Assembly: GCA_025056865.1 (NCBI GenBank)
Contig: JANWVO010000002.1
Location: 1-64,000, forward strand
Direction: 5' to 3'
DNA length: 64,000 nt
Source: Bryobacteraceae bacterium
GTDB taxonomy: Bacteria; Acidobacteriota; Terriglobia; Bryobacterales; Bryobacteraceae
The position numbers and the translations under genes were made by a program. The notes below the pieces were generated by a model that made no database searches, had not been told where the DNA came from, and saw only the letters and a list, made by a program, of their open reading frames with translations. Shown here one piece after another: positions 1 through 64,000 of the stretch. How positions within the stretch are numbered: the first letter of the stretch is position 1; each line of letters starts with the position of its first letter.

Positions 1-97
1 GGCAGGCTTCTTCGACGATCAGCACGGCCGCCTGCCGCCGCACGGCGCGCGCCACGAGCTGCTCGACGGTGGATGGGCGGTCCGTCACCACCTTCAT
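1..97 (-). CDS. 5' end of an unidentified gene (truncated by window edge)
   Basis: An open minus-strand frame starts at an ATG (95-97) and runs off the window after 32 codons. It begins MKVVTDRPSTVEQLVARA and is rich in Arg, Ala and Val, with no recognisable motif. No clear Shine-Dalgarno sequence precedes the ATG. It lies next to a tRNA gene on the same strand. The fragment is too short to assign a family, and the start could be wrong. Confidence 0.35.
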   Translation of the reverse strand, partial: MKVVTDRPSTVEQLVARAVRRQAAVLIVEEAC

Positions 98-142
98 TAT
101 GACAGCCGGCAGGTGGAGAGTTCTGCGAGGGCGGGGAACAGG

Positions 143-218
<76 letters not shown>

Positions 219-306
219 ACTTGGTGCGGGACGATTTCAGTATAGCGGAAGCTTGCGCGCGCCCGCAATCGGCTGCGGCGGAGAATCCGCGCAGGACACG
301 CCGGGT

Positions 307-2148
307 TCAGCTCCCGTTGCCGCGCGCTTCCGCCGCAATCTCGGCGATGTCCACCAGCCGCGGCGCCTCCGGTCCGCCCAGAGCGCTCACCGCGTCCTCC
401 AGCATCGTGCGGCAGAACGGGCAGGCGACCGCGATCTTGTCAGCGCCGGTCGCCATCAGCTCGCGGGCGCGGGCATGGCTTACGCGCTCGCCTTTCTCCT
501 CGCCGAGGAACACCAGCCCGCCTCCGGCACCGCAGCAGAAGGCCCGGTCGCGCCGGCGCGGCGCCTCCGTCAGCGCGCCCGCCAGGGCCGCGATGCGACG
601 GGGCTCCTCATAGACGCCGCGGTAACGGCCCAGGTAGCAGGGATCGTGATAGACGACGGCGCCCCCCGTGGACGCCCCATCCGGACGAAGGCGCCGGCCC
701 AGCCATTCGGAATGGTGCAGCACCTCGAAATCAGCCCCGAATTCCTTCCAGTCTTCGCTGATTGTGCGCACGCAATGCGGGCAAATCGAGAGGATTTTCC
801 TGACTCCTGCGCCGCGCATCTGGGCAAGATTGAATTCAGCCAGTTGCTGGAAAAGCAGGTCGTTTCCGAGCCGGCGGGCCGCGTCGCCGGTGCATTTTTC
901 CTTCCGCAGCACGCCGAACGGGACGCCTTCCGCGCGCAGCACCCGGACAAGCGCAAGGACGGCTTCCCTGCCCCGTGGATCGTAGGCTCCCATGCAGCCG
1001 AGCCACAGGCAATACTCCTGCGAGCCGTCGAACCAGGGCAGCCCGTTCTTCTGGATGAACCGGTCCCGCTCGAATGCCGCCATGCCCAGAGGGTTGCCCT
1101 GCCGCTCCAGCCTGACGAAGAGCTGCGCGCCGTATTCATCCTCCCAACGTCCGGTGTTCACTGCCCCCCGCCTCAATCCGATGATGAGCGGAAGGTGCTC
1201 CACGCCCACCGGGCACTGCGCCTCGCAGGCGCCGCACGTAGTGCACTGGAAAACCGCCTCTCCGCTCAGGTGGCCCCCAAGCAGGGGCTGCTCCGAGCCC
1301 GCCCCGTTTTCCTTCAGGAAGGCGCGAAGGCCCAGCGCGATCTGCTTCGGGTTCAACTCCTTGCCCGTGGTGTGCGCCGGGCAGTGCTCCTGGCAGCGCC
1401 CGCATTCGACGCAGGAAAACGCCTGCAAAGCCAGCAGCCGCGTCACGTCTTTCCCGCCCACAAGGCCGAAATCCTCCTCGCCTTCCAGCGGCGGGACTTG
1501 CGCAAATCCGCCGCGGCGCAGGAACACGGCTGCCGGAGACAGCACCAGGTGAAGATGTTTCGTGTGCGGAATCAGCGGCAGAAAAACTAGCAGCGCCGCC
1601 GTATGGGACCACCATAAAGCGCGCCAGAGCGGGGTTCCTTTCTCCGGCTCGAGCAGAAAATCTGCGAGATAAGTCGCCATCAGCAGGAAAATGAGCACGG
1701 CAATCACGCCGGATTCGAGCGAGATTTTTTCCCCAAGCCACCTTGGGCGGATCACAAATCTCCGCACTGCCAGGCCGGCGATGCTCAGGCTCACGGCGGC
1801 GGCGAACGCCGCAGCCGCCCCCCCGTAGGCTCGCCCGAAGCTGCCGCGGCGGAGGTCGAACAGCTCGAAGCCCGCGCCCTGCGCCAGGTGGTTCAGCGTG
1901 ATCAATGCGAACGCGCAGAAGCCCCAGAACACGACCGCATGCGCCAGCCCGGGCCACGGGCGGTGGCGGATGACCCGCGCCTGAAGAACGACTTCGAGGA
2001 GGAACGTCCGGACTCTCGGGTCGAGTGGGCGGAGACGGAACCCGGCGTCCGGCTTCGACCGCAGGATGGTGCGCAGTATGACGCGGAAACGCGCCCAGAA
2101 CAGGGCGGCGGACAATCCGCAGCAGGCGAGAAAAAAGGCCGTTTCCAT
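307..2148 (-). CDS. membrane-anchored heterodisulfide reductase-like Fe-S oxidoreductase
   Basis: 613 residues. Residues 1-205 hold several hydrophobic segments and scattered histidines (70, 182, 195, 198, 200) resembling the NarI/HmeC-type cytochrome b domain. Two [4Fe-4S] ferredoxin-type motifs follow: Cys 246/249/252/256 in [15 protein letters not shown] and Cys 302/305/308/312 in [15 protein letters not shown]. The C-terminal half has two CCG cysteine-rich domains (LWLGCMGAY...CPHC, and [10 protein letters not shown]...FCCGAGGG...CPFC) as in HdrD, GlpC and DsrK. The layout suggests a quinone-linked electron-transfer protein in the cytoplasmic membrane that takes electrons from a soluble donor such as an electron-transfer flavoprotein. 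The donor is inference because no partner gene is adjacent. The start is the first ATG of the frame and leads directly into a membrane helix. The neighbour on the other side (2228) is divergent. Confidence 0.8.
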
Positions 2149-2227
2149 ACGCGGGGCAGCGCCCCGGGGGCGCTGTTCTCACACTCTATCCGATCCGTTC
2201 CCTACAATGGAGCCTCAGGAGGACGGA

Positions 2228-3169
2228 TTGAGAGTTCTTGTCGCCGGCGCAGCCGGCTTCATCGGATCGCATCTCTGCGATGCGCTGCTGGCCGGGGGCT
2301 GCGATGTTCTGGGCGTGGACAACTTCGTCACCGGCTCGCCGCGGAACCTGGGGCACCTTGCGGACGAGCCGCGGTTCCGGTTTCTCGAGCATGACATCGT
2401 CGAACCGCTGTCCATCGAAGGCCCGCTGGACGCCATTTTCAACCTGGCCTCGCCCGCGAGCCCGCGGGATTATCTCGCCCACCCGGTGGAGACCCTCCGG
2501 ACCGGTGCGGAAGGGACGCGGAATCTGCTGGAACTGGCCCGGACAAAAGGGGCCTGCTATGTTTTGGCTTCCACCAGCGAGGTGTACGGCGATCCCCTGG
2601 AGCACCCGCAGAAGGAGACCTACTGGGGCAACGTGAACCCTGTCGGCCCGCGCTCCTGCTACGACGAAAGCAAGCGTTTCGCGGAAGCGCTGGTGATGGC
2701 CTACCATCGCCGCCACGGGCTGTGCACGCACATCGCGCGCATCTTCAACACCTATGGGCCCCGCATGCAGCACGACGACGGGCGCATCGTGCCGAATTTC
2801 ATCGTCCAGGCGCTGCGCAACCAGCCCATTACTGTCTACGGCGATGGAAGCCAGACCAGGTCCTTCTGCTACGTGGACGACCTCGTGGAAGGGCTGATCC
2901 TTCTCAGCCGCTCGGAAGAGCCCTATCCGGTCAATCTCGGCAATCCTCACGAGATGACCGTGCTCGAATTCGCCAGGCTCATCCGGGAGCTGACCGGAAG
3001 CGAATCGGAGATCGTCTTCGAGCCGCTGCCGGAGGACGACCCCCAGCGCCGCCAGCCGGACATCGGCAGGGCAAAGTCCGTTCTGGGCTGGAAGCCACGC
3101 ACCAGCCTGCAGGAAGGACTGCGGCTCACGATCGAGGCATTCCGGAGGGAGCTGGGCGGAGGCGGTTGA
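2228..3169 (+). CDS. uxs: UDP-glucuronate decarboxylase (UDP-xylose synthase), SDR family
   Basis: 313 residues. Converts UDP-glucuronate to UDP-xylose in the cytoplasm for polysaccharide synthesis. The Rossmann motif [10 protein letters not shown] is at the extreme N-terminus. The catalytic Tyr145-x3-Lys149 (CYDESKR) is present, along with the family motifs [18 protein letters not shown] and [14 protein letters not shown] chose the TTG at 2228 as start. AGGAGGAC (2217-2224) sits a few bases upstream and the product then begins [13 protein letters not shown], as in related enzymes. An in-frame ATG at 2207 would add seven residues and has no ribosome binding site. The gene is divergent from the Fe-S protein and stands alone, ending at a strong hairpin (3206-3236). 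Extended SDR family members such as UDP-glucose epimerases are the alternative, but the motif set favours Uxs. Confidence 0.85.
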
Positions 3170-3205
3170 GGGCGGCGCCAGGCGGGAAGATCCGCCGCAG
3201 CAGGA

Positions 3206-3236
3206 CAGACACGAACCCGCAGCGGGTTCGTGTCTG
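3206..3236. terminator. strong hairpin between convergent uxs and pilZ genes
   Basis: CAGACACGAACCCGC (3206-3220) and its exact reverse complement (3222-3236) are separated by one base. This gives a long stem with a small loop. No T-tract follows on either strand, so it is not a canonical intrinsic terminator. It lies between two converging genes, 37 bases after the uxs stop and 30 before the pilZ stop, which suggests bidirectional transcription arrest or 3'-end protection. Confidence 0.6.
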
Positions 3237-3265
3237 CCCGAAGGGAGAAGAGAGTTCGAGGAATC

Positions 3266-3616
3266 TCAGAGGGTGAGCCCGTTCCGGCTCATCGTGCGGA
3301 ACTCGTACTGCTGGATCTCCACTGCCGCCTGGTTTCCTTCGCTGCGCACCACGCGGCCCCGCGCCATGAGTTTGAGATTGCAGCGGTTATCCAGTTGCGC
3401 CGGCCAGCGGATGGCCATTTCGACTCTCTTGCCGGCAATGAGCGGCCGGTCCGCCTGGAAGCGGACGCCGCCGCTGCTGATGTCAATGGTGATTCCCTTG
3501 CCGTGCTCCTGGGCCAGCCGTTTGCCGGTCATCCGGTAGACCAGCTCGCACTCGATGGGAAACCGGTCGGTTCTCCTGCGGTCGGTTCGCATGGCGTCGA
3601 TCATCATCGGATCCAT
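3266..3616 (-). CDS. PilZ domain protein (c-di-GMP receptor type)
   Basis: 116 residues, essentially one PilZ domain. The arginine switch lies in DRRRTDRFPIECELVY (RxxxR near residues 14-18), and the second motif is IDISSGGVRF ([D/N]xSxxG), the two c-di-GMP contacts of the family. No other domain is visible, so it probably acts as an adaptor whose target is unknown. GGGAG abuts the first ATG (3616) directly. The ATG at 3607 has better spacing from it and may be the true start, with little change to the protein. The gene is monocistronic and converges on uxs. Confidence 0.85.
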   Translation of the reverse strand: MDPMMIDAMRTDRRRTDRFPIECELVYRMTGKRLAQEHGKGITIDISSGGVRFQADRPLIAGKRVEMAIRWPAQLDNRCNLKLMARGRVVRSEGNQAAVEIQQYEFRTMSRNGLTL

Positions 3617-3758
3617 CTCCCGGGGCCTCGTCAGGCTCGCTACACTTGCAGGATCCGCCCTGGGAGGCCTCTTTGCAATAGCGCAGGAGTCCCGGTTTGT
3701 GGTAGTACCCGGGTACCATCCGCCGGCCTGTGGCCGGGCGCGCTGCCCGTCGGCCGCC

Positions 3759-4847
3759 CTAACGCGGTGGACCGGCCTGCGTCGGCGCCGCGGAGGGGGT
3801 CCGGGAGAAGGTGATCTCCCAATCCGAGATGCCGCTGATGTATAGCCGCGCCCGCTGACTGGCCAGCGTGTCGCTCTCCCCGTACTGGATGCCGATCACC
3901 TGCGGGTAGTAGCCAGGAAGGAAGCCGATTTCGTCCCGGTCCATGAGCTTGACGGGCTCGCTCCAGCCGGCGGGATCCAGCGCGGGATCATTGAAGGAGA
4001 TGTAAATGCCCTCTTGGGGCCAGCCCGGCTCGCAGCACGACCGGTTGAGGAGCATCACGAATTTCCGCAGATACGTGTTGTAATGCACCGCCGGGCCCCA
4101 GAAGGAATCCGTATCGGCGCGCTGCCATTCCACACGGGCCGGAAAAATCGGCGTGCAGCGGCCTCCCAGGCCCGGCTCCTCCCATTTCCCTTCGTAATAC
4201 TTCCATACGTTCCCGACGGGCCGGAGCCGGTCCTGCCAGGCCAGGCGGGCAACGCAGATGCCCTGCTCCTCGGGCGGTCCCGAATAGTTGGTGAAGAAGA
4301 AGTAGAAGTACCTGCGCTCGCGGTCGAGGACAGCGGAAAAGTCCCCATGCCCGCCGGCAAAAAAGCCGTTGTTTGCCGTGCAATCGGGGGCATAGCCGCT
4401 GTCGAGGATGATGCCCAGGTCGGTAAAGCTCAGCCCGTAGTCCTCTGAAACCAGTGCGCCGATTTTCGGTGCCGTCAGCGGCGACGAATCGCACACCCCG
4501 CCGGGTTCGTGATGATACCAGGCCAGCAGCAGCCCGCGGTCCCGGTAGACAGCCTCCACCCACAGCGGGGTGTGACGGATGGCGGAATCATCCACCCGCT
4601 CGCTTTGCCATTCCGTGAACTGGTTGCCCGCGACGCTGATCATCAGCGGCTCGCCCGTGGATGTGAAGACACGGAACGTTCCGGCAGCCCAGAATGTCGG
4701 ACTGTTGCCGTCCGGCCGCACGGGCAGCTCCAGCCGCGGCGCCGGGCTGATCACCCAGGACTGGGCGGCCAGCGGGAGCATCAGCCAGGGCAGAAGCAGC
4801 GCCCTGCGGATGCCGGGGAGCCGCGGGCGCAGTTGCAAAGCACTCAT
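3759..4847 (-). CDS. secreted beta-propeller-like protein, possible glycosidase fold
   Basis: 362 residues. The N-terminus has a basic stretch then LLLPWLMLPLAAQS, a signal peptide probably cut after LAAQ. The mature part is rich in aromatic residues and in repeated blocks such as SEDYGLSFTDLG, GGHGDFSAVLDRERRYFYFFF and WGPAVHYNTYLRKFVML. These read like successive blades of a five-bladed propeller seen in GH43/GH117-like and DUF4185 proteins. Several Cys (for example in CDSSP, DCTANNG and CCEPGW) may form disulfides after export. Substrate is unknown. It is transcribed away from the hydrogenase operon, so the 150 bp between them is a shared upstream region. Confidence 0.6.
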   Translation of the reverse strand: MSALQLRPRLPGIRRALLLPWLMLPLAAQSWVISPAPRLELPVRPDGNSPTFWAAGTFRVFTSTGEPLMISVAGNQFTEWQSERVDDSAIRHTPLWVEAVYRDRGLLLAWYHHEPGGVCDSSPLTAPKIGALVSEDYGLSFTDLGIILDSGYAPDCTANNGFFAGGHGDFSAVLDRERRYFYFFFTNYSGPPEEQGICVARLAWQDRLRPVGNVWKYYEGKWEEPGLGGRCTPIFPARVEWQRADTDSFWGPAVHYNTYLRKFVMLLNRSCCEPGWPQEGIYISFNDPALDPAGWSEPVKLMDRDEIGFLPGYYPQVIGIQYGESDTLASQRARLYISGISDWEITFSRTPSAAPTQAGPPR

Positions 4848-4971
4848 CGATTCCCCTCCTGAACATACAAGGGACGCTGCCGCGCGGAAAAAGATTACGC
4901 CGCATCCGCCCGGACTTCCGGCTGCCGCGCCGAATGCAGCCCCGGACGGGAAGATCCGCGCGGCCTTTGTG

Positions 4972-4995
4972 TAGAATTACAGGTATCGTTATCCT
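4972..4995 (+). promoter_or_regulatory. candidate -10 and operator just upstream of hoxE
   Basis: TAGAAT (4972-4977) matches five of six positions of the sigma-70 -10 hexamer, but I see no convincing -35. It is followed by ACAGG (4979-4983) and CCTGT (4993-4997 region), an interrupted dyad ending at the hoxE ATG. A regulator bound there would block both initiation and the ribosome. This is a weak, sequence-only suggestion. Confidence 0.3.
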
Positions 4996-4997
4996 GT

Positions 4998-5495
4998 ATG
5001 CCAGATTCGACGACAGCCGCGCCCCCATCCGTCCGGGACAACCGCGAGAAGATGCTCGAGCGGGCGATGTCGCGCCATCAGTACTCGGGCGACGCCCTGA
5101 TCGAGGTCCTCCATGCCGCCCAGGAGCTTTACGGCTATCTCTCCCCCCCTCTGCTGCGGATGATCGCCCGGAAACTGAAGCTGCCTCCCAGCCGGGTGCT
5201 CGGGGTGGCCACGTTCTACCATTTCTTCTCCCTGAAACCAAAAGGCGAACACTTCTTCCAGGTTTGCACCGGCACAGCCTGCTACGTCGCCGGCGCGCCG
5301 GCGTTGATCGAAGTGCTGGAGAGGCGCTGCTGCAAGTCCGGGGCCACAAGCCCGGATGGCAAGGTCACGGTGCAGGCAGTGCGCTGCATCGGATCCTGCG
5401 GACTCGCGCCTGCCGTCATCTATGACGGCAGGATTCTCGCGCGTGTCACGCCGGATCAGCTCAACCAGGAACTGGACCGCATAGGAGTGCCATGA
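4998..5495 (+). CDS. hoxE: NAD-linked [NiFe] hydrogenase, HoxE (NuoE-like) subunit
   Basis: 165 residues, a thioredoxin-fold [2Fe-2S] protein homologous to complex I NuoE. N-terminal helical part: [18 protein letters not shown]. Cluster ligands are the CTGTACY pair and the CIGSCGLAP pair in the C-terminal half. In HoxEFUYH enzymes HoxE and HoxFU form the diaphorase module that passes electrons between NAD(H) and the hydrogenase module in the cytoplasm. It is the first gene of a five-gene run. Its stop overlaps the hoxF start as ATGA (5492-5495). The ATG at 4998 has only a weak upstream AGG. An ATG at 5052 is an alternative start, but the retained N-terminus matches the usual family length. 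Confidence 0.88.
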
Positions 5496-7132
5496 CGATC
5501 GAGGAGCTTTGCGAACGCCAGCAGAAAGAGCTGGAGCGGCAGGCCAGCCTGAGGCGCAGGATCGCCTGCTGCACGGCAGCCGGATGCATGTCCTGCGGCG
5601 CAGACTCGGTGCGCCGGGCAGTGAAGGCCGAAATCGAGGCCCGCGGACTGGCCAACGAAGTGGAGGTATGCGGCACCGGCTGCATGGGCCTGTGCAGCCG
5701 CGGCGTGCTGGTGCGGACCTCTGACGATGGTTCGCTGTGGGGGCAGGTGACCGCTGCCGACGCCGCGGCCCTCGTCTCGGAGCAGCCGGCAGCGTCCGCG
5801 GAGCTGGCCGCCCGCCGGATCGATACCAACGCTGCCTTTTTCACCCGGCAGCTCAGGATCGTGCTGGCCAACAGCGGGGTGGCGGACCCGGAGCGGCTGG
5901 ACGACTACATCGCCACCGGGGGATACCAGGCCCTGGCGAAAGCCCTTTCCGAAATGACGCCCGAGGAAGTGATCGCCGAAGTCCGCAGGAGCGGCCTCCG
6001 GGGCCGGGGCGGTGCAGGCTACCCGACGGCGCTGAAGTGGGAGCTGGTCGCCAAGCAGAAATCCACGCCGAAATACGTCATCTGCAATGCCGACGAGGGC
6101 GACCCCGGAGCCTTCATGGACCGCAGCGTGCTCGAGGGGGATCCGCATCGCGTGCTGGAAGGCATGGCAATCGCCGGTTACGCCGTCGGCGCGCAGCAGG
6201 GCTTCATCTACGTCCGCGGCGAGTACACGCTTGCCATCCAGCGCCTTCAGACGGCGATCCGGCAGGCCGAGCGCGAGCAGCTTCTCGGAAACCGCATCTT
6301 CGGCGACAACTTCCAGTTCCGCATCGACCTGCGCATCGGCGCCGGCGCGTTCGTCTGCGGCGAGGAAACCGCCCTCATCGCCTCGATTGAAGGCAAACGC
6401 GGGCAGCCCCGCCAGCGGCCTCCCTATCCGCCCGAGTCCGGGCTGTGGGGGCAGCCCACGCTGATCAACAACGTGGAGACGTTCGCCAACATCGCCCCCA
6501 TCATCCGCAACGGAGGCGACTGGTTTGCCCGCATCGGCACGCCCACCAGCACGGGCACGAAAGTCTTCGCTCTGGCAGGGAAGATCGCCAACACGGGCCT
6601 CATCGAGGTGCCCATGGGGATTTCGCTGCGCGAGATCGTCTTCGACATCGGCGGCGGCGTCCCTGGCGGGCGGTTCAAGGCGGCCCAGACGGGCGGCCCC
6701 TCCGGAGGCTGCATCCCCGCCGAATACCTGGATACGCCGGTCGACTACGAATCGCTCGCCGCCATTGGTTCGATCATGGGCTCGGGCGGCCTGATCATCA
6801 TGGACGACCAGTCTTCCATGGTCGACGTGGCCCGCTTCTTCATGGAGTTCTGCATGGAGGAGAGCTGCGGCAAGTGCATCCCGTGCCGGGCGGGCACCGT
6901 GCAGATGCACGATATCCTCTCGCGCCTGCTGCGCGGCGAAGCCACGCGGCTGGACCTGGAAATGCTGGAACGGCTCGCCACGCTGCTGAAGGAGACCAGC
7001 CTCTGCGGCCTGGGCATCACCGCCCCCAATCCGGTCATCAGCACCCTGAAGTATTTCCGTCACGAGTACGAGGCGCTGCTTGCCGGCGCCGCCCAGGAGA
7101 AGTGCCATGAGCGTCAAGACGCTGACCATTGA
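5492..7132 (+). CDS. hoxF: NAD-linked [NiFe] hydrogenase, diaphorase subunit HoxF (NuoF-like)
   Basis: 546 residues. The N-terminal about 110 residues form a second thioredoxin-like [2Fe-2S] domain with Cys in [11 protein letters not shown] and CGTGCMGLC. The NuoF core follows: the NADH-binding glycine-rich loop [13 protein letters not shown], the FMN-site motif [11 protein letters not shown], the [18 protein letters not shown] block, and the C-terminal [4Fe-4S] site [12 protein letters not shown] with a fourth Cys in TSLCGLG. It oxidises NADH or reduces NAD+. The start codon overlaps the hoxE stop, so translation is coupled. The last 26 bases overlap hoxU. The domain order matches HoxF and also the NADH subunit of electron-bifurcating hydrogenases, but the hoxYH genes downstream decide for the bidirectional Hox type. 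Confidence 0.9.
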
Positions 7133-7835
7133 TGGCAGGCCCGTCACTGGCCGGGCGGGCGAAACCATATTCAACGTCGCCTGGGATAACGGCATCCGCA
7201 TCCCGCGGCTGTGCCATGTGGGCGGGCTCACCGATGTCGGAGCCTGCCGGCTCTGCCTCGTGGAAATCGAAGGGCAGAACCGGCTGGCGGCAGCCTGCCT
7301 GACGCCCGTCGAGGAAGGCATGGTTGTCCGTACCCAAACCGACAGGCTGCGCGAGCACCGCAGGCTGCTGGTGGAACTGCTGCTGGCCGAGCGCAACCAC
7401 GTCTGCTCGGTGTGCGTGATGAACGGAGCCTGCGAGCTTCAGGACCTGGCCGCCGAGCTGGGCGTCGACCACGTCCGGCTCCGCTACCTGCACCCGAAGC
7501 TGGAGGTCGACACCAGCCACGAGCGCTTCGGCATGGACCACAACCGCTGCGTCCTCTGCACGCGGTGCGTGCGCGTCTGCGACGAGGTCGAAGGAGCGCA
7601 CACCAAGGACGTGGCAGGCCGCGGCACCCTGTCGCGAATCATTCACGACCTTGACCAGCCCTGGGGCGAGTCCGACACCTGCACCGGCTGCGGCAAGTGC
7701 GTGCACGTGTGCCCGACCGGCGCCCTGTTCACCAAGGGCAAGTCGGTCATGGAGATGATCAAGGACCGCCGCTTTCTGAAATACATCGTCACGGCGCGGG
7801 AGAGACGGCAATGGATCCTGCAGGAAGAAAAGTGA
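7107..7835 (+). CDS. hoxU: NAD-linked [NiFe] hydrogenase, HoxU (NuoG-like) electron-transfer subunit
   Basis: 242 residues. Begins with a plant-type [2Fe-2S] domain ([16 protein letters not shown] and a later Cys). Next is the His-Cys3 [4Fe-4S] motif [14 protein letters not shown]. Then two ferredoxin-type [4Fe-4S] sites, [13 protein letters not shown] and [14 protein letters not shown]. This is the cluster set of HoxU and of the NuoG N-terminus, which wires HoxF to HoxY. The ATG at 7107 is chosen because AGGAGA (7095-7100) precedes it and the product starts [10 protein letters not shown] like its relatives. This gives a 26-base overlap with hoxF. Its stop is inside the hoxY start (GTGA at 7832-7835). 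Confidence 0.9.
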
Positions 7836-8353
7836 GGGTCGCCACGGCCTGGCTGAGCGGCTGCTCGGGATGCCACATGTCGCTGCTGGACATGGACGAG
7901 CGGCTGCTCGAGCTGGCCAGCCGCATCGAGCTGATGGCTTCGCCGCTGACCGACTGGAAGGAATTCCCGGAGACCGATGTCACGCTGGTGGAGGGCGCTG
8001 TCGGCAACGTGGAGCAACTGGAACTGATCCGCCTCATCCGCTCGCGCTCGCGTCTGCTGGTGAGCCTCGGCGATTGCGCCATCACTGGCAATGTGCCCGC
8101 CATGCGGAACGTCTACCCGGTGGAGGATCTGCTGCGGGAGTCTTATGAGGCGCAGAGCGCGCCGGTCATCGGCGTGCCCGGCCGCGGGTCGGCCGTGCCG
8201 CGGCTGATCGACCGCGTCCTGCAAGTGCACCAGGTGGTGGAAGTGGACTATTTCCTGCCCGGATGCCCGCCCGATGCCGGCGCGATTTACGAGTTGCTCG
8301 CCGCCCTGTGCGAGGGCAGGCAGCCGGCCCTGGAAACACGGAGGTTTGGCTGA
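7832..8353 (+). CDS. hoxY: NAD-linked [NiFe] hydrogenase small subunit HoxY
   Basis: 173 residues from a GTG start. Carries the proximal [4Fe-4S] ligands of the short Hox-type small subunit: [11 protein letters not shown] near the N-terminus, [10 protein letters not shown], and LPGCPPD toward the C-terminus. There is no Tat signal, consistent with a cytoplasmic enzyme. I chose GTG 7832: GGAAG (7823-7827) precedes it, it makes a GTGA overlap with the hoxU stop like the other junctions here, and the product starts at [13 protein letters not shown] as expected. An in-frame ATG at 7811 would add seven residues. The stop overlaps the hoxH start as TGATG. Confidence 0.88.
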
Positions 8354-9774
8354 TGGCGAAGCGCATTGTCATCGACCCGGTCACGCGCATCGAGGGCCAC
8401 GCCAGAATCTCGATCTATGTCAATGAAGCCGGCGAGGTCGAGGCGGCCCAGTTTCATGTCGGAGAATTCCGCGGGTTCGAAAAATTCGCCCAGGGCCGCC
8501 CGTTCCATGAGATGCCGGGCCTGATGGCCCGCACCTGCGGCATCTGCCCGGTGAGCCATGTGCTGGCCGGATCCAGGGCTGGCGACATGCTGCTCGGTCT
8601 CGACCCCCCGCCGGCCGCGCGGGCCCAGAGGCGGCTGCTCAATTACGCGCAGCACTTGCAGTCCCACGCCCTCAGCTTCTTCTATCTGTCCTGCCCGGAT
8701 CTTCTGCTCGGTTTTGATAGCCCGCCCGAGCGGCGCCACATTCTTGGCCTGGCCGAGGCGGATCCCGGCTTCGTGCGGCGCGGCGTGCGCCTGCGCCAGT
8801 TCGGCCAGACCATCATTGAGACCATTGGCGGCCGCAGGGTCCACCCGCCCGGCAGCGTCCCCGGCGGCATGACCCGGCCACTCGAACGCGAGGAGGTGGA
8901 ACGCATCCGCCAGTGGTTGCCCGAGGCGCTGGAATCGGTCCAGATGGCCCTGGACCGCTTCAAGGCCCTGCTGGGCCAGTTCCAGGAAGAAATCGCCTCC
9001 CTCGGAGACTTCCCCTCGCTCTTCATGGGCATGGTGAATGGCCAGGGCGAGCTCGAAATTTACGACGGAGCGATCCGTTTTGTCGACGCCGCCGGCAATC
9101 TTGTGGCCGACAACCTCGATCCGGCCCGCTACTTCACCTACATCGGCGAGGCTAGCGAGGAGTGGTCCTACATGAAGTTCCCTTACTACAGGCCGCTCGG
9201 CTACCCCGGCGGCATGTATCGCGTGGGGCCGCTCGCCCGCCTGAACGTGTGCACGCGCGTTGGCACGCCGCTGGCAGACCGCGAGCTGCGCGAGTTCCGC
9301 CAACGCGCCGGCCGCCCGGCCTGCGCCACCTTCCACTACCACTGGGCCCGCCTCATCGAGATGCTGCACGCGGTGGAGCGGATCGACGAGATCACCGCCG
9401 ACGACGTGCTGCTTGATCCGCGCGTGCGCGCCCGCGCCGGCCAGAACGCCAACGTCGGCATTGGCGCCTGCGAAGCCCCGCGCGGCACGCTGTTCCATCA
9501 CTACGAGGTGGACGACACGGGCCTTGTCCGGCGCGCCAACCTGCTTATCGCCACCGGCCAGAACAATCTCGCCATGAACCAGGCCGTCACCCAGGCCGCG
9601 AAACGGTTCGTGCGCGCCGATGATCCGGCAGAAGGCGGCCTGAACCGCGTCGAGGCTGCCATCCGCTGCTTCGATCCCTGCCTGTCCTGCGCCACGCACG
9701 CCTTCGGGCGCATCCCCCTGCTGGTGGAATTCCGCCGCCGGGATGGCAGCCTCCTCCGCAGGCTGCCTGCCTGA
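8353..9774 (+). CDS. hoxH: NAD-linked [NiFe] hydrogenase large (catalytic) subunit HoxH
   Basis: 473 residues. The Ni-Fe ligands are Cys62 and Cys65 in [11 protein letters not shown] and Cys443 and Cys446 in DPCLSCATH. After His449 there is a 24-residue tail starting AFGRIPLL. Family precedent is that such a tail is cut off by a dedicated endopeptidase (HoxW type) once Ni is inserted. It catalyses reversible H2 oxidation coupled to NAD+ through HoxEFUY. No hyp or hoxW maturation gene is present in this window, so these must lie elsewhere. The gene is last in the operon and is followed by a GC-rich hairpin (9805-9832) before a convergent receptor gene. Confidence 0.92.
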
Positions 9775-9804
9775 GCCCGGACGAAAAACCTGGAGCCTGG
9801 TGGC

Positions 9805-9832
9805 CGGGGCGGCGATCCTCCACGCCGCCCCG
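9805..9832. terminator. bidirectional hairpin between hoxH and the receptor gene
   Basis: A perfect 10-bp stem CGGGGCGGCG / CGCCGCCCCG encloses an 8-base loop, with extra pairing of flanking CCTGG and CCAGG. It is placed between two converging stop codons, 31 bases past hoxH and 27 before the receptor stop. There is no T-tract. It is probably a transcription end for both genes. Confidence 0.55.
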
Positions 9833-9858
9833 CCAGGCAGGCCCGCCCGCGCGCGGAT

Positions 9859-12800
9859 TCAGAAGTCAGCCCGGATGCCGAACTGGATCTGCCGCCTGTC
9901 GTCGCTCACGCCGGAGATCTGGCCGAACAGCGGGCTGGCCGGGTTCGTGTTGATCCCGGTGAAGCGGTGCCGGTTGAACAGGTTGAGGAACTCCGCGCGG
10001 AACTGCACGCGCGTGCCCTCCTTCGGCACCCAGTTCTTCTGGAGGCTGGTGTCTTCGCTGTAGAAGGCGAAGCCGCGAAGCTGGTCCACCAGCCGCGAGG
10101 CGTTGCCGCGCGCGTAGCGGTTGATCTTCACCGGATCGACCACCATCGAGGTGTTGATGTAGGTCTTCTCCGGCCGCGGCGTGCTGATGTCGGTCATGTC
10201 GAACTTCTTGGGATCGAAGTTCGCGTTATAGAGCGGCTGCCCGTTGGTGATCAGGAACGGGCGGTTGGTGGCGAAGTTCGAGTTCGGCGTACCCGTCGCC
10301 CCGAAGCCCATCGGCATGCCCGAAGAGTAGTTGCCGATGTACTGGAGCGTCCAGCCTCCGGCGAGGAAGTCCAGCCACATCGGAATGCCCTTGCCGCGCG
10401 CCCGGTTGCGGCCGAACGGCAGGTCATACGAGGCGCCGATCTTCACCACATGGCGCTGGTCGTACTCCATCACGCTCTTCTCGAGCCGCAGGTTGTAATA
10501 GTCGAGCGGCCGGCCCGAGTTCTGGCCCCAGGTGTCGCCGAAAGTGGAGCTCACGTTGCCCATCGTCTTCGACAGCGTGTAGTTCGACGTGAACTGGAGC
10601 CCGTGCGAGTAGCGCTTGTTCCACTGGATCTGCAACGCCTGATAGTTGGAGAAGCCCAGCGGAACGTTCCAGCTATACAGCGCGCTCCAGTAGATCACCG
10701 TCGGGTAGGGCGACAGCGTCTGCCACACCGGGATCCACTCGCCATCGTTTCCGTACGGGTAGCGCGCGCCCATGGCCTTGGCGGCTGCGGGGATGGAGGC
10801 GTCATTGTTGACCCAGCTTCCGAGCGTGTCGCCCAGGCTGAGCACCGAATACGGGAGCTGGAACGGGCGCCGGATCTCGTTGGCCAGCAGGCCCACGCTC
10901 TGCGTGCCCACGTAGCCGACGTCGATGACCATCTGGCCAGGCAGCTCGCGCTGGATGTTGAAGTTCCACTGCATGGTGTAGCCGACGCGGCCGCCATTGG
11001 GATCCCAGCTCACCGGGCCCCAGATGTACTTGGCCAGCGACGGGTCCATCTCCGCCTTGCGGATGACGCCGTTGTAGCCGTCGTCCCAGTTGAAGGCGGG
11101 CAGGTTGGGCGCCGGCCGCTGGATCTGGTTGGTCATCGTGAATCCGGCCTTGTTGCCCCACGGCACGCCGGACCAGCCGTTCGGGATGCGCGGCGAATAG
11201 AAGATGCCGAACCCGGAGCGGATGGTCATCTTCGTCGCTTCCGGAAGCTGGTAGGCGAAGCCGACGCGCGGCCCCCACGTGGTCCGCAGGTTGTTCTCGT
11301 AGAACATCCGCCGGCCGATGCGGCCCGGGCCAAAGCCGGCGAATTCCACCGCGCCCTTGATGCCGTAATTCGGATCGGTCAGGTCGAGGTTGAAGTTGTG
11401 CAGCCGGTCGTATTTCTCCGTGCCCTGCGGCTGGAAGTCCCAACGCAGCCCGAGGTTGACGGTCAGCTTCCGCGTCACCTTCCAGTCGTCCTGGACAAAC
11501 CAGCTATACATCGGGAACTGGCTGCCCACTGGCACGTCGATGTTCACGCTCGCGCTGGTCACCTGGCCGAGCAGCATCGAGGCGAAGCCGTGGCCTGTCT
11601 GGTTGAAGCCCGGCAGGCCCGTGACGTCGGCCGAGAAGTTGAATTGCCCCGGGCCGGCGTTGTTGCGCCAGTTCAGGCCATTCCAGCGGTAGTCAAAGCC
11701 GAACTTCAGCGCGTGCTTGCCGCGCAGCCAGCTCAGCGTGTTGACAAACTGGTAGGCCGTGCCCGCGCCCATGTCGTTGGCCTGGTAGCCAAGCGTGGGA
11801 AAGCTGACGCGGTCGCCCGACAGGCCGGTGATCTCCGGATAGTTCATGTCCTGGCGGATCCCCTTGATGCCGAGGATCCGCGCCCCGGGCTCTTTCACGT
11901 GCTTCGATGTCGACGGGTTGATCTGGCGGTTGTAGGCCACCAGCATGTGGTTCAGGATCGTGGGCGTGATCGTCCAGTCATGCGCCAGGCGCACATAGTG
12001 CGAGGCCACCCACTGGAGCCGCGCGCGGCTCAGCGGGCCGCCGTTAGGGTCGTTGAAGTCCCACACGCCGCCCTGGTCCAGCAGCGTGCGCGGACGGTCG
12101 ACGAAGACGAACGAGCCCGTCAGCCGCTGGTTGGAGCTGATCTGGAAGTCGCTCTTGGTGGAGAACTGCGTCTGCTCGAAGCCCGCCTGGTTCGACACCG
12201 GGAAGAAGCTGTTGTTGAGCAGCGTCGGCAGCGCCGGCTTGTAATGCTTGAGCATGATGTCGCGGAGGTTCATCGACACCTTCGAGAAGCGCGATGCCGG
12301 GATCCGGTTGCCGGGGAACAGGTCGCGCACCACCTGCCCGCCCACCAGGCGGTAGCTGGCCGGGTCGTAAATGCCGCCCCGCGGCACGTCGCGTCCCAGC
12401 GCGTCCTTGCCAAGGATCTCGCCGGTCAGGTAGTTGCTGAAGTCGCCGTTCCACCACGCCTCGGTCGGAACAGTCACCGTCGGCGAGCCGCCGCCGGCGA
12501 ACTGCTCCTTGTATTTCTCATAGGCGGCATAGAAAAACCACTTGTCCCTGCCGTTGATGACCTTCGGGATCCACACCGGGCCGCCGAGCGAAGCCGCCCA
12601 GTTGTGCCGCCGGTCGAAACGGCGCGGCCGATCGTAAAAGTTGTTGGCGAACGTGTTGGCGTCGAAGCTCTCGTTGTGGAGCTGGAACATCCCGCTGCCG
12701 TGGAACTGGTTCGTGCCCGACTTCATGACGAAGTTGAACACGCCGCCCGCCGTGCGCGTGAACTCGGCGCTCATGCCGCTGGTCTGGATCTTGAACTCCT

Positions 12801-13428
12801 CCAGCGCCTCCATCGACGGGCTCGACTCGCCCATGTGGCCGCTGATGTAAATCGTCGCCGACGCGCCGTCCAGCACCACCTCTTTGGAAAACGACGGCGC
12901 GCCATTGATGTGGCTGGTCCAGTTGTTGCCGCTGACGCCCGGCGTGAGCCGGAAGGCGAAGTTCTCCGCATAGCGGCCGCCGCTGAAGCCCAGCGGCAGG
13001 TCGATCACCTGCCGCGTGCCCAGCACCTGGCCCACTTCCGGCGTCTCTGTCTGGAGCAGGGGCACCTCGGCGGTGACCGTCAGCGATTCGCTGGTGGCGC
13101 CGACTTCCAGCCGCGCATCCACGCGGATCACGTCCTGGATGCTCAGCCGGATGCCATCGCGGACGAGCTTCCTGAAACCTGGCGCCTCGAACTCCACGCG
13201 GTACTCGCCAATCGGCAGGTTCGGAGCGCGGAACTGCCCCTGTTCATTCGTCCGCACCTCCACCGTGAGGTTCGTCGTCGTCTGCACGATGGTGACCTTG
13301 ACCTGTGGAACCACGGCACCCGTGGGATCTGTCACGGTGCCGACCAAAGTGGCGCGGTCCTGCTGCGCCCATGCGAGGGCCGGCAGCAACACCGCCGCCC
13401 ACAACAGGCTTCGCCTTGGATCGCTCAT
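9859..13428 (-). CDS. Oar-like TonB-dependent outer-membrane receptor
   Basis: 1189 residues. Starts with a signal peptide (MSDPRRSLLWAAVLLPALAWAQ). A carboxypeptidase-regulatory-like Ig domain follows at about residues 25-110 (LVGTVTDPTGAVVPQVKVT ... PIGEYRVEFEAPGF). Then come a plug region (VVLDGASATIYISGHMGE, SPSMEALEEFKIQTSG) and a long beta-barrel with aromatic-rich strands, ending in the aromatic terminus GIRADF. This is the large Oar/CarboxypepD_reg receptor type that is multiplied in acidobacterial genomes, where it is thought to import oligosaccharides or peptides. The substrate cannot be read from sequence. The start at 13428 is chosen because AAGAGG lies 7-8 bases upstream and the signal peptide begins there. 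It is divergent from the VWFA gene. Confidence 0.88.
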   Translation of the reverse strand: MSDPRRSLLWAAVLLPALAWAQQDRATLVGTVTDPTGAVVPQVKVTIVQTTTNLTVEVRTNEQGQFRAPNLPIGEYRVEFEAPGFRKLVRDGIRLSIQDVIRVDARLEVGATSESLTVTAEVPLLQTETPEVGQVLGTRQVIDLPLGFSGGRYAENFAFRLTPGVSGNNWTSHINGAPSFSKEVVLDGASATIYISGHMGESSPSMEALEEFKIQTSGMSAEFTRTAGGVFNFVMKSGTNQFHGSGMFQLHNESFDANTFANNFYDRPRRFDRRHNWAASLGGPVWIPKVINGRDKWFFYAAYEKYKEQFAGGGSPTVTVPTEAWWNGDFSNYLTGEILGKDALGRDVPRGGIYDPASYRLVGGQVVRDLFPGNRIPASRFSKVSMNLRDIMLKHYKPALPTLLNNSFFPVSNQAGFEQTQFSTKSDFQISSNQRLTGSFVFVDRPRTLLDQGGVWDFNDPNGGPLSRARLQWVASHYVRLAHDWTITPTILNHMLVAYNRQINPSTSKHVKEPGARILGIKGIRQDMNYPEITGLSGDRVSFPTLGYQANDMGAGTAYQFVNTLSWLRGKHALKFGFDYRWNGLNWRNNAGPGQFNFSADVTGLPGFNQTGHGFASMLLGQVTSASVNIDVPVGSQFPMYSWFVQDDWKVTRKLTVNLGLRWDFQPQGTEKYDRLHNFNLDLTDPNYGIKGAVEFAGFGPGRIGRRMFYENNLRTTWGPRVGFAYQLPEATKMTIRSGFGIFYSPRIPNGWSGVPWGNKAGFTMTNQIQRPAPNLPAFNWDDGYNGVIRKAEMDPSLAKYIWGPVSWDPNGGRVGYTMQWNFNIQRELPGQMVIDVGYVGTQSVGLLANEIRRPFQLPYSVLSLGDTLGSWVNNDASIPAAAKAMGARYPYGNDGEWIPVWQTLSPYPTVIYWSALYSWNVPLGFSNYQALQIQWNKRYSHGLQFTSNYTLSKTMGNVSSTFGDTWGQNSGRPLDYYNLRLEKSVMEYDQRHVVKIGASYDLPFGRNRARGKGIPMWLDFLAGGWTLQYIGNYSSGMPMGFGATGTPNSNFATNRPFLITNGQPLYNANFDPKKFDMTDISTPRPEKTYINTSMVVDPVKINRYARGNASRLVDQLRGFAFYSEDTSLQKNWVPKEGTRVQFRAEFLNLFNRHRFTGINTNPASPLFGQISGVSDDRRQIQFGIRADF

Positions 13429-13873
13429 GGTGCAACCTCTTTTTCTGTTTGCCTGGCAGGTTTTCAACAACTCCCACTGCAAGTCCCGCCGGCCCCTGCT
13501 CGGGAGCCGGCCCCTGGCGGCTGAGGAGACACGATCAGCCGCAATCGCTTTCAGAATGTGCTCAGGCTCGCGCCGTGTCAAGGGGAAAACGGTCTCAAGT
13601 TCCTTATGCCTCTTTCATCTCCGCGCCGGTCAACGCGGGCGGGCAGGCACCGGGCATCCGCAGCTCGGCAGGTGGGCACAGGAGGGGCGCCCGGCTGCCC
13701 TTGCAGGCGCTTGCATTGGCGCGTTTGCGCGCCCGAATCCGTCTCCCGAAAAGGCTCCCGTGAAACTTGCAGAGAACATGAATGAAAGGAACTTCCTGCC
13801 TTCGCCCGCAGGCAGCGTCGGCGGCGGAAACCGCGCTGCGGCGGAAACCGTATAATCAAGGCAGGGAATCCCG
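13429..13873. other. 445-bp intergenic region between divergent genes
   Basis: Holds the upstream regions of the receptor (minus) and the VWFA protein (plus). The receptor's ribosome binding site AAGAGG is at its left edge. I looked for a cobalamin riboswitch B12 box, common ahead of TonB receptors, and did not find one. Open frames through it have no recognisable product. No convincing promoter hexamers were found by eye. Confidence 0.5.
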
Positions 13874-14929
13874 ATGAGGCGACGCGATCTGCTGGCACTC
13901 GCCGCCTGCGGCGCGGCCGTGCGGCTGGCTCCAGTCCTGTCTGCGCAACAGGGCGCCCAGCCGCCGAAGCCTGTGCTGCGCCCCGAGGAGGCGTTCCGGT
14001 CCTCGGTCACCGAGGTCGTTGTCCCCGTCACCGTCACCGATGACAAGGGGCGCTTCGTTTCCAACCTCGAGGAGAAGGATTTCCTGCTGCTCGACGAAGG
14101 GGTAGTGCAGAAGATCACCTACTTCACGCGCGAGCGCAACCAGCCGGTCGTCATCGGCTACCTGATCGACCTGTCCAACCGCACGCGCCTGCACTGGGAC
14201 AAGTTCCAGGAGGCGATCATCGAGCTGGTCGACGCCACGATGGAGCCCGATGGCAAGGCTGACAAGCGCTTCTCCGGCTACCTGATCGGCTACTCCACCG
14301 AAGCCGAGCTCCTGGTCAACACCACCAGCGACCCGGAGAAGATCATCGAGCGCATCCGCAAGCTCAAGCCTGGCGGCAGCTCGGCGCTGTTCGACGCCGT
14401 CTACATGGCCTGCACCAGCCGGACGCTCGTGCAGGGCGAGCCGATCGAGCCGCGGCGCGTCATCGTCATCGTCGGCGACGGCACCGACACGAGCAGCTCC
14501 AAGACTCTCGAGGAAGTGGTCGAAATCGCACAGCGCAACCTTGTGACGATTTACGGGGTCTCCACCGTGGCCTTCGGCTTCCACAGCCAGGGCGACGCCA
14601 ACCTGCGCCGCCTGTGCGAAGCCACCGGAGGCCGCGTGGTCTATCCGCTGGAAAACGTCTATTCCGACGTCAGCGGCTATCTGTCGACGCCCTCCGACGA
14701 GGGCAACTACGCGCTGAAGGTGGGCACCGGAGGCTACGCGGCGGCCATCATGCGCGGCATCGTCAACGCCATCGCCGCCACCGCCGGCGAGATCACCACG
14801 CAGTACATCCTCCGCTACGTGCCGTCCGACCTCGACGTCCGCAAGCCGTTCCGCCGGATCGAGGTGCGCGTCAACCTGCCGAACGTGAAGGTCCGCGCCC
14901 GCGAGGGCTACTATGCGTTCAACCCGTGA
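13874..14929 (+). CDS. exported VWFA-related protein of acidobacterial type
   Basis: 351 residues. The N-terminus MRRRDLLALAACGAAVRLAPVLSAQQ looks like a Tat or Sec signal. Mature part: a beta segment (VTEVVVPVTVTDDKGRFVSNLEEKDF) typical of the acidobacterial VWFA-related family, then a von Willebrand A fold. The MIDAS motif, normally DxSxS, reads DLSNR here, although the later GSSALFDAV and VGDGTDTSS elements are kept, so metal binding may be altered. The function of the family is unknown. It probably acts at the cell surface in protein-protein contacts. The S24 gene follows 28 bases later on the same strand. Confidence 0.8.
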   Translation: MRRRDLLALAACGAAVRLAPVLSAQQGAQPPKPVLRPEEAFRSSVTEVVVPVTVTDDKGRFVSNLEEKDFLLLDEGVVQKITYFTRERNQPVVIGYLIDLSNRTRLHWDKFQEAIIELVDATMEPDGKADKRFSGYLIGYSTEAELLVNTTSDPEKIIERIRKLKPGGSSALFDAVYMACTSRTLVQGEPIEPRRVIVIVGDGTDTSSSKTLEEVVEIAQRNLVTIYGVSTVAFGFHSQGDANLRRLCEATGGRVVYPLENVYSDVSGYLSTPSDEGNYALKVGTGGYAAAIMRGIVNAIAATAGEITTQYILRYVPSDLDVRKPFRRIEVRVNLPNVKVRAREGYYAFNP

Positions 14930-14957
14930 CCCCCACGGCCGATAAGACGAGCAGCCG

Positions 14958-15770
14958 ATGGCCGCAGTCCTCACCCGCACGGTCGAATACAGGGTCCTCG
15001 AGGCCCTCGGCGAAAACTGCGGCGTGATCGTCGCCGACCCGGAAACGGGCGAGTGCGCCTTCCGCTTCCGCACGGACTTCGACGAATGGGCGGGCGAGGA
15101 GGCCGGCGTGCTGTCGGAGCTGATCGGCCAGCTTCCGGCGCTCCAGCAGGAGATGGGCACGCGCGCATTCCTGCAATGGATGGACGAAACGCTGTCGAAC
15201 ACGCTGCGCGTCTCCGCGCCGGCGCAGGCCATCGCCATCGATCTCGAAAGAACGGCGCAGGCGCTCTACCGCCGCCATGTGCGCACGCACGTCCGGCCGT
15301 ATGAGACGCACCTGCCGCTGATCCCCATCGAGCTGGCCGCCGGCGGCTTCGGCCGCGACAAGGCCCGCGGGGCGGAGGAATGGGTCGAGGCCCGCGTGCC
15401 CGGCCGCCGCCGCCTCAGCGACGATCTCTTCCTCGTCCGCGTCCAGGGCCGCTCGATGGAGCCCGACATCCCCGACGGATCGATCTGCGTCTTCCGTTCC
15501 TATTACGGCGGCAGCCGCCGCAACGGCATCTACATCGTCCAGCGGATCGCCACCCTCGACGAAGGCGGCGAGTTCACGCTCAAGCGCTACTCGAGCGGCA
15601 AGGAGATCCGCGGCGACCAGTGGCGCCACACGCGCATCACCATGCGGCCGGAAAACCCCGAATACGAAGACTGGGACCTGCGCGAGGACGAGCGCTACGT
15701 CACCATCGCCGAATTCGTCTGCGTCCTCGAAGACCCCGTGCCCGGCGAACCGGCCCGCTCCGGCGGCTGA
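14958..15770 (+). CDS. S24-family (LexA/UmuD-like) peptidase domain protein with unknown N-terminal domain
   Basis: 270 residues. The C-terminal half has the S24 signature VQGRSMEPDIPDGS, with catalytic Ser166, and a downstream Lys209 in FTLKRYSSG. This is the Ser-Lys dyad of LexA, UmuD and phage CI-type repressors. The N-terminal about 130 residues (EYRVLEALGENCGVIVADPETGECAFRF ... MDETLSNTLRV) show no helix-turn-helix that I recognise and are acidic. It is therefore not an ordinary LexA repressor. No Ala/Cys-Gly self-cleavage bond is obvious. It may be a stress-linked protease or a degenerate regulator. It sits between the VWFA gene (28 bp before) and the isomerase-like gene (14 bp after), suggesting co-transcription. 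Confidence 0.7.
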   Translation: MAAVLTRTVEYRVLEALGENCGVIVADPETGECAFRFRTDFDEWAGEEAGVLSELIGQLPALQQEMGTRAFLQWMDETLSNTLRVSAPAQAIAIDLERTAQALYRRHVRTHVRPYETHLPLIPIELAAGGFGRDKARGAEEWVEARVPGRRRLSDDLFLVRVQGRSMEPDIPDGSICVFRSYYGGSRRNGIYIVQRIATLDEGGEFTLKRYSSGKEIRGDQWRHTRITMRPENPEYEDWDLREDERYVTIAEFVCVLEDPVPGEPARSGG

Positions 15771-15784
15771 TATATCATCGGAGC

Positions 15785-16627
15785 ATGAAGTCCGACTCCA
15801 GCCGCAGAGCCTTCCTGCAATCGATCCCCGCGGCCGCCGCGGCCGCATCTGCCTCCGGCGCCGCCGCGCAGCCCGCCGCGCCGGCAGCGCCCATCCGCCT
15901 CGGCATTGCCAGTTTCTCATTCCGCGAGTTCAGCCGCCGCCTCTGCATCAAGTACACCAGGGAGCTTGGCATCTCGCTGCTCACAGTGAAGGAGTTCCAT
16001 GCGCTTTACCGCTCCACGCCCGAGGAGCTCGACCGCGCCCGCCGCGACTTCGAATCGGCCGGCATCACGCTCACCTGCGGCGGCACCGTGTACATGCAGA
16101 AGGAAGATCCCGACGACGTCCGCTTCTACTTCGAGTACGCGAAACGGCTCGGCCTGCCGATGATGAACATCGGTCCGACGGCGAAGACGCTGCCCATCAT
16201 CGAGCGCTTCGTGAAGGAATACAACATCAGGGTGGCCGTCCACAACCACGGCCCCGAGGACAAGCACTTCCCCGCCCCATCGGATGCGCTGAAGATCATC
16301 CGTGACATGGATCCTCGCGTCGGCGTCTGCGTCGACGTCGGCCACACGACGCGCACCGGCAGGGATGTCCTTGAGGAGATCGAGAAATCCGGCCCGCGCC
16401 TGCTCGACCTCCATATCAAGGACCTGAAGGACCTCAAGGTGGCCGCCAGCCAGTGCGACGTCGGCGACGGCCGCATGCCGATCCCGCAGATCTTCCGGCT
16501 GCTGATGAAGATGAACTACGCCGGCGTCGTGCACCTCGAATACGAGATCAACGCCGACAATCCCGTGCCCGGCATGCACCGCAGCTTCGCCTACATGCGC
16601 GGCGTGCTGGCCGGCCTCCAGAGCTGA
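15785..16627 (+). CDS. Tat-exported sugar phosphate isomerase/epimerase-like protein (TIM barrel)
   Basis: 280 residues. The N-terminus has a Tat motif SRRAFLQSIPAAAAAASASGAAAQ. The rest is an AP-endonuclease-2/xylose-isomerase-like TIM barrel: RLGIASFSFREFS, VAVHNHGPEDKHFP, VGVCVDVGHTTRTGRD, LLDLHIKDLKDLK and HLEYEI, which supply the His/Glu/Asp metal ligands of this fold. Family members act on sugars such as keto-inositols or hydroxypyruvate. Export to the periplasm is common for acidobacterial and planctomycete paralogs linked to Gfo/Idh oxidoreductases. The exact substrate is unknown. Confidence 0.78.
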   Translation: MKSDSSRRAFLQSIPAAAAAASASGAAAQPAAPAAPIRLGIASFSFREFSRRLCIKYTRELGISLLTVKEFHALYRSTPEELDRARRDFESAGITLTCGGTVYMQKEDPDDVRFYFEYAKRLGLPMMNIGPTAKTLPIIERFVKEYNIRVAVHNHGPEDKHFPAPSDALKIIRDMDPRVGVCVDVGHTTRTGRDVLEEIEKSGPRLLDLHIKDLKDLKVAASQCDVGDGRMPIPQIFRLLMKMNYAGVVHLEYEINADNPVPGMHRSFAYMRGVLAGLQS

Positions 16628-16763
16628 GCCCCGGAGCTTCGACGCCGAGGAACCTGCCCCTGCGTCCAGGCGGCTTCATTGCGATCTTTCCCCGAGCCTG
16701 TCCCGCGGCATGGATTCCTCTGCAAGGGCGCGATGCGGCCGATGAGAAGGAGGGACTATCGCA

Positions 16764-17072
16764 ATGAAGTACCTCTCCACTCGAATCCGCTCTAGACGGC
16801 TGTCTGCGCAACAGGACGAACTCGATTTCTGTGTTGAAGAAGCTGCCTTTCCGGGAATGTTCCAGATCCTGGCCGTGCAGGAAGGCGTGGGCGTCCTTCT
16901 CCGCTGCCAGCACACCGGCCGGAAGTTCCTGTTCAAGAGTGCGAAGGCAGCACGGCAACTGAAGCCAGGGGACGATCTGGTGAAGTTGCCCAACAATGCA
17001 AACGTCCTCATTCAGTTCTCTCCGGAGGGTTTGCGGGTCTTCCCCATCGAAGAGCTGATCGTAATCGGGTAG
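16764..17072 (+). CDS. small protein of unknown function (102 aa)
   Basis: A good ribosome binding site (AGGAGGGA about 10 bases upstream of the ATG) and sensible codon use support a real gene. The protein begins MKYLSTRIRSRRLSAQQ and contains GVGVLLRCQHTGRKFLFKSA, LKPGDDLVKLPNN and RVFPIEELIVIG. It looks like a small beta-rich domain without signal peptide or membrane segment. I do not recognise a family. It stands alone between the isomerase-like gene and the convergent Memo-AMMECR1 gene. Confidence 0.6.
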   Translation: MKYLSTRIRSRRLSAQQDELDFCVEEAAFPGMFQILAVQEGVGVLLRCQHTGRKFLFKSAKAARQLKPGDDLVKLPNNANVLIQFSPEGLRVFPIEELIVIG

Positions 17073-17218
17073 CTGGCCCTTTCCGGAGAGGAGAGTCTTC
17101 ACGCTTCCGTCGCGAGAGCGAACCGGGCGGCTCGCCCCGGCGCGTCATCGTAGAGCGGCGCTCCGCTTCGCCCTCCGGTCCGCCCGAAAGGCTGGGGAGA
17201 ACCGCCGTAAGGGAGACT

Positions 17219-18631
17219 TCATGAGGCCGGCGCGCGGTGGAAGACCTGCGCACGGAACACCCACAGCTTCGCCTCCGGATTCCGCCACGCGCCTGCCGGA
17301 AGGCCCGCCTTGTGCGCCAGCGCATCCAGAAACCACTCTGCGCTGACTCTGCGCTCGCGGCCCACCTGCGGCAGCAGCAGCCCGCGGCGGCCCCAGCATT
17401 CGATGTAGGCGCCATGCTCGCCCAGCCGGAAGCGGCGCGGATCGGGCAGCCGCCGGAACGGCGTCAGGATGGAAATCTCGATGTCGAGATCCGCCGGCGC
17501 GGTCGCGCGCGTCGGAAACCGCGGGTCGTGCAGCGCGCTCAGCGCCAGCTCGGGCACGGCGGCGCGGTAGGTCTCCTCGCTGCCCAGCCGCCCGATGCAG
17601 CCGAACAGCTCGCCCTTCTGGTGCAGGCTCACGAAGACGCCTCCCCGGCGGTCCAGCTCTTCCAGCTCCGCATCGCTTTCCACCGGGCGCTCGATGCCCC
17701 TCTCGCGCAACTGCGCCAGCGTCGCTGCCGCACTGTCGAGCAGCGCCTGCTGCGCCGCTTCGCCGAGATGGAACGAGCTTTCGCGGAAATAGCCGAGCGC
17801 CGCATAGCCCACCGAGAGCGAGTAATCGCCATTCAGGTCGCCGCTGGTCATGTAGTCAAGCGTCGCCTGGAAGATCTCCTCCTCGCCCGGCAGGTGCGCG
17901 AGGATTTCCAGCAGCAGGCTCACCGGCGCCACGCCGCATGTGGTCGACCCGTTCCGGCGCAACTCGGCCAGGAAGAACGCGGGATCCAGGCTCGAGGCCG
18001 CGTCGATCACTTCGCGGTCCAGCTCGTGCAGGTTGGCCGCCGTCCCGCTGTCGAGCGGAAAGGGCGTGAAGCCGAAGCGGCGTCCGTAGTGGGTCAGGTC
18101 CGTGCTGGCCACCAGTACATCCCCCGGCCGCAGCGCCGCCGCGATCCTTTGGGCCGCCTCGCGGCGCACCCGCTCATGCGCCGAGCCCACGTAAAGCGGC
18201 GCCACCGGCACGCCCGGCAGGAGCCGGTCGAGGAAAGGAAGCTGGATCTCGAGCGAGTGATCGCACGCCGCCGTGGGCGGCAGCGCCGGGAAATCGAATC
18301 CTGTCAGATCCACCGGGACGCGCCCGAGCGGCGTGGCGTAGGCCCCGATGCGCGGCATGATCACTTCGGCCGGGCCGCCCGCGTGCAGGAACCCGAGCAT
18401 CACCACGCGCGACGGCCGGGCCGCCGCCACGTGCCGCCAGGAGGCTGCCGCCACCGCGCCGGAGTAGGCCAGGCCTGCGTGCGGAACCACAGCGGCCAGC
18501 GCTCCGGGCAGCAGCGCCCTGCCGGTTCTCTCCTCCGATGTTTCCAACAATTCGTCGAGCAGATGTTCCAGCTCGGCCGGCGCTGCCGGATACCACGAGC
18601 CGGCGTAAGGCGTCGCGAATGTGGCCGTCAT
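17219..18631 (-). CDS. AmmeMemoRadiSam system fusion: Memo (B) + AMMECR1 (A) domains
   Basis: 470 residues. Residues 1 to about 275 are a Memo domain related to class III extradiol dioxygenases. His51 (VVPHAGLAYSG), His83 (GFLHAGG) and a Cys in STTCGVAPVS correspond to the metal site of human MEMO1, and DHSLEIQLPF is also present. Residues from about 285 to 470 are an AMMECR1 domain (GVFVSLHQKGELFGCIGRLG, ALHDPRFPTR, DIEISILTPFRRL, GLLLPQV). In many genomes these are two separate genes beside a radical SAM gene. Here they are one polypeptide, directly downstream (9 bp, GGAGGAG ribosome binding site) of that radical SAM gene. The biochemical role of the system is not established. The conserved trio suggests a shared modification reaction in the cytoplasm. 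Confidence 0.85.
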   Translation of the reverse strand: MTATFATPYAGSWYPAAPAELEHLLDELLETSEERTGRALLPGALAAVVPHAGLAYSGAVAAASWRHVAAARPSRVVMLGFLHAGGPAEVIMPRIGAYATPLGRVPVDLTGFDFPALPPTAACDHSLEIQLPFLDRLLPGVPVAPLYVGSAHERVRREAAQRIAAALRPGDVLVASTDLTHYGRRFGFTPFPLDSGTAANLHELDREVIDAASSLDPAFFLAELRRNGSTTCGVAPVSLLLEILAHLPGEEEIFQATLDYMTSGDLNGDYSLSVGYAALGYFRESSFHLGEAAQQALLDSAAATLAQLRERGIERPVESDAELEELDRRGGVFVSLHQKGELFGCIGRLGSEETYRAAVPELALSALHDPRFPTRATAPADLDIEISILTPFRRLPDPRRFRLGEHGAYIECWGRRGLLLPQVGRERRVSAEWFLDALAHKAGLPAGAWRNPEAKLWVFRAQVFHRAPAS

Positions 18632-18640
18632 GGCTCCTCC

Positions 18641-19711
18641 TCAGGCCGCCCGTTGCGGCACGCTCCAGAAGCCCGCGATTCCGGCCCCGCACGACGGGCA
18701 CCGCCCGTCTGGCGCGATCCGGTTGGACAGCACGCGGAACCCGTGGCGCTCGATGAGCGTTGCGCCGCAGCTCCAGCAGCGCGTGTTCTCCAGCTCGCCC
18801 AGCCGCCCGGGCAGGTTGCCCGCGTACACGTAGCGCAGCCCCGCCTCGCGCCCGGCGCGCACCGCGCGCAGCAGGTCGGCGGCGGAGGTGGGCCGCGGGT
18901 CCGTCATCTTGTAGTCGGGGTGGAACGCCGTCACATGCCACGGAATGTCGGGCGAAATGGAGGCGAGGAAGCGCGCGATCTGGCCAAGCTCCTCGTCGCT
19001 GTCGTTGAAGCCCGGCACTACCAGCGTTACTACCTCCAGCCAGAAGCCCATTTCGTGGATGCGCCGGATCGAGTCCAGCACCGGCTCCAGCCGCCCGCCC
19101 AGCCTGCGGTAGTTTTCGTCCCGGAACGACTTCAGGTCCACCTTGAACAGGTCGAGCCACGGGCGCAGATACGCAAGCACCTCGGGCGTGGCGTTGCCGT
19201 TGGAAACGAAGCCCGTCGCCAGCCCGTGCCGCCGCGCCAGGCGGAAGACCTCCACCGCCCACTCGGCGGTGATGAGCGGCTCGTTGTAGGTGCTGACGAC
19301 GCAGGCCGACTGCGTGTGCAACGCCTGCTCGACGATCTCTTCCGCGGTGACGGGGTGGAAGTAAAGGTCCGCGCGCGGATCACGCAGGGCCTGCGAGCTG
19401 AGCCAGTTCTGGCAATAGGCGCAGTGCAGGTCGCAGCCGAGCATGCCGAAGCTCAGCGCGCGCGCCCCCGGCAGCGCGTGGAAAAACGGCTTCTTCTCGA
19501 TCGGATCCACATGCAGGGCGTTGACGTAGCCGTACGGCGCCATCAGCCGCCCGTTGTCGTTGAAGCGGACCTTGCACACGCCGGGCAGGCCCGGGAAGAT
19601 GGGGCAGCGATGCCCGCACGCCAGGCAGCGGATGCGCCCATCGCCCAACGGCTCGGCCAGCGGCGACTCCCGCACATGCCGCGCCAGCTCCTCGGCAAGC
19701 GTCCCAGCCAT
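18641..19711 (-). CDS. amrS: AmmeMemoRadiSam system radical SAM enzyme
   Basis: 356 residues. The radical SAM motif is Cys93-x3-Cys97-x2-Cys100 in GCDLHCAYCQNW. Before it is a conserved cysteine set (Cys29, 32, 36 and 46 in CLACGHRCPIFPGLPGVC), as in pyruvate formate-lyase-activating-like relatives of this family. The C-terminus adds a zinc-ribbon pair (CWSCG, CPSCG). The enzyme should bind [4Fe-4S] and SAM to start a radical reaction. The substrate is unknown. It forms an operon with the Memo-AMMECR1 fusion downstream. The ATG at 19711 is the natural start, just after a GC-poor stretch. Confidence 0.88.
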   Translation of the reverse strand: MAGTLAEELARHVRESPLAEPLGDGRIRCLACGHRCPIFPGLPGVCKVRFNDNGRLMAPYGYVNALHVDPIEKKPFFHALPGARALSFGMLGCDLHCAYCQNWLSSQALRDPRADLYFHPVTAEEIVEQALHTQSACVVSTYNEPLITAEWAVEVFRLARRHGLATGFVSNGNATPEVLAYLRPWLDLFKVDLKSFRDENYRRLGGRLEPVLDSIRRIHEMGFWLEVVTLVVPGFNDSDEELGQIARFLASISPDIPWHVTAFHPDYKMTDPRPTSAADLLRAVRAGREAGLRYVYAGNLPGRLGELENTRCWSCGATLIERHGFRVLSNRIAPDGRCPSCGAGIAGFWSVPQRAA

Positions 19712-19842
19712 ATGCCGCTTTCATTGTAGGGCGGAAGCCCGCCGGCAGGAAGCCGGAATTCGCGCGGGCGCAGCCTGTCCGCGCGGTCGCGCGCGGGGGC
19801 CGTGGCGCACGGAGCGCCTCCGCGTGCTGCCCCAAAAGGCGA

Positions 19843-19870
19843 AGGCCGCTCCGGCCTTGCGGAGCGGCCT
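19843..19870 (-). terminator. intrinsic-like terminator downstream of katG
   Basis: Perfect 11-bp stem AGGCCGCTCCG / CGGAGCGGCCT with a 6-base loop, 28 bases past the katG stop. Read on the minus strand it is followed by TCGCCTTTTGG. On the plus strand it is followed by TTCTT. The hairpin after pnp (22304-22327) has almost the same tail. Confidence 0.65.
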
Positions 19871-19898
19871 TTCTTCCTGCCGGCGCTTCCGGCGGGCG

Positions 19899-22266
<2,368 letters not shown>

Positions 22267-22303
22267 GGGCCGGCGCGCCGGGCGCGCGGCAGCGGAAAGG
22301 CGA

Positions 22304-22327
22304 AGGGCCGCCCCCGGGGGCGGCCCT
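22304..22327 (-). terminator. hairpin terminator downstream of pnp
   Basis: A 24-base perfect palindrome made of AGGGCCGCCCCC and its reverse complement lies 30 bases past the pnp stop. On the minus strand it is followed by TCGCCTTTCC. It should end the rpsO-pnp transcript ahead of katG. Confidence 0.6.
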
Positions 22328-22356
22328 CGCGGATGGGAAGAACCGGAGTCAGCGCG

Positions 22357-24561
<2,205 letters not shown>

Positions 24562-24785
24562 GTCTCTTGGATCTCCTCGGTCCGGCAGCCCGATTGCGGC
24601 CGGACCCGCGACTGTCTTGCCTTGTTCGGGAAACGGATGGGAAGGGGACGGAAGATGCCGTCTTCCGCCGCGCACAGGCCGCCCGTCAGAAAAGAGCTTC
24701 GGCCCTCGCGTGCGCACAAAGGGTTTGCGCGCATCGGGGGCCGGATCGTCTCTGCCATGGGCGGGCTTCCTGGACCGCGCCCCGG

Positions 24786-24802
24786 CCGCCCCGCAGGGGC
24801 GG
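24786..24802 (-). terminator. small hairpin in the rpsO-pnp intergenic region
   Basis: CCGCCCC-GCA-GGGGCGG forms a perfect 7-bp stem with a 3-base loop, 30 bases past the rpsO stop inside the 270-bp gap before pnp. There is no T-tract. It could be an attenuator or a processing site. The rest of the gap shows nothing else clear. Confidence 0.35.
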
Positions 24803-24831
24803 ATAAGGCGGCGGGCTTGACGGACCGGCGC

Positions 24832-25101
24832 CTAACGGCGCAGTCCGAGGCTGAGGATCAGGGCCTTGTAGCGCTCTGGGCTCTTGCGCTTGAGATAATC
24901 GAGCAGTTTCCTGCGGCGCGACACCAGCTTCAGCAGCCCGCGCCGGCTGTGATGGTCCTTCCTGTGAACCTTGAAATGCTCGGTCAGCTCGGCAATGTGG
25001 CGTGTGAGCAGCGCAATCTGCACTTCCGGCGAGCCCGTATCCGTCTTGTGCTGCCGGTACTTGGTGATCAGCTCGTTCTTGGCTTCCGGGGCCAGGGCCA
25101 T
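24832..25101 (-). CDS. rpsO: 30S ribosomal protein S15
   Basis: 89 residues, full length. Typical S15 sequence: [38 protein letters not shown] and [21 protein letters not shown]. It binds 16S rRNA at the central-domain junction. It is the first gene of rpsO-pnp. AAAGGAG lies about 14 bases upstream of the ATG, with a nearer GGA. Confidence 0.97.
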
Positions 25102-25197
25102 TCGATTTCCGTGCGCTCCTTTATGCTTTCCTTCCTCTTCTGTTCTACATCAGGATAGCACACCGGAACCGTCCGGTTCCGCTTGGCCCCGCGCTGC

Positions 25198-25644
25198 TCA
25201 GCCCTCGTGCGCCATGCCGCAGGCGCGCTCGTAGCCGCGCGCCAGATAGTACGTCAGCAGGTCGAAGAAACGGCCGAGCTGTAGCTCCAGTTCCTCTTCG
25301 GCGTAGAGATCTACGCTCGTCTGCACAAATGCCTCGTCCCGGATGTAATCGAGGCACGCCTCCTTCAGCAACTGCACCGCGCGGATGCTCTCGCTCAGCG
25401 GAATTCCCTGCGCGTAGCGGTCGTGCCCGACCTTCTCATAAAGCGTGGCGATCTCTTCCTCGGAACTCGATATCAGCCAGTGCCCCAGACGCTTCAGCAG
25501 CTTCCGGCATGTATCGGTCAGCTCGGACTCCGGCATGCGGCTGATATATGGCAGGCCCTGCTGCTGCCGGAGCCGGCGCAGGAACCGGGCGGCGATGGCC
25601 TCCCAATGATCTTCGATCTGATGAACCAGCTTGGCCGAAACCAT
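25198..25644 (-). CDS. helical sensor-like protein, possible RsbRD N-terminal domain
   Basis: 148 residues, all-helical and acidic: LVHQIEDHWEAIAARFLRRLRQ, PESELTDTCRKLLKRLGHWL, IPLSESIRAVQLLKEACLDYI, LQLGRFFDLLTYYLARGYERA. The pattern resembles the RsbRD/RsbT co-antagonist N-terminal globin-like sensor domain. No STAS or kinase domain is attached. It may be a stand-alone signalling module. It lies 96 bp upstream of rpsO on the same strand, but I infer no functional link. The family call is tentative. Confidence 0.5.
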   Translation of the reverse strand: MVSAKLVHQIEDHWEAIAARFLRRLRQQQGLPYISRMPESELTDTCRKLLKRLGHWLISSSEEEIATLYEKVGHDRYAQGIPLSESIRAVQLLKEACLDYIRDEAFVQTSVDLYAEEELELQLGRFFDLLTYYLARGYERACGMAHEG

Positions 25645-25765
25645 CGCAGTTCCTCCAGTCCACCCTTTTCCTACGCTGATTCCCCTTCCGAGTCAAGGGT
25701 CGCAGCGCAAAAGACACGACAGCCCGGAAATGTTCGTCCAGCCCCGGCGCGCCGCGCGCCGGCAC

Positions 25766-26371
25766 TCACGCAGCCGCCGTTCCGCCCTCCCGCAGCAGCC
25801 GCTCCAGCGTCATGGTCGGACACACGGCCCGCCGCAGATAATCCAGAACCGAGCGCGCCAGCGCGCGCAGCAGCTTCTCCGCCCCTGCATCCGTCACCGA
25901 GCCATCCTCGGCAAACAGCTTGTGCACGTGCGCCAGCGAGACCGGCATCGGCAGCGGCAGCGCGCCCACGTGGCTGACCACCCCGCGCAGCGCCTCGATC
26001 GACTTGATCGCGCCAATCGAGCCGGCCGCCACCCCCAGCAGCGCCACCGGCTTGCCGGCCAGCGCCGACGGAAAGCCGAGGTTCTCAATCACCATCTTGA
26101 TGGCTGCGGAAAATGATCCATGATATTCCGGCGTGGCGATCACCACGGCCGCCGCCTCCGCGACCAGCGACCGCAGCTCGGCCGCGCGCGACCCCGCATC
26201 GGGCATCCCTGGCAGCGCGAGATGGTAGTCCTCCGGGTGCACCACTGCCACCTCTACCCGGGGATCCTTCCCAAACTCGTCGGCGACCACGGCAGCCGCC
26301 TTCGACGTATAGTTGCCCGGGCGCACCGAGCCAATGAGGATGACGATCCGGATCTTCTTCTGCTCTTCCAT
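25766..26371 (-). CDS. NAD(P)H-dependent FMN reductase (flavodoxin-like fold)
   Basis: 201 residues. The phosphate-binding loop GSVRPGNYTSK follows the first strand IRIVILIG. The second signature TPEYHGSFSAAIKMVIENL and GKPVALLGVAAG are typical of the SsuE/azoreductase-like FMN_red family. It reduces FMN or quinones or serves as a flavin supplier in the cytoplasm. The start is the ATG at 26371, with AGGA very close. It is divergent from the galactonate dehydratase gene with a 97-bp shared upstream region. Confidence 0.82.
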   Translation of the reverse strand: MEEQKKIRIVILIGSVRPGNYTSKAAAVVADEFGKDPRVEVAVVHPEDYHLALPGMPDAGSRAAELRSLVAEAAAVVIATPEYHGSFSAAIKMVIENLGFPSALAGKPVALLGVAAGSIGAIKSIEALRGVVSHVGALPLPMPVSLAHVHKLFAEDGSVTDAGAEKLLRALARSVLDYLRRAVCPTMTLERLLREGGTAAA

Positions 26372-26468
26372 TCCTGTTTGGATGCGCGCGCGCCGGCGCG
26401 GCTTCGCGTCGCCATGGCCTGCGGCAGCTCTCTGCCGGCGCCATGGCGGGCCATAGAATAGAGAGGCC

Positions 26469-27650
26469 ATGCGCATCGAGCGAATCGAGACCGTGCAGGT
26501 CGCCCCGCGGTGGGGCCTGCTCCGCATCCTCACCGACGAGGGCGCCGAAGGCTACGGCGAGTACACCCTCGAAGGCCAGCTCGCCGCCGCCGAGGCCGCC
26601 GTGCACGAGCTTGGCGAGTTTTTCCTCGGCCGCGATCCTTCGCGGCTGAAGGCGCTGGTCCGCGCCTGCTACGACCGCAACTTCTATCACGGCGGCGCCA
26701 TTTACATGAGCGCCCTTGGCGGCATCGAAATCGCTCTCTGGGATCTCGCCGGCAAGGCGGCCGGCCAGCCTGTGCACCGCCTCCTCGGAGGCCGCGTCCG
26801 CGACCGCGTCAAGGTCTACCGCTGGGCCGGCGGCAACAACAACCCGCCGGAGATGGCCGCCCGCGAGGCCGCCGCCGTCGTCGCAGCCGGCGCCCGCGCT
26901 TTGAAGATGAACGCCTGCCCGCCTCTGGCTGCCATCGACACCTACGGAGGCATCCGGCTCGCGGTGGATCGCCTCAGGGCCGTCCGCGAAGCCGTCGGTT
27001 GGGACGTTGAGATCGCCCTTGATTTTCACGGCCGCTGCAACGTCCCGATGGCCCGCCGCCTCGCCAAAGCGCTCGAATTCGGCAATCCGCTCTTCTACGA
27101 AGAGCCGGTCCGGCCGGACTACAACCGCTGGCTGCCCGACATCGCCGCCATCACCCACGTCCCCATCGCCACCGGCGAGCGCATGTGCACCGTGGCCGAG
27201 TTCAGCGACGTCGTTGCCGCGCGCGGCGCGCACATCCTTCAGCCGGATGTCGTCCATGTGGGCGGCATCTCGAACACGGCCGAAATCGGCGCTCTGGCGG
27301 AGGCAAACGGCATTGCGCTCGCGCCGCACTGCCCGCTGTCCCCCGTCGCCTTCATGGCCAGCCTGCACGTGGTGGCGCAATGCCGCGCCGGGTGGATTCT
27401 CGAATGGGCCAAAGGCATCCACTACAACACGGCGGGCGCGTCAGGAGACGTCGATCCCTGGCTCCGGTATGTCGACGAGCGCGACTGGCCGCTGTTCGAA
27501 CCCGACGCCGAAGGCCACCTCCCCATCCCGGAAACCCCGGGCCTCGGCCTGCGGCTCAACTGGAAGGAGGTGGAGCGCGCCGCCCGCGCGGGCGTCCAGT
27601 GGCGGGATGAAACCATGTATCTGCCCGACGGCACGCTGGCTAACTGGTAG
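26469..27650 (+). CDS. D-galactonate dehydratase-like enolase-superfamily enzyme
   Basis: 393 residues. Mandelate racemase/muconate lactonizing fold. Mg ligands are Asp185 (LDFHGRC), Glu212 (YEEPVRP) and Glu237 (ATGERM). The catalytic histidines are His187 and His287 (APHCPLSP). All five lie two positions after the residues I recall for E. coli galactonate dehydratase (183, 209, 235, 185, 285), apart from Glu212, which is one further on. It should dehydrate a sugar acid, D-galactonate being most likely, to the 2-keto-3-deoxy acid. No kinase or aldolase of that pathway is adjacent. Close superfamily members act on other aldonates, so the substrate is inferred. Confidence 0.75.
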   Translation: MRIERIETVQVAPRWGLLRILTDEGAEGYGEYTLEGQLAAAEAAVHELGEFFLGRDPSRLKALVRACYDRNFYHGGAIYMSALGGIEIALWDLAGKAAGQPVHRLLGGRVRDRVKVYRWAGGNNNPPEMAAREAAAVVAAGARALKMNACPPLAAIDTYGGIRLAVDRLRAVREAVGWDVEIALDFHGRCNVPMARRLAKALEFGNPLFYEEPVRPDYNRWLPDIAAITHVPIATGERMCTVAEFSDVVAARGAHILQPDVVHVGGISNTAEIGALAEANGIALAPHCPLSPVAFMASLHVVAQCRAGWILEWAKGIHYNTAGASGDVDPWLRYVDERDWPLFEPDAEGHLPIPETPGLGLRLNWKEVERAARAGVQWRDETMYLPDGTLANW

Positions 27651-27717
27651 CCGCATGGTATCGTAAAATTATCGGGTTCTTCATCGAAAATTCACCCGGG
27701 CGGCGTAACACGGAACC

Positions 27718-28257
27718 ATGAGCGGCGCTGCCCGTGCCCTCCGTAACTGGATCGAATCCGCCGACCACGGCCTGATGCGGCGCTTCCACGGCTGGATTGC
27801 GCCGCAGTGGTTCCGTTGGTGGATGGTCTCCGCCACCCGCGCGGGCGACGGCTGGCTCTGGTACGCCATCGGCGCCGTGCTCGTGGCCGCCGGCGGCAGC
27901 GAGGGCCGCCTCGCCGCCGCGGAAGCCCTCTCCGCCTGCACCGCCGCCATCCTTCTGTTCGTGTTTCTGAAGCGCAAGGCAGGCCGCCGCCGTCCGTGCG
28001 AGCTCCACCCCCACTGCTGGTCGCGCATCCTTCCTCCCGACGAGTTCAGCTTCCCCTCGGGCCACACCATGACGGCTTTCGCCGCCGCCGGACCCATCGC
28101 CGCGCATTTCCCCGCGGCCGCCCCGATGCTTTACTTCTGCGCCGGCTCCATCGCCCTCTCCCGGGTCGCGCTCGGCATGCACTTCCTCAGCGACGTGCTC
28201 GCCGGCGGCATTCTCGGCTGGCTGCTCGGGAATCTGGCCCACCGCATCGCGGCCTGA
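27718..28257 (+). CDS. PAP2-family membrane phosphatase
   Basis: 179 residues with several membrane segments. The three PAP2 motifs are present: KRKAGRRRPCE, FPSGHTM and SRVALGMHFLSDVLAG, which provide the phosphate-binding and catalytic His residues. Candidates for substrate are undecaprenyl pyrophosphate or phosphatidic/phosphatidylglycerol phosphates. Transcription is in the same direction as the dehydratase 67 bp upstream, but a promoter precedes the next gene. Confidence 0.85.
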   Translation: MSGAARALRNWIESADHGLMRRFHGWIAPQWFRWWMVSATRAGDGWLWYAIGAVLVAAGGSEGRLAAAEALSACTAAILLFVFLKRKAGRRRPCELHPHCWSRILPPDEFSFPSGHTMTAFAAAGPIAAHFPAAAPMLYFCAGSIALSRVALGMHFLSDVLAGGILGWLLGNLAHRIAA

Positions 28258-28281
28258 GCCGGCAGCGCCGCCGCTTCTGCA

Positions 28282-28311
28282 TTGACCTCCCCCGCCCTGT
28301 TACGGTAGAGT
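28282..28311 (+). promoter_or_regulatory. sigma-70-type promoter ahead of the transglycosylase gene
   Basis: TTGACC (28282-28287), an 18-base spacer and TAGAGT (28306-28311). The layout is the same as the promoter before metY (TTGACT, 18 bases, TAGACT). It lies about 60 bases upstream of the ATG at 28374. Confidence 0.5.
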
Positions 28312-28373
28312 CATTCTGTCGATAGCCATGTAGGGCTCTGCTATTTCAGTTTTTGTTGGCGCGATCCGGTCGA

Positions 28374-30017
28374 ATGCAGAATTGTTCCCGCTCCTCCGTA
28401 CCTGCCGCTCTCGCCGGCGCGTGCATCTTCTTCGCAGGGCTGCTGTCCGCGCAGCCGTTCGTCTCCCCTGCCCCGGCCAATCGCCCCGGCCCCGGCGACG
28501 AGATCCTCGACCGGGCCCTTGACCTGAGCCGTCCTGCGCCACCGTCCACTCTGCGCCCGCCCAACCTGCTTGGCAGCCGCGACCCCCTGGAAGATCTGGC
28601 CGCGCCTGCGCAGAAGGCGTTCCGCCAGGCCGAGAAGCTCTTCCTCCACGGCAAGTTCCTCATCCAGGAGGGCAAGCCCGACGAGGCCCGCCGTGCCTTC
28701 GACGAAGCTGTCGACACGCTGCTGTCCATCCCCGCTGACGCCGCGGGCCGCGAGGGGCTCGAGCGGCGCATCGAGGAGCTGATCCGCCGCATCCACCGCT
28801 ACGACCTCGAAGACCTTGGCGCGGGCTTCGCGCCGGAGCTCCAGCAGTTCCCGCCCTCGCCCATTGATGAGATCCTGAATCCTACTTTTCCCGTCGATCC
28901 TTCGCTCGCCCCCCGGCGCCTGCCGCGCATCGAACCGGGCGTCTCCCAGCTTCCCCTCGTGGTCAACGACGCCGTCCGCAGCTACATCGGCTATTTCACC
29001 AGCCCACGGGGCTCCCGCATCCTGCTGAACGGGCTCCGCCGCAGCGGCCGCTACCGCCAGATGATCTACCGGATCCTCGATGAAGAAGGCGTCCCGCGCG
29101 AACTCATCCATCTGGCCCAGGCCGAGTCGGCCTTCCAGCCGCGCGCCGTCAGCCGCGCCCGCGCCACCGGCATGTGGCAGTTCGTGCGCAGCCGCGGCAG
29201 GGAGTACGGCCTCGAAGCCAGCAGGCAGGCCGACGAGCGCATGGATCCGGAAAAGGCCACCCGCGCCGCCGCCCGCCACCTCCGCGACCTTTATCAGCAG
29301 ATGGGCGATTGGCACCTCGCCATGGCCGCCTACAACTGCGGGCCGCTTTGCGTGGAGCGCGCCGTGCAGCGCACTGGCTATGCCGATTTCTGGGAGCTGC
29401 GCGCCCGCAACGCCCTGCCCCGCGAAACGATGAACTACGTCCCGGCGATCCTTGCCATCGCCATCATTGCCCAGAACCCGCAGCTCTATGGCCTGCCCGC
29501 CGTCGACTTCGACGATCCGCTCGAATACGACACCGTCCGCCTGACGGCAGAAACGAGCCTCGCGCTCATCGCCGACGCCGCCGATGCGGCTCTGGCCGAC
29601 ATCCGCGAACTGAACCCGTCCCTTCTGGGCCGCACCGCACCCGCGGGAGCCGAAGTGCGCGTGCCGCGCGGCAGCGGCCAGGCCGTGCTTGCCGCGCTCG
29701 ATCTCGTTCCTCCCGAAAGGCGCACCGCGTGGCGGCTGCACCGGGTCGCCGGGGGCGACACGCTCGCCTCCATCGCGCGGCGCTACCAGTCTTCCTCGGC
29801 GCTGATCGGCTCTGCCAATGAAGCATCGGGCGCCGGACTCCGGCTCGAGGAAGGCGCGCTGCTCGTCATCCCGGTGGCCGCGCCCTCGCCGCAGAAGGAG
29901 CGCCGCGCTGCGGCATCGCGCGCGAAGCCTTCCCCTTCGCGGACTGCGGCCCGCCGCCAGCCCGCCTCCGGCGTCAGGATCGCCAGCGCGGCTCCGCGCC
30001 GGCCCGTCCGCCGCTAG
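28374..30017 (+). CDS. MltD-like lytic murein transglycosylase with LysM domain
   Basis: 547 residues. Signal peptide (SSVPAALAGACIFFAGLLSAQP), a helical N-terminal region of about 200 residues, then a GH23 SLT domain. The catalytic Glu251 is in HLAQAESAFQPRAVS, followed by ATGMWQFVRSRGREYGL and MAAYNCGP. The C-terminus has one LysM repeat from about residue 452 (WRLHRVAGGDTLASIARRYQ) and a basic Ala/Arg/Ser tail. It cleaves peptidoglycan glycan strands in the periplasm, forming 1,6-anhydromuropeptides. These feed AnmK, encoded at 42.9 kb. The ATG at 28374 is preferred over a TTG seven codons earlier. Confidence 0.88.
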   Translation: MQNCSRSSVPAALAGACIFFAGLLSAQPFVSPAPANRPGPGDEILDRALDLSRPAPPSTLRPPNLLGSRDPLEDLAAPAQKAFRQAEKLFLHGKFLIQEGKPDEARRAFDEAVDTLLSIPADAAGREGLERRIEELIRRIHRYDLEDLGAGFAPELQQFPPSPIDEILNPTFPVDPSLAPRRLPRIEPGVSQLPLVVNDAVRSYIGYFTSPRGSRILLNGLRRSGRYRQMIYRILDEEGVPRELIHLAQAESAFQPRAVSRARATGMWQFVRSRGREYGLEASRQADERMDPEKATRAAARHLRDLYQQMGDWHLAMAAYNCGPLCVERAVQRTGYADFWELRARNALPRETMNYVPAILAIAIIAQNPQLYGLPAVDFDDPLEYDTVRLTAETSLALIADAADAALADIRELNPSLLGRTAPAGAEVRVPRGSGQAVLAALDLVPPERRTAWRLHRVAGGDTLASIARRYQSSSALIGSANEASGAGLRLEEGALLVIPVAAPSPQKERRAAASRAKPSPSRTAARRQPASGVRIASAAPRRPVRR

Positions 30018-30105
30018 CAGGAGCCATTCCGCTGGCTTGCCCGCTGCACCCTCCCTGTCCCGAGGCCTGGGTCTTTTCCTGATCAATAAAACAAGTTATG
30101 CTAAT

Positions 30106-30111
30106 TATGAT
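30106..30111 (+). promoter_or_regulatory. candidate -10 of the histone-like gene
   Basis: TATGAT matches five of six consensus positions inside an unusually AT-rich stretch (30080-30112), 25 bases before the start codon. A clear -35 is not evident. It implies a short leader carrying the GGGAGGA site at 30122. Confidence 0.35.
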
Positions 30112-30135
30112 TCGGCCCGCAGGGAGGATCAGTGC

Positions 30136-30747
30136 ATGAGTCGATGGATTGCGCAGCCGTTTGACTCCTACGACGAGGAGACGGATTTCGATTCCGCGCT
30201 CAGCGACGACAGCGTAGGAGAGGTAGAGGACCAACTGGAGGAAGAAGCCGAAGAGGCCGTCCCCGCAGCAGCCGCTCCCGCCCCCGCCCCCGCGGAGGCC
30301 GAAGCGCCCGCAGCGGAGCCCGCCGCGCAGCCGGCCCCGGAGGCCGAGGCCCCCGCTCCGCCGGCGCCTCCGGCCCCCAGGCCAGCCCGGAAGGCCCCGG
30401 CCAGACGCCCGAAGGCTCCAGCAAAAGTTTCCCGGCCCAGGCCGCGGAAAGCAGCCCGCAAGGCTGCGAAAAAACCGGCAACAGCCGTTCGAAAGGTAAC
30501 GAAGAAGACCGTGAAGAAAGCAACGAAGAAGGCTGCCGCGAAGAAGGCAGCCGCTCCGAAGAAAGCTGCGGTGAAGAAGGCCGCGGCCGTCAGGAAGGCA
30601 GCCGTGAAGAAGGCGGTGAAGAAGGCCGCCCCCAAAAAGGCTGCTCCGAAAAAGGCCGCGGTGAAGAAGGCCGCCGTCAAGAAGGCGGCTCCGAAGAAGG
30701 CCGTGGTGAAGAAGGCCGCAAAGAAGACCGCGGCGAAGAAGAAGTAG
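30136..30747 (+). CDS. histone H1-like Lys/Ala/Pro-rich DNA-binding protein
   Basis: 203 residues. An acidic head (residues about 1-40: YDEETDFDSALSDDSVGEVED) leads into a Pro/Ala/Glu linker, then a basic tail of about 110 residues built of repeated AxKKA(A/P)KK units. The tail resembles eukaryotic H1 C-termini and bacterial Hc2/BpH1-like proteins, which coat and compact DNA. The tail is certainly basic and disordered. Nucleoid binding is inferred from composition. The acidic N-terminus is unusual and may neutralise the tail or bind a partner. GGGAGGA lies 8 bases upstream of the ATG, and a terminator follows at 30831. Confidence 0.8.
   Translation: MSRWIAQPFDSYDEETDFDSALSDDSVGEVEDQLEEEAEEAVPAAAAPAPAPAEAEAPAAEPAAQPAPEAEAPAPPAPPAPRPARKAPARRPKAPAKVSRPRPRKAARKAAKKPATAVRKVTKKTVKKATKKAAAKKAAAPKKAAVKKAAAVRKAAVKKAVKKAAPKKAAPKKAAVKKAAVKKAAPKKAVVKKAAKKTAAKKK
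30484..30744 (+). repeat. degenerate tandem repeat coding the Lys/Ala-rich tail
   Basis: Short units such as GTGAAGAAGGCC, GCTCCGAAGAAGGC and GCCGTCAAGAAGGC recur with small changes across about 260 bp, in frame with the histone-like gene. Unit length varies, so slippage may change tail length among strains. Confidence 0.75.
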
Positions 30748-30830
30748 GCGCGGCGGCGCGCCGTCCGGCGGCCGCCCGCGCGGCGCCGTGCGGCCGCAGC
30801 ACCCTCTGCTTTCCCACTCTGATGTTCAAT

Positions 30831-30858
30831 GGGCGTCCCGGCCGGACGCCCTTTCTTG
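30831..30858 (+). terminator. intrinsic terminator of the histone-like gene
   Basis: Stem GGGCGTCC / GGACGCCC with a 5-base loop, followed by TTTCTTG. It lies about 85 bases past the stop on the plus strand and ahead of the convergent small gene. Confidence 0.7.
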
Positions 30859-30900
30859 TTGCCGATATACAGCCCCGGGCATGACACCCGCCCCGCGCCC

Positions 30901-31128
30901 TCAGCCCTCCGCGGCTGGCGGCTTCGCCACGATCCGGCGGCACTTGTCGAACAGCTCCAGCAGCGCGTCGGCCTGTTCTTCGGGAGTCCGCGGCGGCTTG
31001 CCGGAGAAGCCCACCGCCTGCGCCCCTTTCGCATAGCCGGTCGTCGTGGCGATGAATTTCATCAGCTCCAGCGCAATCTCGTCGGCGGATTTCGGCCGCA
31101 GGTCGGCCGCGAGCCCCTGTTCCTGCAT
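30901..31128 (-). CDS. small acidic-basic helical protein of unknown function (75 aa)
   Basis: Reads MQEQGLAADLRPKSADEIAL, then a helical middle (LMKFIATTTGYAKGAQAVGF), a short Lys/Pro turn and a helical end (EEQADALLELFDKCRRIV). AGGAGA lies about 12 bases upstream of the ATG, rather far. Codon use and the divergent arrangement with the HipA-like gene (75 bp apart) support a real gene. The fold is unknown. It could be the partner of the divergent kinase, but it has no helix-turn-helix that I can see. Confidence 0.5.
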   Translation of the reverse strand: MQEQGLAADLRPKSADEIALELMKFIATTTGYAKGAQAVGFSGKPPRTPEEQADALLELFDKCRRIVAKPPAAEG

Positions 31129-31203
31129 CTTGTTCTGGTTCTCCTTTTCCCGGCGCGGCCCTTCGGCGGGCAGCGCCCCCTTCGTGTTTATTCTAGAGGG
31201 TAG

Positions 31204-32037
31204 ATGCCGGTGCACGCGACGCGGCTGAGACGCCGCATGCGCGGCGGCGCACAGGCGCACCTGCTGGCCTGTGATGACGGCCGCTTCTACGTCACCAAGT
31301 TCCTCAACAACCCGCAGCACCGCCGCATCCTCGCCAACGAGTGGGCCGCGGCCATCCTGCTGCGCCACCTCGGCGTCGCCCGCCCGGACGTACGCGTGGT
31401 CGAGGTCAGCGCCGCCCTTCTGGCCGCCGAACCCGATATCCATTTCCAGCTCGGCACCCGCCGCGCCCCTGTCCAGCCCGGCCTCCATTTCGGTTCCCTC
31501 TTCCCGGGCAATCCGGACACGGACGCCGTCTATGACTTCCTGCCGGATTCGCTCCTGCCCTCCCTGGCCAACCTCCGCGACTTCGCCGGCGCGCTCGTCT
31601 TCGACAAGTGGGCGGCCAACAGCGATTCCCGCCAGGCCATCTTCTTCCGCCGCCGCCTTGGCGAATTCCTCGACCATGATGGACCTCCCAATCAGAAGGG
31701 CTTCATCGCCCAGATGGTCGATCACGGCTACATCCTCGATGGCCCCCATTGGGACTTCCCGGATTCCCCCATCCAGGGCCTCTACTTCCGCCCCCTCGTC
31801 TATCACGGCATCCGCTCGATGGAGGACTTCGAGCCCTATCTTGCCCGGGCCATCCACTGCCCTGAGGAAATCTTCGATGAGATTCTCCGCAGCACCCCAC
31901 AGGCATGGATCGAAGGCGAGGAAGACGACTGGCACCGCGTGCTCGAAAAGCTCTTCCACCGCCGACGCAGGATCGCCGATCTGATCCTGGCCACCATCCG
32001 CGCCCGCCCTCAGGCTTTTCCTTCCTGGCGGGGATGA
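31204..32037 (+). CDS. HipA-like kinase domain protein (HipA_2 type)
   Basis: 277 residues. Reads as a compact kinase of the HipA group: Lys32 in RFYVTKFL (ATP lysine), Glu46 in LANEWAAA, Asp134 and Asn139 in VFDKWAANSDSR (catalytic loop), and Asp173 in MVDHGYIL (metal). It lacks the N-terminal HipA domain and no HipB-like repressor is next to it. A classic HipBA toxin-antitoxin is therefore not supported. It may phosphorylate a protein or tRNA-synthetase-like target, but this is inference. The start is the ATG at 31204. No clear promoter or ribosome binding site was found. Confidence 0.7.
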   Translation: MPVHATRLRRRMRGGAQAHLLACDDGRFYVTKFLNNPQHRRILANEWAAAILLRHLGVARPDVRVVEVSAALLAAEPDIHFQLGTRRAPVQPGLHFGSLFPGNPDTDAVYDFLPDSLLPSLANLRDFAGALVFDKWAANSDSRQAIFFRRRLGEFLDHDGPPNQKGFIAQMVDHGYILDGPHWDFPDSPIQGLYFRPLVYHGIRSMEDFEPYLARAIHCPEEIFDEILRSTPQAWIEGEEDDWHRVLEKLFHRRRRIADLILATIRARPQAFPSWRG

Positions 32038-32334
32038 GCGGCTGACCGCTTCTCCAGAATCCATTGAAAATAAAATAGGTATTGCGATCCCCCTCTCCCG
32101 CCGGGCACCGCCGGCCGCACTTCGTGCCGTCCTCACGAGACCCGCAGATCGGGCCGGCCCGCCTCCGGCCCCGCCCGCCCCGGCATCCCTTTTGCACCGC
32201 ATCCCCTCCCCGCCCGCCAGACGCCCGTCCCGCCCGTTTATGTTAAGGTATGGAGCGAGTGACCTCCTCGGGCGGGGCTGTTCCGGACCGCAACGCGCAG
32301 GCCAGCCGCACACTGCCCGGGAGGCGGATTCCGT

Positions 32335-34794
32335 ATGGCGAAATCTCTGGTCATCGTTGAGTCGCCCGCCAAGGCGAAAACCATCGGCAAGTACCTCGGA
32401 AAGGACTTTGCCGTCAAGGCGAGCCTCGGCCACATCAAGGACCTGCCCAAGAACCAGCTCGCCGTGGACGTGGACAACGGCTTCGAGCCCACTTACGTCG
32501 TCATCGAAGGCAAAAAGAAGCTCATCGAAGAGCTCCGCAAGGCCGCTCACTCTGCCGAAGCCGTCTACCTCGCCGCCGACCCTGACCGCGAGGGCGAGGC
32601 CATCTGCTACCACCTCCAGGAAGAACTCCAGCCGAAGCGCGGCGACCGGCCGGTGATCCACCGCGTCACCTTCAACGAAATCACGGCCCCGGCGGTCAGG
32701 AATGCCTTCGAGCACCCGCGCCCCGTCGACATGAACCTGGTCAACGCCCAGCAGGCGCGCCGCGTGCTTGACCGGCTCGTCGGTTACAAGATCTCCCCCC
32801 TGCTCTGGGACAAGGTGCGCCGCGGCCTCTCCGCCGGACGCGTCCAGACGGTCGCCCTCCGCCTCATCACCGACCGCGAGAAGGAAATTCGCGACTTCGT
32901 CCGCCGCGAATACTGGACCATCGGCGTCCACCTCGCCGCGAAGAAGCCCCCGGTTCTCAAGACCCAGCTCGTCAAGAAGGACGGCGAGAACCTCGCGATT
33001 CCCGACCAGGCCTCGGCCGAGGCCATCACCCGCGCCCTCGAGCACGCCCGGTTCACCGTCCAGTCGGTGGTCACGCGCGAAAAGCGCCGCAACCCGGTGC
33101 CTCCGTTCATCACCTCCACGCTCCAGCAGGAGGCGGCGCGCAAGCTGCGCTTCAGCGTCAAGCGGACGATGATGCTCGCCCAGCGGCTCTACGAAGGCAT
33201 CGAACTCGGCCCCGAGGGCGCTGTGGGCCTCATCACCTACATGCGCACGGACTCCACCCGCGTCAGCGACGAGGCCCTGCGCGAAGTCCGCGGCTACATC
33301 GAAACCCGCTTCGACCGCCGCTATCTGCCCGAGTCGCCCAACTCCTACAGGTCGAAGAAAGGCGCGCAGGACGCCCACGAAGCCATCCGCCCTACGTCGG
33401 TCTGGCGCGACCCGGACTCCATCGCCGCCTTCCTCTCCGAGGACGAGCTCAAGCTTTACCGCCTCATCTGGCAGCGCTTCATCGCCAGCCAGATGACGCC
33501 CGCCGTCTACGACCAGACCACGGTCGAGGTCACAGCCACCGGCAGCGACGGCGCGAACTACCTCATGCGCGCCACCGGCAGCGTGCCCAAGTTCGACGGC
33601 TTCCAGGCCATCTACCGCGAAGGCAAGGACCAGAAAGACGAAGAGGACGAGGAGGAGCACACGCGCCTGCCCGCCGTCGAGCAGGGCGAAGTGCTCAAGC
33701 TCCGCTCCCTCCATCCGGAACAGCACTTCACGGAGCCTCCGCCGCGCTACACCGAAGCCACGCTCGTCAAGGAACTCGAAGCCGACGGCGTTGGCCGCCC
33801 CTCCACCTACGCCTCCATCCTCACCACCATCCAGGACCGCGAGTACGTGAAGAAGGAGGGCGGCAAGTTCGTCCCCACCGAGCTCGGCATGATCGTCTCC
33901 GATCTGCTCGTGGAGAACTTCGCCGACATCTTCGACGTCGGCTACACCGCCCGCATGGAAGAGGAGCTCGACGAGGTCGAAGAAGGCCGCCGCGACTGGC
34001 GCGACCTGATGCGCGAGTTCTACCAGCGCTTCGTCAACGACCTCGCCCGCGCCGAACAGCAAATGCGCGATATCAAGCGCATGGAAATGCCCACCGACCA
34101 GACCTGCGACAAATGCGGCAAGCCAATGGTCATCAAGTGGGGCAGGCACGGCTCCTTCCTCGCCTGCTCGGGCTATCCCGATTGCACCAACACCCGCCAG
34201 CTCGCCCGCGGTCTGCACGAGCTGAACGGCTCCGGAGAAGGCGAAGTCGTCGAGGTCAGCGAACAGGACTCGGCCGAATACTGCCCCAACTGCGGCCGTG
34301 AAATGGTGCTCAAGAAGGGCCGCTTCGGCAGCTTCCTCGCCTGCTCCGGCTACCCGGACTGCAAGACCACGCGGCAGCTCGGCCAGGCCCAGAAAAAGCC
34401 CGACGTCCCGCTCGATGAGAAATGCCCTGAATGCGGCCACAACCTTGTGCTGAAGCACGGCCGCTTCGGCGAATTCACCGCCTGCTCGAATTACCCGAAA
34501 TGCCGCTATGTGAAGCAGCAGACCACCGGCATCGCCTGCCCCCAGTGCGGCCAGGGCGAGCTGGTGCAACGCCGGTCGAAGCGCGGCAAGACCTTCTACG
34601 GCTGCAACCGGTACCCGGACTGCGGCTTCGTCGCCTGGGCGCGCCCCGTGCCTGAGAAATGCCCGGATTGCGGCTCGCCCTACCTGGTCGAAAAGAACCT
34701 GAAGAAGGGCACGGTCCTGGCCTGTGCCCAGAAGGGCTGCAAGTTCCAGAAAGAGGCAGCGCCTGCGGAGGCGGCTGCCGTGCCGCCGAAATGA
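32335..34794 (+). CDS. topA: DNA topoisomerase I (type IA)
   Basis: 819 residues. Relaxes negative supercoils. Toprim domain at the N-terminus (SLVIVESPAKAKTIGKYLG, AADPDREGEAICYHL with the acidic metal residues). The catalytic Tyr302 is in GLITYMRTDSTRVS. The C-terminus carries five zinc-ribbon repeats from about residue 590 (CDKCGKPM, CPNCGREM, CPECGHNL, CPQCGQGE, CPDCGSPY), three with the xACSxYPxC ending. The fifth ends CAQKGC. The ATG at 32335 follows GGGAGGCGG. Its stop overlaps the start of the next gene as ATGA, so the two are translationally coupled. The 297 bp upstream contains no gene that I can support. Confidence 0.96.
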   Translation: MAKSLVIVESPAKAKTIGKYLGKDFAVKASLGHIKDLPKNQLAVDVDNGFEPTYVVIEGKKKLIEELRKAAHSAEAVYLAADPDREGEAICYHLQEELQPKRGDRPVIHRVTFNEITAPAVRNAFEHPRPVDMNLVNAQQARRVLDRLVGYKISPLLWDKVRRGLSAGRVQTVALRLITDREKEIRDFVRREYWTIGVHLAAKKPPVLKTQLVKKDGENLAIPDQASAEAITRALEHARFTVQSVVTREKRRNPVPPFITSTLQQEAARKLRFSVKRTMMLAQRLYEGIELGPEGAVGLITYMRTDSTRVSDEALREVRGYIETRFDRRYLPESPNSYRSKKGAQDAHEAIRPTSVWRDPDSIAAFLSEDELKLYRLIWQRFIASQMTPAVYDQTTVEVTATGSDGANYLMRATGSVPKFDGFQAIYREGKDQKDEEDEEEHTRLPAVEQGEVLKLRSLHPEQHFTEPPPRYTEATLVKELEADGVGRPSTYASILTTIQDREYVKKEGGKFVPTELGMIVSDLLVENFADIFDVGYTARMEEELDEVEEGRRDWRDLMREFYQRFVNDLARAEQQMRDIKRMEMPTDQTCDKCGKPMVIKWGRHGSFLACSGYPDCTNTRQLARGLHELNGSGEGEVVEVSEQDSAEYCPNCGREMVLKKGRFGSFLACSGYPDCKTTRQLGQAQKKPDVPLDEKCPECGHNLVLKHGRFGEFTACSNYPKCRYVKQQTTGIACPQCGQGELVQRRSKRGKTFYGCNRYPDCGFVAWARPVPEKCPDCGSPYLVEKNLKKGTVLACAQKGCKFQKEAAPAEAAAVPPK

Positions 34795-35756
34795 GCCGCA
34801 CCCCGCTTTACCGGCTTTCCATGGCGGCCGCGGTCGCGATCCTGCTGGCCGGGGCCGCCCTGCTTCTCCCTGGCTCGGGGGAGGCCATGGAACGCATCGT
34901 ACCTTTCCTCTATTGCGCCTGGCAGTCCCTGAAACTCGACAGCCCCGTCTGTTCACGGCCTCAGGCGGCGTTGGGCCTTTGGGAGGCTGAGCAGACCCTG
35001 GCCGCAGGCAGAAGCACATACCCGAGGATCCGCCCGCTTGCCGACGATGGCCACGGCTACCGCCTCTGGGAAAGCCCCGTGGGCCAGTGGTGGTTTCCCG
35101 CCAATACAGATCCCAATCACATCCGCTTCGCCCTCACCCAATACGTGGTCACCGCTTACCCCGGCCTTCAGATCCGCCCCGGTGCCGTCGTCCTCGACTG
35201 CGGCGGCTACGTCGGCGATTGGGCCCATTGGGCCTTGCAGCACGGCGCCTCCCGCGTCGTCGTCTTCGAACCCGCCTCGGCTCAACTGGAATGCATCCGC
35301 CGCAACCTCGCCGGCCCCATCCGCGAGGGCCGTGTCATCCTCATCCCCAAAGGAGTCTGGGACGAGCCCGGAACTCTCCGCCTCCAGATCGTCCCCGGCA
35401 ACCCTGCCGCCAACAGCGTCACGGATCAGCCCGGCGAAAGAGAGGAGGCGATCCAGCTCACCACCATCGACGCCGTCGTCGACGAGCTGAGACTGGACCG
35501 CCTCGATGCCATCAAGATGGATATCGAAGGCGCCGAGGTCCGCGCCCTCCGCGGCGCACGCCGCACCCTCGCCCGCTTCCGCCCCCAGCTCGCCGTCGCC
35601 ACCGAGCACACCGCCGACATGCTCCAGAACAACCGCAATGTCATCCAGACGATGCGGGAAATCGCCCCCTCCTACCGCTTCCGCTGCGGCTACTGCTCGC
35701 TGTCCCGCGACCGGCGCCGCATCATCCCGGAAACCCTCTACTTCTATCCCGAATAA
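34791..35756 (+). CDS. FkbM-family methyltransferase, membrane-anchored
   Basis: 321 residues. A hydrophobic N-terminal segment (MAAAVAILLAGAALLLPGSG) should anchor or export it. The Rossmann SAM-binding motif is VVLDCGGYVGDWAHWAL, followed by VVVFEPASAQLECIRRNL. The family signature DAIKMDIEGAEVRALRGA is present, so an O-methylation role on a sugar or lipid is likely. Translation is coupled to topA by ATGA at 34791-34794. No functional link to topoisomerase is known. It could also be a compact-genome coincidence. Confidence 0.82.
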   Translation: MSRTPLYRLSMAAAVAILLAGAALLLPGSGEAMERIVPFLYCAWQSLKLDSPVCSRPQAALGLWEAEQTLAAGRSTYPRIRPLADDGHGYRLWESPVGQWWFPANTDPNHIRFALTQYVVTAYPGLQIRPGAVVLDCGGYVGDWAHWALQHGASRVVVFEPASAQLECIRRNLAGPIREGRVILIPKGVWDEPGTLRLQIVPGNPAANSVTDQPGEREEAIQLTTIDAVVDELRLDRLDAIKMDIEGAEVRALRGARRTLARFRPQLAVATEHTADMLQNNRNVIQTMREIAPSYRFRCGYCSLSRDRRRIIPETLYFYPE

Positions 35757-35811
35757 TCGCCGGCACCTCCGCGCCCCGCCCTCCTGTGCCGTCCACCCGC
35801 AAGCTGTTCCC

Positions 35812-37152
<1,341 letters not shown>

Positions 37153-37221
37153 CCGCATGGCTTCCGCGGGAGGGGCGCTCCTCTTGCGCCCCTCCCCGCG
37201 CGCTCCGCTACAATCACCCGT

Positions 37222-37590
37222 ATGCAGCACTCCCCGGGTTTCCTGAAGCTCGTCGAGGACGCAAAGAGCCGCGTCCGCGAACTCAGCATCCCTGACTACC
37301 TCGCCTGGCGCGGCTCCGGCCGCCAGCACATCCTCATCGATACCCGCGAAGAGAGCGAGTGGGCCTCCGGCCGCATCCCCGGGGCCATCCACATCTGCAA
37401 GGGCGTCATCGAGCGCGACATCGAGCGCATCGTCCCGGATCACGCCGCCACGCTCGTGCTCTACTGCGGCGGCGGCTACCGCAGCGCCCTCGCCGCCGAC
37501 AACCTCCAGAAAATGGGCTACTCGAACGTCCTTTCTCTCGCAGGCGGCTGGCGCGATTGGGTAGAGCGCGGACTCCCGGTCGAAAAGTAG
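37222..37590 (+). CDS. single-domain rhodanese sulfurtransferase
   Basis: 122 residues. One rhodanese domain: ILIDTREESEWASGRIPGAIHI, then the active-site Cys82 in LYCGGGYRSALAADNL, and VLSLAGGWRDWVERGLPV. The loop CGGGYR fits a sulfurtransferase handling a persulfide. It follows metY on the same strand, which supports a role in sulfur transfer. Confidence 0.88.
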   Translation: MQHSPGFLKLVEDAKSRVRELSIPDYLAWRGSGRQHILIDTREESEWASGRIPGAIHICKGVIERDIERIVPDHAATLVLYCGGGYRSALAADNLQKMGYSNVLSLAGGWRDWVERGLPVEK

Positions 37591-37627
37591 CGCCCCGCTG
37601 CGCTATGCTGGGGAGCCAGGCCCGCCC

Positions 37628-39706
37628 ATGCGCCTCGGACTCCTGCTGCTGGCCGCCGTCCTGCCCGCCTCCGCCCGGCTCGCCAGCCCCATCGCCAGCT
37701 ACGACATCCGCGCCTCGCTCGATCCCCGCGCGCACCGCATCGCCGGCGAGCAGACGCTCCTCTGGCTGAACGACTCTCCCGACGCCGTCCCCAACCTCCG
37801 CTTCCACCTCTACATGAACGCGTTTCGCAACACGCGTTCCACCTTCTATCTGGAATCCGGCGGACAGCTCCGCGGCGACCGCGCCGCGCGCGACAGTTGG
37901 GGCTGGATCCAGATCCATTCTCTCCGCCTCGAGGACGGCACGGATCTCACGCCTTCCATCCGCTGCGTCTCCCCCGACGACAACAACCCCGACGACTGCA
38001 CCGTCATCGACGTCCCCGTCCCGGCCCCTGTGCGCCCCGCCCAGGCGCTGCGCCTGCATTTCCGCTTTACGGTGCAACTGCCTCGCGTCTTCGCCCGGAC
38101 CGGATATCACGGCGATTTCCACCTCGCCGGCCAGTGGTTCCCGAAAATCGGCGTCTGGGAAACCCGCGGATTCCGCGGCCGGGAAACGCCCGGATGGAAC
38201 TGCCATCAGTTCCATGCAAACTCGGAATTTTACGCCAATTTCGGCGATTATCGCGTCGAAATTACCGTGCCCTCGCACTTCGTCGTTGGCGCTACCGGCG
38301 AAATGGTCCGCCGCACGGACAACCCCGCAGCCCGCACCTCCACCTACGTCTTCGTTCAGCCTTCCGTCACGGACTTCGCCTGGACCGCCCAGCCCGGCTT
38401 CCTCCGTCTCGAGCGCCTCTTCGAAGCGCGCAGGGAAGTCTCCCGCCAGGAGATCGCTGCCACCGCCCGCCTCCACGGCATCCCCGAGCAGGACGCGGAG
38501 CTTTCTGACGTCCGCATGATCGTCCTCCTCCAGCCGGAGCACGCCGAACAGGCCGAACGCCATTTCCGCGCCCTCTCCACTGCCATCAGGCACTTCGGTC
38601 TCTGGTACGGCCGCTACCCCTACAGGACCATCACCGTCGTTGATCCTCCGTACGGGGCAGGCGGAGCCGCCGGTATGGAATACCCCACCTTCATCACCGC
38701 CGGCACCTCCTTCCGGCTTCCTCCGGATGTCCTTTCGCTCGAAATGGTCACGGTTCATGAATTCGGCCACCAGTTCTGGATGCAGCTTGTGGCGTCGAAC
38801 GAATTCGAAGAGTCCTGGCTCGACGAAGGGTTCAACACCTATTCCACCAGCAAAATCATGGACAAGGCCTATGGCGGCACGGCCCTGCCCCTGTCCATTT
38901 TCGGCAGGAATTTTGCCTCTTTCCTCCGCCTGCCGCGCCTCACCCAGTCCTCCCTCAGCCGCATCGCCCACCTCTCCTACCCGGTGCGCGACCCGCTCGC
39001 CCTCCCCGCCTGGCAGTTTTATGACTCCGCCAGCTACTCCGTCAGCTCTTACATGCGCACGGCCGTCGCCCTCGAAACGCTCGAGCGCCTCATCGGCCCG
39101 GACACGATGGCGCGCGCCATGCGCGTCTACCACCAGCGCTGGCGCTTCCGCCATCCCTCCTCGCGGGATTTCCAGCAGGCCGTCGAAGAAGTCTCCGGCC
39201 GCAGCCTGGAATGGTTCTTCAGCCAGTTCGTCTTCGGCGCCCGCCGCCTGGACTACGCGGTCTCGGAAATCGGCAGCCGCCGCATCTCCACTCCGGCGGG
39301 CGTCTTCGAATCCGGCGGAAAACAGTGGACGGTTTCCGCCGAAGAGGCGGAGAAACAGGACCGTCAGTCGGAAAAGAAGGGCAGGAAGCCGCTCTACGAA
39401 TCGTGGGTGAAAATTGAACGCCTCGGCGATGCAACCGTCCCGCAGGAGCTCGAAGTCCGCTTCCGCGACGGGCGCGTCGAACGCCGTTCCTTCGACGGCG
39501 CCGCCCGCTGGGTGAAATTCACCTTCACGCATCCGGCGGAAATCGAGTCCGCTCAGCTCGATCCCCGCCGCATCTACCAGCTCGATCAGTCCTTTTCCAA
39601 TAATGGCCGCACCGCGCGCCTGCAAACCGGCCCTGCCGCCCAATGGCTGCCCCGCCTCCTGTTCTGGGCGCAGAACGCCCTCCTCTGGCTGTCGGCGTTG
39701 GCGTAG
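37628..39706 (+). CDS. exported M1-family zinc metallopeptidase
   Basis: 692 residues. Signal peptide (MRLGLLLLAAVLPASARLASP). N-terminal beta-sandwich of an aminopeptidase, then the substrate-recognition motif GGAAGMEYPTFITAG. The zinc site is His377-x3-His381 in TVHEFGHQFW with Glu400 in ESWLDEGFNTYST. This is the HExxH-x18-E pattern of M1. It probably trims peptides outside the cytoplasm. The C-terminus is rich in beta structure. The membrane protein gene follows after 12 bp and is likely co-transcribed. Confidence 0.88.
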   Translation: MRLGLLLLAAVLPASARLASPIASYDIRASLDPRAHRIAGEQTLLWLNDSPDAVPNLRFHLYMNAFRNTRSTFYLESGGQLRGDRAARDSWGWIQIHSLRLEDGTDLTPSIRCVSPDDNNPDDCTVIDVPVPAPVRPAQALRLHFRFTVQLPRVFARTGYHGDFHLAGQWFPKIGVWETRGFRGRETPGWNCHQFHANSEFYANFGDYRVEITVPSHFVVGATGEMVRRTDNPAARTSTYVFVQPSVTDFAWTAQPGFLRLERLFEARREVSRQEIAATARLHGIPEQDAELSDVRMIVLLQPEHAEQAERHFRALSTAIRHFGLWYGRYPYRTITVVDPPYGAGGAAGMEYPTFITAGTSFRLPPDVLSLEMVTVHEFGHQFWMQLVASNEFEESWLDEGFNTYSTSKIMDKAYGGTALPLSIFGRNFASFLRLPRLTQSSLSRIAHLSYPVRDPLALPAWQFYDSASYSVSSYMRTAVALETLERLIGPDTMARAMRVYHQRWRFRHPSSRDFQQAVEEVSGRSLEWFFSQFVFGARRLDYAVSEIGSRRISTPAGVFESGGKQWTVSAEEAEKQDRQSEKKGRKPLYESWVKIERLGDATVPQELEVRFRDGRVERRSFDGAARWVKFTFTHPAEIESAQLDPRRIYQLDQSFSNNGRTARLQTGPAAQWLPRLLFWAQNALLWLSALA

Positions 39707-39718
39707 GAAGAATCTGCC

Positions 39719-40645
39719 ATGCTCCCCCTCATCGCCTTCTGGAACGGCATGGAACGGGCCGCAGCGCGGTGGCGCCTGCTGGTTCTCTACTGGTTTGTCC
39801 ACACGCTGCTGGCGCTCGCTATCGCTGCGCCCGTTGCGGCCGTGGCCACCGCGCCGCTTCTCCGCTCCACGCTGGCCAGAGAGCTCCTCGGACAGTTCGA
39901 CGTCGCCTGGCTGGCCGAGCTTTATGCATCGGCCGGCCAGCAGGCCGCTCCGGCCCTCCTCGCCGCGGCCGCCGTCGCCGGCCTCGCCGCCTGGCTGGCC
40001 GGAGTTCTCCTCGCCGGAGGAGCCGTCCCCGCTCTCGCGTCGCCCGATCTGCCGCAGAATGCGGCGGTTTTCTGGCAAAATGCCGGGAGAAATTTCTGGC
40101 GGTTTTTCCGTTTATCGCTGTATTTTCTCGTTCTTTATGCCTCTGTTTTCGCCGCTCTCGGCCTGATTCGCACGGCCGCCCGCGCGCTCTGGGGCGAGGG
40201 GCTCGCCGCCGCCCCCCTCGTCTATGCGGACTGGCTCCGCCTCGCGCTGCTCCTCCTTGCTTTCGGCCTCCTCGCCACCGCCTCGGCGTTTGCGAAGGTG
40301 CGCATCGTGCTGTCGGACTCGCGGCAATGCCTGCGCGCCTGTCTCGGCTCGGTGCGGCTCATCCTCCGCCACCCGGGCCTCGTCTTCTGGCTGTGGGCGT
40401 GTTTTGCCGCCACCGGTCTCGCCGCCGCGTGGCTCTATCTGCACGCATCCAACTGGCTGGAAACGCGCCTCGGCGCCCTGCTTCTTCCGCTTGTCGCGCT
40501 CCAGCAGGCTTATCTGCTGGCTCGCATTCTGCTGCGGTTCGCTCTCTGGGGCGCCGCGGCCGAGATGGATCCCCTGCTCCGCCCGCTCCCTTCCGCCGCG
40601 CCCCCTCCGCCGCCTGCCCCGCCCGCGCCCGAATACGAAATCTGA
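39719..40645 (+). CDS. integral membrane protein of unknown function
   Basis: 308 residues with about six hydrophobic helices (for example LLVLYWFVHTLLALAIAAPVAA, LYFLVLYASVFAALGLI, LALLLLAFGLLATASAF, VFWLWACFAATGLAAAWLYL). It ends in a Pro/Ala-rich cytoplasmic tail (SAAPPPPPAPPAPEYEI). I recognise no catalytic motif. The close coupling to the M1 peptidase gene suggests a shared function. Confidence 0.7.
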   Translation: MLPLIAFWNGMERAAARWRLLVLYWFVHTLLALAIAAPVAAVATAPLLRSTLARELLGQFDVAWLAELYASAGQQAAPALLAAAAVAGLAAWLAGVLLAGGAVPALASPDLPQNAAVFWQNAGRNFWRFFRLSLYFLVLYASVFAALGLIRTAARALWGEGLAAAPLVYADWLRLALLLLAFGLLATASAFAKVRIVLSDSRQCLRACLGSVRLILRHPGLVFWLWACFAATGLAAAWLYLHASNWLETRLGALLLPLVALQQAYLLARILLRFALWGAAAEMDPLLRPLPSAAPPPPPAPPAPEYEI

Positions 40646-40647
40646 TC

Positions 40648-40663
40648 CCTCACGGGCGTGAGG
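40648..40663. terminator. short hairpin between convergent genes
   Basis: CCTCAC-GGGC-GTGAGG overlaps the end of gph and lies three bases after the membrane-protein stop. The two genes are only four bases apart. A stem of six pairs without T-tract makes this a weak call. Confidence 0.3.
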
Positions 40664-41300
40664 CAAGCAGCCGCGGCAGCTCCGTCATCGAATCGATCAG
40701 GAAATCCGGCGGCGTCTCCTTCAGCGTCTGCGGGCTGATCCCGTAAGTGACGCCCACTGACCGCACGCCCGCATTGCGCGCCGTCAGCACGTCGGTCGCC
40801 GAATCGCCCACCATCCACGTCTCGGCCGGCTTCGCGCCCGCCTCCTGCATCAGCGTGCGGATGCCGATCGGGTCCGGTTTCTTCTGCTCGAAGCTGTTGC
40901 CGCCGTAAATCTGGAAAAAGTAGGGCGCCAGTCCCAGGCCTGCGCAAAGGTCGCGCGAGAACCGCTGCGGCTTGTTGGTCAGCACCGCCATCTTCACGCC
41001 CTGCCCGTGCAGCGTTTCCAGCGTCTCCACCACGCCCGGATACGGGCGCGTGTGATCGAGCATGTGCTCGCGGTAGTAGCTGAGGAAGAAGCTAAGCGCC
41101 TCCTGCACCTGCTCCTCGCTCGCTTCAGGCCCCATCGCCCGCCGGATCAGCACCGGAGCGCCGTTGCCCACGTAGGAGGCCACCAGATCGTGCGGCAGCG
41201 GCGGGAGGCCCATGTAGGCGCGCGCCGCGTTCACCGAATTGCACAGGTCGTCGACGGAGTCCACCAGCGTCCCGTCGAGATCGAAGATCACCAGCGCCAT
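40650..41300 (-). CDS. gph: phosphoglycolate phosphatase-like HAD hydrolase
   Basis: 216 residues. HAD motif I FDLDGTLVDS (nucleophile Asp7), motif II VLTNKPQ, motif III Lys in QKKPDP, and motif IV WMVGDSATDVLTARNAG. The helical cap domain and the ending SMTELPRLL are typical of Gph. It removes 2-phosphoglycolate formed by DNA repair. Other HAD phosphatases share these motifs, so specificity is probable, not proved. The ATG at 41300 is chosen as the family start. Confidence 0.82.
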   Translation of the reverse strand: MALVIFDLDGTLVDSVDDLCNSVNAARAYMGLPPLPHDLVASYVGNGAPVLIRRAMGPEASEEQVQEALSFFLSYYREHMLDHTRPYPGVVETLETLHGQGVKMAVLTNKPQRFSRDLCAGLGLAPYFFQIYGGNSFEQKKPDPIGIRTLMQEAGAKPAETWMVGDSATDVLTARNAGVRSVGVTYGISPQTLKETPPDFLIDSMTELPRLLASRP

Positions 41301-41621
41301 CTGCCTGTCTTCAGTGTAACCGCACGAGGGGCTTGCGCCAGCATTCCTCCGCGCCGCCGCTTGGCCAACGCCTGCCCGCCCCTTGCGGGACTTCCCCGCC
41401 GGTACGGGCGCGAGAATCGGCAGTGCCCGCGTCGAAGCCACACGGCCCGCATGGCCGGTGAAGGGGCAGCCCGCCGCTCCCGCATTGCCCCTGTTTCTGT
41501 CTCTTCGCAGGGCGGTCCGCACGGGAAACGCCGATGGCGCGGCGCGGTCGTCCGCCCTCACGCGCGGCCGCTGCCTGGGCAGTTGAGTGCCCGCCTCAGC
41601 CGGGACTTGCGAATCGGCGCC
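41301..41621. other. 321-bp intergenic region
   Basis: Lies between two minus-strand genes. I see GC-rich sequence with no supported gene, no clear terminator and no repeat worth reporting. Open frames here do not resemble known proteins. Confidence 0.4.
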
Positions 41622-41972
41622 TCACACTTCGTCGGCGTCTTCCTCGTCGCCCTCCTGAATCCACACGTGCACCGCCTTCACCTCGTTCCGGTAACGGGCA
41701 AGCACGTAACAGAGAAAAGTGCCGGCCAGCAGTGCGGGACACCCCTCGCCCTTCGTCACGATCCTTCCGACGAGAGTCCTCGGTCCGGCCAGCCATTGGA
41801 GATTCAGCGCGCCGTGTGCGCCGTTCCGGTAGATCTTCGCCCAGCCGTACTGCCGGCCCTTCTTCTTCTCCCGGTCGACCTTCAGGCCAAAATGCTCCAA
41901 CTGAGGATCGTTGACGATTCTTTCTCTCAGGGACTCCGCCCTGCTGCTCACAACCTGGATGACTGTCTGCAT
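41622..41972 (-). CDS. small protein of unknown function (116 aa)
   Basis: Begins MQTVIQVVSSRAESLRERIV. It contains a basic segment (KVDREKKKGRQYGWAKIY) and ends in an acidic tail (VWIQEGDEEDADEV). No ribosome binding site is obvious for this ATG, and a GTG 11 codons upstream is possible. No membrane segment or family motif that I know is present. It sits on the minus strand next to the YIP1 gene. Confidence 0.55.
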   Translation of the reverse strand: MQTVIQVVSSRAESLRERIVNDPQLEHFGLKVDREKKKGRQYGWAKIYRNGAHGALNLQWLAGPRTLVGRIVTKGEGCPALLAGTFLCYVLARYRNEVKAVHVWIQEGDEEDADEV

Positions 41973-42045
41973 GGAGGATGAACGCGCGCAGGCTCCGGCC
42001 TGCACTCGTTCATCATCGGCTCAGAGCCTGCGATTCTTCACTGCT

Positions 42046-42783
42046 TCATCCCATCAGCGCCGCAAACCCCATCTTCCCCAGCACGTAAACGAACCACGGC
42101 GCCAGCACGCCCCAGAGCGCGCGGCCAAACGGCATCTTGCGCTTGCCGCAGTAAGCCGAAAAGCCCGCCGCGATCAGCAAAATCGTCCACAGCGTGAACA
42201 GGTCGAACGAGCTCGCCAGGCTCCGCAGCCAAGGCGCCGTGTCGCGCGACAGGAACGAGCCGATGCTCAACCCGCCCGCCGCCTCCGCGTCGAATTCCTC
42301 GGGCGGTTTCAGATAGAGCAGCGCGAGAAACATCGCGTTGCCCGCCACCGCCGGCGGCAGCCACGCATAGGCCGTGATGTTGAGCGCATGCCCGTATTTC
42401 ACCTCCGCGTCCAGCAGCATCCGGAAGCTGAACAGCAGCACGCCTGCCACCACGAACAGCGCCGCTGCCATCGCCAGCGGCGGCAGCACCCGGATGGCAA
42501 TCGGCATGAACTTCCGCTGCTGCTCCATGGCCTGCATCCGCTGCTCCGGGCTCATCTCCTGCAAGCGCGGGCTCTGCTCGAACGCCTTCTCGATCATCTG
42601 GTCGTAGCCCACCCGCCCGACCATCAGCGTCATGACGACCACATTCAGCGCAATCAGTACGAGCAGCACCAGCCACCACCGGCCGCGCTCCGCCACATCG
42701 GCAAACACGCGCCCCGGGTCGGTGAATACGCCGGCCATCCGCTCGAATTCGGAGAGGGCAGTCTTCTGTTCTGGGCCTGTCAT
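42046..42783 (-). CDS. YIP1-family membrane protein
   Basis: 245 residues with a cytoplasmic N-terminus (TALSEFERMAGVFTDPGRVFADVAER). It has about five transmembrane helices, including WWLVLLVLIALNVVVMTLMV, MAAALFVVAGVLLFSFRM and LWTILLIAAGFSAYC. A charged loop of Gln/Glu/Met follows the first helix. The pattern matches the bacterial YIP1 (PF04893) group, of unknown function. Confidence 0.72.
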   Translation of the reverse strand: MTGPEQKTALSEFERMAGVFTDPGRVFADVAERGRWWLVLLVLIALNVVVMTLMVGRVGYDQMIEKAFEQSPRLQEMSPEQRMQAMEQQRKFMPIAIRVLPPLAMAAALFVVAGVLLFSFRMLLDAEVKYGHALNITAYAWLPPAVAGNAMFLALLYLKPPEEFDAEAAGGLSIGSFLSRDTAPWLRSLASSFDLFTLWTILLIAAGFSAYCGKRKMPFGRALWGVLAPWFVYVLGKMGFAALMG

Positions 42784-42902
42784 GGGATCCTTACTACTCT
42801 ACGCCCGCCGGGCGCGGTTTGTTCGCTCCCGCGCTGAGATTCCTCCCCGCCCGCCGCTCTTGCCTCCGCACGGCTATCCTGAAGACGTCCCAGGCAACGC
42901 CT

Positions 42903-44060
42903 ATGCCCGCCAGATCCAGTCGCCCGATGCTCGCCGGCGGCATCATGTCCGGCACATCGCTCGACGGCATCGACGCCGTCGTCGTTCAGCTTGAAGGAGC
43001 CCGCGTCCAGACGCTCGCCTTTCACTCCGCCCCTTACCCGCCCGAGGTGCGCCAGGCGCTGCTCGCCGTCTCCAACGCGGAAACGCACACGCGCGAAATC
43101 GCGCGCCTCCACTTCCTTCTTCCCGAGCTCTACGCCGGGGCATTTCTTGAAGCCTGCCGCAAGGCGCGCGTGAAGCCCGCGCAAATCGCCGTGCTCGGCT
43201 GCCACGGCCAGACCATCTACCACGAGGGGCAGCCTGCCCCCTGCTACGGCCGCCGCATCGCCTCCACGCTCCAGATCGGCGACGGCAACGTGCTCGCCGC
43301 ACGCACCGGCGTGCCGGTGGTGTGCGACTTCCGCCCTGCCGACATCGCCGCAGGCGGCCAGGGCGCTCCCCTCGTGCCCTACGTCGACTACCTCCTGTTC
43401 CGCGACGAAAACGAGTCCCGCGTCGCGCTGAACATCGGCGGCATCGCCAACATCACCTGCCTGCCCGCCGGCTGCCGCCCAGAGGACGTCGTCGCCTTCG
43501 ACACCGGCCCCGGCAACATGGTCGTCGACCAGCTCATGGCCCATTTCACCGCCGGCCGCGAATCCTTCGACCGCGGCGGCGCCTTCGCCGCCCAGGGAGC
43601 CGTGCATCCCGAAATCGTCGAGCAGCTCCTCGAAGACGAATACTTCGCCCGCCGCCCGCCCAAGTCCTGCGGCCGCGAGCAGTACGGCGCGGACTTCCTC
43701 CGCCGCTTCCTTTCCTTCGGACTCCCGCCCGAAGACGCCGTCGCCACCGCCGCCTACTTCACCGCCGCAGCGGTCGCCGAAGGCATCGCCCGCTTCGCCG
43801 GGGGCGAGGACGCCCCGCCCGCCCGCGTCATCGTCAGCGGCGGCGGCGTCCACAACCGCACTCTCATGCGCTTCCTCCGCGCCGAGCTGCCGGAGTCCGA
43901 CGTTGTCCGCAGCGAGATCTTCGGCATCGACCCCGACGCCAAGGAAGCCATCGCCTTCGCCGTCCTCGCCCGCGAAACCTTCGAAGGCCGGCCCGCCAAC
44001 CTCCCCTCGGCCACCGGCGCCCGCCGCCCCGCCGTCCTTGGCAAGCTGTGCCGGCCCTAG
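42903..44060 (+). CDS. anmK: anhydro-N-acetylmuramic acid kinase
   Basis: 385 residues. Phosphorylates and opens 1,6-anhydroMurNAc during cell-wall recycling. The family signature MSGTSLDGIDAVVV is near the N-terminus. Further matches are GQTIYHEGQP, LQIGDGNVLAARTGVPVV, DFRPADIAAGGQGAPLVPYVD and the ATPase-fold ISGGGVHNRTLM. It fits with the MltD-like enzyme at 28.4 kb, which makes the substrate. Start 42903 gives the family length; an ATG at 42927 is also possible. First gene of a run to 48541. Confidence 0.92.
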   Translation: MPARSSRPMLAGGIMSGTSLDGIDAVVVQLEGARVQTLAFHSAPYPPEVRQALLAVSNAETHTREIARLHFLLPELYAGAFLEACRKARVKPAQIAVLGCHGQTIYHEGQPAPCYGRRIASTLQIGDGNVLAARTGVPVVCDFRPADIAAGGQGAPLVPYVDYLLFRDENESRVALNIGGIANITCLPAGCRPEDVVAFDTGPGNMVVDQLMAHFTAGRESFDRGGAFAAQGAVHPEIVEQLLEDEYFARRPPKSCGREQYGADFLRRFLSFGLPPEDAVATAAYFTAAAVAEGIARFAGGEDAPPARVIVSGGGVHNRTLMRFLRAELPESDVVRSEIFGIDPDAKEAIAFAVLARETFEGRPANLPSATGARRPAVLGKLCRP

Positions 44061-44099
44061 CCTGCGCCGGTAAAATCAGATTTCGCCCGTTTTGTTCTC

Positions 44100-46556
44100 A
44101 TGCCCACGCGCCGCGAATTCCTCACGGCTGCCGCCGCCTGCGGCCTCGCTCCCGCAGCGCCGCAGGAATCTGCCGGTCCCGCCTTCCGGCTCTGGTACGA
44201 TGAGCCCGCCTCCCATTGGAACGAGGCGCTTCCCATCGGCAACGGCCGCCTCGGCGCCATGGTCTTCGGCGGCGTGCCCGAAGAGCGGCTCCAGATCAAC
44301 GATGACACGCTCGTCTCCGGCGCGCCCGGCATCGACGATCTGCCCCTCGACGTCACCCGCCGCTTCGACGAGGTCGTCGCCCTGCTCCGCCAGCGCCGCT
44401 TCGCCGAAGCCTCCGGCGTCATCACGCGCAGTTGGACCGGCCGCTCGTGGCAGTGCTACCAGCCCGCCGGGGATGCCTTCTTCTCCCTCGCCCTGCCCGG
44501 CCCTCCCCAGGGGTATTCGCGCGAGCTGCTCCTCGATGAGGCCCTTGCCCGCGCCGTCTTCCACGCCGGCGAGATCATTTTCACCGAGGAATGTTTCGCC
44601 TCCTTCCCGCACCGCGTCATCGCCGTGCGCTTCCTCGGCTCGCGCTACGGGTCGCTTTCGGTGCGCGCCCGCCTCTCGAGCCCGCATCCCACGGCGCGCG
44701 TGGAACCCCTCGGCCGCACTGCGCTCCGCCTCCGCGGACGCGTCCCCGGCTTCGTCCTCCGCCGCACGCTCGAATGGGTGGAGAAGCGCGGCGAACAGTG
44801 GAAGTATCCCGAACTCTGGAACGCCGACGGCACCCGCAAGCCGGGCGCCCAGCAGGTCCTCTACGAAGGCGAGGCCGGACGCCGCGGCACGGAGTTTGAA
44901 CTCCGCCTCGCGCTGCTCTTTCACAACGGCATGGCCGGCATCGACCGCGGCGTCCTTGCCGTCGACGGCGCTTCCGAGGCTGTCTTCCTCATCGGCTCGT
45001 GGTCGGCTGTCCGCAACAATGACCTCGATGCCGAAATGCGCGCCGCCCTCGCCGCGAGCTGGGACACCCTCCTGCGCGCCCACCGCGAGGACTACCAGCG
45101 CCTCTTCCGCCGCTGCACGGTGGACTTCGGCGCCTCGCCCCAGTCCTCCCTTCCCACCGACGAGCGCATCGAGCGCTTCGCGGGCGGCGCCGATCCTGCC
45201 CTCGCCGCGCTGTATTTCCACTACGCGCGCTACCTCATGATCTCCGGCTCCCGCCCCGGCACGGAGCCGCTCAACCTCCAGGGCATCTGGAACGCCGAGG
45301 TCATCCCGCCCTGGGCCAGCGGCTACACCCTCAACATCAACACCGAAATGAACTACTGGCTGGCCGGGCCAGCCAATCTCCCCGAATGCGCCGAACCGCT
45401 CCTTCGCATGGTGCGCGAGCTCAGCCAGTCCGGCGCGCGCGTCGCCCGCTCCATGTACCGCCGCCCCGGCTGGGTCGCCCATCACAACACCACCCTCTGG
45501 CGGGGCGCATGGCCGGTGGACAACGACGCCATGCCTTCCTTCTGGCCCATGGCCGCGCCCTGGCTCTGCCGCCATCTCTGGGAGCAGTATGAATTCACCC
45601 AGGACCGCGCCCTGCTTGCCGATATCTACCCGATTCTCAGGGGAGCCGCGGAATTCCTCCTCGCCTGGCTGATCGAAAATGACGAAGGATTTCTTGTCAC
45701 CCCCGCGGGAAATTCCCCGGAAAATCTCTTCGTCTACACGGACTCCTCGGGCCAGAAACGCACCGCCGGCGTCTGCATGGGGCCCACCATGGACCTGGCT
45801 CTCGCCCGCGACCTCTTCACCAACTGCATCACGGCCGCCTCGCTGCTCGGCGTCGACGCGGAATTCCGCGCCCGCCTCGCCAGCACCCTCGCCCGCCTCC
45901 TCCCCTACCGCATCGGCGCGCGCGGACAGGTGCAGGAATGGCCGGAGGATTTCGAGGAGCGCGACCCCCAGCACCGCCACGTCTCCCACCTCTATCCGCT
46001 TCATCCCGGCATGGAGTGGAATCCCGATGACACCCCCGGCTTCTGCGATGCCGCCCGCCGCAGCCTCGAGCTTCGCGGCGACGGCGGCACCGGCTGGTCC
46101 CGCGCCTGGAAGGTCTGCCTGTGGGCGCGCCTGCGCGACGGCGGCCGCGCCTGGAGCCTGCTCGCGCGCCTGTTCGAACCGGCCCGCACCGCCCCCGGCG
46201 AGTTCCGCCGCGGCGGCGTGATGCCCAACCTGCTCTGCTCCCACCCGCCCTTCCAGATCGACGGCAACTTCGGCGGCGCCGCCGGAATCCTCGAGATGCT
46301 CCTTCAGTCCCGGGCCGTTCCCTCCCGGCCGCCGCTCCTTCATCTGCTTCCCGCCCTGCCCCCGGCGCTGCCCTCCGGAGAGCTCCGCGGCGCGCTCGCC
46401 CGCGGCGGCTTTGAAGTCGACATCCAATGGAGCGGCGGCCAGCTCTCGCAGGCCCGCATCCGTTGTGCCACGCCGCGCCCCTGCCTCGTCCGCTACGGCA
46501 GCCGCACCATCGAGGCCGCCGCCCCGGTTGTGCTCTCTGCCCCGGATTTCGCCTGA
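44100..46556 (+). CDS. GH95-family alpha-L-fucosidase-like glycoside hydrolase, Tat-exported
   Basis: 818 residues. Tat motif TRREFLTAAAACGL at the N-terminus. The GH95 start LWYDEPASHWNEALPIGNGRLGAMVFGG is followed by a catalytic (alpha/alpha)6 region with NLQGIWN, the NINTEMNYW segment near residue 410, GWVAHHNTTLWRG, HRHVSHLYPLHPG and QIDGNFGG near residue 721. It should release terminal L-fucose or related sugars from glycans in the periplasm or outside. Some family members cut alpha-L-galactose instead. It lies 39 bp after anmK on the same strand. Confidence 0.88.
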   Translation: MPTRREFLTAAAACGLAPAAPQESAGPAFRLWYDEPASHWNEALPIGNGRLGAMVFGGVPEERLQINDDTLVSGAPGIDDLPLDVTRRFDEVVALLRQRRFAEASGVITRSWTGRSWQCYQPAGDAFFSLALPGPPQGYSRELLLDEALARAVFHAGEIIFTEECFASFPHRVIAVRFLGSRYGSLSVRARLSSPHPTARVEPLGRTALRLRGRVPGFVLRRTLEWVEKRGEQWKYPELWNADGTRKPGAQQVLYEGEAGRRGTEFELRLALLFHNGMAGIDRGVLAVDGASEAVFLIGSWSAVRNNDLDAEMRAALAASWDTLLRAHREDYQRLFRRCTVDFGASPQSSLPTDERIERFAGGADPALAALYFHYARYLMISGSRPGTEPLNLQGIWNAEVIPPWASGYTLNINTEMNYWLAGPANLPECAEPLLRMVRELSQSGARVARSMYRRPGWVAHHNTTLWRGAWPVDNDAMPSFWPMAAPWLCRHLWEQYEFTQDRALLADIYPILRGAAEFLLAWLIENDEGFLVTPAGNSPENLFVYTDSSGQKRTAGVCMGPTMDLALARDLFTNCITAASLLGVDAEFRARLASTLARLLPYRIGARGQVQEWPEDFEERDPQHRHVSHLYPLHPGMEWNPDDTPGFCDAARRSLELRGDGGTGWSRAWKVCLWARLRDGGRAWSLLARLFEPARTAPGEFRRGGVMPNLLCSHPPFQIDGNFGGAAGILEMLLQSRAVPSRPPLLHLLPALPPALPSGELRGALARGGFEVDIQWSGGQLSQARIRCATPRPCLVRYGSRTIEAAAPVVLSAPDFA

Positions 46557-46627
46557 ACCCGCCCGCCGCTTGCCTCCCGCCCGCCGCGCGCCCCACAATG
46601 ACGGATGAACGCCTGCCGGAGGGCCGG

Positions 46628-47221
46628 ATGCTGAAGACGCTTGCCGAATACGAAGAACTCGCCCGCGCCGCCCACGGCCACCTTTGCGCCGGCCAGATCC
46701 TCGGCATCCGCATGGCCCTGCACGGCCTCGCGCTGCTCGGCCTCGACGACCCGCTCGGCGCCCACCGCAAGCGGCTCGTCACCTTCGTCGAAATCGACCG
46801 CTGCGCCACCGACGCCATCATGGTCGTCACCGGCTGCCGCCTCGGAAAGCGCGCGCTGAAATTCTTCGATTTCGGCAAAATGGCAGCCACCTTTTGCGAT
46901 CTCGAAACCGGCCGGGCCGTCCGCGTCGCCGCGCTGGAATCCGGCCGCGACCGCGCCCGCGAGCTCTTTCCCCACATCGAAAAGCCGGCCGATCAGCAGA
47001 TGGAGGCTTACCGCATCCTGCCACCCGAAGAGCTCTTCCGGTGGGAGTGGGTCGACGTGCGCCTCCTGCCGCAGGACCTGCCAGGCTTCAAAGGCCCGCG
47101 CGTGTTCTGCGATGCCTGCGGCGAACGCATCAACTTCGGCCGGGAAGTCCGGCAGGAGGGCCGCACGCTCTGCCGCGCCTGCGCCGGCCAGCGCTACTAT
47201 GATCCGCTGCCACATCACTGA
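46628..47221 (+). CDS. FmdE-family protein with C-terminal zinc ribbon
   Basis: 197 residues. Resembles the small FmdE (formylmethanofuran dehydrogenase subunit E-like) domain: AAHGHLCAGQILGIRMALHGL, VTFVEIDRCATDAIMVVTGCRLGKR and FDFGKMAATF. The C-terminus has a four-Cys ribbon (CDACGERI, LCRACAG). The ATG at 46628 is preferred because GGAGGG precedes it by 4-5 bases and the product then starts as relatives do. An upstream ATG at 46598 adds ten residues. Such stand-alone FmdE proteins occur outside methanogens and their reaction is unknown. Its end overlaps thiE by 23 bases. Confidence 0.78.
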   Translation: MLKTLAEYEELARAAHGHLCAGQILGIRMALHGLALLGLDDPLGAHRKRLVTFVEIDRCATDAIMVVTGCRLGKRALKFFDFGKMAATFCDLETGRAVRVAALESGRDRARELFPHIEKPADQQMEAYRILPPEELFRWEWVDVRLLPQDLPGFKGPRVFCDACGERINFGREVRQEGRTLCRACAGQRYYDPLPHH

Positions 47222-47783
47222 CCGCCGCTCCGCCGGCGGCATCCCCGCCCTGCTCGCCCTCATCGAACGCAACGCACGAGCGGGCGTCGAATGGATCCAG
47301 ATCCGCGAAAAAGATCTCGACGCGCGCACCCTCGCCGCTCTCGTCTCCGAAGCCCTGCGCCGCGCCCCGCAGGCGCAGATTCTCGTCAACTCCCGCGCTG
47401 ACATCGCGCTGGCCTGCGGCGCCGCCGGGCTCCACCTGCCCGCCGATTCCCCCCCGCCCCGCGCCTTCCTGCCCCTCTGCCCCCCGGGGTTCCGCATCGG
47501 CGTCTCCTGCCACACGCTCGAAGAAGTCATCCGCGCCGAGGCCGAAGGAGCCGCCTACGTCCTGTTCTCGCCTGTCTTCCGCCCGCTCTCCAAGGACGAT
47601 CCGCGGCCGCCCCATGGCCTCGAGGGGCTGCGCCGCGCCTGCGCGGCCGTCCGCATCCCCGTGCTCGCCCTCGGCGGCGTCACTGCCGGTAACGCGCGCC
47701 AGTGCCTCGAGGCCGGGGCCGCGGGCGTCGCCGGCATCACTCTGTTCCAGGGAAAGGATCCACCGTTTCAAACGATCGTATGA
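47199..47783 (+). CDS. thiE: thiamine phosphate synthase
   Basis: 194 residues. TIM-barrel ThiE/TenI fold joining the HMP-pyrophosphate and thiazole-phosphate halves of thiamine. Motifs: VEWIQIREKDLDARTL, ILVNSRADIALACGAAGLHLP, YVLFSPVFRP and VLALGGVTAGNARQCLEAGAAGVAGI. TenI-like thiazole aminomerases share this fold, but the phosphate-loop residues look like ThiE. The start ATG at 47199 overlaps the FmdE gene, showing coupled translation. No other thi gene is adjacent. I see no TPP riboswitch upstream. Confidence 0.85.
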   Translation: MIRCHITDRRSAGGIPALLALIERNARAGVEWIQIREKDLDARTLAALVSEALRRAPQAQILVNSRADIALACGAAGLHLPADSPPPRAFLPLCPPGFRIGVSCHTLEEVIRAEAEGAAYVLFSPVFRPLSKDDPRPPHGLEGLRRACAAVRIPVLALGGVTAGNARQCLEAGAAGVAGITLFQGKDPPFQTIV

Positions 47784-47798
47784 AACGAACGTTCGTTT
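47783..47798. promoter_or_regulatory. 16-bp perfect palindrome between thiE and the methyltransferase
   Basis: AAACGAACGTTCGTTT begins inside the thiE stop codon and ends 26 bases before the methyltransferase ATG. Its size and symmetry resemble TetR-family operators. A following GATTTTTG would also allow a weak terminator. No TetR gene is adjacent. Confidence 0.45.
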
Positions 47799-47824
47799 GA
47801 TTTTTGATGAACAGGAAGTGCAAC

Positions 47825-48541
47825 ATGCACGTCAACCGCTTCTCCGGACGCGCCGCCGATTACCTCCGCGGCCGCCCCTCGTATCCCGAAGCCGTCGTCG
47901 ACGAGCTCGAGCGCCAGGGCCTGCTGCCCGGCTCGCTCGTCGTGGATGTCGGCGCCGGCACCGGCCTCGCTTCCCTGCTCTTCCTCCGCCGCGGCTACCG
48001 CGTCATCGCCATCGAGCCGAACGCCGAAATGCGCGCCGCCGCCGCTGCGGCAGGCATCGATGCCCGGCCCGGCACGGGCGAGGACACGGGCCTGCCCGCC
48101 GCCTGCGCTGATCTCGTCCTCGCCGCGCAGTCCTTCCACTGGATGGACCAGCCGCGCGCCTGGGCCGAATTCGAGCGCATCGCGCGGCCCGGCGCGCTCA
48201 TCGCCCTGCTGTGGAACAACCGCGTCCGCTCGGGCTCGCCGTTTCTCGAAGAACTCGAAGCGCTCCTGCACCGCTACGCCGTCGAAGACATCGCCTGGGC
48301 CGAGCGCATGGAAAAGCGCCGCTGGCCCGGCATGCAGGAAGCCCGTTTCCCCAACTCGCAGTCGGTCGATTTCGACGGGCTGCTCGCCCGCATCGCCTCC
48401 ATGTCCTGGATGCCCCGCTCCGGCACGCCCGCGCACGCCGCCATGGCCGCCGAGCTGCGCGCGTTGTTCGACAGGCGCCAGCAGGGCGGCCTCGTCGAGC
48501 TGCCCCACGAATGCGTCCTTTACTGGACGCGCCGCGCCTGA
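47825..48541 (+). CDS. SAM-dependent class I methyltransferase
   Basis: 238 residues. Motif I VVDVGAGTGLASLLFLRRGYRVIAIEP. Later strands DLVLAAQSFHWMD and IARPGALIALLWNN match the Methyltransf_11 group. The ATG at 47825 is chosen because AGGAAG lies six bases upstream; an ATG at 47807 is possible. The 238-residue size and FSGRAADYLRGRPSYP start resemble small-molecule methyltransferases. Substrate is unknown. It may have its own operator (47783-47798), and it converges and overlaps slightly with the amidohydrolase gene. Confidence 0.8.
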   Translation: MHVNRFSGRAADYLRGRPSYPEAVVDELERQGLLPGSLVVDVGAGTGLASLLFLRRGYRVIAIEPNAEMRAAAAAAGIDARPGTGEDTGLPAACADLVLAAQSFHWMDQPRAWAEFERIARPGALIALLWNNRVRSGSPFLEELEALLHRYAVEDIAWAERMEKRRWPGMQEARFPNSQSVDFDGLLARIASMSWMPRSGTPAHAAMAAELRALFDRRQQGGLVELPHECVLYWTRRA

Positions 48542-49809
48542 TCGCCTGCGCCCCCCGGCTGCGGAAACACGCGGGCCGCGTTCTCCGCGAGCAGCAGCTT
48601 TGCGATCTCCACCGCCTCGGCCCGCGTGCACCAGCCGCGCGCCACCTTGCCTGCGAGCACTTCCGCGATCCCGGCGCGCGCCATCCGCGCGTGCGCATAT
48701 GTCAGTTCCACGTAGCGGTAGTCGCCGCCGAAGCCCAGGATCTTGTTCGCCGGCACGGTTTCGAGCATCTCGTCCAGCGCCCGCCGCGCGCCCACCGGGC
48801 TCAGCACCCACATCCAGCAGAAGTCTGCCGTGACGTTCGGGAACATCTTGGCGAGCGCCGTCACCTCTCCGGTCCACGGCCAGCCCGTGTGGAACAGGTC
48901 GAACGTGACGCGTGGATACCGGAGGAACAGCGGATTCAGCAGTCCCGGCCGCGTATGGTCGATCAGGCCGCGGTTGCCGGCCAGCGTCCCCGTGTGCACC
49001 TGCACCGGCAGCCTGTGCTCGGAGGCGAGCGACAGCAGATGGTGGAACATGTGGTCCGACAGCCGCCGCGGCGGCTCCGGCTGCGGGGCCTTCATCAGCA
49101 GGTCGAAATCCTGCTGCGCCTCCCGCTCCTCCACGGCCGCAAACTCGAGCGGGCGCGAATAGGCGAGCGTCGTCTTGATGGCCACCAGCCCCGCCGCCAG
49201 AGACTGCTCGAGCCGCCTCTCCATCGCGCGCCTGAGATCCGCGGCTCCGTGGATGGAGATGCCCGTCGCTTCCTCCATCCGCCGCACGTCTGCCGCCTGC
49301 CGCGCCGAGCAGAACCAGTCCAGCTTGCGCGCCAGCACGAAATATCGCGGATCCGGACGCACCGGCTCGCCGCGCCAGTAATCATCGAGCACCGCATAGC
49401 GGATGCGCGCCATCTTTTTCAGCACCCGTTCGTACAGGCCCGGCCTGTTCTCGGCCGCGATCCGCCCGTTCAGCACAGGCACGGTCTTCGCGTTCAGGTC
49501 GTCCACGCCGTAGATGTCGCGGAGGGCGATCCGCACCGCCTGTCCGTAGCCGGCGCCGCGAACATGCCGCCACCACGGCTCGATCTCCGCCCACGACTTC
49601 GGCTCGCCGGCAAGCCCCGCGCTGCGCAGGTCGTCCGCCGCGTAGTGGCTGAGCAGCGTCAGGACGTCCGGCCTGAGGGCGTAACGTTCCTGCTCGCTCA
49701 GCAGGTGCTCGTGGGAAGAAACAATTTCCAGCTCTTCCGTTTGTTCGAGAATCGCCTGCGCCGCCGCCGGCAGCGCCGCGGGGATTGCAAAAAACTCGCG
49801 CCGCCTCAC
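48520..49809 (-). CDS. amidohydrolase-family protein, possibly Tat-exported
   Basis: 429 residues from a GTG start. An N-terminal RRREFFAIPAALPAAAQA resembles a Tat signal. The metal-dependent amidohydrolase barrel follows: SSHEHLLSEQE, RLPVQVHTGT with a conserved His, FDLFHTGWPW, and FGGDYRYVEL with a terminal Asp. The substrate is unknown; the family includes 2-pyrone and uronate-type hydrolases and decarboxylases. It ends the Gfo/Idh-NYN run. I chose the GTG because the Tat signal starts there, although I see no ribosome binding site. Confidence 0.7.
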   Translation of the reverse strand: MRRREFFAIPAALPAAAQAILEQTEELEIVSSHEHLLSEQERYALRPDVLTLLSHYAADDLRSAGLAGEPKSWAEIEPWWRHVRGAGYGQAVRIALRDIYGVDDLNAKTVPVLNGRIAAENRPGLYERVLKKMARIRYAVLDDYWRGEPVRPDPRYFVLARKLDWFCSARQAADVRRMEEATGISIHGAADLRRAMERRLEQSLAAGLVAIKTTLAYSRPLEFAAVEEREAQQDFDLLMKAPQPEPPRRLSDHMFHHLLSLASEHRLPVQVHTGTLAGNRGLIDHTRPGLLNPLFLRYPRVTFDLFHTGWPWTGEVTALAKMFPNVTADFCWMWVLSPVGARRALDEMLETVPANKILGFGGDYRYVELTYAHARMARAGIAEVLAGKVARGWCTRAEAVEIAKLLLAENAARVFPQPGGAGDQARRVQ

Positions 49810-49831
49810 GGCGCCAGTAGAGGCGATGCGC

Positions 49832-50620
49832 TCAGCCCGCCGCGCGCTCCGGCCGCCACTCGGGCCGGCACATCCGGTCCAGATAATCCGCCGGCAGCCG
49901 CCAGTAGGGCGGACAGGCGGCTTCGGGCAGATCGTAGCGCAGCAGGCTGTTGGCAAGGATCTCTTCGGTCAGCGGCAGCACGTCCACCTGCCGCGGCTCG
50001 GAAGGCTGGATGTCGAACCGCTGCTTGAGCTGGTGCATATAGTCCAGCCACGGCTTCTTCCAGCTCTCGGGATCCTGCACCGGCGGCACCAGCACGCGCA
50101 CCCGCCGGTGGGGCCTCAGCCGGAACGCCGCCGCCGCCACCGCCGGAATCTGGTCCGTGTCTCCGCTGAGCAGATAGGCGGTGTCGAACTGCCCGGCGAT
50201 GGCGTCCAGCAGCATCTCCACCGCGATGTTGACATCGGTCTCCTTCTCCTGCCGGAGCTGATCCACGGCGGCCAGCGGATCGCCCGCGGCTTCCTTGTTC
50301 TTCGCAGCCTTCCTGCGCGGACGGTAGTAGCCGAAGATCACCTGGAGCCCGGGAATCGTGCGCGCCGCCCGCAGCCAGTTCTCGTAGCGGGCGTGCTCGT
50401 CCTGCTTCGCCTCCACCTGCTCGGTCACCGGCGCGGTGAAGTAGCGGATGCGGAGCAGTTTCGTGTCCGGCTCGAGAAAGTGCCGCTCGACCAGCGCGCG
50501 GAAGTCGCACCACACCAGCCCGGAGAGGGAAAAGCCGCGCCGCGGCTCGCCCGCCTTGAAGTGGTTGCGGACGCCGTAGTAGAAGTTGAAGCCGTCCACG
50601 TACAGCGCCGCTTTCCGCAT
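49832..50620 (-). CDS. NYN-domain (PIN-like) protein
   Basis: 262 residues. The NYN/LabA (DUF88) fold is shown by YVDGFNFYYGVRN at the N-terminus, KETDVNIAVEMLLDAI and LLSGDTDQIPAV, which place conserved Asp residues in a metal-binding pocket. Such proteins are thought to be metal-dependent ribonucleases, but activity is shown for few. It overlaps no other gene, lies 7 bp after the Gfo/Idh gene at 50628-51884, and 22 bp before the amidohydrolase. Its role in a sugar-oxidoreductase operon is unclear. Confidence 0.78.
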   Translation of the reverse strand: MRKAALYVDGFNFYYGVRNHFKAGEPRRGFSLSGLVWCDFRALVERHFLEPDTKLLRIRYFTAPVTEQVEAKQDEHARYENWLRAARTIPGLQVIFGYYRPRRKAAKNKEAAGDPLAAVDQLRQEKETDVNIAVEMLLDAIAGQFDTAYLLSGDTDQIPAVAAAAFRLRPHRRVRVLVPPVQDPESWKKPWLDYMHQLKQRFDIQPSEPRQVDVLPLTEEILANSLLRYDLPEAACPPYWRLPADYLDRMCRPEWRPERAAG

Positions 50621-50627
50621 CGCCCGC

Positions 50628-51884
50628 TCAGCCCGCCGTCATCGTCTCCGCATTCCAGGTGCAGATGCGGCCTTCATAGTAGCTTGTGTTGCACAGCAGC
50701 GCCGGCCCGGCCGCGCGGAAGCCGAACACCGCGTCTTCGAAGTGCGGCTTGCGCGTGCGCACGGCCTCGATGAAATTCGCCATGTGCCGGCGGTGCGCGT
50801 CGGCGGCGGAAACGAAGCGCGTCTCGCCGCTCGCGGGCAGCGTCTTCGCCGTCACCGGCGCCTGCGGGTACTTCTTGCGGTACTCGCGCAGGAACTGCTC
50901 CTGCACCGCTTTCGGGAACGTGTCGATGATGTAGCCCGGCTCGCGCTCCTTCGGATGCCGCGCCAGCGTCACCGTGCGCACGTCGGTGGTCAGCGTGCCT
51001 TCGTTGCCGATGAAGCGGAAGCCGAAATCCTCCTGCGGCTTCGAGCTCTTGAAGTTCACGCGCAGGATGAAGGTGAACTCCGCGTGCTTCTCCGTCTTCG
51101 GATACTCGATCACTGCATACTGCGCGTCCGGCGTTTCGCGTCCGTCGCGCCAGTAGCGGATGCCGCCCGTCGAATAGATCCGCTTCGGGCCCAGCGCGCC
51201 CAGCGCCGTGTGCAGCCCGGTCAGCAGGTGCACGTAGAGGTCGCCCGCCACCGCCGTGCCGTAATCGAGATAGTTGCGCCAGCGGAACAGGCGGATCGGC
51301 TCGAACGGGCGCTTCGGCGCGTGCCCGAGGAAGCGGTCCCAGTCGATGTTGGCCGGCGAGGCGTCCGGCGGAATCGAATACTGCCACGCGCCCATCGCCG
51401 TGTTGCGGTCCAGCCACGCCTCCACCATGTTCAGCTCGCCAATGGCGCCCTCGCGGATGAGCTGGCCGATCTTGTGGAAGCTCAGCGCGCTGGCATACTG
51501 GCTGCCCACCATGAAGATGCGCCCGCTGCGGCGGTGCGCCTCGATGACCTGCCGCCCCTCCTCGATCTTCTGCACCATCGGCTTCTCGCAATAGACGTCC
51601 TTGCCCGCCTCAAGCGCATCGATCGAGATGCGCGCGTGCCAATGGTCGGGCGTCGCGATGATCACCGCGTCGACGTCCTTCCGCGCCAGCACTTCGCGGT
51701 AGTCGCGCGTCGTGAAGATGCCCGGATAGCTCTCCTGCATCTTTTTCAGCCGCCCGTCGTAGACGTCCGCCGCCGCCACGACGCGCACGCCGTCGTTGAG
51801 CAGCGCGTCGCGCACGTCGCCCTGCCCCATGCCGCCCGCGCCGATCAGCGCGATCTGGATCTGGTCGTTCGCCGCGTATCTCAT
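50628..51884 (-). CDS. Gfo/Idh/MocA-family oxidoreductase
   Basis: 418 residues without a signal peptide. Rossmann motif IALIGAGGMGQGDVRDALL, then the Gfo/Idh signature DVYCEKPMVQKIEEGRQVIEAH, with the Lys of the EKP motif. The C-terminal part holds NMVEAWLDRN, VAGDLYVHLLTGL and RYWRDGRETPDAQYAVIEY. NAD(P)-dependent oxidation or reduction of a sugar or inositol is expected. It is paralogous to its upstream neighbour (shared blocks NMVEAW-DRN, GAWQYxIPPDASP, RFLGHAPKRPF). GAGGAGG lies directly between the upstream stop and its ATG. Confidence 0.87.
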   Translation of the reverse strand: MRYAANDQIQIALIGAGGMGQGDVRDALLNDGVRVVAAADVYDGRLKKMQESYPGIFTTRDYREVLARKDVDAVIIATPDHWHARISIDALEAGKDVYCEKPMVQKIEEGRQVIEAHRRSGRIFMVGSQYASALSFHKIGQLIREGAIGELNMVEAWLDRNTAMGAWQYSIPPDASPANIDWDRFLGHAPKRPFEPIRLFRWRNYLDYGTAVAGDLYVHLLTGLHTALGALGPKRIYSTGGIRYWRDGRETPDAQYAVIEYPKTEKHAEFTFILRVNFKSSKPQEDFGFRFIGNEGTLTTDVRTVTLARHPKEREPGYIIDTFPKAVQEQFLREYRKKYPQAPVTAKTLPASGETRFVSAADAHRRHMANFIEAVRTRKPHFEDAVFGFRAAGPALLCNTSYYEGRICTWNAETMTAG

Positions 51885-51894
51885 CGCCGCCTCC

Positions 51895-53235
51895 TCAGCT
51901 CGCCAACTGCATTTTTTCCGGATCCCAGCGCACGGTGCGACCCTCGAAGTAGCTCGTATTGCTGAGCACCGCCGGAGCCGCGGCGCGGAAGCCGAACACG
52001 GCGTCCTCGGTCACCGGCTGCCGCGTGCGCACCGCCTGGAAGAAATTGGCCACATGCTCGTACTGGTCGCTGTAGCCGCGCGGCGGCAGCCAGCGCTCTT
52101 CGCGCGAGCCGTCCATCGTCTCCACGGTCTCTTCCCGCGGCGGATATTTCTTGCGGTGTTCGGCGAGGATCTTCCTCTGGGTCTCGCTGTCGAAGCTGCC
52201 GGCGCTCGTGCCCGGATCGCGCTCGGGCGGCACGCGGATCAGCGTGACGCCGCGGTCAATCAGCAGCACGCCGTCGCTGCCCGTGAACCGGAAGCCCGAA
52301 TTCTCCCCGGCGCCGTTGACGAAATTCACCCGCAGCGCCAGGTTGAAGGCCGGGTGCGATTTCTGCTTCTCGTAGTCGAACAGCCCCACCATCACGTCCG
52401 GCACGTCGCGCCCGTCCTTCCAGTACCGCAGCCCGCCGGCGGCGAAAATCCGCACCGGCCCGAGCGAATCCAGCACAAAGTGCAGGCCGCTGAACAGGTG
52501 CACGAACAGGTCGCCGGCGACGCCGGTGCCGTAGTCCTGGTAATTCCGCCAGCGGAAGACGCGCACCGGGTCGAAGGGCCGCTTCGGCGCATGGCCGAGG
52601 AAACGGTCCCAGTCCACCGTCTCCGGCGAAGCGTCCGGCGGGATCGGATACTGCCACGCGCCAAGCGCCGAGTTGCGGTCCCACCACGCCTCCACCATGT
52701 TCAGCTCGCCGATCGCGCCGTCGAGATAGAGCTCGCGCGCCTTGGCGTAGACGGCGCTCGAAACGCGCTGGCTGCCCACCTCCACGATGCGGCTGGTGCG
52801 GCGCGCGGCTTCGATGACCTTCATCCCCTCTTCCACGCGCTGCACCATCGGCTTCTGGATGTAGACGTCCTTGCCGGCTTCCATCGCCTCGATGGCGATG
52901 CGCGCGTGCCAGTGGTCCGGCGTGGCGATGAGCACCGCATCGACGTCCTTCCGCGCCAGCACCTCCCGGTAGTCGCGCGTGACGAAGAGATCCTTGCCGT
53001 AAATCTCCTGCGCGCGGACGAGCCGTCCCTGGTAGATGTCGCACACGCCGACCAGCTTCGTGCCGGGGACGCTCGCCGCCGTGCGCGTGTCCTCCGAGCC
53101 CATGATGCCCCAGCCGATCGTGGCAAACTGGATACGGTCATTCGGCGACCGGCCGGCCTGCTGCGCCGCAGCCGCCGGCAGAGCCGAGGCCGTGACGGCC
53201 GTGGTCTTCAGGAAATGACGCCGCGTGGTTGGCAT
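51895..53235 (-). CDS. Tat-exported Gfo/Idh/MocA-family oxidoreductase
   Basis: 446 residues. Tat signal TTRRHFLKTTAVTASALPAAAAQQ. Rossmann motif IQFATIGWGIMGSEDTR, then DVYIQKPMVQRVEEGMKVIEAA, where the usual EKP is QKP. The C-terminal domain resembles its downstream paralog closely (NMVEAWWDRN, GVAGDLFVHLFSGL). The tandem pair, one with a Tat signal and one without, suggests periplasmic and cytoplasmic steps on related sugars, or redundancy. First gene of the minus-strand run. Confidence 0.88.
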   Translation of the reverse strand: MPTTRRHFLKTTAVTASALPAAAAQQAGRSPNDRIQFATIGWGIMGSEDTRTAASVPGTKLVGVCDIYQGRLVRAQEIYGKDLFVTRDYREVLARKDVDAVLIATPDHWHARIAIEAMEAGKDVYIQKPMVQRVEEGMKVIEAARRTSRIVEVGSQRVSSAVYAKARELYLDGAIGELNMVEAWWDRNSALGAWQYPIPPDASPETVDWDRFLGHAPKRPFDPVRVFRWRNYQDYGTGVAGDLFVHLFSGLHFVLDSLGPVRIFAAGGLRYWKDGRDVPDVMVGLFDYEKQKSHPAFNLALRVNFVNGAGENSGFRFTGSDGVLLIDRGVTLIRVPPERDPGTSAGSFDSETQRKILAEHRKKYPPREETVETMDGSREERWLPPRGYSDQYEHVANFFQAVRTRQPVTEDAVFGFRAAAPAVLSNTSYFEGRTVRWDPEKMQLAS

Positions 53236-53282
53236 GCCTTCATTCTAGCCGCCGCGGCCGCCGCTGGAGAGGCAGGGGCACG

Positions 53283-54143
53283 ATGGCGCATTTTCGCCTG
53301 AGCGAGCGCATTTGCCTCGCCTATTTCGCCTACACCGCAACCGTGGCCGCGTTGCGGCCGCTGCCGTTGCCGGTGCGCCTGGAGGTGTGGGCCGCCGACG
53401 CAGGCGTGTTCCTGATCCTGTGGCTCCTGTCGCGGCCGGCCACCGCGCAGCGCCCCCCGGCCGCCGTCCTCCGGGACTGGTTTCCGCTGGCTCTCATTCT
53501 GCTCGCCTACCGGCAGATGGGCTGGATGGCGCTTCCGCACGAAAACCGGAATTTCGAAAATTTCTGGATCGGGCTGGACCGGCTGCTGCTGCACAAAATG
53601 GGGCTGAAATCGGGCATCGAATTCTTCGGCCCGCTGCTTCCAAATCTGCTGGAGCTTTCCTACCTGCTCGTCTATGTCATGCCGGTGGCCGCAGTGGCGG
53701 TCCTCTACGGCTTCGGCGCCAGGCAACGGCTGGACGCCGCCTACCGCATCGTCCTTTCCGCCACGCTCGCCTCGTATGCGCTGTATCCATTCTTCCCGAG
53801 CGAGCCGCCCCGCTCGGTGTTTCCCGCCGACGATCTGCCGCTGATGAGCGCCCTGCGCTCGTTCAATCTCCGGATCCTGGGCGCCTACGGGATTCACATG
53901 AGCGTCTTTCCCAGCGGACACGCGGCGGCGGCGTTTTCCTGCGCGTTCGCCGTCCGCCGCCTGCTGCCGGAGCGGCCCGCCGTCGGCCTCGCGTTTCTCG
54001 TGCTGGCCGTGTTGATCGCCGTGGCCACCGTGTATGGCCGCTACCACTTCGCCGTCGACACGGCCGCGGGCCTTCTCATGGCGCTGGGCGCGGATTGGCT
54101 GCACGCCGGCTCCGCGCGTGCCGCCGTCCGCAGCCGCCGGTGA
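53283..54143 (+). CDS. PAP2-superfamily membrane phosphatase/phosphotransferase
   Basis: 286 residues with about six hydrophobic segments. PAP2 motifs FPSGHAAAAFS and GRYHFAVDTAAGLLMA are near the C-terminus. The first motif (KxxxxxxRP) is not clear. The architecture resembles the Aur1/Ipt1-like PAP2 subgroup, whose members transfer head groups onto lipids. It is divergent from the Gfo/Idh run and precedes the unknown gene at 54275. Confidence 0.8.
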   Translation: MAHFRLSERICLAYFAYTATVAALRPLPLPVRLEVWAADAGVFLILWLLSRPATAQRPPAAVLRDWFPLALILLAYRQMGWMALPHENRNFENFWIGLDRLLLHKMGLKSGIEFFGPLLPNLLELSYLLVYVMPVAAVAVLYGFGARQRLDAAYRIVLSATLASYALYPFFPSEPPRSVFPADDLPLMSALRSFNLRILGAYGIHMSVFPSGHAAAAFSCAFAVRRLLPERPAVGLAFLVLAVLIAVATVYGRYHFAVDTAAGLLMALGADWLHAGSARAAVRSRR

Positions 54144-54274
54144 CGCGGGGCGCGGGAAGCCACAGACTCTCTCCGCCGCACTGGCAGGCGCGTGTGCGGC
54201 CCGGGGAAAGGGCCACGCTGTATGCTGGGAATGCTGCCGGAGCTGAATCCGGCGATTCTGGAGGGGACGGCGCG

Positions 54275-55651
54275 GTGCTGCTCGCGGCCGCAATGACGAT
54301 CATCCTGGCCTGGCCGGAAGCGTCGCCGGAAGCCGTGCGGCGCGCGCAGGAGCTGGGCGCCCAAACCGTGGTTGTGCCTCTCTCCGGAAAGGCTCCTTCC
54401 GGCGTGGGCGTGGAAGTGATTGCCGCCACGGCCGCGTCAGGCGACGCCATCGCGGCAGCGCGGCAGGCGGGCTATTCCGGCGTCATGATCCACGCGCCAG
54501 AGCGCGAAGCGGATCTCCGCCTGCTGCTGGCCTCGCATGGCCGCTTTGTCCGCATCGTGTCGCTGGCGCCTTCGCAGGCTCACTGGGACGTGAGCCCGGC
54601 CATGGCCGCCGTGCGCGCCGGCCAGTGGCCTGGCCTGCGGCGGGCCGACGAGGCCGCCGGGGCTACGGAACTCCCGTGGATCAACGCGAATCTGCATCTT
54701 TACTCGTGGCTCGAAGGTTTCTTCCCGGGCCGCGAACCCGTGCTGGACTACGAGCCGCCGGCGGAGACGCTGCAATTCGAGGGCGCCGAGACGGCGCTGG
54801 CGGAAGCGTGGGCCTTCGGCGGCTCGGTGATCCTCCGCCTGCCGTCCTTCTACCGCGAGGGCCTGGCGCGCGGCGATGCGCGGGCCCTGGCCGCCTGGGA
54901 ACGGCTGCGGCAGGTGGCGGAATTTCTTCGCCGCAGCGGCGGCGGGCCGCGCGAGCCGGCCTCGACGCTGGCCATTCTGATCCCCGCGTGGAATGACGAG
55001 TTCGAAGAGATCCTCAACCTGGCCTGGCGGCAGCAGCTTTCCCCCCGCGCGATTCCCGCAGAGCGATTCGATGCGCCGCGCGGCCTGCGGCTGGCCGCCG
55101 TGCCCAACCACACGCCGCCGCCGGAGACGCAGCGGCGGCTGCGCGCCTTTGCCGCCGCCGGCGGCCACGTGCTCGTCACGCCGGAGCCGGGCCGGACCGC
55201 CGAACGGTGGTGGGGCGAAGCCGGGCCGCCGGATCAACAGGACGGCCTGGAAATGTTCCGGCTGGGACGCGGCACCATCCGGCTGCTGGAGGAGCCGGCG
55301 CTGGATCCCTTCGTCTTCGCCCTCGACCTGCGCGAGCAGCTCGGCATGGACAACCCGCTCGGCCGCGGCCTGCACGGCCTCGACGTGCGCCTGTGGAACG
55401 CTTCCACGGTGCTGCCCGTGCTGCGGCGCAGCGGGCAGGGGCGGGTGCTGGTGGTGCTGATCGCCTACGGCCGCTGGCTGGACCACGACTTTCTGGCGGG
55501 CGCGCGCGGTTCCTTCCGCGCCGCCCGGATGGAGATGCCCGCGGCCCCCGCGGCGGCGGTGAAGCTGATGCCGCGCGGCGGGCGTGTAGAATGGAACCAG
55601 CCTGGGCTTCACCGCATCGCCATCGTCACGCTCGAGGAGTCTGGCCGATGA
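54275..55651 (+). CDS. protein of unknown function, possibly exported
   Basis: 458 residues from a GTG preceded by GGAGGGGA (54260-54267). The first residues (LLAAAMTIILAWPEAS) could be a short signal peptide. An ATG at 54293 is the alternative start. The middle reads as alternating helix and strand (QELGAQTVVVPLSG, VLDYEPPAETLQFEG, EFEEILNLAWRQQLSP). A later segment, RGLRLAAVPNHTPPPETQRRLRAFAAAGGHVLVTPE, is reminiscent of the glutamine-amidotransferase-like domain of GH42 beta-galactosidases. I recognise no catalytic pair, so function is left open. Its stop overlaps the DUF362 start as ATGA. Confidence 0.6.
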   Translation: MLLAAAMTIILAWPEASPEAVRRAQELGAQTVVVPLSGKAPSGVGVEVIAATAASGDAIAAARQAGYSGVMIHAPEREADLRLLLASHGRFVRIVSLAPSQAHWDVSPAMAAVRAGQWPGLRRADEAAGATELPWINANLHLYSWLEGFFPGREPVLDYEPPAETLQFEGAETALAEAWAFGGSVILRLPSFYREGLARGDARALAAWERLRQVAEFLRRSGGGPREPASTLAILIPAWNDEFEEILNLAWRQQLSPRAIPAERFDAPRGLRLAAVPNHTPPPETQRRLRAFAAAGGHVLVTPEPGRTAERWWGEAGPPDQQDGLEMFRLGRGTIRLLEEPALDPFVFALDLREQLGMDNPLGRGLHGLDVRLWNASTVLPVLRRSGQGRVLVVLIAYGRWLDHDFLAGARGSFRAARMEMPAAPAAAVKLMPRGGRVEWNQPGLHRIAIVTLEESGR

Positions 55652-56901
55652 CCATCACGCGCCGCCAGATGCTGGGCGCGCTTGCCGCCGCCCCTGCCAC
55701 GGCCGCCCCCGCGCCCTATTTCGGTCTGCACGATTTCATCGAGCAGCACCCGAAAGCCGTCTTCCTCCGCCGCACGCGCGTTCCCCACAAGATGGACCGC
55801 GAGGCCAAGTTCCGCGAGGGTCTTGAGCTGGCCCGCCAGATTTTCGTCCGCAAGACCGAACCGGGCATCCCGATCACGCACCGCATCCTGCTGAAGCCGA
55901 ACATCACCAGCGTGCGCAGCCGCCACCGCCCGGATGAAGAGAACTGGGGCACAGGCACGGACCCGGATTTTTACGAGGGGCTCATTGTCGGGCTGAAAGA
56001 GCTGGGCCTGCGGAAATTCCACTCGGTGGAAACCAACCTCTATCACGCCTGGCACTACCGCGGCTTCATCGACATCCACGAGCGGCACGGCGTCGAAATG
56101 AACGAGCCGGAGCAGAACTACCGCCCGCCGCGCGCCGCGCGCGAAATCGTGTGGTCGAAGGTCCCCGGCGGCGTCGTCTATGACCGCATTCCGCACCACT
56201 GGCCCGTCAACGCGCCGGACACCTGGCTGCTGAACATCGCCAAGTGGAAGGGCCATTCGATGTGCCTGACGCAGGCGGTGAAGAACGAGCAGGGCCTGGT
56301 CTGCATGCCCTTCATCCGCTTCTGCTCCGGCATGCGCATGGTGGCCGGCGTTCCTGAAGTGATGAAGCCGCACATGTGCCGCGACGCGGCCGAACGCGTG
56401 CAGCGCTACTTCGAGAACCATCTCAGGACGGGCTACCGCCGCTATCAGGCGCGCGCGGAGGACAACCTGGTCAGCCCGCTGGCGCAGGAGATCTGGGCGC
56501 ACAAGACGCTCGACAACCAGAGCGTGCTCAGAACCGGGCTGGCCATCATCGAAGGCATCTACGGGCGCGACGGCGACGGCTTCGGCCTCGGCAACGACTA
56601 TCTCACCAACCTCGTAATGTTCTCGAAGGACAAGTTCCGGCTCGACGTGATCGGCCTGTGGCTGGGCGGCCACGAGCCGGGCAACGTCTACCTTTACCGG
56701 ATTGCGAAGGAGCGCGGCCTGAGCGACACGTTCAACCCCTGGGAAATCGACCTTTACGAGTGGACCGACGCAGGCCCTGTGCCGCGGAAACTCACCGATT
56801 TCCCGCGCCATGAGCTGAAGAGCATCTACCTGCGGATGCCCGGCGAGCCGCTGCTGCATCTGGCCAATGAGCCGGTGGATTACGGGAAGCTGAAATTCTG
56901 A
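55648..56901 (+). CDS. DUF362-domain protein, Tat-exported
   Basis: 417 residues. Tat motif TRRQMLGALAAAPATAAPAP. The DUF362 core: HRILLKPNITSVRSRHRPD, GLKELGLRKFHSVE, WLLNIAKWKGHSMCLTQAVKN and IYGRDGDGFGLGNDYL. No [4Fe-4S] ferredoxin motif is seen, which some members have. The reaction is unknown. Coupled by ATGA to the preceding unknown gene, so the two products are probably made together. Confidence 0.75.
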   Translation: MTITRRQMLGALAAAPATAAPAPYFGLHDFIEQHPKAVFLRRTRVPHKMDREAKFREGLELARQIFVRKTEPGIPITHRILLKPNITSVRSRHRPDEENWGTGTDPDFYEGLIVGLKELGLRKFHSVETNLYHAWHYRGFIDIHERHGVEMNEPEQNYRPPRAAREIVWSKVPGGVVYDRIPHHWPVNAPDTWLLNIAKWKGHSMCLTQAVKNEQGLVCMPFIRFCSGMRMVAGVPEVMKPHMCRDAAERVQRYFENHLRTGYRRYQARAEDNLVSPLAQEIWAHKTLDNQSVLRTGLAIIEGIYGRDGDGFGLGNDYLTNLVMFSKDKFRLDVIGLWLGGHEPGNVYLYRIAKERGLSDTFNPWEIDLYEWTDAGPVPRKLTDFPRHELKSIYLRMPGEPLLHLANEPVDYGKLKF

Positions 56902-57050
56902 GCCATTTTCCGGGAATTCCCGCCGCTTTCTGCGGCTGATACGGCGGAGATTCCCCGTGCCGGGCTGGAACCGGTCCGGCCGCAACCTTCATTGCTCGCA
57001 CGTCTGCGGCGGCCCTTCTTCCCTGCCGTCAGCCTTGCAGCCGCCGCCCC

Positions 57051-58940
57051 TCAGCCAGCCTTGCGGAGGAAGGCGACGAATTCCTGCGGATTTCTCGTCA
57101 GGCCGGGGAACGTGGCGATCACGCTGCCTTCCGGGGAAAAGATGGCGTAGAAGGGAATGGCCACGGTCTGGAACAGCTCCTGCTGGCGGCGCTGGTTGGC
57201 CTCGCTCGCCGCGTCGGTTCCGTCCGTGTAAAGCTCGATCAGCACGAAGCGCGCGAGCTCGGCGGCCACTTCGGGGCGCGGGAACATGTTCGCCTTCATC
57301 CAGTGGCAGTTGGTGCAGGCGTAGCCGGTGAAGGCCACAAGGATGGGCCGGTTTTCCGCCTTTGCCCGCTGAAGCGCGGCCTCCCAGTCATTCTTCAGCC
57401 ACCGCGCGGCCTCGCTGCGCGCCGCGCCCTGCAAACCGAACCCCTCGGCCGGTGCGGGGATGTAAGCCTCCAGCTCGCCCAGCCGGGCGCCGAACATGCC
57501 CGGCAGCAGGCTGAGGGCAAAGCCGAGCAGCAGCGTGGCGGCCAGCAGCCGGCCAGGCTTCAGCTCTTCGTCGCGGCGGACGCCTTCCATGGGGATCCAC
57601 CCGAGCAGATACAGGCCCGGCAGCGCGAACAGCACCACCCAGAAGGCCAGGAAGCGCTCGCGCGTGAGCAGGTTCCATTGCAGCACCTGATCCACGTTGG
57701 CGAGATACTTCAACATCCCGGCGAGGATCAGAAAGCCGAGCACGACCTTCAGCCTCGACATCCAGCCGCCGCTCTTGGGCAGCTTCTTCAGATACGAGGG
57801 GAACAGCGCGAGCAGGAAAAATGGCGAAGACAGCGCCGCGGAGAAGGCCAGCATGCCGAGGGCCGGCTGCATCCGGTCTCCGGTGACGGAGGCGGCCAGC
57901 AGCGTGCCCATGAACGGGCCGACGCAGGCGAAGGCGGCCAGCGTGAAGGTCAGCCCCATCAGCAGCGTGCCCAGAAAACCGCCGCGCGAACTGGCCATGT
58001 TGAGCCGGGTGAGCACGCTGGCCGGAATGGCCAGCTCGAACGCGCCCAGCAGGCTGAGGCCGAAGACGAAGAAGACGAGGCTGATGAAGCCGTTCACCCA
58101 CGGGTTGGAGCCGAGCTGCACGACGGCGAACGGCCCGAGCGCCGCGCTGAGGCCCAGCCCGATGCCGGTGAACAGGAGGATGATGCCAAGGCAGAACACG
58201 AGCGCCTGCCTGAGCACGGCGAACCGCGACGACCCCGCCTGGCTGAGGAAGAACGTCATCGTGATCGGGATCATCGGAAAGACGCACGGCGTAAAGACCG
58301 CCGCCAGGCCGAAGCCGAAGGCCAGCAGCAGGAACGGCCCGAGCGGCTGCGCCGGCTGCCGGCTGGCGGCGGGACCTTTGCCGGAGGGAGCCTGGGCCGC
58401 GGAGGAAGCCGCCTCCGGCGTGAAGAGCTTCAGGCCATCGAGCGGCGCTTTCGGCGGCGCGGGCGCGCCCGGATCGATGGTGATCTTCGCCGAAGCCGTG
58501 ACGCGCCGGGGCGGCAGGCATTCCTTGTCCGTGCACAACTGATAGCGCATGCGCGCCGTGAGCTCGTGCTCTCCCGCGGGCGCATCGGGCCTGAGGCGGA
58601 TGACGAACTGGAAGGTGGCCGTCTTTTCGTAGGTCTCGGCGTCGATCTGGAAGTTGGGATCGAATTTGCGCTGCGGCGCCGGATACCAGATCTGCCATTC
58701 GGCGACCGCCGGGCTTTCTTCAAGCACGATGGTGGTGATGATGGGCCCGCCCTTCGGCGTGGTCATCGAGTACATGTGCCACGGCTCTTCCAGCTCGAGC
58801 CGGAGCGCGGCGGTGAACTCGGCGCCGGGGGGCACGCGCTGCGCCGAGGGCGTGAGCGTCCAGCGGGCGGGGTTTTTCAGTTGCGCCGCCAGCGGGGATG
58901 CGATCGCCAGCAGGAGGCTAGCCAGCCAGAGCCGTGCCAT
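57051..58940 (-). CDS. dsbD: thiol:disulfide interchange protein DsbD
   Basis: 629 residues. Signal peptide ([20 protein letters not shown]). A periplasmic DsbD-alpha-like domain carries a CTDKEC pair near residues 134-139. The membrane part, about residues 210-520, has conserved Cys in FTPCVFPM and FACVGPF. The C-terminal thioredoxin domain has the CxxC pair in [10 protein letters not shown] (about 541/544). It passes electrons from cytoplasmic thioredoxin to periplasmic thiol proteins. The gene overlaps the plsX end by 23 bases, so it is the last of rpmF-plsX-dsbD. Confidence 0.9.
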
Positions 58941-59946
58941 TCTCGGCCTGCCAGCGCGCAATTTCGCTCTCGATGCGGGCGTTGACGCGCTCGGCGGCGC
59001 TTTCCGTGGCGACGCGGATCGCGTTCCGGATGGCATTGTCGTTGGATCTCCCATGGCAGATGATGACGACCCCCTTGACGCCGAGCAGCGGTGCGCCGCC
59101 GTACTCGGAATAGTCCATCCGCTTGCGGAAATCCTTGAGCGCCTGGCGGCTGAGCACGTAGCCGATCTTGCTGGCGACGGTGGACTCGAAGGACTCCTTC
59201 AGCATGTGCTTGATGATTTCGACGAGCCCTTCGCTGACCTTGAGCGCGACGTTGCCCACGAAGCCGTCGCAGACGATGACGTCGGCGTTGCCGGTGTAGA
59301 GGTCGCGCCCCTCGACATTTCCGATGAAATTCAGCGGCAGCGTGCGGATGAGCGCATGGGCGGCGCGCGTCAGCTCATTGCCCTTGTGTTCTTCTTCGCC
59401 GATGGAGAGGATGCCGACGCGCGGCGACTCGGTGTGGAAGACGAGCCGGGAATACACGTCGCCCATCACGGCGAACTGGCTGAGCATCTTGGGCGTCGAG
59501 TCGACGTTGGCGCCGACGTCGATCATCACCGCAGGCTTGCCCTTGATGGTGGGGAAGGGGTTGGCCAGCGCGGGGCGGTCGACGCCCGGAATCATGCCGA
59601 GCACGGTCTTGGCGATGGCCATCACCGCCCCGGTGTTGCCCGCCGAGACGAGGCCGTCGGCCTGCCCGTCGCGGACCAGGCGCGCGGCGACGCGGATGCT
59701 GGAGTCGCGCTTGGTGCGGAGGACCTTGGCGGGGTTGTCCTCCATGGTGACCACTTCGCTGGCGTGGACGATCTCGATGGGGAGCTTCTTCCAGTCCCCC
59801 TGGCGGTCGAGCTCCGCCCGCAGCACGTCCTGCTTGCCGACAAGAAGGATGTTGACGTCCTGCGTGCGGGCGGCCGCGACGGCGCCCTGGACTTCGGGAA
59901 TGGGGGCGTGGTCGCCCCCCATGGCGTCCACGGCAATGGTGAGCAT
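58918..59946 (-). CDS. plsX: phosphate acyltransferase PlsX
   Basis: 342 residues. Makes acyl-phosphate from acyl-ACP for phospholipid synthesis. Family motifs: [64 protein letters not shown] and [15 protein letters not shown]. Located 39 bp after rpmF, the order found in many bacteria. The usual next gene, fabH, is replaced by dsbD here. Confidence 0.94.
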
Positions 59947-59985
59947 GAGGTCCGGGTGCGGCTCGGGCCCGGCGCGAGCGCCGGC

Positions 59986-60168
59986 TTATTCCTGGACGAC
60001 TTCGATGACCTCGCGCGTCTTGTACCACCCGCAGTGCGGGCAGGCGCGGTGAGGCAGTTTCATCTCATGGCACTTCGGACATTCGCTCAGTCCGGCGGGC
60101 TTCAGATGATCATGGGCCCGGCGCGTGGACGTACGACGCTTCGAGTGACGGCGTTTTGGATTGGGCAT
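59986..60168 (-). CDS. rpmF: 50S ribosomal protein L32
   Basis: 60 residues. MPNPKRRHSKRRTSTRRAHD start, then a zinc ribbon CPKCHEMKLPHRACPHCGWY of the Cys4 type. Full length. First gene of rpmF-plsX-dsbD. The 285 bp before it, up to the divergent synthase gene, shows no further gene I can support. Confidence 0.95.
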   Translation of the reverse strand: MPNPKRRHSKRRTSTRRAHDHLKPAGLSECPKCHEMKLPHRACPHCGWYKTREVIEVVQE

Positions 60169-60453
60169 CTCGACTCTTCCTGGAAAACTGTCCTTCCGGC
60201 CCTCAGCCAGAAGCGGATGACAGGCAAGACTTTTTCATTGTAAAACACGCCTGCTGCGGCTGTCATCTGCCCCGCGCGGGGCCGGCTTTCCGCGCCGCCG
60301 CCCCCGTGCACGCGAGCGAGAGTCCGCGGCCGCCGGCGCCGGACGAACGCACCCGGCCCGCGCGTACAGAGATTCCGGCATGGGGATACAGCCCCCGCGG
60401 GATTCCGCCGCGGGCGATGCTGCCGGACACTGGAGCAGGAAAGGAGCACACCC

Positions 60454-61689
60454 GTGGCGGATTTCCTGCAAACCGGAACCATCACCACGCTGCACGCGCT
60501 GAAACCGGAGGCCTGGCGCATGCTGGACGCCGAGCTGCCGCGCTGGGGGCGCAGAAAACCGCTCGGGGTGGTGCTGCCGGCGCTGTACTCCGAATTCGAG
60601 AATCCGGCGGTCTACACGATCATCGCCGAGCTGGAGAAGGCCGACTGGATCGAGCGGATCGTCCTGGTGCTCTCGCAGGCGGAGCGCCAGCAATACGAGG
60701 ATGTTTGCCGGCTGTTCGCCCGCTTTGGCGGCCGCGCCGCCGTCCTGTGGCGGGAAAGTCCCGAGATTCAGGAGATGCTGGCCGAACTGAACGCAGCCGG
60801 CTTCGCCGCTGCCACGCCGGGAAAGGGACGCGCCTGCTGGATGGGAGTCGGGTATCTGCTGTCGAAGGGCGACTGCGAAGTGATCGCTTTCCAGGACTGC
60901 GACATCAAGACCTACCACCGGCGGATGCTCGCCCGGCTGGCGGCGCCGCTGATGGCTCCGGATTTCGGGTTCGAATTCGCCAAGGGGTATTACGCGCGGT
61001 TCAGCCGGAAGCTGAACGGGCGGCTGACGCGGCTGATGGTGGGGCCGCTGCTGGCCGCGCTGCGCCGCTGCGGCGTCGGGTGCGGGTTTCTGGAATACCT
61101 GGGCTGGTTCCGTTATCCGCTGGCAGGCGAGATTGCGATGGACGCGCGGCTGGCGCGGACCATCGAAATCAGCCCGGACTGGGGGCTGGAGATTTCGACG
61201 CTGGCGGAGGTCTACCGCCGCGTGCCCGCGTCGCGCGTCTGCCAGGTGGACATCGCCGACTGTTACGACCACAAGCACCAGGCCATTTCGGCATCCGATC
61301 CCGGCAAGGGATTGCACCGGATGGCGCGCGAGGTGGCGCTGGCCATCTTCCGCGGCGCGGCGGCCGACGGCGTGGTGCTGCCCGCGGGCCTGCTGAACGG
61401 AACGCTGCCGCTGGTCTACCGCAGCGAGGCGCTGGACATGGTGCGGCGCTGCCACATCGATGCCGTGCTCAACGCGATGGAGACCGATCTGCACGAGGAG
61501 ACGGAAGCGGTGGAGGTGTTTGCCCGCGGCATTCAGGAGGCGGCCGCGGAGTACCTCGCGGATGCGGCGGGGCAGCCGCCGCTGCCTTCCTGGCAGCGGG
61601 TGGAAGCTGCGCTGCCGGACGTCTTCGCGCGCTTCGAGGCCGTGCAGGCGGTGGAAGAGGGCACGTGGGCGCAGCGGGCTTCGGCCTGA
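60454..61689 (+). CDS. gpgS: GT81-type glucosyl-3-phosphoglycerate synthase
   Basis: 411 residues from a GTG start, with AAAGGAG at 60439-60445. The GT-A-like core has GVVLPALYSEFENPAVYTII at the N-terminus and the metal-binding Asp148-Cys149-Asp150 in IAFQDCDIKTY. Further blocks are FAKGYYARFSRKLNGRLTRLM and CQVDIADCYDHKHQ. This looks like the glucosyl/mannosyl-3-phosphoglycerate synthase family, which joins a nucleotide sugar to 3-phosphoglycerate as the first step of glucosylglycerate, a compatible solute. The facing phosphatase gene supports this. The sugar (glucose or mannose) cannot be decided here. Confidence 0.72.
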   Translation: MADFLQTGTITTLHALKPEAWRMLDAELPRWGRRKPLGVVLPALYSEFENPAVYTIIAELEKADWIERIVLVLSQAERQQYEDVCRLFARFGGRAAVLWRESPEIQEMLAELNAAGFAAATPGKGRACWMGVGYLLSKGDCEVIAFQDCDIKTYHRRMLARLAAPLMAPDFGFEFAKGYYARFSRKLNGRLTRLMVGPLLAALRRCGVGCGFLEYLGWFRYPLAGEIAMDARLARTIEISPDWGLEISTLAEVYRRVPASRVCQVDIADCYDHKHQAISASDPGKGLHRMAREVALAIFRGAAADGVVLPAGLLNGTLPLVYRSEALDMVRRCHIDAVLNAMETDLHEETEAVEVFARGIQEAAAEYLADAAGQPPLPSWQRVEAALPDVFARFEAVQAVEEGTWAQRASA

Positions 61690-61697
61690 AACGCAGG

Positions 61698-62411
61698 CTA
61701 CCGTCCCAGCCGCTCGAGCAGCTCCAGCACGTGCCGGTTCCACGCGCCGGGACCGGTGTCGGGCGGCCGCAGGCGCACGGGGTGATCGACCAGCGCGAGA
61801 AACCCTTCGTCGTTGGGCGCGTCGCCAATGCCGATGGTGACGAGCGCCGGATGCTGCTGCCGCCACCGCCTGCACAGCCACGCCACGCCGGCGTGCTTGC
61901 CTTCATGCGCGAAGGCATGGTGGAAGCGGCCGCCGCGCGTCAGCCGCAGCCCGCGCCGCGCGAGCGCCTCGCGCAAAGCCTGCTCCCGGTCCGGCGTCTC
62001 AAGCACGAAGGGCTCGCTGAACTCCCGCTGCGCGGCCAGGCGGGCGCGTTCGAGCCCCATGTTGCAGCGGGCGGCGATCTCCGCGGCCTCCATGTCGGCA
62101 AAGCAGCGCACGCGCGCGCCGGCGTCCCGGGCCGCCTGGCGCAGCGCCGGGGTGATCTCCGCGCGCGGCCGTCCCAGCGCCTCGACGCGGCCGTCTTCCA
62201 GCACGACGCCGCCGCCGTTTTCCACGATACTGGGATGGGAGAGTCCGATCCGCGAGAGCCAGTATTCGACTTCCGCGCGCGTCTTGCTGGTGGTGCAGAC
62301 GATGGCGGCCCCTGCGGCGCGAAGTCTCGCGACCGCCGGCAGCGCGGGCGCGAATTCATAGGTATCGTGGTCGAGCAGGCAGTTGTCGAGGTCGGTGAAA
62401 ACGGCCAGCAC
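61698..62411 (-). CDS. mannosyl/glucosyl-3-phosphoglycerate phosphatase (HAD, MPGP type)
   Basis: 237 residues from a GTG. HAD motif I FTDLDNCLLDHDT, with Asp nucleophiles and an unusual Asn-Cys in place of Gly-Thr. Motif II is VCTTSKTRAEVEYW, followed by the Gly-rich ENGGGVVLEDG and motif IV IGIGDAPNDEGFL. This is the Cof-type subgroup that includes MPGP and YedP. It would dephosphorylate the product of the synthase at 60454-61689, with which it converges 8 bp apart. The start at 62411 avoids overlapping the divergent kinase gene. Confidence 0.72.
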   Translation of the reverse strand: MLAVFTDLDNCLLDHDTYEFAPALPAVARLRAAGAAIVCTTSKTRAEVEYWLSRIGLSHPSIVENGGGVVLEDGRVEALGRPRAEITPALRQAARDAGARVRCFADMEAAEIAARCNMGLERARLAAQREFSEPFVLETPDREQALREALARRGLRLTRGGRFHHAFAHEGKHAGVAWLCRRWRQQHPALVTIGIGDAPNDEGFLALVDHPVRLRPPDTGPGAWNRHVLELLERLGR

Positions 62412-62437
62412 ATCTTCATTGTGGCAGGCGGCGCACG

Positions 62438-63757
62438 ATGAAACCGCGGCTTGAATTCGTCCTGCTTGCCGGCTTCGGCACGATGATGCTGCTGGCAAGC
62501 CTGCTGGGGTTTTCGCAGATCCGCCGCTCGGCGGCGCTGCAACGCGAGCTGATCGAGGCGCAGGAAAAATACGCGGCCACCGAAAAGCTGGTGAGCGACC
62601 TGCGCGCGGATCTCTACCGCATCAGCCTGGACCTGCGCGACTTCCTGCTGGACCGCGACGCCGAGGATTCGGCGGAAGTGCGCGAGGACATCCTGGAGGC
62701 GCGGGAGCGCATCCTGCGGTCGGTGGAAGAGCTGGAGCGCTCGCTGGGCGATTCCGTCGACAAGGCCGCGATGGCGCGGCTGCGCGAGAGGCTGGACAGC
62801 TTCTTCACGCTGCTGGGGCCGCCGCTGGCCTGGCGGCCGGAGGTCAAGCTTGCCCTGGGCGGCACCTACGTGCGCAAGGTGCTGCTGGGGCGGCGCGCCG
62901 AAATCAGCGCCATGGCCGAGCAGCTCCAGATGATCAACTACGAGAACCTCAAACAGGCCCAGCAGCGGCTGCTGGAAGCGCAGCAGGATTTCCGCCGGCG
63001 GCTGAACCGGCTCACCTACGGAATCCTGCTGTTGAGCGCGGTGGTGGCGGTGGCCAGCATCTGGTGGATCTGGCGGCTGGAAGAGCGGGCGCGCGCCGCC
63101 GAACGCGAAATGCGGGAGCTTTCTCAGAAGCTGGTGCAGGCGCAGGAGGCCGAGCGCAAGCGCCTTTCGCTGGAGCTGCACGACCAGGTGGGGCAGATGC
63201 TGACGGCGCTGCGCATGGAGATCGCCAATCTGGGCCGCATCGGGCCGGACGATCCGCAGCGCTTCCGCGAACACCTGCAACAGGCGAAGGAGATGGCCGA
63301 GGGCGCAATGAAAACGGTGCGGGACCTGGCAATGGGCCTGCGGCCGGCGATGCTCGACGATCTGGGCCTGGGGCCGGCGGTGGAATGGCTGGGCCGCGAG
63401 TTTTCGCGCCTCGGCGGCATCCCCGTGGACGTCATCGTCCACGGGCAGTTGGACGGGCTGAGCGATGCGCAGAAGACCGGGCTGTTCCGCGTGGTGCAGG
63501 AGTCGCTGACCAACGTGATGCGCCATGCGGCCGCCCGTCATGTGGTGGTGGAGCTGCGCGAGACCGGGGACCGCGTGGAGCTGCTGGTGCGCGACGACGG
63601 CCGCGGCATCCGCAACGGCAAAGAACGGCGCGGGCTGGGCCTGCTCGGCATGGAGGAACGCATCCGCGAGCTGGGCGGCGTGTTTTCGGTCGCCTCGACC
63701 CCGGGCGCGGGCACGACGGTGCGGGCGGAGATCCCGAAGACGAAGGTGGAAGCATGA
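62438..63757 (+). CDS. sensor histidine kinase, NarX/LiaS (HisKA_3) type
   Basis: 439 residues. First membrane helix at residues 8-25 (VLLAGFGTMMLLASLLGF), a helical periplasmic region of about 160 residues like a four-helix-bundle sensor, second helix (LLLSAVVAVASIWWIW, about 190-207), then a HisKA_3 dimerisation domain with His248 in RLSLELHDQVGQ. The HATPase domain has VVQESLTNVMRHAA, DDGRGI and GLGLLGMEERI. It should autophosphorylate on His and transfer to the response regulator, whose ATG overlaps its stop (ATGA). It is divergent from the phosphatase gene, so the 26-bp gap may hold a shared promoter. Confidence 0.9.
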   Translation: MKPRLEFVLLAGFGTMMLLASLLGFSQIRRSAALQRELIEAQEKYAATEKLVSDLRADLYRISLDLRDFLLDRDAEDSAEVREDILEARERILRSVEELERSLGDSVDKAAMARLRERLDSFFTLLGPPLAWRPEVKLALGGTYVRKVLLGRRAEISAMAEQLQMINYENLKQAQQRLLEAQQDFRRRLNRLTYGILLLSAVVAVASIWWIWRLEERARAAEREMRELSQKLVQAQEAERKRLSLELHDQVGQMLTALRMEIANLGRIGPDDPQRFREHLQQAKEMAEGAMKTVRDLAMGLRPAMLDDLGLGPAVEWLGREFSRLGGIPVDVIVHGQLDGLSDAQKTGLFRVVQESLTNVMRHAAARHVVVELRETGDRVELLVRDDGRGIRNGKERRGLGLLGMEERIRELGGVFSVASTPGAGTTVRAEIPKTKVEA

Positions 63758-64000
63758 CGCGAGTGCTGCTGGCTGACGACCATGCCGTAGTCCGCAAGGG
63801 CCTGCGGTTCATTCTGGAGCAGGAGCCGGACCTTCAGGTGGCCGGCGAGGCCGCCGATGGCCGCGAAGCGGTGCGTCTGGCGCGCGAGCTGGCGCCGGAC
63901 GTCGTCGTGATGGACGTGGCGATGCCGCAGCTCAATGGCATCGACGCCACCAGCCAGATCGTGAAGCAGAACCCGCGCACCAACGTGCTCATCCTGTCCA
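63754..64000 (+). CDS. NarL-family response regulator, 3' truncated
   Basis: The first 82 codons are visible. Receiver domain with acidic pair Asp8-Asp9 (MTRVLLADDHAVVRKG), phosphoacceptor Asp54 in DVVVMDVAMPQLNG, and the Ser after LILS in the next strand. The C-terminal DNA-binding domain is beyond the window; NarL type is inferred from the HisKA_3 kinase partner. Its start overlaps the kinase stop as ATGA. Confidence 0.88.
   Translation, partial: MTRVLLADDHAVVRKGLRFILEQEPDLQVAGEAADGREAVRLARELAPDVVVMDVAMPQLNGIDATSQIVKQNPRTNVLILS

Follow-up and report, generated by a model that had tools for sequence, protein, structure and literature searches.

The Memo-AMMECR1 fusion gene and the radical SAM gene beside it, found in a 64,000-nucleotide stretch of a Bryobacteraceae contig (the window), appear to form an AmmeMemoRadiSam unit that is cytosolic and mixed in its descent, a reading to which we give a probability of roughly 0.57. 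We infer that the fusion descends from an exported Memo-AMMECR1 lineage, and that it would have lost its signal peptide, moved inside the cell and taken over the work of separate AMMECR1 (A) and Memo (B) proteins next to a cytosolic radical SAM enzyme (rS). Such a combination of an exported-type fusion and a cytosolic rS suggests that A and B function as a single body and that their role is independent of the compartment, a constraint on the possible substrates. Memo and AMMECR1 have relatives from archaea to humans, and human AMMECR1 is described as a disease gene (PMC5502304); the history of the fusion may narrow what the human proteins might do.

All three components pass their curated NCBIfam cut-offs, and the locus is an AmmeMemoRadiSam unit: the Memo domain scores 179.8 bits (TIGR04336, cut-off 26), the AMMECR1 domain 112.6 bits (TIGR04335, cut-off 99; 114.3 bits in Pfam, gathering score 25) and rS 279.5 bits (TIGR04337, cut-off 220; 76.6 bits for the Pfam radical SAM model, which needs 29.5). 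It differs from AmmeMemoRadiSam as defined by these models in the joining of A and B into one protein, which apparently stems from the exported lineage, while rS lies outside the exported rS (Table 1). A first-pass annotation had described a fused A and B adjoining a radical SAM gene at 17219-19711, exactly the limits we obtain, and had the pair standing alone. This holds for the window locus, where katG lies upstream of rS on the same strand, past a hairpin, and the next gene downstream is convergent. The hairpin has a z score of -1.8, is equalled by 10 of 200 shuffled sequences and is not among the predictions of a terminator scan. The host genome encodes two Memo proteins, with A and rS each present once.

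Table 1. Features of the AmmeMemoRadiSam locus (window positions; residues are those of each protein)
Feature	Position	Strand	Description
Memo-AMMECR1 (B-A) fusion	17219..18631	-	470 aa; single ORF; signal peptide not found
AMMECR1 (protein A) domain	17240..17746	-	Residues 296-464; loop F343-G-C-I-G347, signature Arg replaced by Phe
Memo (protein B) domain	17795..18607	-	Residues 9-279; metal-site candidates H51, H83, C232
Memo loop	18017..18091	-	H181 to D205, 23 residues between
Gap between fusion and rS genes	18632..18640	-	9 bp; genes in same frame, one TGA between
Radical SAM enzyme (rS, TIGR04337)	18641..19711	-	356 aa; signal peptide not found
rS C-terminal CX2C...CX2C set	18689..18778	-	C312, C315, C338, C341; putatively zinc-ribbon-like
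rS CX3CX2C motif	19412..19435	-	C93, C97, C100
rS N-terminal Cys set	19574..19627	-	C29, C32, C36, C46
GC-rich hairpin	19844..19869		katG/rS intergenic; may separate transcripts

Residues expected to bind metal or iron-sulphur clusters are strongly conserved; the first-pass annotation had called those of Memo and rS intact. The candidate metal site of Memo aligns with H49, H81 and C244 of human MEMO1, its metal ligands according to PMC11081632. Its three residues are invariant in 145/145 fusions, whether of the window clade (type X), of its sister clade (type Y) or of other kinds; among 43 stand-alone B proteins, a biased sample since it was drawn mainly from the best 30 of the listed matches, the two histidines are present in 43 and C232 in 42. 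Human MEMO1 (7kq8, 3bcz) shares this site, likewise has a long loop following its H192, and differs from the window fusion in being a single-domain chain in solved structures. In rS, the N-terminal Cys set and the CX3CX2C motif are invariant in 105/105 relatives (at least 300 bits and at least 90% of the model), and the C-terminal cysteines, which had gone unmentioned, are kept in 105, 104, 104 and 104 of them, respectively. In AMMECR1, the LRGCIG loop retains the GCxG core (G344, C345, G347) and has Phe343 in place of an Arg that occurs in 112/112 sequences outside the window clade versus 21/42 within it. The key residues of Memo and rS are thus far all in place. Archaeal AMMECR1 proteins (1vaj, 1zq7, 1wsc) stand alone in their solved structures, unlike the fused window domain with its Phe.

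AlphaFold predicts the fusion as one rigid shape (pTM 0.94), in line with the earlier suggestion that A and B act in one complex. The predicted fold matches human MEMO1 with a Z score of 35.5 over 274 residues (26% identity) and AMMECR1 1vaj with a Z score of 23.2 over 183 residues. An interface between rS and the fusion, for which the first-pass annotation had suggested looking, was not confirmed: reading both genes through the stop codon as one chain gave a pTM of 0.68 and no confident orientation or interface.

Export signals separate the window clade from its relatives. Under a single rule, which like the groups was fixed after the data had been seen, signals occur in 0/40 type X fusions and 64/98 other fusions, counting ATG or GTG starts only and leaving aside duplicates, B fragments and B matches below 200 bits. 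For rS the figures are 0/39 in type X, 39/55 in the exported type and 0/8 in the cytosolic type, for rS that score at least 300 bits and cover the start of the model. Sister type Y fusions carry signals in 7/9 cases. Some of the 34/98 non-X fusions and 16/55 exported-type rS that fail the rule are, by eye, truly signal-free. With the NCBIfam Tat model, no more than 22 of the 51 exported-type rS scanned (all of 54 except L052, L256 and L257) score E 0.1 or better.

Fusion as such is ordinary. The first-pass annotation was right that it is real and conserved, but Memo-AMMECR1 fusions are found in many phyla, and among the matches listed 14 of 20 long-frame candidates are fused and 6 are not; what is new is the history of this one. 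Fusion probably arose at least twice, judging from the sequence tree, because one fusion (L243) lies among split B proteins.

In the Memo tree, built with 20 of the 42 type X rows used for residue counts, types X and Y nest among other fusions, with stand-alone B on one side (100/100). The rS tree splits exported rS from type X and cytosolic rS (100/100), a discordance we read as the mark of a chimera; an AU test on a hand-picked subset of 44 rows does not reject a tree in which type X rS joins the exported rather than the cytosolic rS (p 0.16). The alternative is that the host lineage fused its own split B and A independently, its resemblance to exported fusions being a long-branch effect. 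A second origin of fusion elsewhere makes this conceivable, as do the long branches of type X in the trees (shared by type Y for A and for B) and the A tree, where types X and Y form a clade that is not placed inside the exported fusions, represented there by 26 of the roughly 95 fused A that are not of type X. For 53 hand-picked Memo rows, AU tests reject a tree that joins type X to stand-alone B (p 9.7e-5); one that joins types X and Y to them is rejected at a p of only 0.030. An independent marker, the long Memo loop shared with type Y and the nearest other fusions, also speaks for common descent with exported fusions: 21 to 24 residues separate H181 from D205 in 20/20 type X, 9/9 type Y and 12/96 other fusions, versus 10 residues in 40/43 stand-alone B. 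Two of these 12 (L119, L138) are X-like, being labelled other fusions in the Memo tree and in the loop count and type X in the signal and residue counts; the remaining 10, from Planctomycetota (three), Verrucomicrobiota (two), Kiritimatiellota (one) and elsewhere (four), pass the signal rule in 8 cases. Together with the signals of the sister clade and a B-A order identical to that of exported fusions, these results make local fusion rather improbable, and we favor descent from an exported lineage.

The exported systems themselves are the most novel lead. We would give even odds to a wider proposal, in which an extracytoplasmic AmmeMemoRadiSam is widespread in bacteria and present in at least one archaeal MAG, with a Tat-exported rS bearing intact cluster motifs, a lipoprotein or secreted fusion, and as partners a spermine-synthase-domain membrane protein and a DUF362 protein, to which certain lineages would add electron carriers in the membrane; the window fusion would then have returned to the cytosol beside a cytosolic rS, the same chemistry taking place on both sides of the membrane. 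Exported fused systems (such as L125, L144, L206 and L211) have the same B-A order, rS Cys sets and metal-site residues as the window, which lacks their Sec/lipoprotein- and Tat-like signals and their extra partners. In counts in which many loci stop at contig ends, the membrane spermine-synthase-domain protein stands beside 22/41 named rS-holding loci (some named loci duplicating unnamed ones: L217 is L121 and L240 is L073) and a DUF362 gene neighbours 9/74 loci. Some lineages add a membrane polyferredoxin or a DsbD_2 protein, one DsbD_2 member having been tested. The spermine-synthase and DUF362 proteins are both absent from 24/24 window-type loci. In a neighbourhood survey that leaves out several AT-rich loci, a Gfo/Idh-like cluster occurs in 5/19 window-type neighbourhoods and is read as a common family, because loci of other kinds have it too, as do further parts of the window; an anti-sigma-like neighbour protein has no Pfam match. 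The earlier remark that neighbours suggest no substrate is true of the window locus and less so of its relatives, whose exported systems have recurrent partners, even if these still name no substrate. Titles and abstract openings of the open-licence literature, among the matches listed, yielded no description of an exported radical SAM enzyme or of the trio's reaction. If such enzymes exist, how SAM and electrons reach them becomes a question. The conserved partner genes offer concrete knock-out targets.

For the chemistry we infer, tentatively and with the odds somewhat against it, two steps. As a relative of glycyl-radical-enzyme (GRE) activases, rS would make a 5'-deoxyadenosyl radical and begin a modification; AMMECR1, held rigidly next to Memo, would present the same substrate to the Memo site, whose mononuclear His2Cys iron center may perform a second redox or hydrolytic step. 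If we had to guess, we would propose a redox modification in two steps whose target resembles a protein or a lipid. Because the trio also seems active outside the membrane, proteins, peptides and lipids are likelier substrates than tRNA or a CoA-type metabolite. Open-licence literature, among the matches listed, contained no description of the Memo or AMMECR1 reaction. An alternative is the view of Burroughs et al. 2019, in which Memo systems reportedly modify nucleotide bases or isoprenoids. We consider it unlikely, if worth keeping in mind: should the exported relatives indeed work outside the cytoplasm, a nucleotide base would be an improbable substrate for them, a lipid or isoprenoid would still fit, and branches may differ. 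PMC7159879 cites Burroughs et al. 2019 for Memo-Ammecr1 systems.

The two-step scheme also has to be set against an oxygen-using extradiol dioxygenase activity of Memo. The Memo fold does match LigB-type extradiol dioxygenases (Z 12.8-16.8 over 213-226 residues), and the host has three COX1-family oxidases and therefore probably uses oxygen. The His-His-Glu iron ligands of the LigB type are not reproduced, however, since Cys232 occupies the third, Glu position; MEMO1 showed no dioxygenase activity (PMC11081632); and AMMECR1 is a marker of anaerobes, found in 50.66% of them versus 3.38% of aerobes according to PMC13386939. We regard this activity as very unlikely.

More doubtful still is that rS is a GRE activase and the fusion merely its neighbour. 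Its nearest solved relative by sequence and fold is indeed PFL activase (3c8f, 8fo0), with which it has the radical SAM core in common, and within the host's family a GRE is encoded in 19/68 genomes with an over-cut-off rS versus 2/82 others (p 6e-6), a co-occurrence that may just mark low-oxygen life. Curated cut-offs are missed by a wide margin, however (59.7 bits for rS with the GRE activase model TIGR02493, cut-off 231.75); rS differs from PFL activase in its extra N- and C-terminal Cys sets; 49/68 rS genomes are without a GRE, as are the four sampled congeners; and the host genome has no match to PF01228 (GRE), a lack that led us to drop this reading.

That a frameshift or assembly artefact joins two genes, the refuting outcome considered by the first-pass annotation, has a negligible probability and was ruled out by the comparison with related genomes it had called for: full-length, one-frame type X fusions (matches above 380 bits) occur in 57/150 genomes of the host's family, two of them single-contig congeners, and the fusion evolves with a dN/dS of 0.10 relative to congener G344. 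Outside this count lie G350 (46%, 337 bits), G322 (two contig-end pieces) and G258. The dN/dS of rS relative to G344 is 0.13, and relative to G372 the values are 0.35 for the fusion and 0.24 for rS. None of the 67/150 family genomes with an AMMECR1 match has it as a full-length stand-alone protein. The trio is not obligate, since three genomes (G255, G314, G354) have a type Y fusion and no rS, and seven family genomes have rS and no AMMECR1. Among type X genomes, rS is over the cut-off in 56/57, the over-cut-off rS of G341 being of the exported type, with its X-type rS split by contig ends, and G379 having an rS fragment only; rS adjoins the fusion in 38/57, truncated in two of the 38.

The radical SAM enzyme and the Memo-AMMECR1 fusion are separated by 9 bp, and their membership of the AmmeMemoRadiSam system is secure. 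With the NCBIfam AmmeMemoRadiSam models, protein B (Memo) scored 179.8 bits (cut-off 26), protein A (AMMECR1) 112.6 bits (cut-off 99) and the radical SAM enzyme 279.5 bits (cut-off 220), and Pfam is consistent with this naming of all three. On the 5' side of the radical SAM gene, katG and a polynucleotide phosphorylase gene lie on the same strand; a GC-rich hairpin, absent from the terminator-scan list, is present in the gap after katG, and the first gene 3' of the fusion is convergent.

Coordinates of the unit and of other features discussed (plain positions, window; L-numbers, loci fetched for comparison)
Feature	Position	Strand	Length
Radical SAM enzyme gene	18641-19711	-	356 aa
Memo-AMMECR1 fusion gene	17219-18631	-	470 aa
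Hydrogenase-type gene cluster	5052-9774	+	
FmdE-domain gene	46598-47221	+	
Second Memo, host genome (C29)	L270:6282-7541		
Second Memo, other locus	L271:5694-7487		
Dehalococcoidales fusion	L243:5920-7296		

The first-pass annotation had Memo and AMMECR1 fused in one gene, and the fusion is real: it was matched in 74 of the 150 genomes sampled from the host's family, 57 of which hold it full-length in a single frame at more than 380 bits and 45-100% identity, among them the single-contig congeners G344 (90%) and G389 (81%). Against G344, dN/dS was 0.10 (fusion) and 0.13 (radical SAM enzyme); the more distant G372 gave 0.35 and 0.24. Memo is present in 165 of 247 genomes of the phylum, and 14 of the 20 long-frame candidates fetched were fused. 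A scan of named genomes returned at least 592 confirmed relatives, the best 80 of which came from Planctomycetota, Verrucomicrobiota, Bacteroidota, Thermodesulfobacteriota, Omnitrophota, Zixibacteria and others, with one Altiarchaeota MAG. The fusion is an ordinary and common arrangement.

The AlphaFold model of the fusion (pLDDT 96.4, pTM 0.94) predicts that the two domains are held in a fixed arrangement. Using VIA-align, it superposed on iron-bound MEMO1 (Z 35.5, 2.2 Å over 274 residues), on AMMECR1 1vaj (Z 23.2, 1.8 Å over 183 residues) and on extradiol dioxygenases (Z 12.8-16.8 over 213-226 residues). The Memo and radical SAM key residues, reported as intact at first reading, are so. Memo H51, H83 and C232 align with MEMO1 H49, H81 and C244, metal ligands according to PMC11081632. 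All 145 fused Memo domains retain them, and one of the 43 stand-alone B has D in place of C232. In the radical SAM enzyme, all 105 relatives retain the N-terminal Cys set and CX3CX2C, and the four C-terminal Cys are kept in 105, 104, 104 and 104. AMMECR1 G344, D369, R371, F372, G407, L420, P421 and K441 are retained in 154 of 154 sequences, C345 and G347 in 153 each; the position just before the GCxG loop holds Arg in all 112 sequences from beyond the window's own clade (X) and in 21 of the 42 within it, the window fusion having Phe.

By eye, N-termini are Sec- or lipoprotein-like on many fusions and of RRxFL type on many radical SAM enzymes. A simple rule, devised after these N-termini had been inspected, assigned signals to 64 of 98 fusions outside X, to 7 of 9 in the sister fusion type (Y) and to 0 of 40 in X; the same rule was positive for 39 of 55 exported-type radical SAM enzymes (35 Tat-like) and for none of the 39 X or 8 cytosolic ones, false calls being gauged by stand-alone B (4 of 39) and stand-alone A (1 of 8). 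The Altiarchaeota enzyme exceeds the NCBIfam Tat-signal cut-off (22.4 vs 16.7 bits), and the consensus N-terminus of 51 exported-type enzymes is MxxxRRxFL. For these 51 the NCBIfam Tat model falls outside the 25 commonest families, which caps the number reaching E 0.1 at 22; their putative Tat export is a reading based mainly on our own start pattern. The Tat-like enzymes and signal-bearing fusions apparently form an extracytoplasmic radical SAM system. In L125, L144, L141, L206, L211, L254 and others, TIGR04337 enzymes that keep their cluster motifs and begin with a Tat-like start (as judged by eye or by the rule) adjoin fusions with signals. Fusions in L203, L212, L237, L246 and L255 (Bacteroidota, Zixibacteria) have no apparent signal; export may have been lost more than once among fusions.

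In a Memo tree built by a quick method, all fusions except L243 form one clade (100), which includes three unfused B and lies apart from ordinary stand-alone B; within it, X is sister to Y (100), and next to them lie the Planctomycetota fusions L182 and L185 (83). The Memo of L243 is placed among stand-alone B, and this fusion probably arose independently. The divergent second Memo of L270 and L271, with a long N-terminal extension matching no Pfam family, falls outside the other Memo clades. In a careful 53-row tree, stand-alone B fell on one side (100/100), and AU tests rejected stand-alone B as partner of X (p 9.7e-5) and of X plus Y (p 0.030). The H181-D205 spacing, a discrete marker, agrees with the Memo tree. 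It is 21-24 residues in 20 of 20 X, 9 of 9 Y and 12 of the 96 other fusions. The other 84 have 10 residues, as do 40 of the 43 stand-alone B; the three deviating B are divergent Memo proteins. Two of the 12 are X-like (L119, L138); the remaining ten comprise three Planctomycetota, two Verrucomicrobiota, one Kiritimatiellota and four others.

The radical SAM tree has the exported enzymes on one side (100/100) and groups X with the cytosolic enzymes opposite. The AU test did not reject X with exported against cytosolic enzymes (p 0.16), so the X enzymes can be placed no more closely than outside the exported clade. Their clade also holds the enzymes of G084 and G210, from another family of the same class with A and B encoded separately, and that of G007, which has an exported-type fusion. 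We consider a cytosolic unit of mixed descent, with its fusion drawn from the exported lineage, somewhat better than an even bet (about 0.57). That the host lineage instead fused its own split B and A locally is improbable. In the A tree X and Y group together (99) and are not placed inside the exported fusions; among the 150 family genomes (AMMECR1 matches in 67), no full-length stand-alone A was found, every full-length match lying in a frame of at least 464 aa. The exceptions are fragments or contig-end pieces (G266, G281, G294, G322), and weak matches occur in ~1000-aa frames of G366 (C154) and G385 (C38). Mixed descent is made slightly weaker, and local fusion slightly stronger, because two of the ten long-loop outside fusions show no signal and because of the Tat ceiling noted for the exported-type enzymes. 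New on present evidence are the cytosolic unit's mixed origin and, behind it, the exported radical SAM lineage; searches of open-licence literature brought up no report of either, and prior reports are possible.

The radical SAM enzyme is over cut-off in 56 of 57 X genomes and adjoins the fusion in 38 (two with a truncated gene), so a shared task is most likely; in G341 the enzyme over cut-off is of exported type, the X-type one being cut by contig ends. Modelled with AlphaFold as a joined chain, the two reached pTM 0.68, and we therefore claim no interface. The enzyme is related to PFL activase. In the proposed scheme it would start radical modification of a substrate, which AMMECR1 would present to the Memo iron site; the existence of an exported twin makes tRNA or CoA-type substrates less likely. 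Several genomes speak against a strict trio: the Y-bearing G255, G314 and G354 have no radical SAM enzyme, and seven family genomes have the enzyme without A.

PMC13386939 lists AMMECR1 as one of the anaerobe marker genes, found in 50.66% of anaerobes vs 3.38% of aerobes. COX1-family oxidases are encoded in 145 of the 150 family genomes; the system here therefore resides in hosts equipped for oxygen. Glycyl radical enzymes are commoner in family genomes with the radical SAM enzyme (19 of 68) than in the others (2 of 82). The host genome, with one AMMECR1, two Memo and one radical SAM enzyme, has three COX1-family matches and no match to a glycyl radical enzyme.

Within at most 6 kb, a spermine-synthase-domain membrane protein occurs in 24 of 74 named non-X loci (22 of the 41 with a radical SAM enzyme) and a DUF362 protein in 9 of 74; neither occurs in any of 24 X loci. 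Pfam Spermine_synth was found in 4 of 4 members tested, from four phyla. This neighbour recurs across phyla (L185, L187, L193, L199, L206, L209-L211, L219 and L236, among others). Some exported loci of the host's family hold a Fer4_5-type membrane polyferredoxin and DUF6599, and a protein shared by five Omnitrophota loci was DsbD_2 in the single member tested. These partners look like possible routes for electrons to the outside.

Y fusions (L114-L118, L136, L137, L139, L140) adjoin YtxH-like, DUF948-like, PHP-type phosphatase-like and recX-like genes, all assigned by eye but DUF948, which has a Pfam match under the cut-off; these nine loci hold no radical SAM enzyme. Four X fusions without a radical SAM enzyme in the locus (L177, L178, L180, L184) share another neighbourhood, mostly by eye: sigma-factor-like, anti-sigma-like and LTXXQ/Spy-like genes upstream, a nuclease-like gene downstream. 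Elsewhere in the window, five genes carry a Pfam set typical of an NAD-linked bidirectional [NiFe] hydrogenase (2Fe-2S thioredoxin-like, 51K, Fer2_4, 20K, NiFeSe_Hases), and in another gene an FmdE domain precedes a DksA/TraR-type zinc finger.
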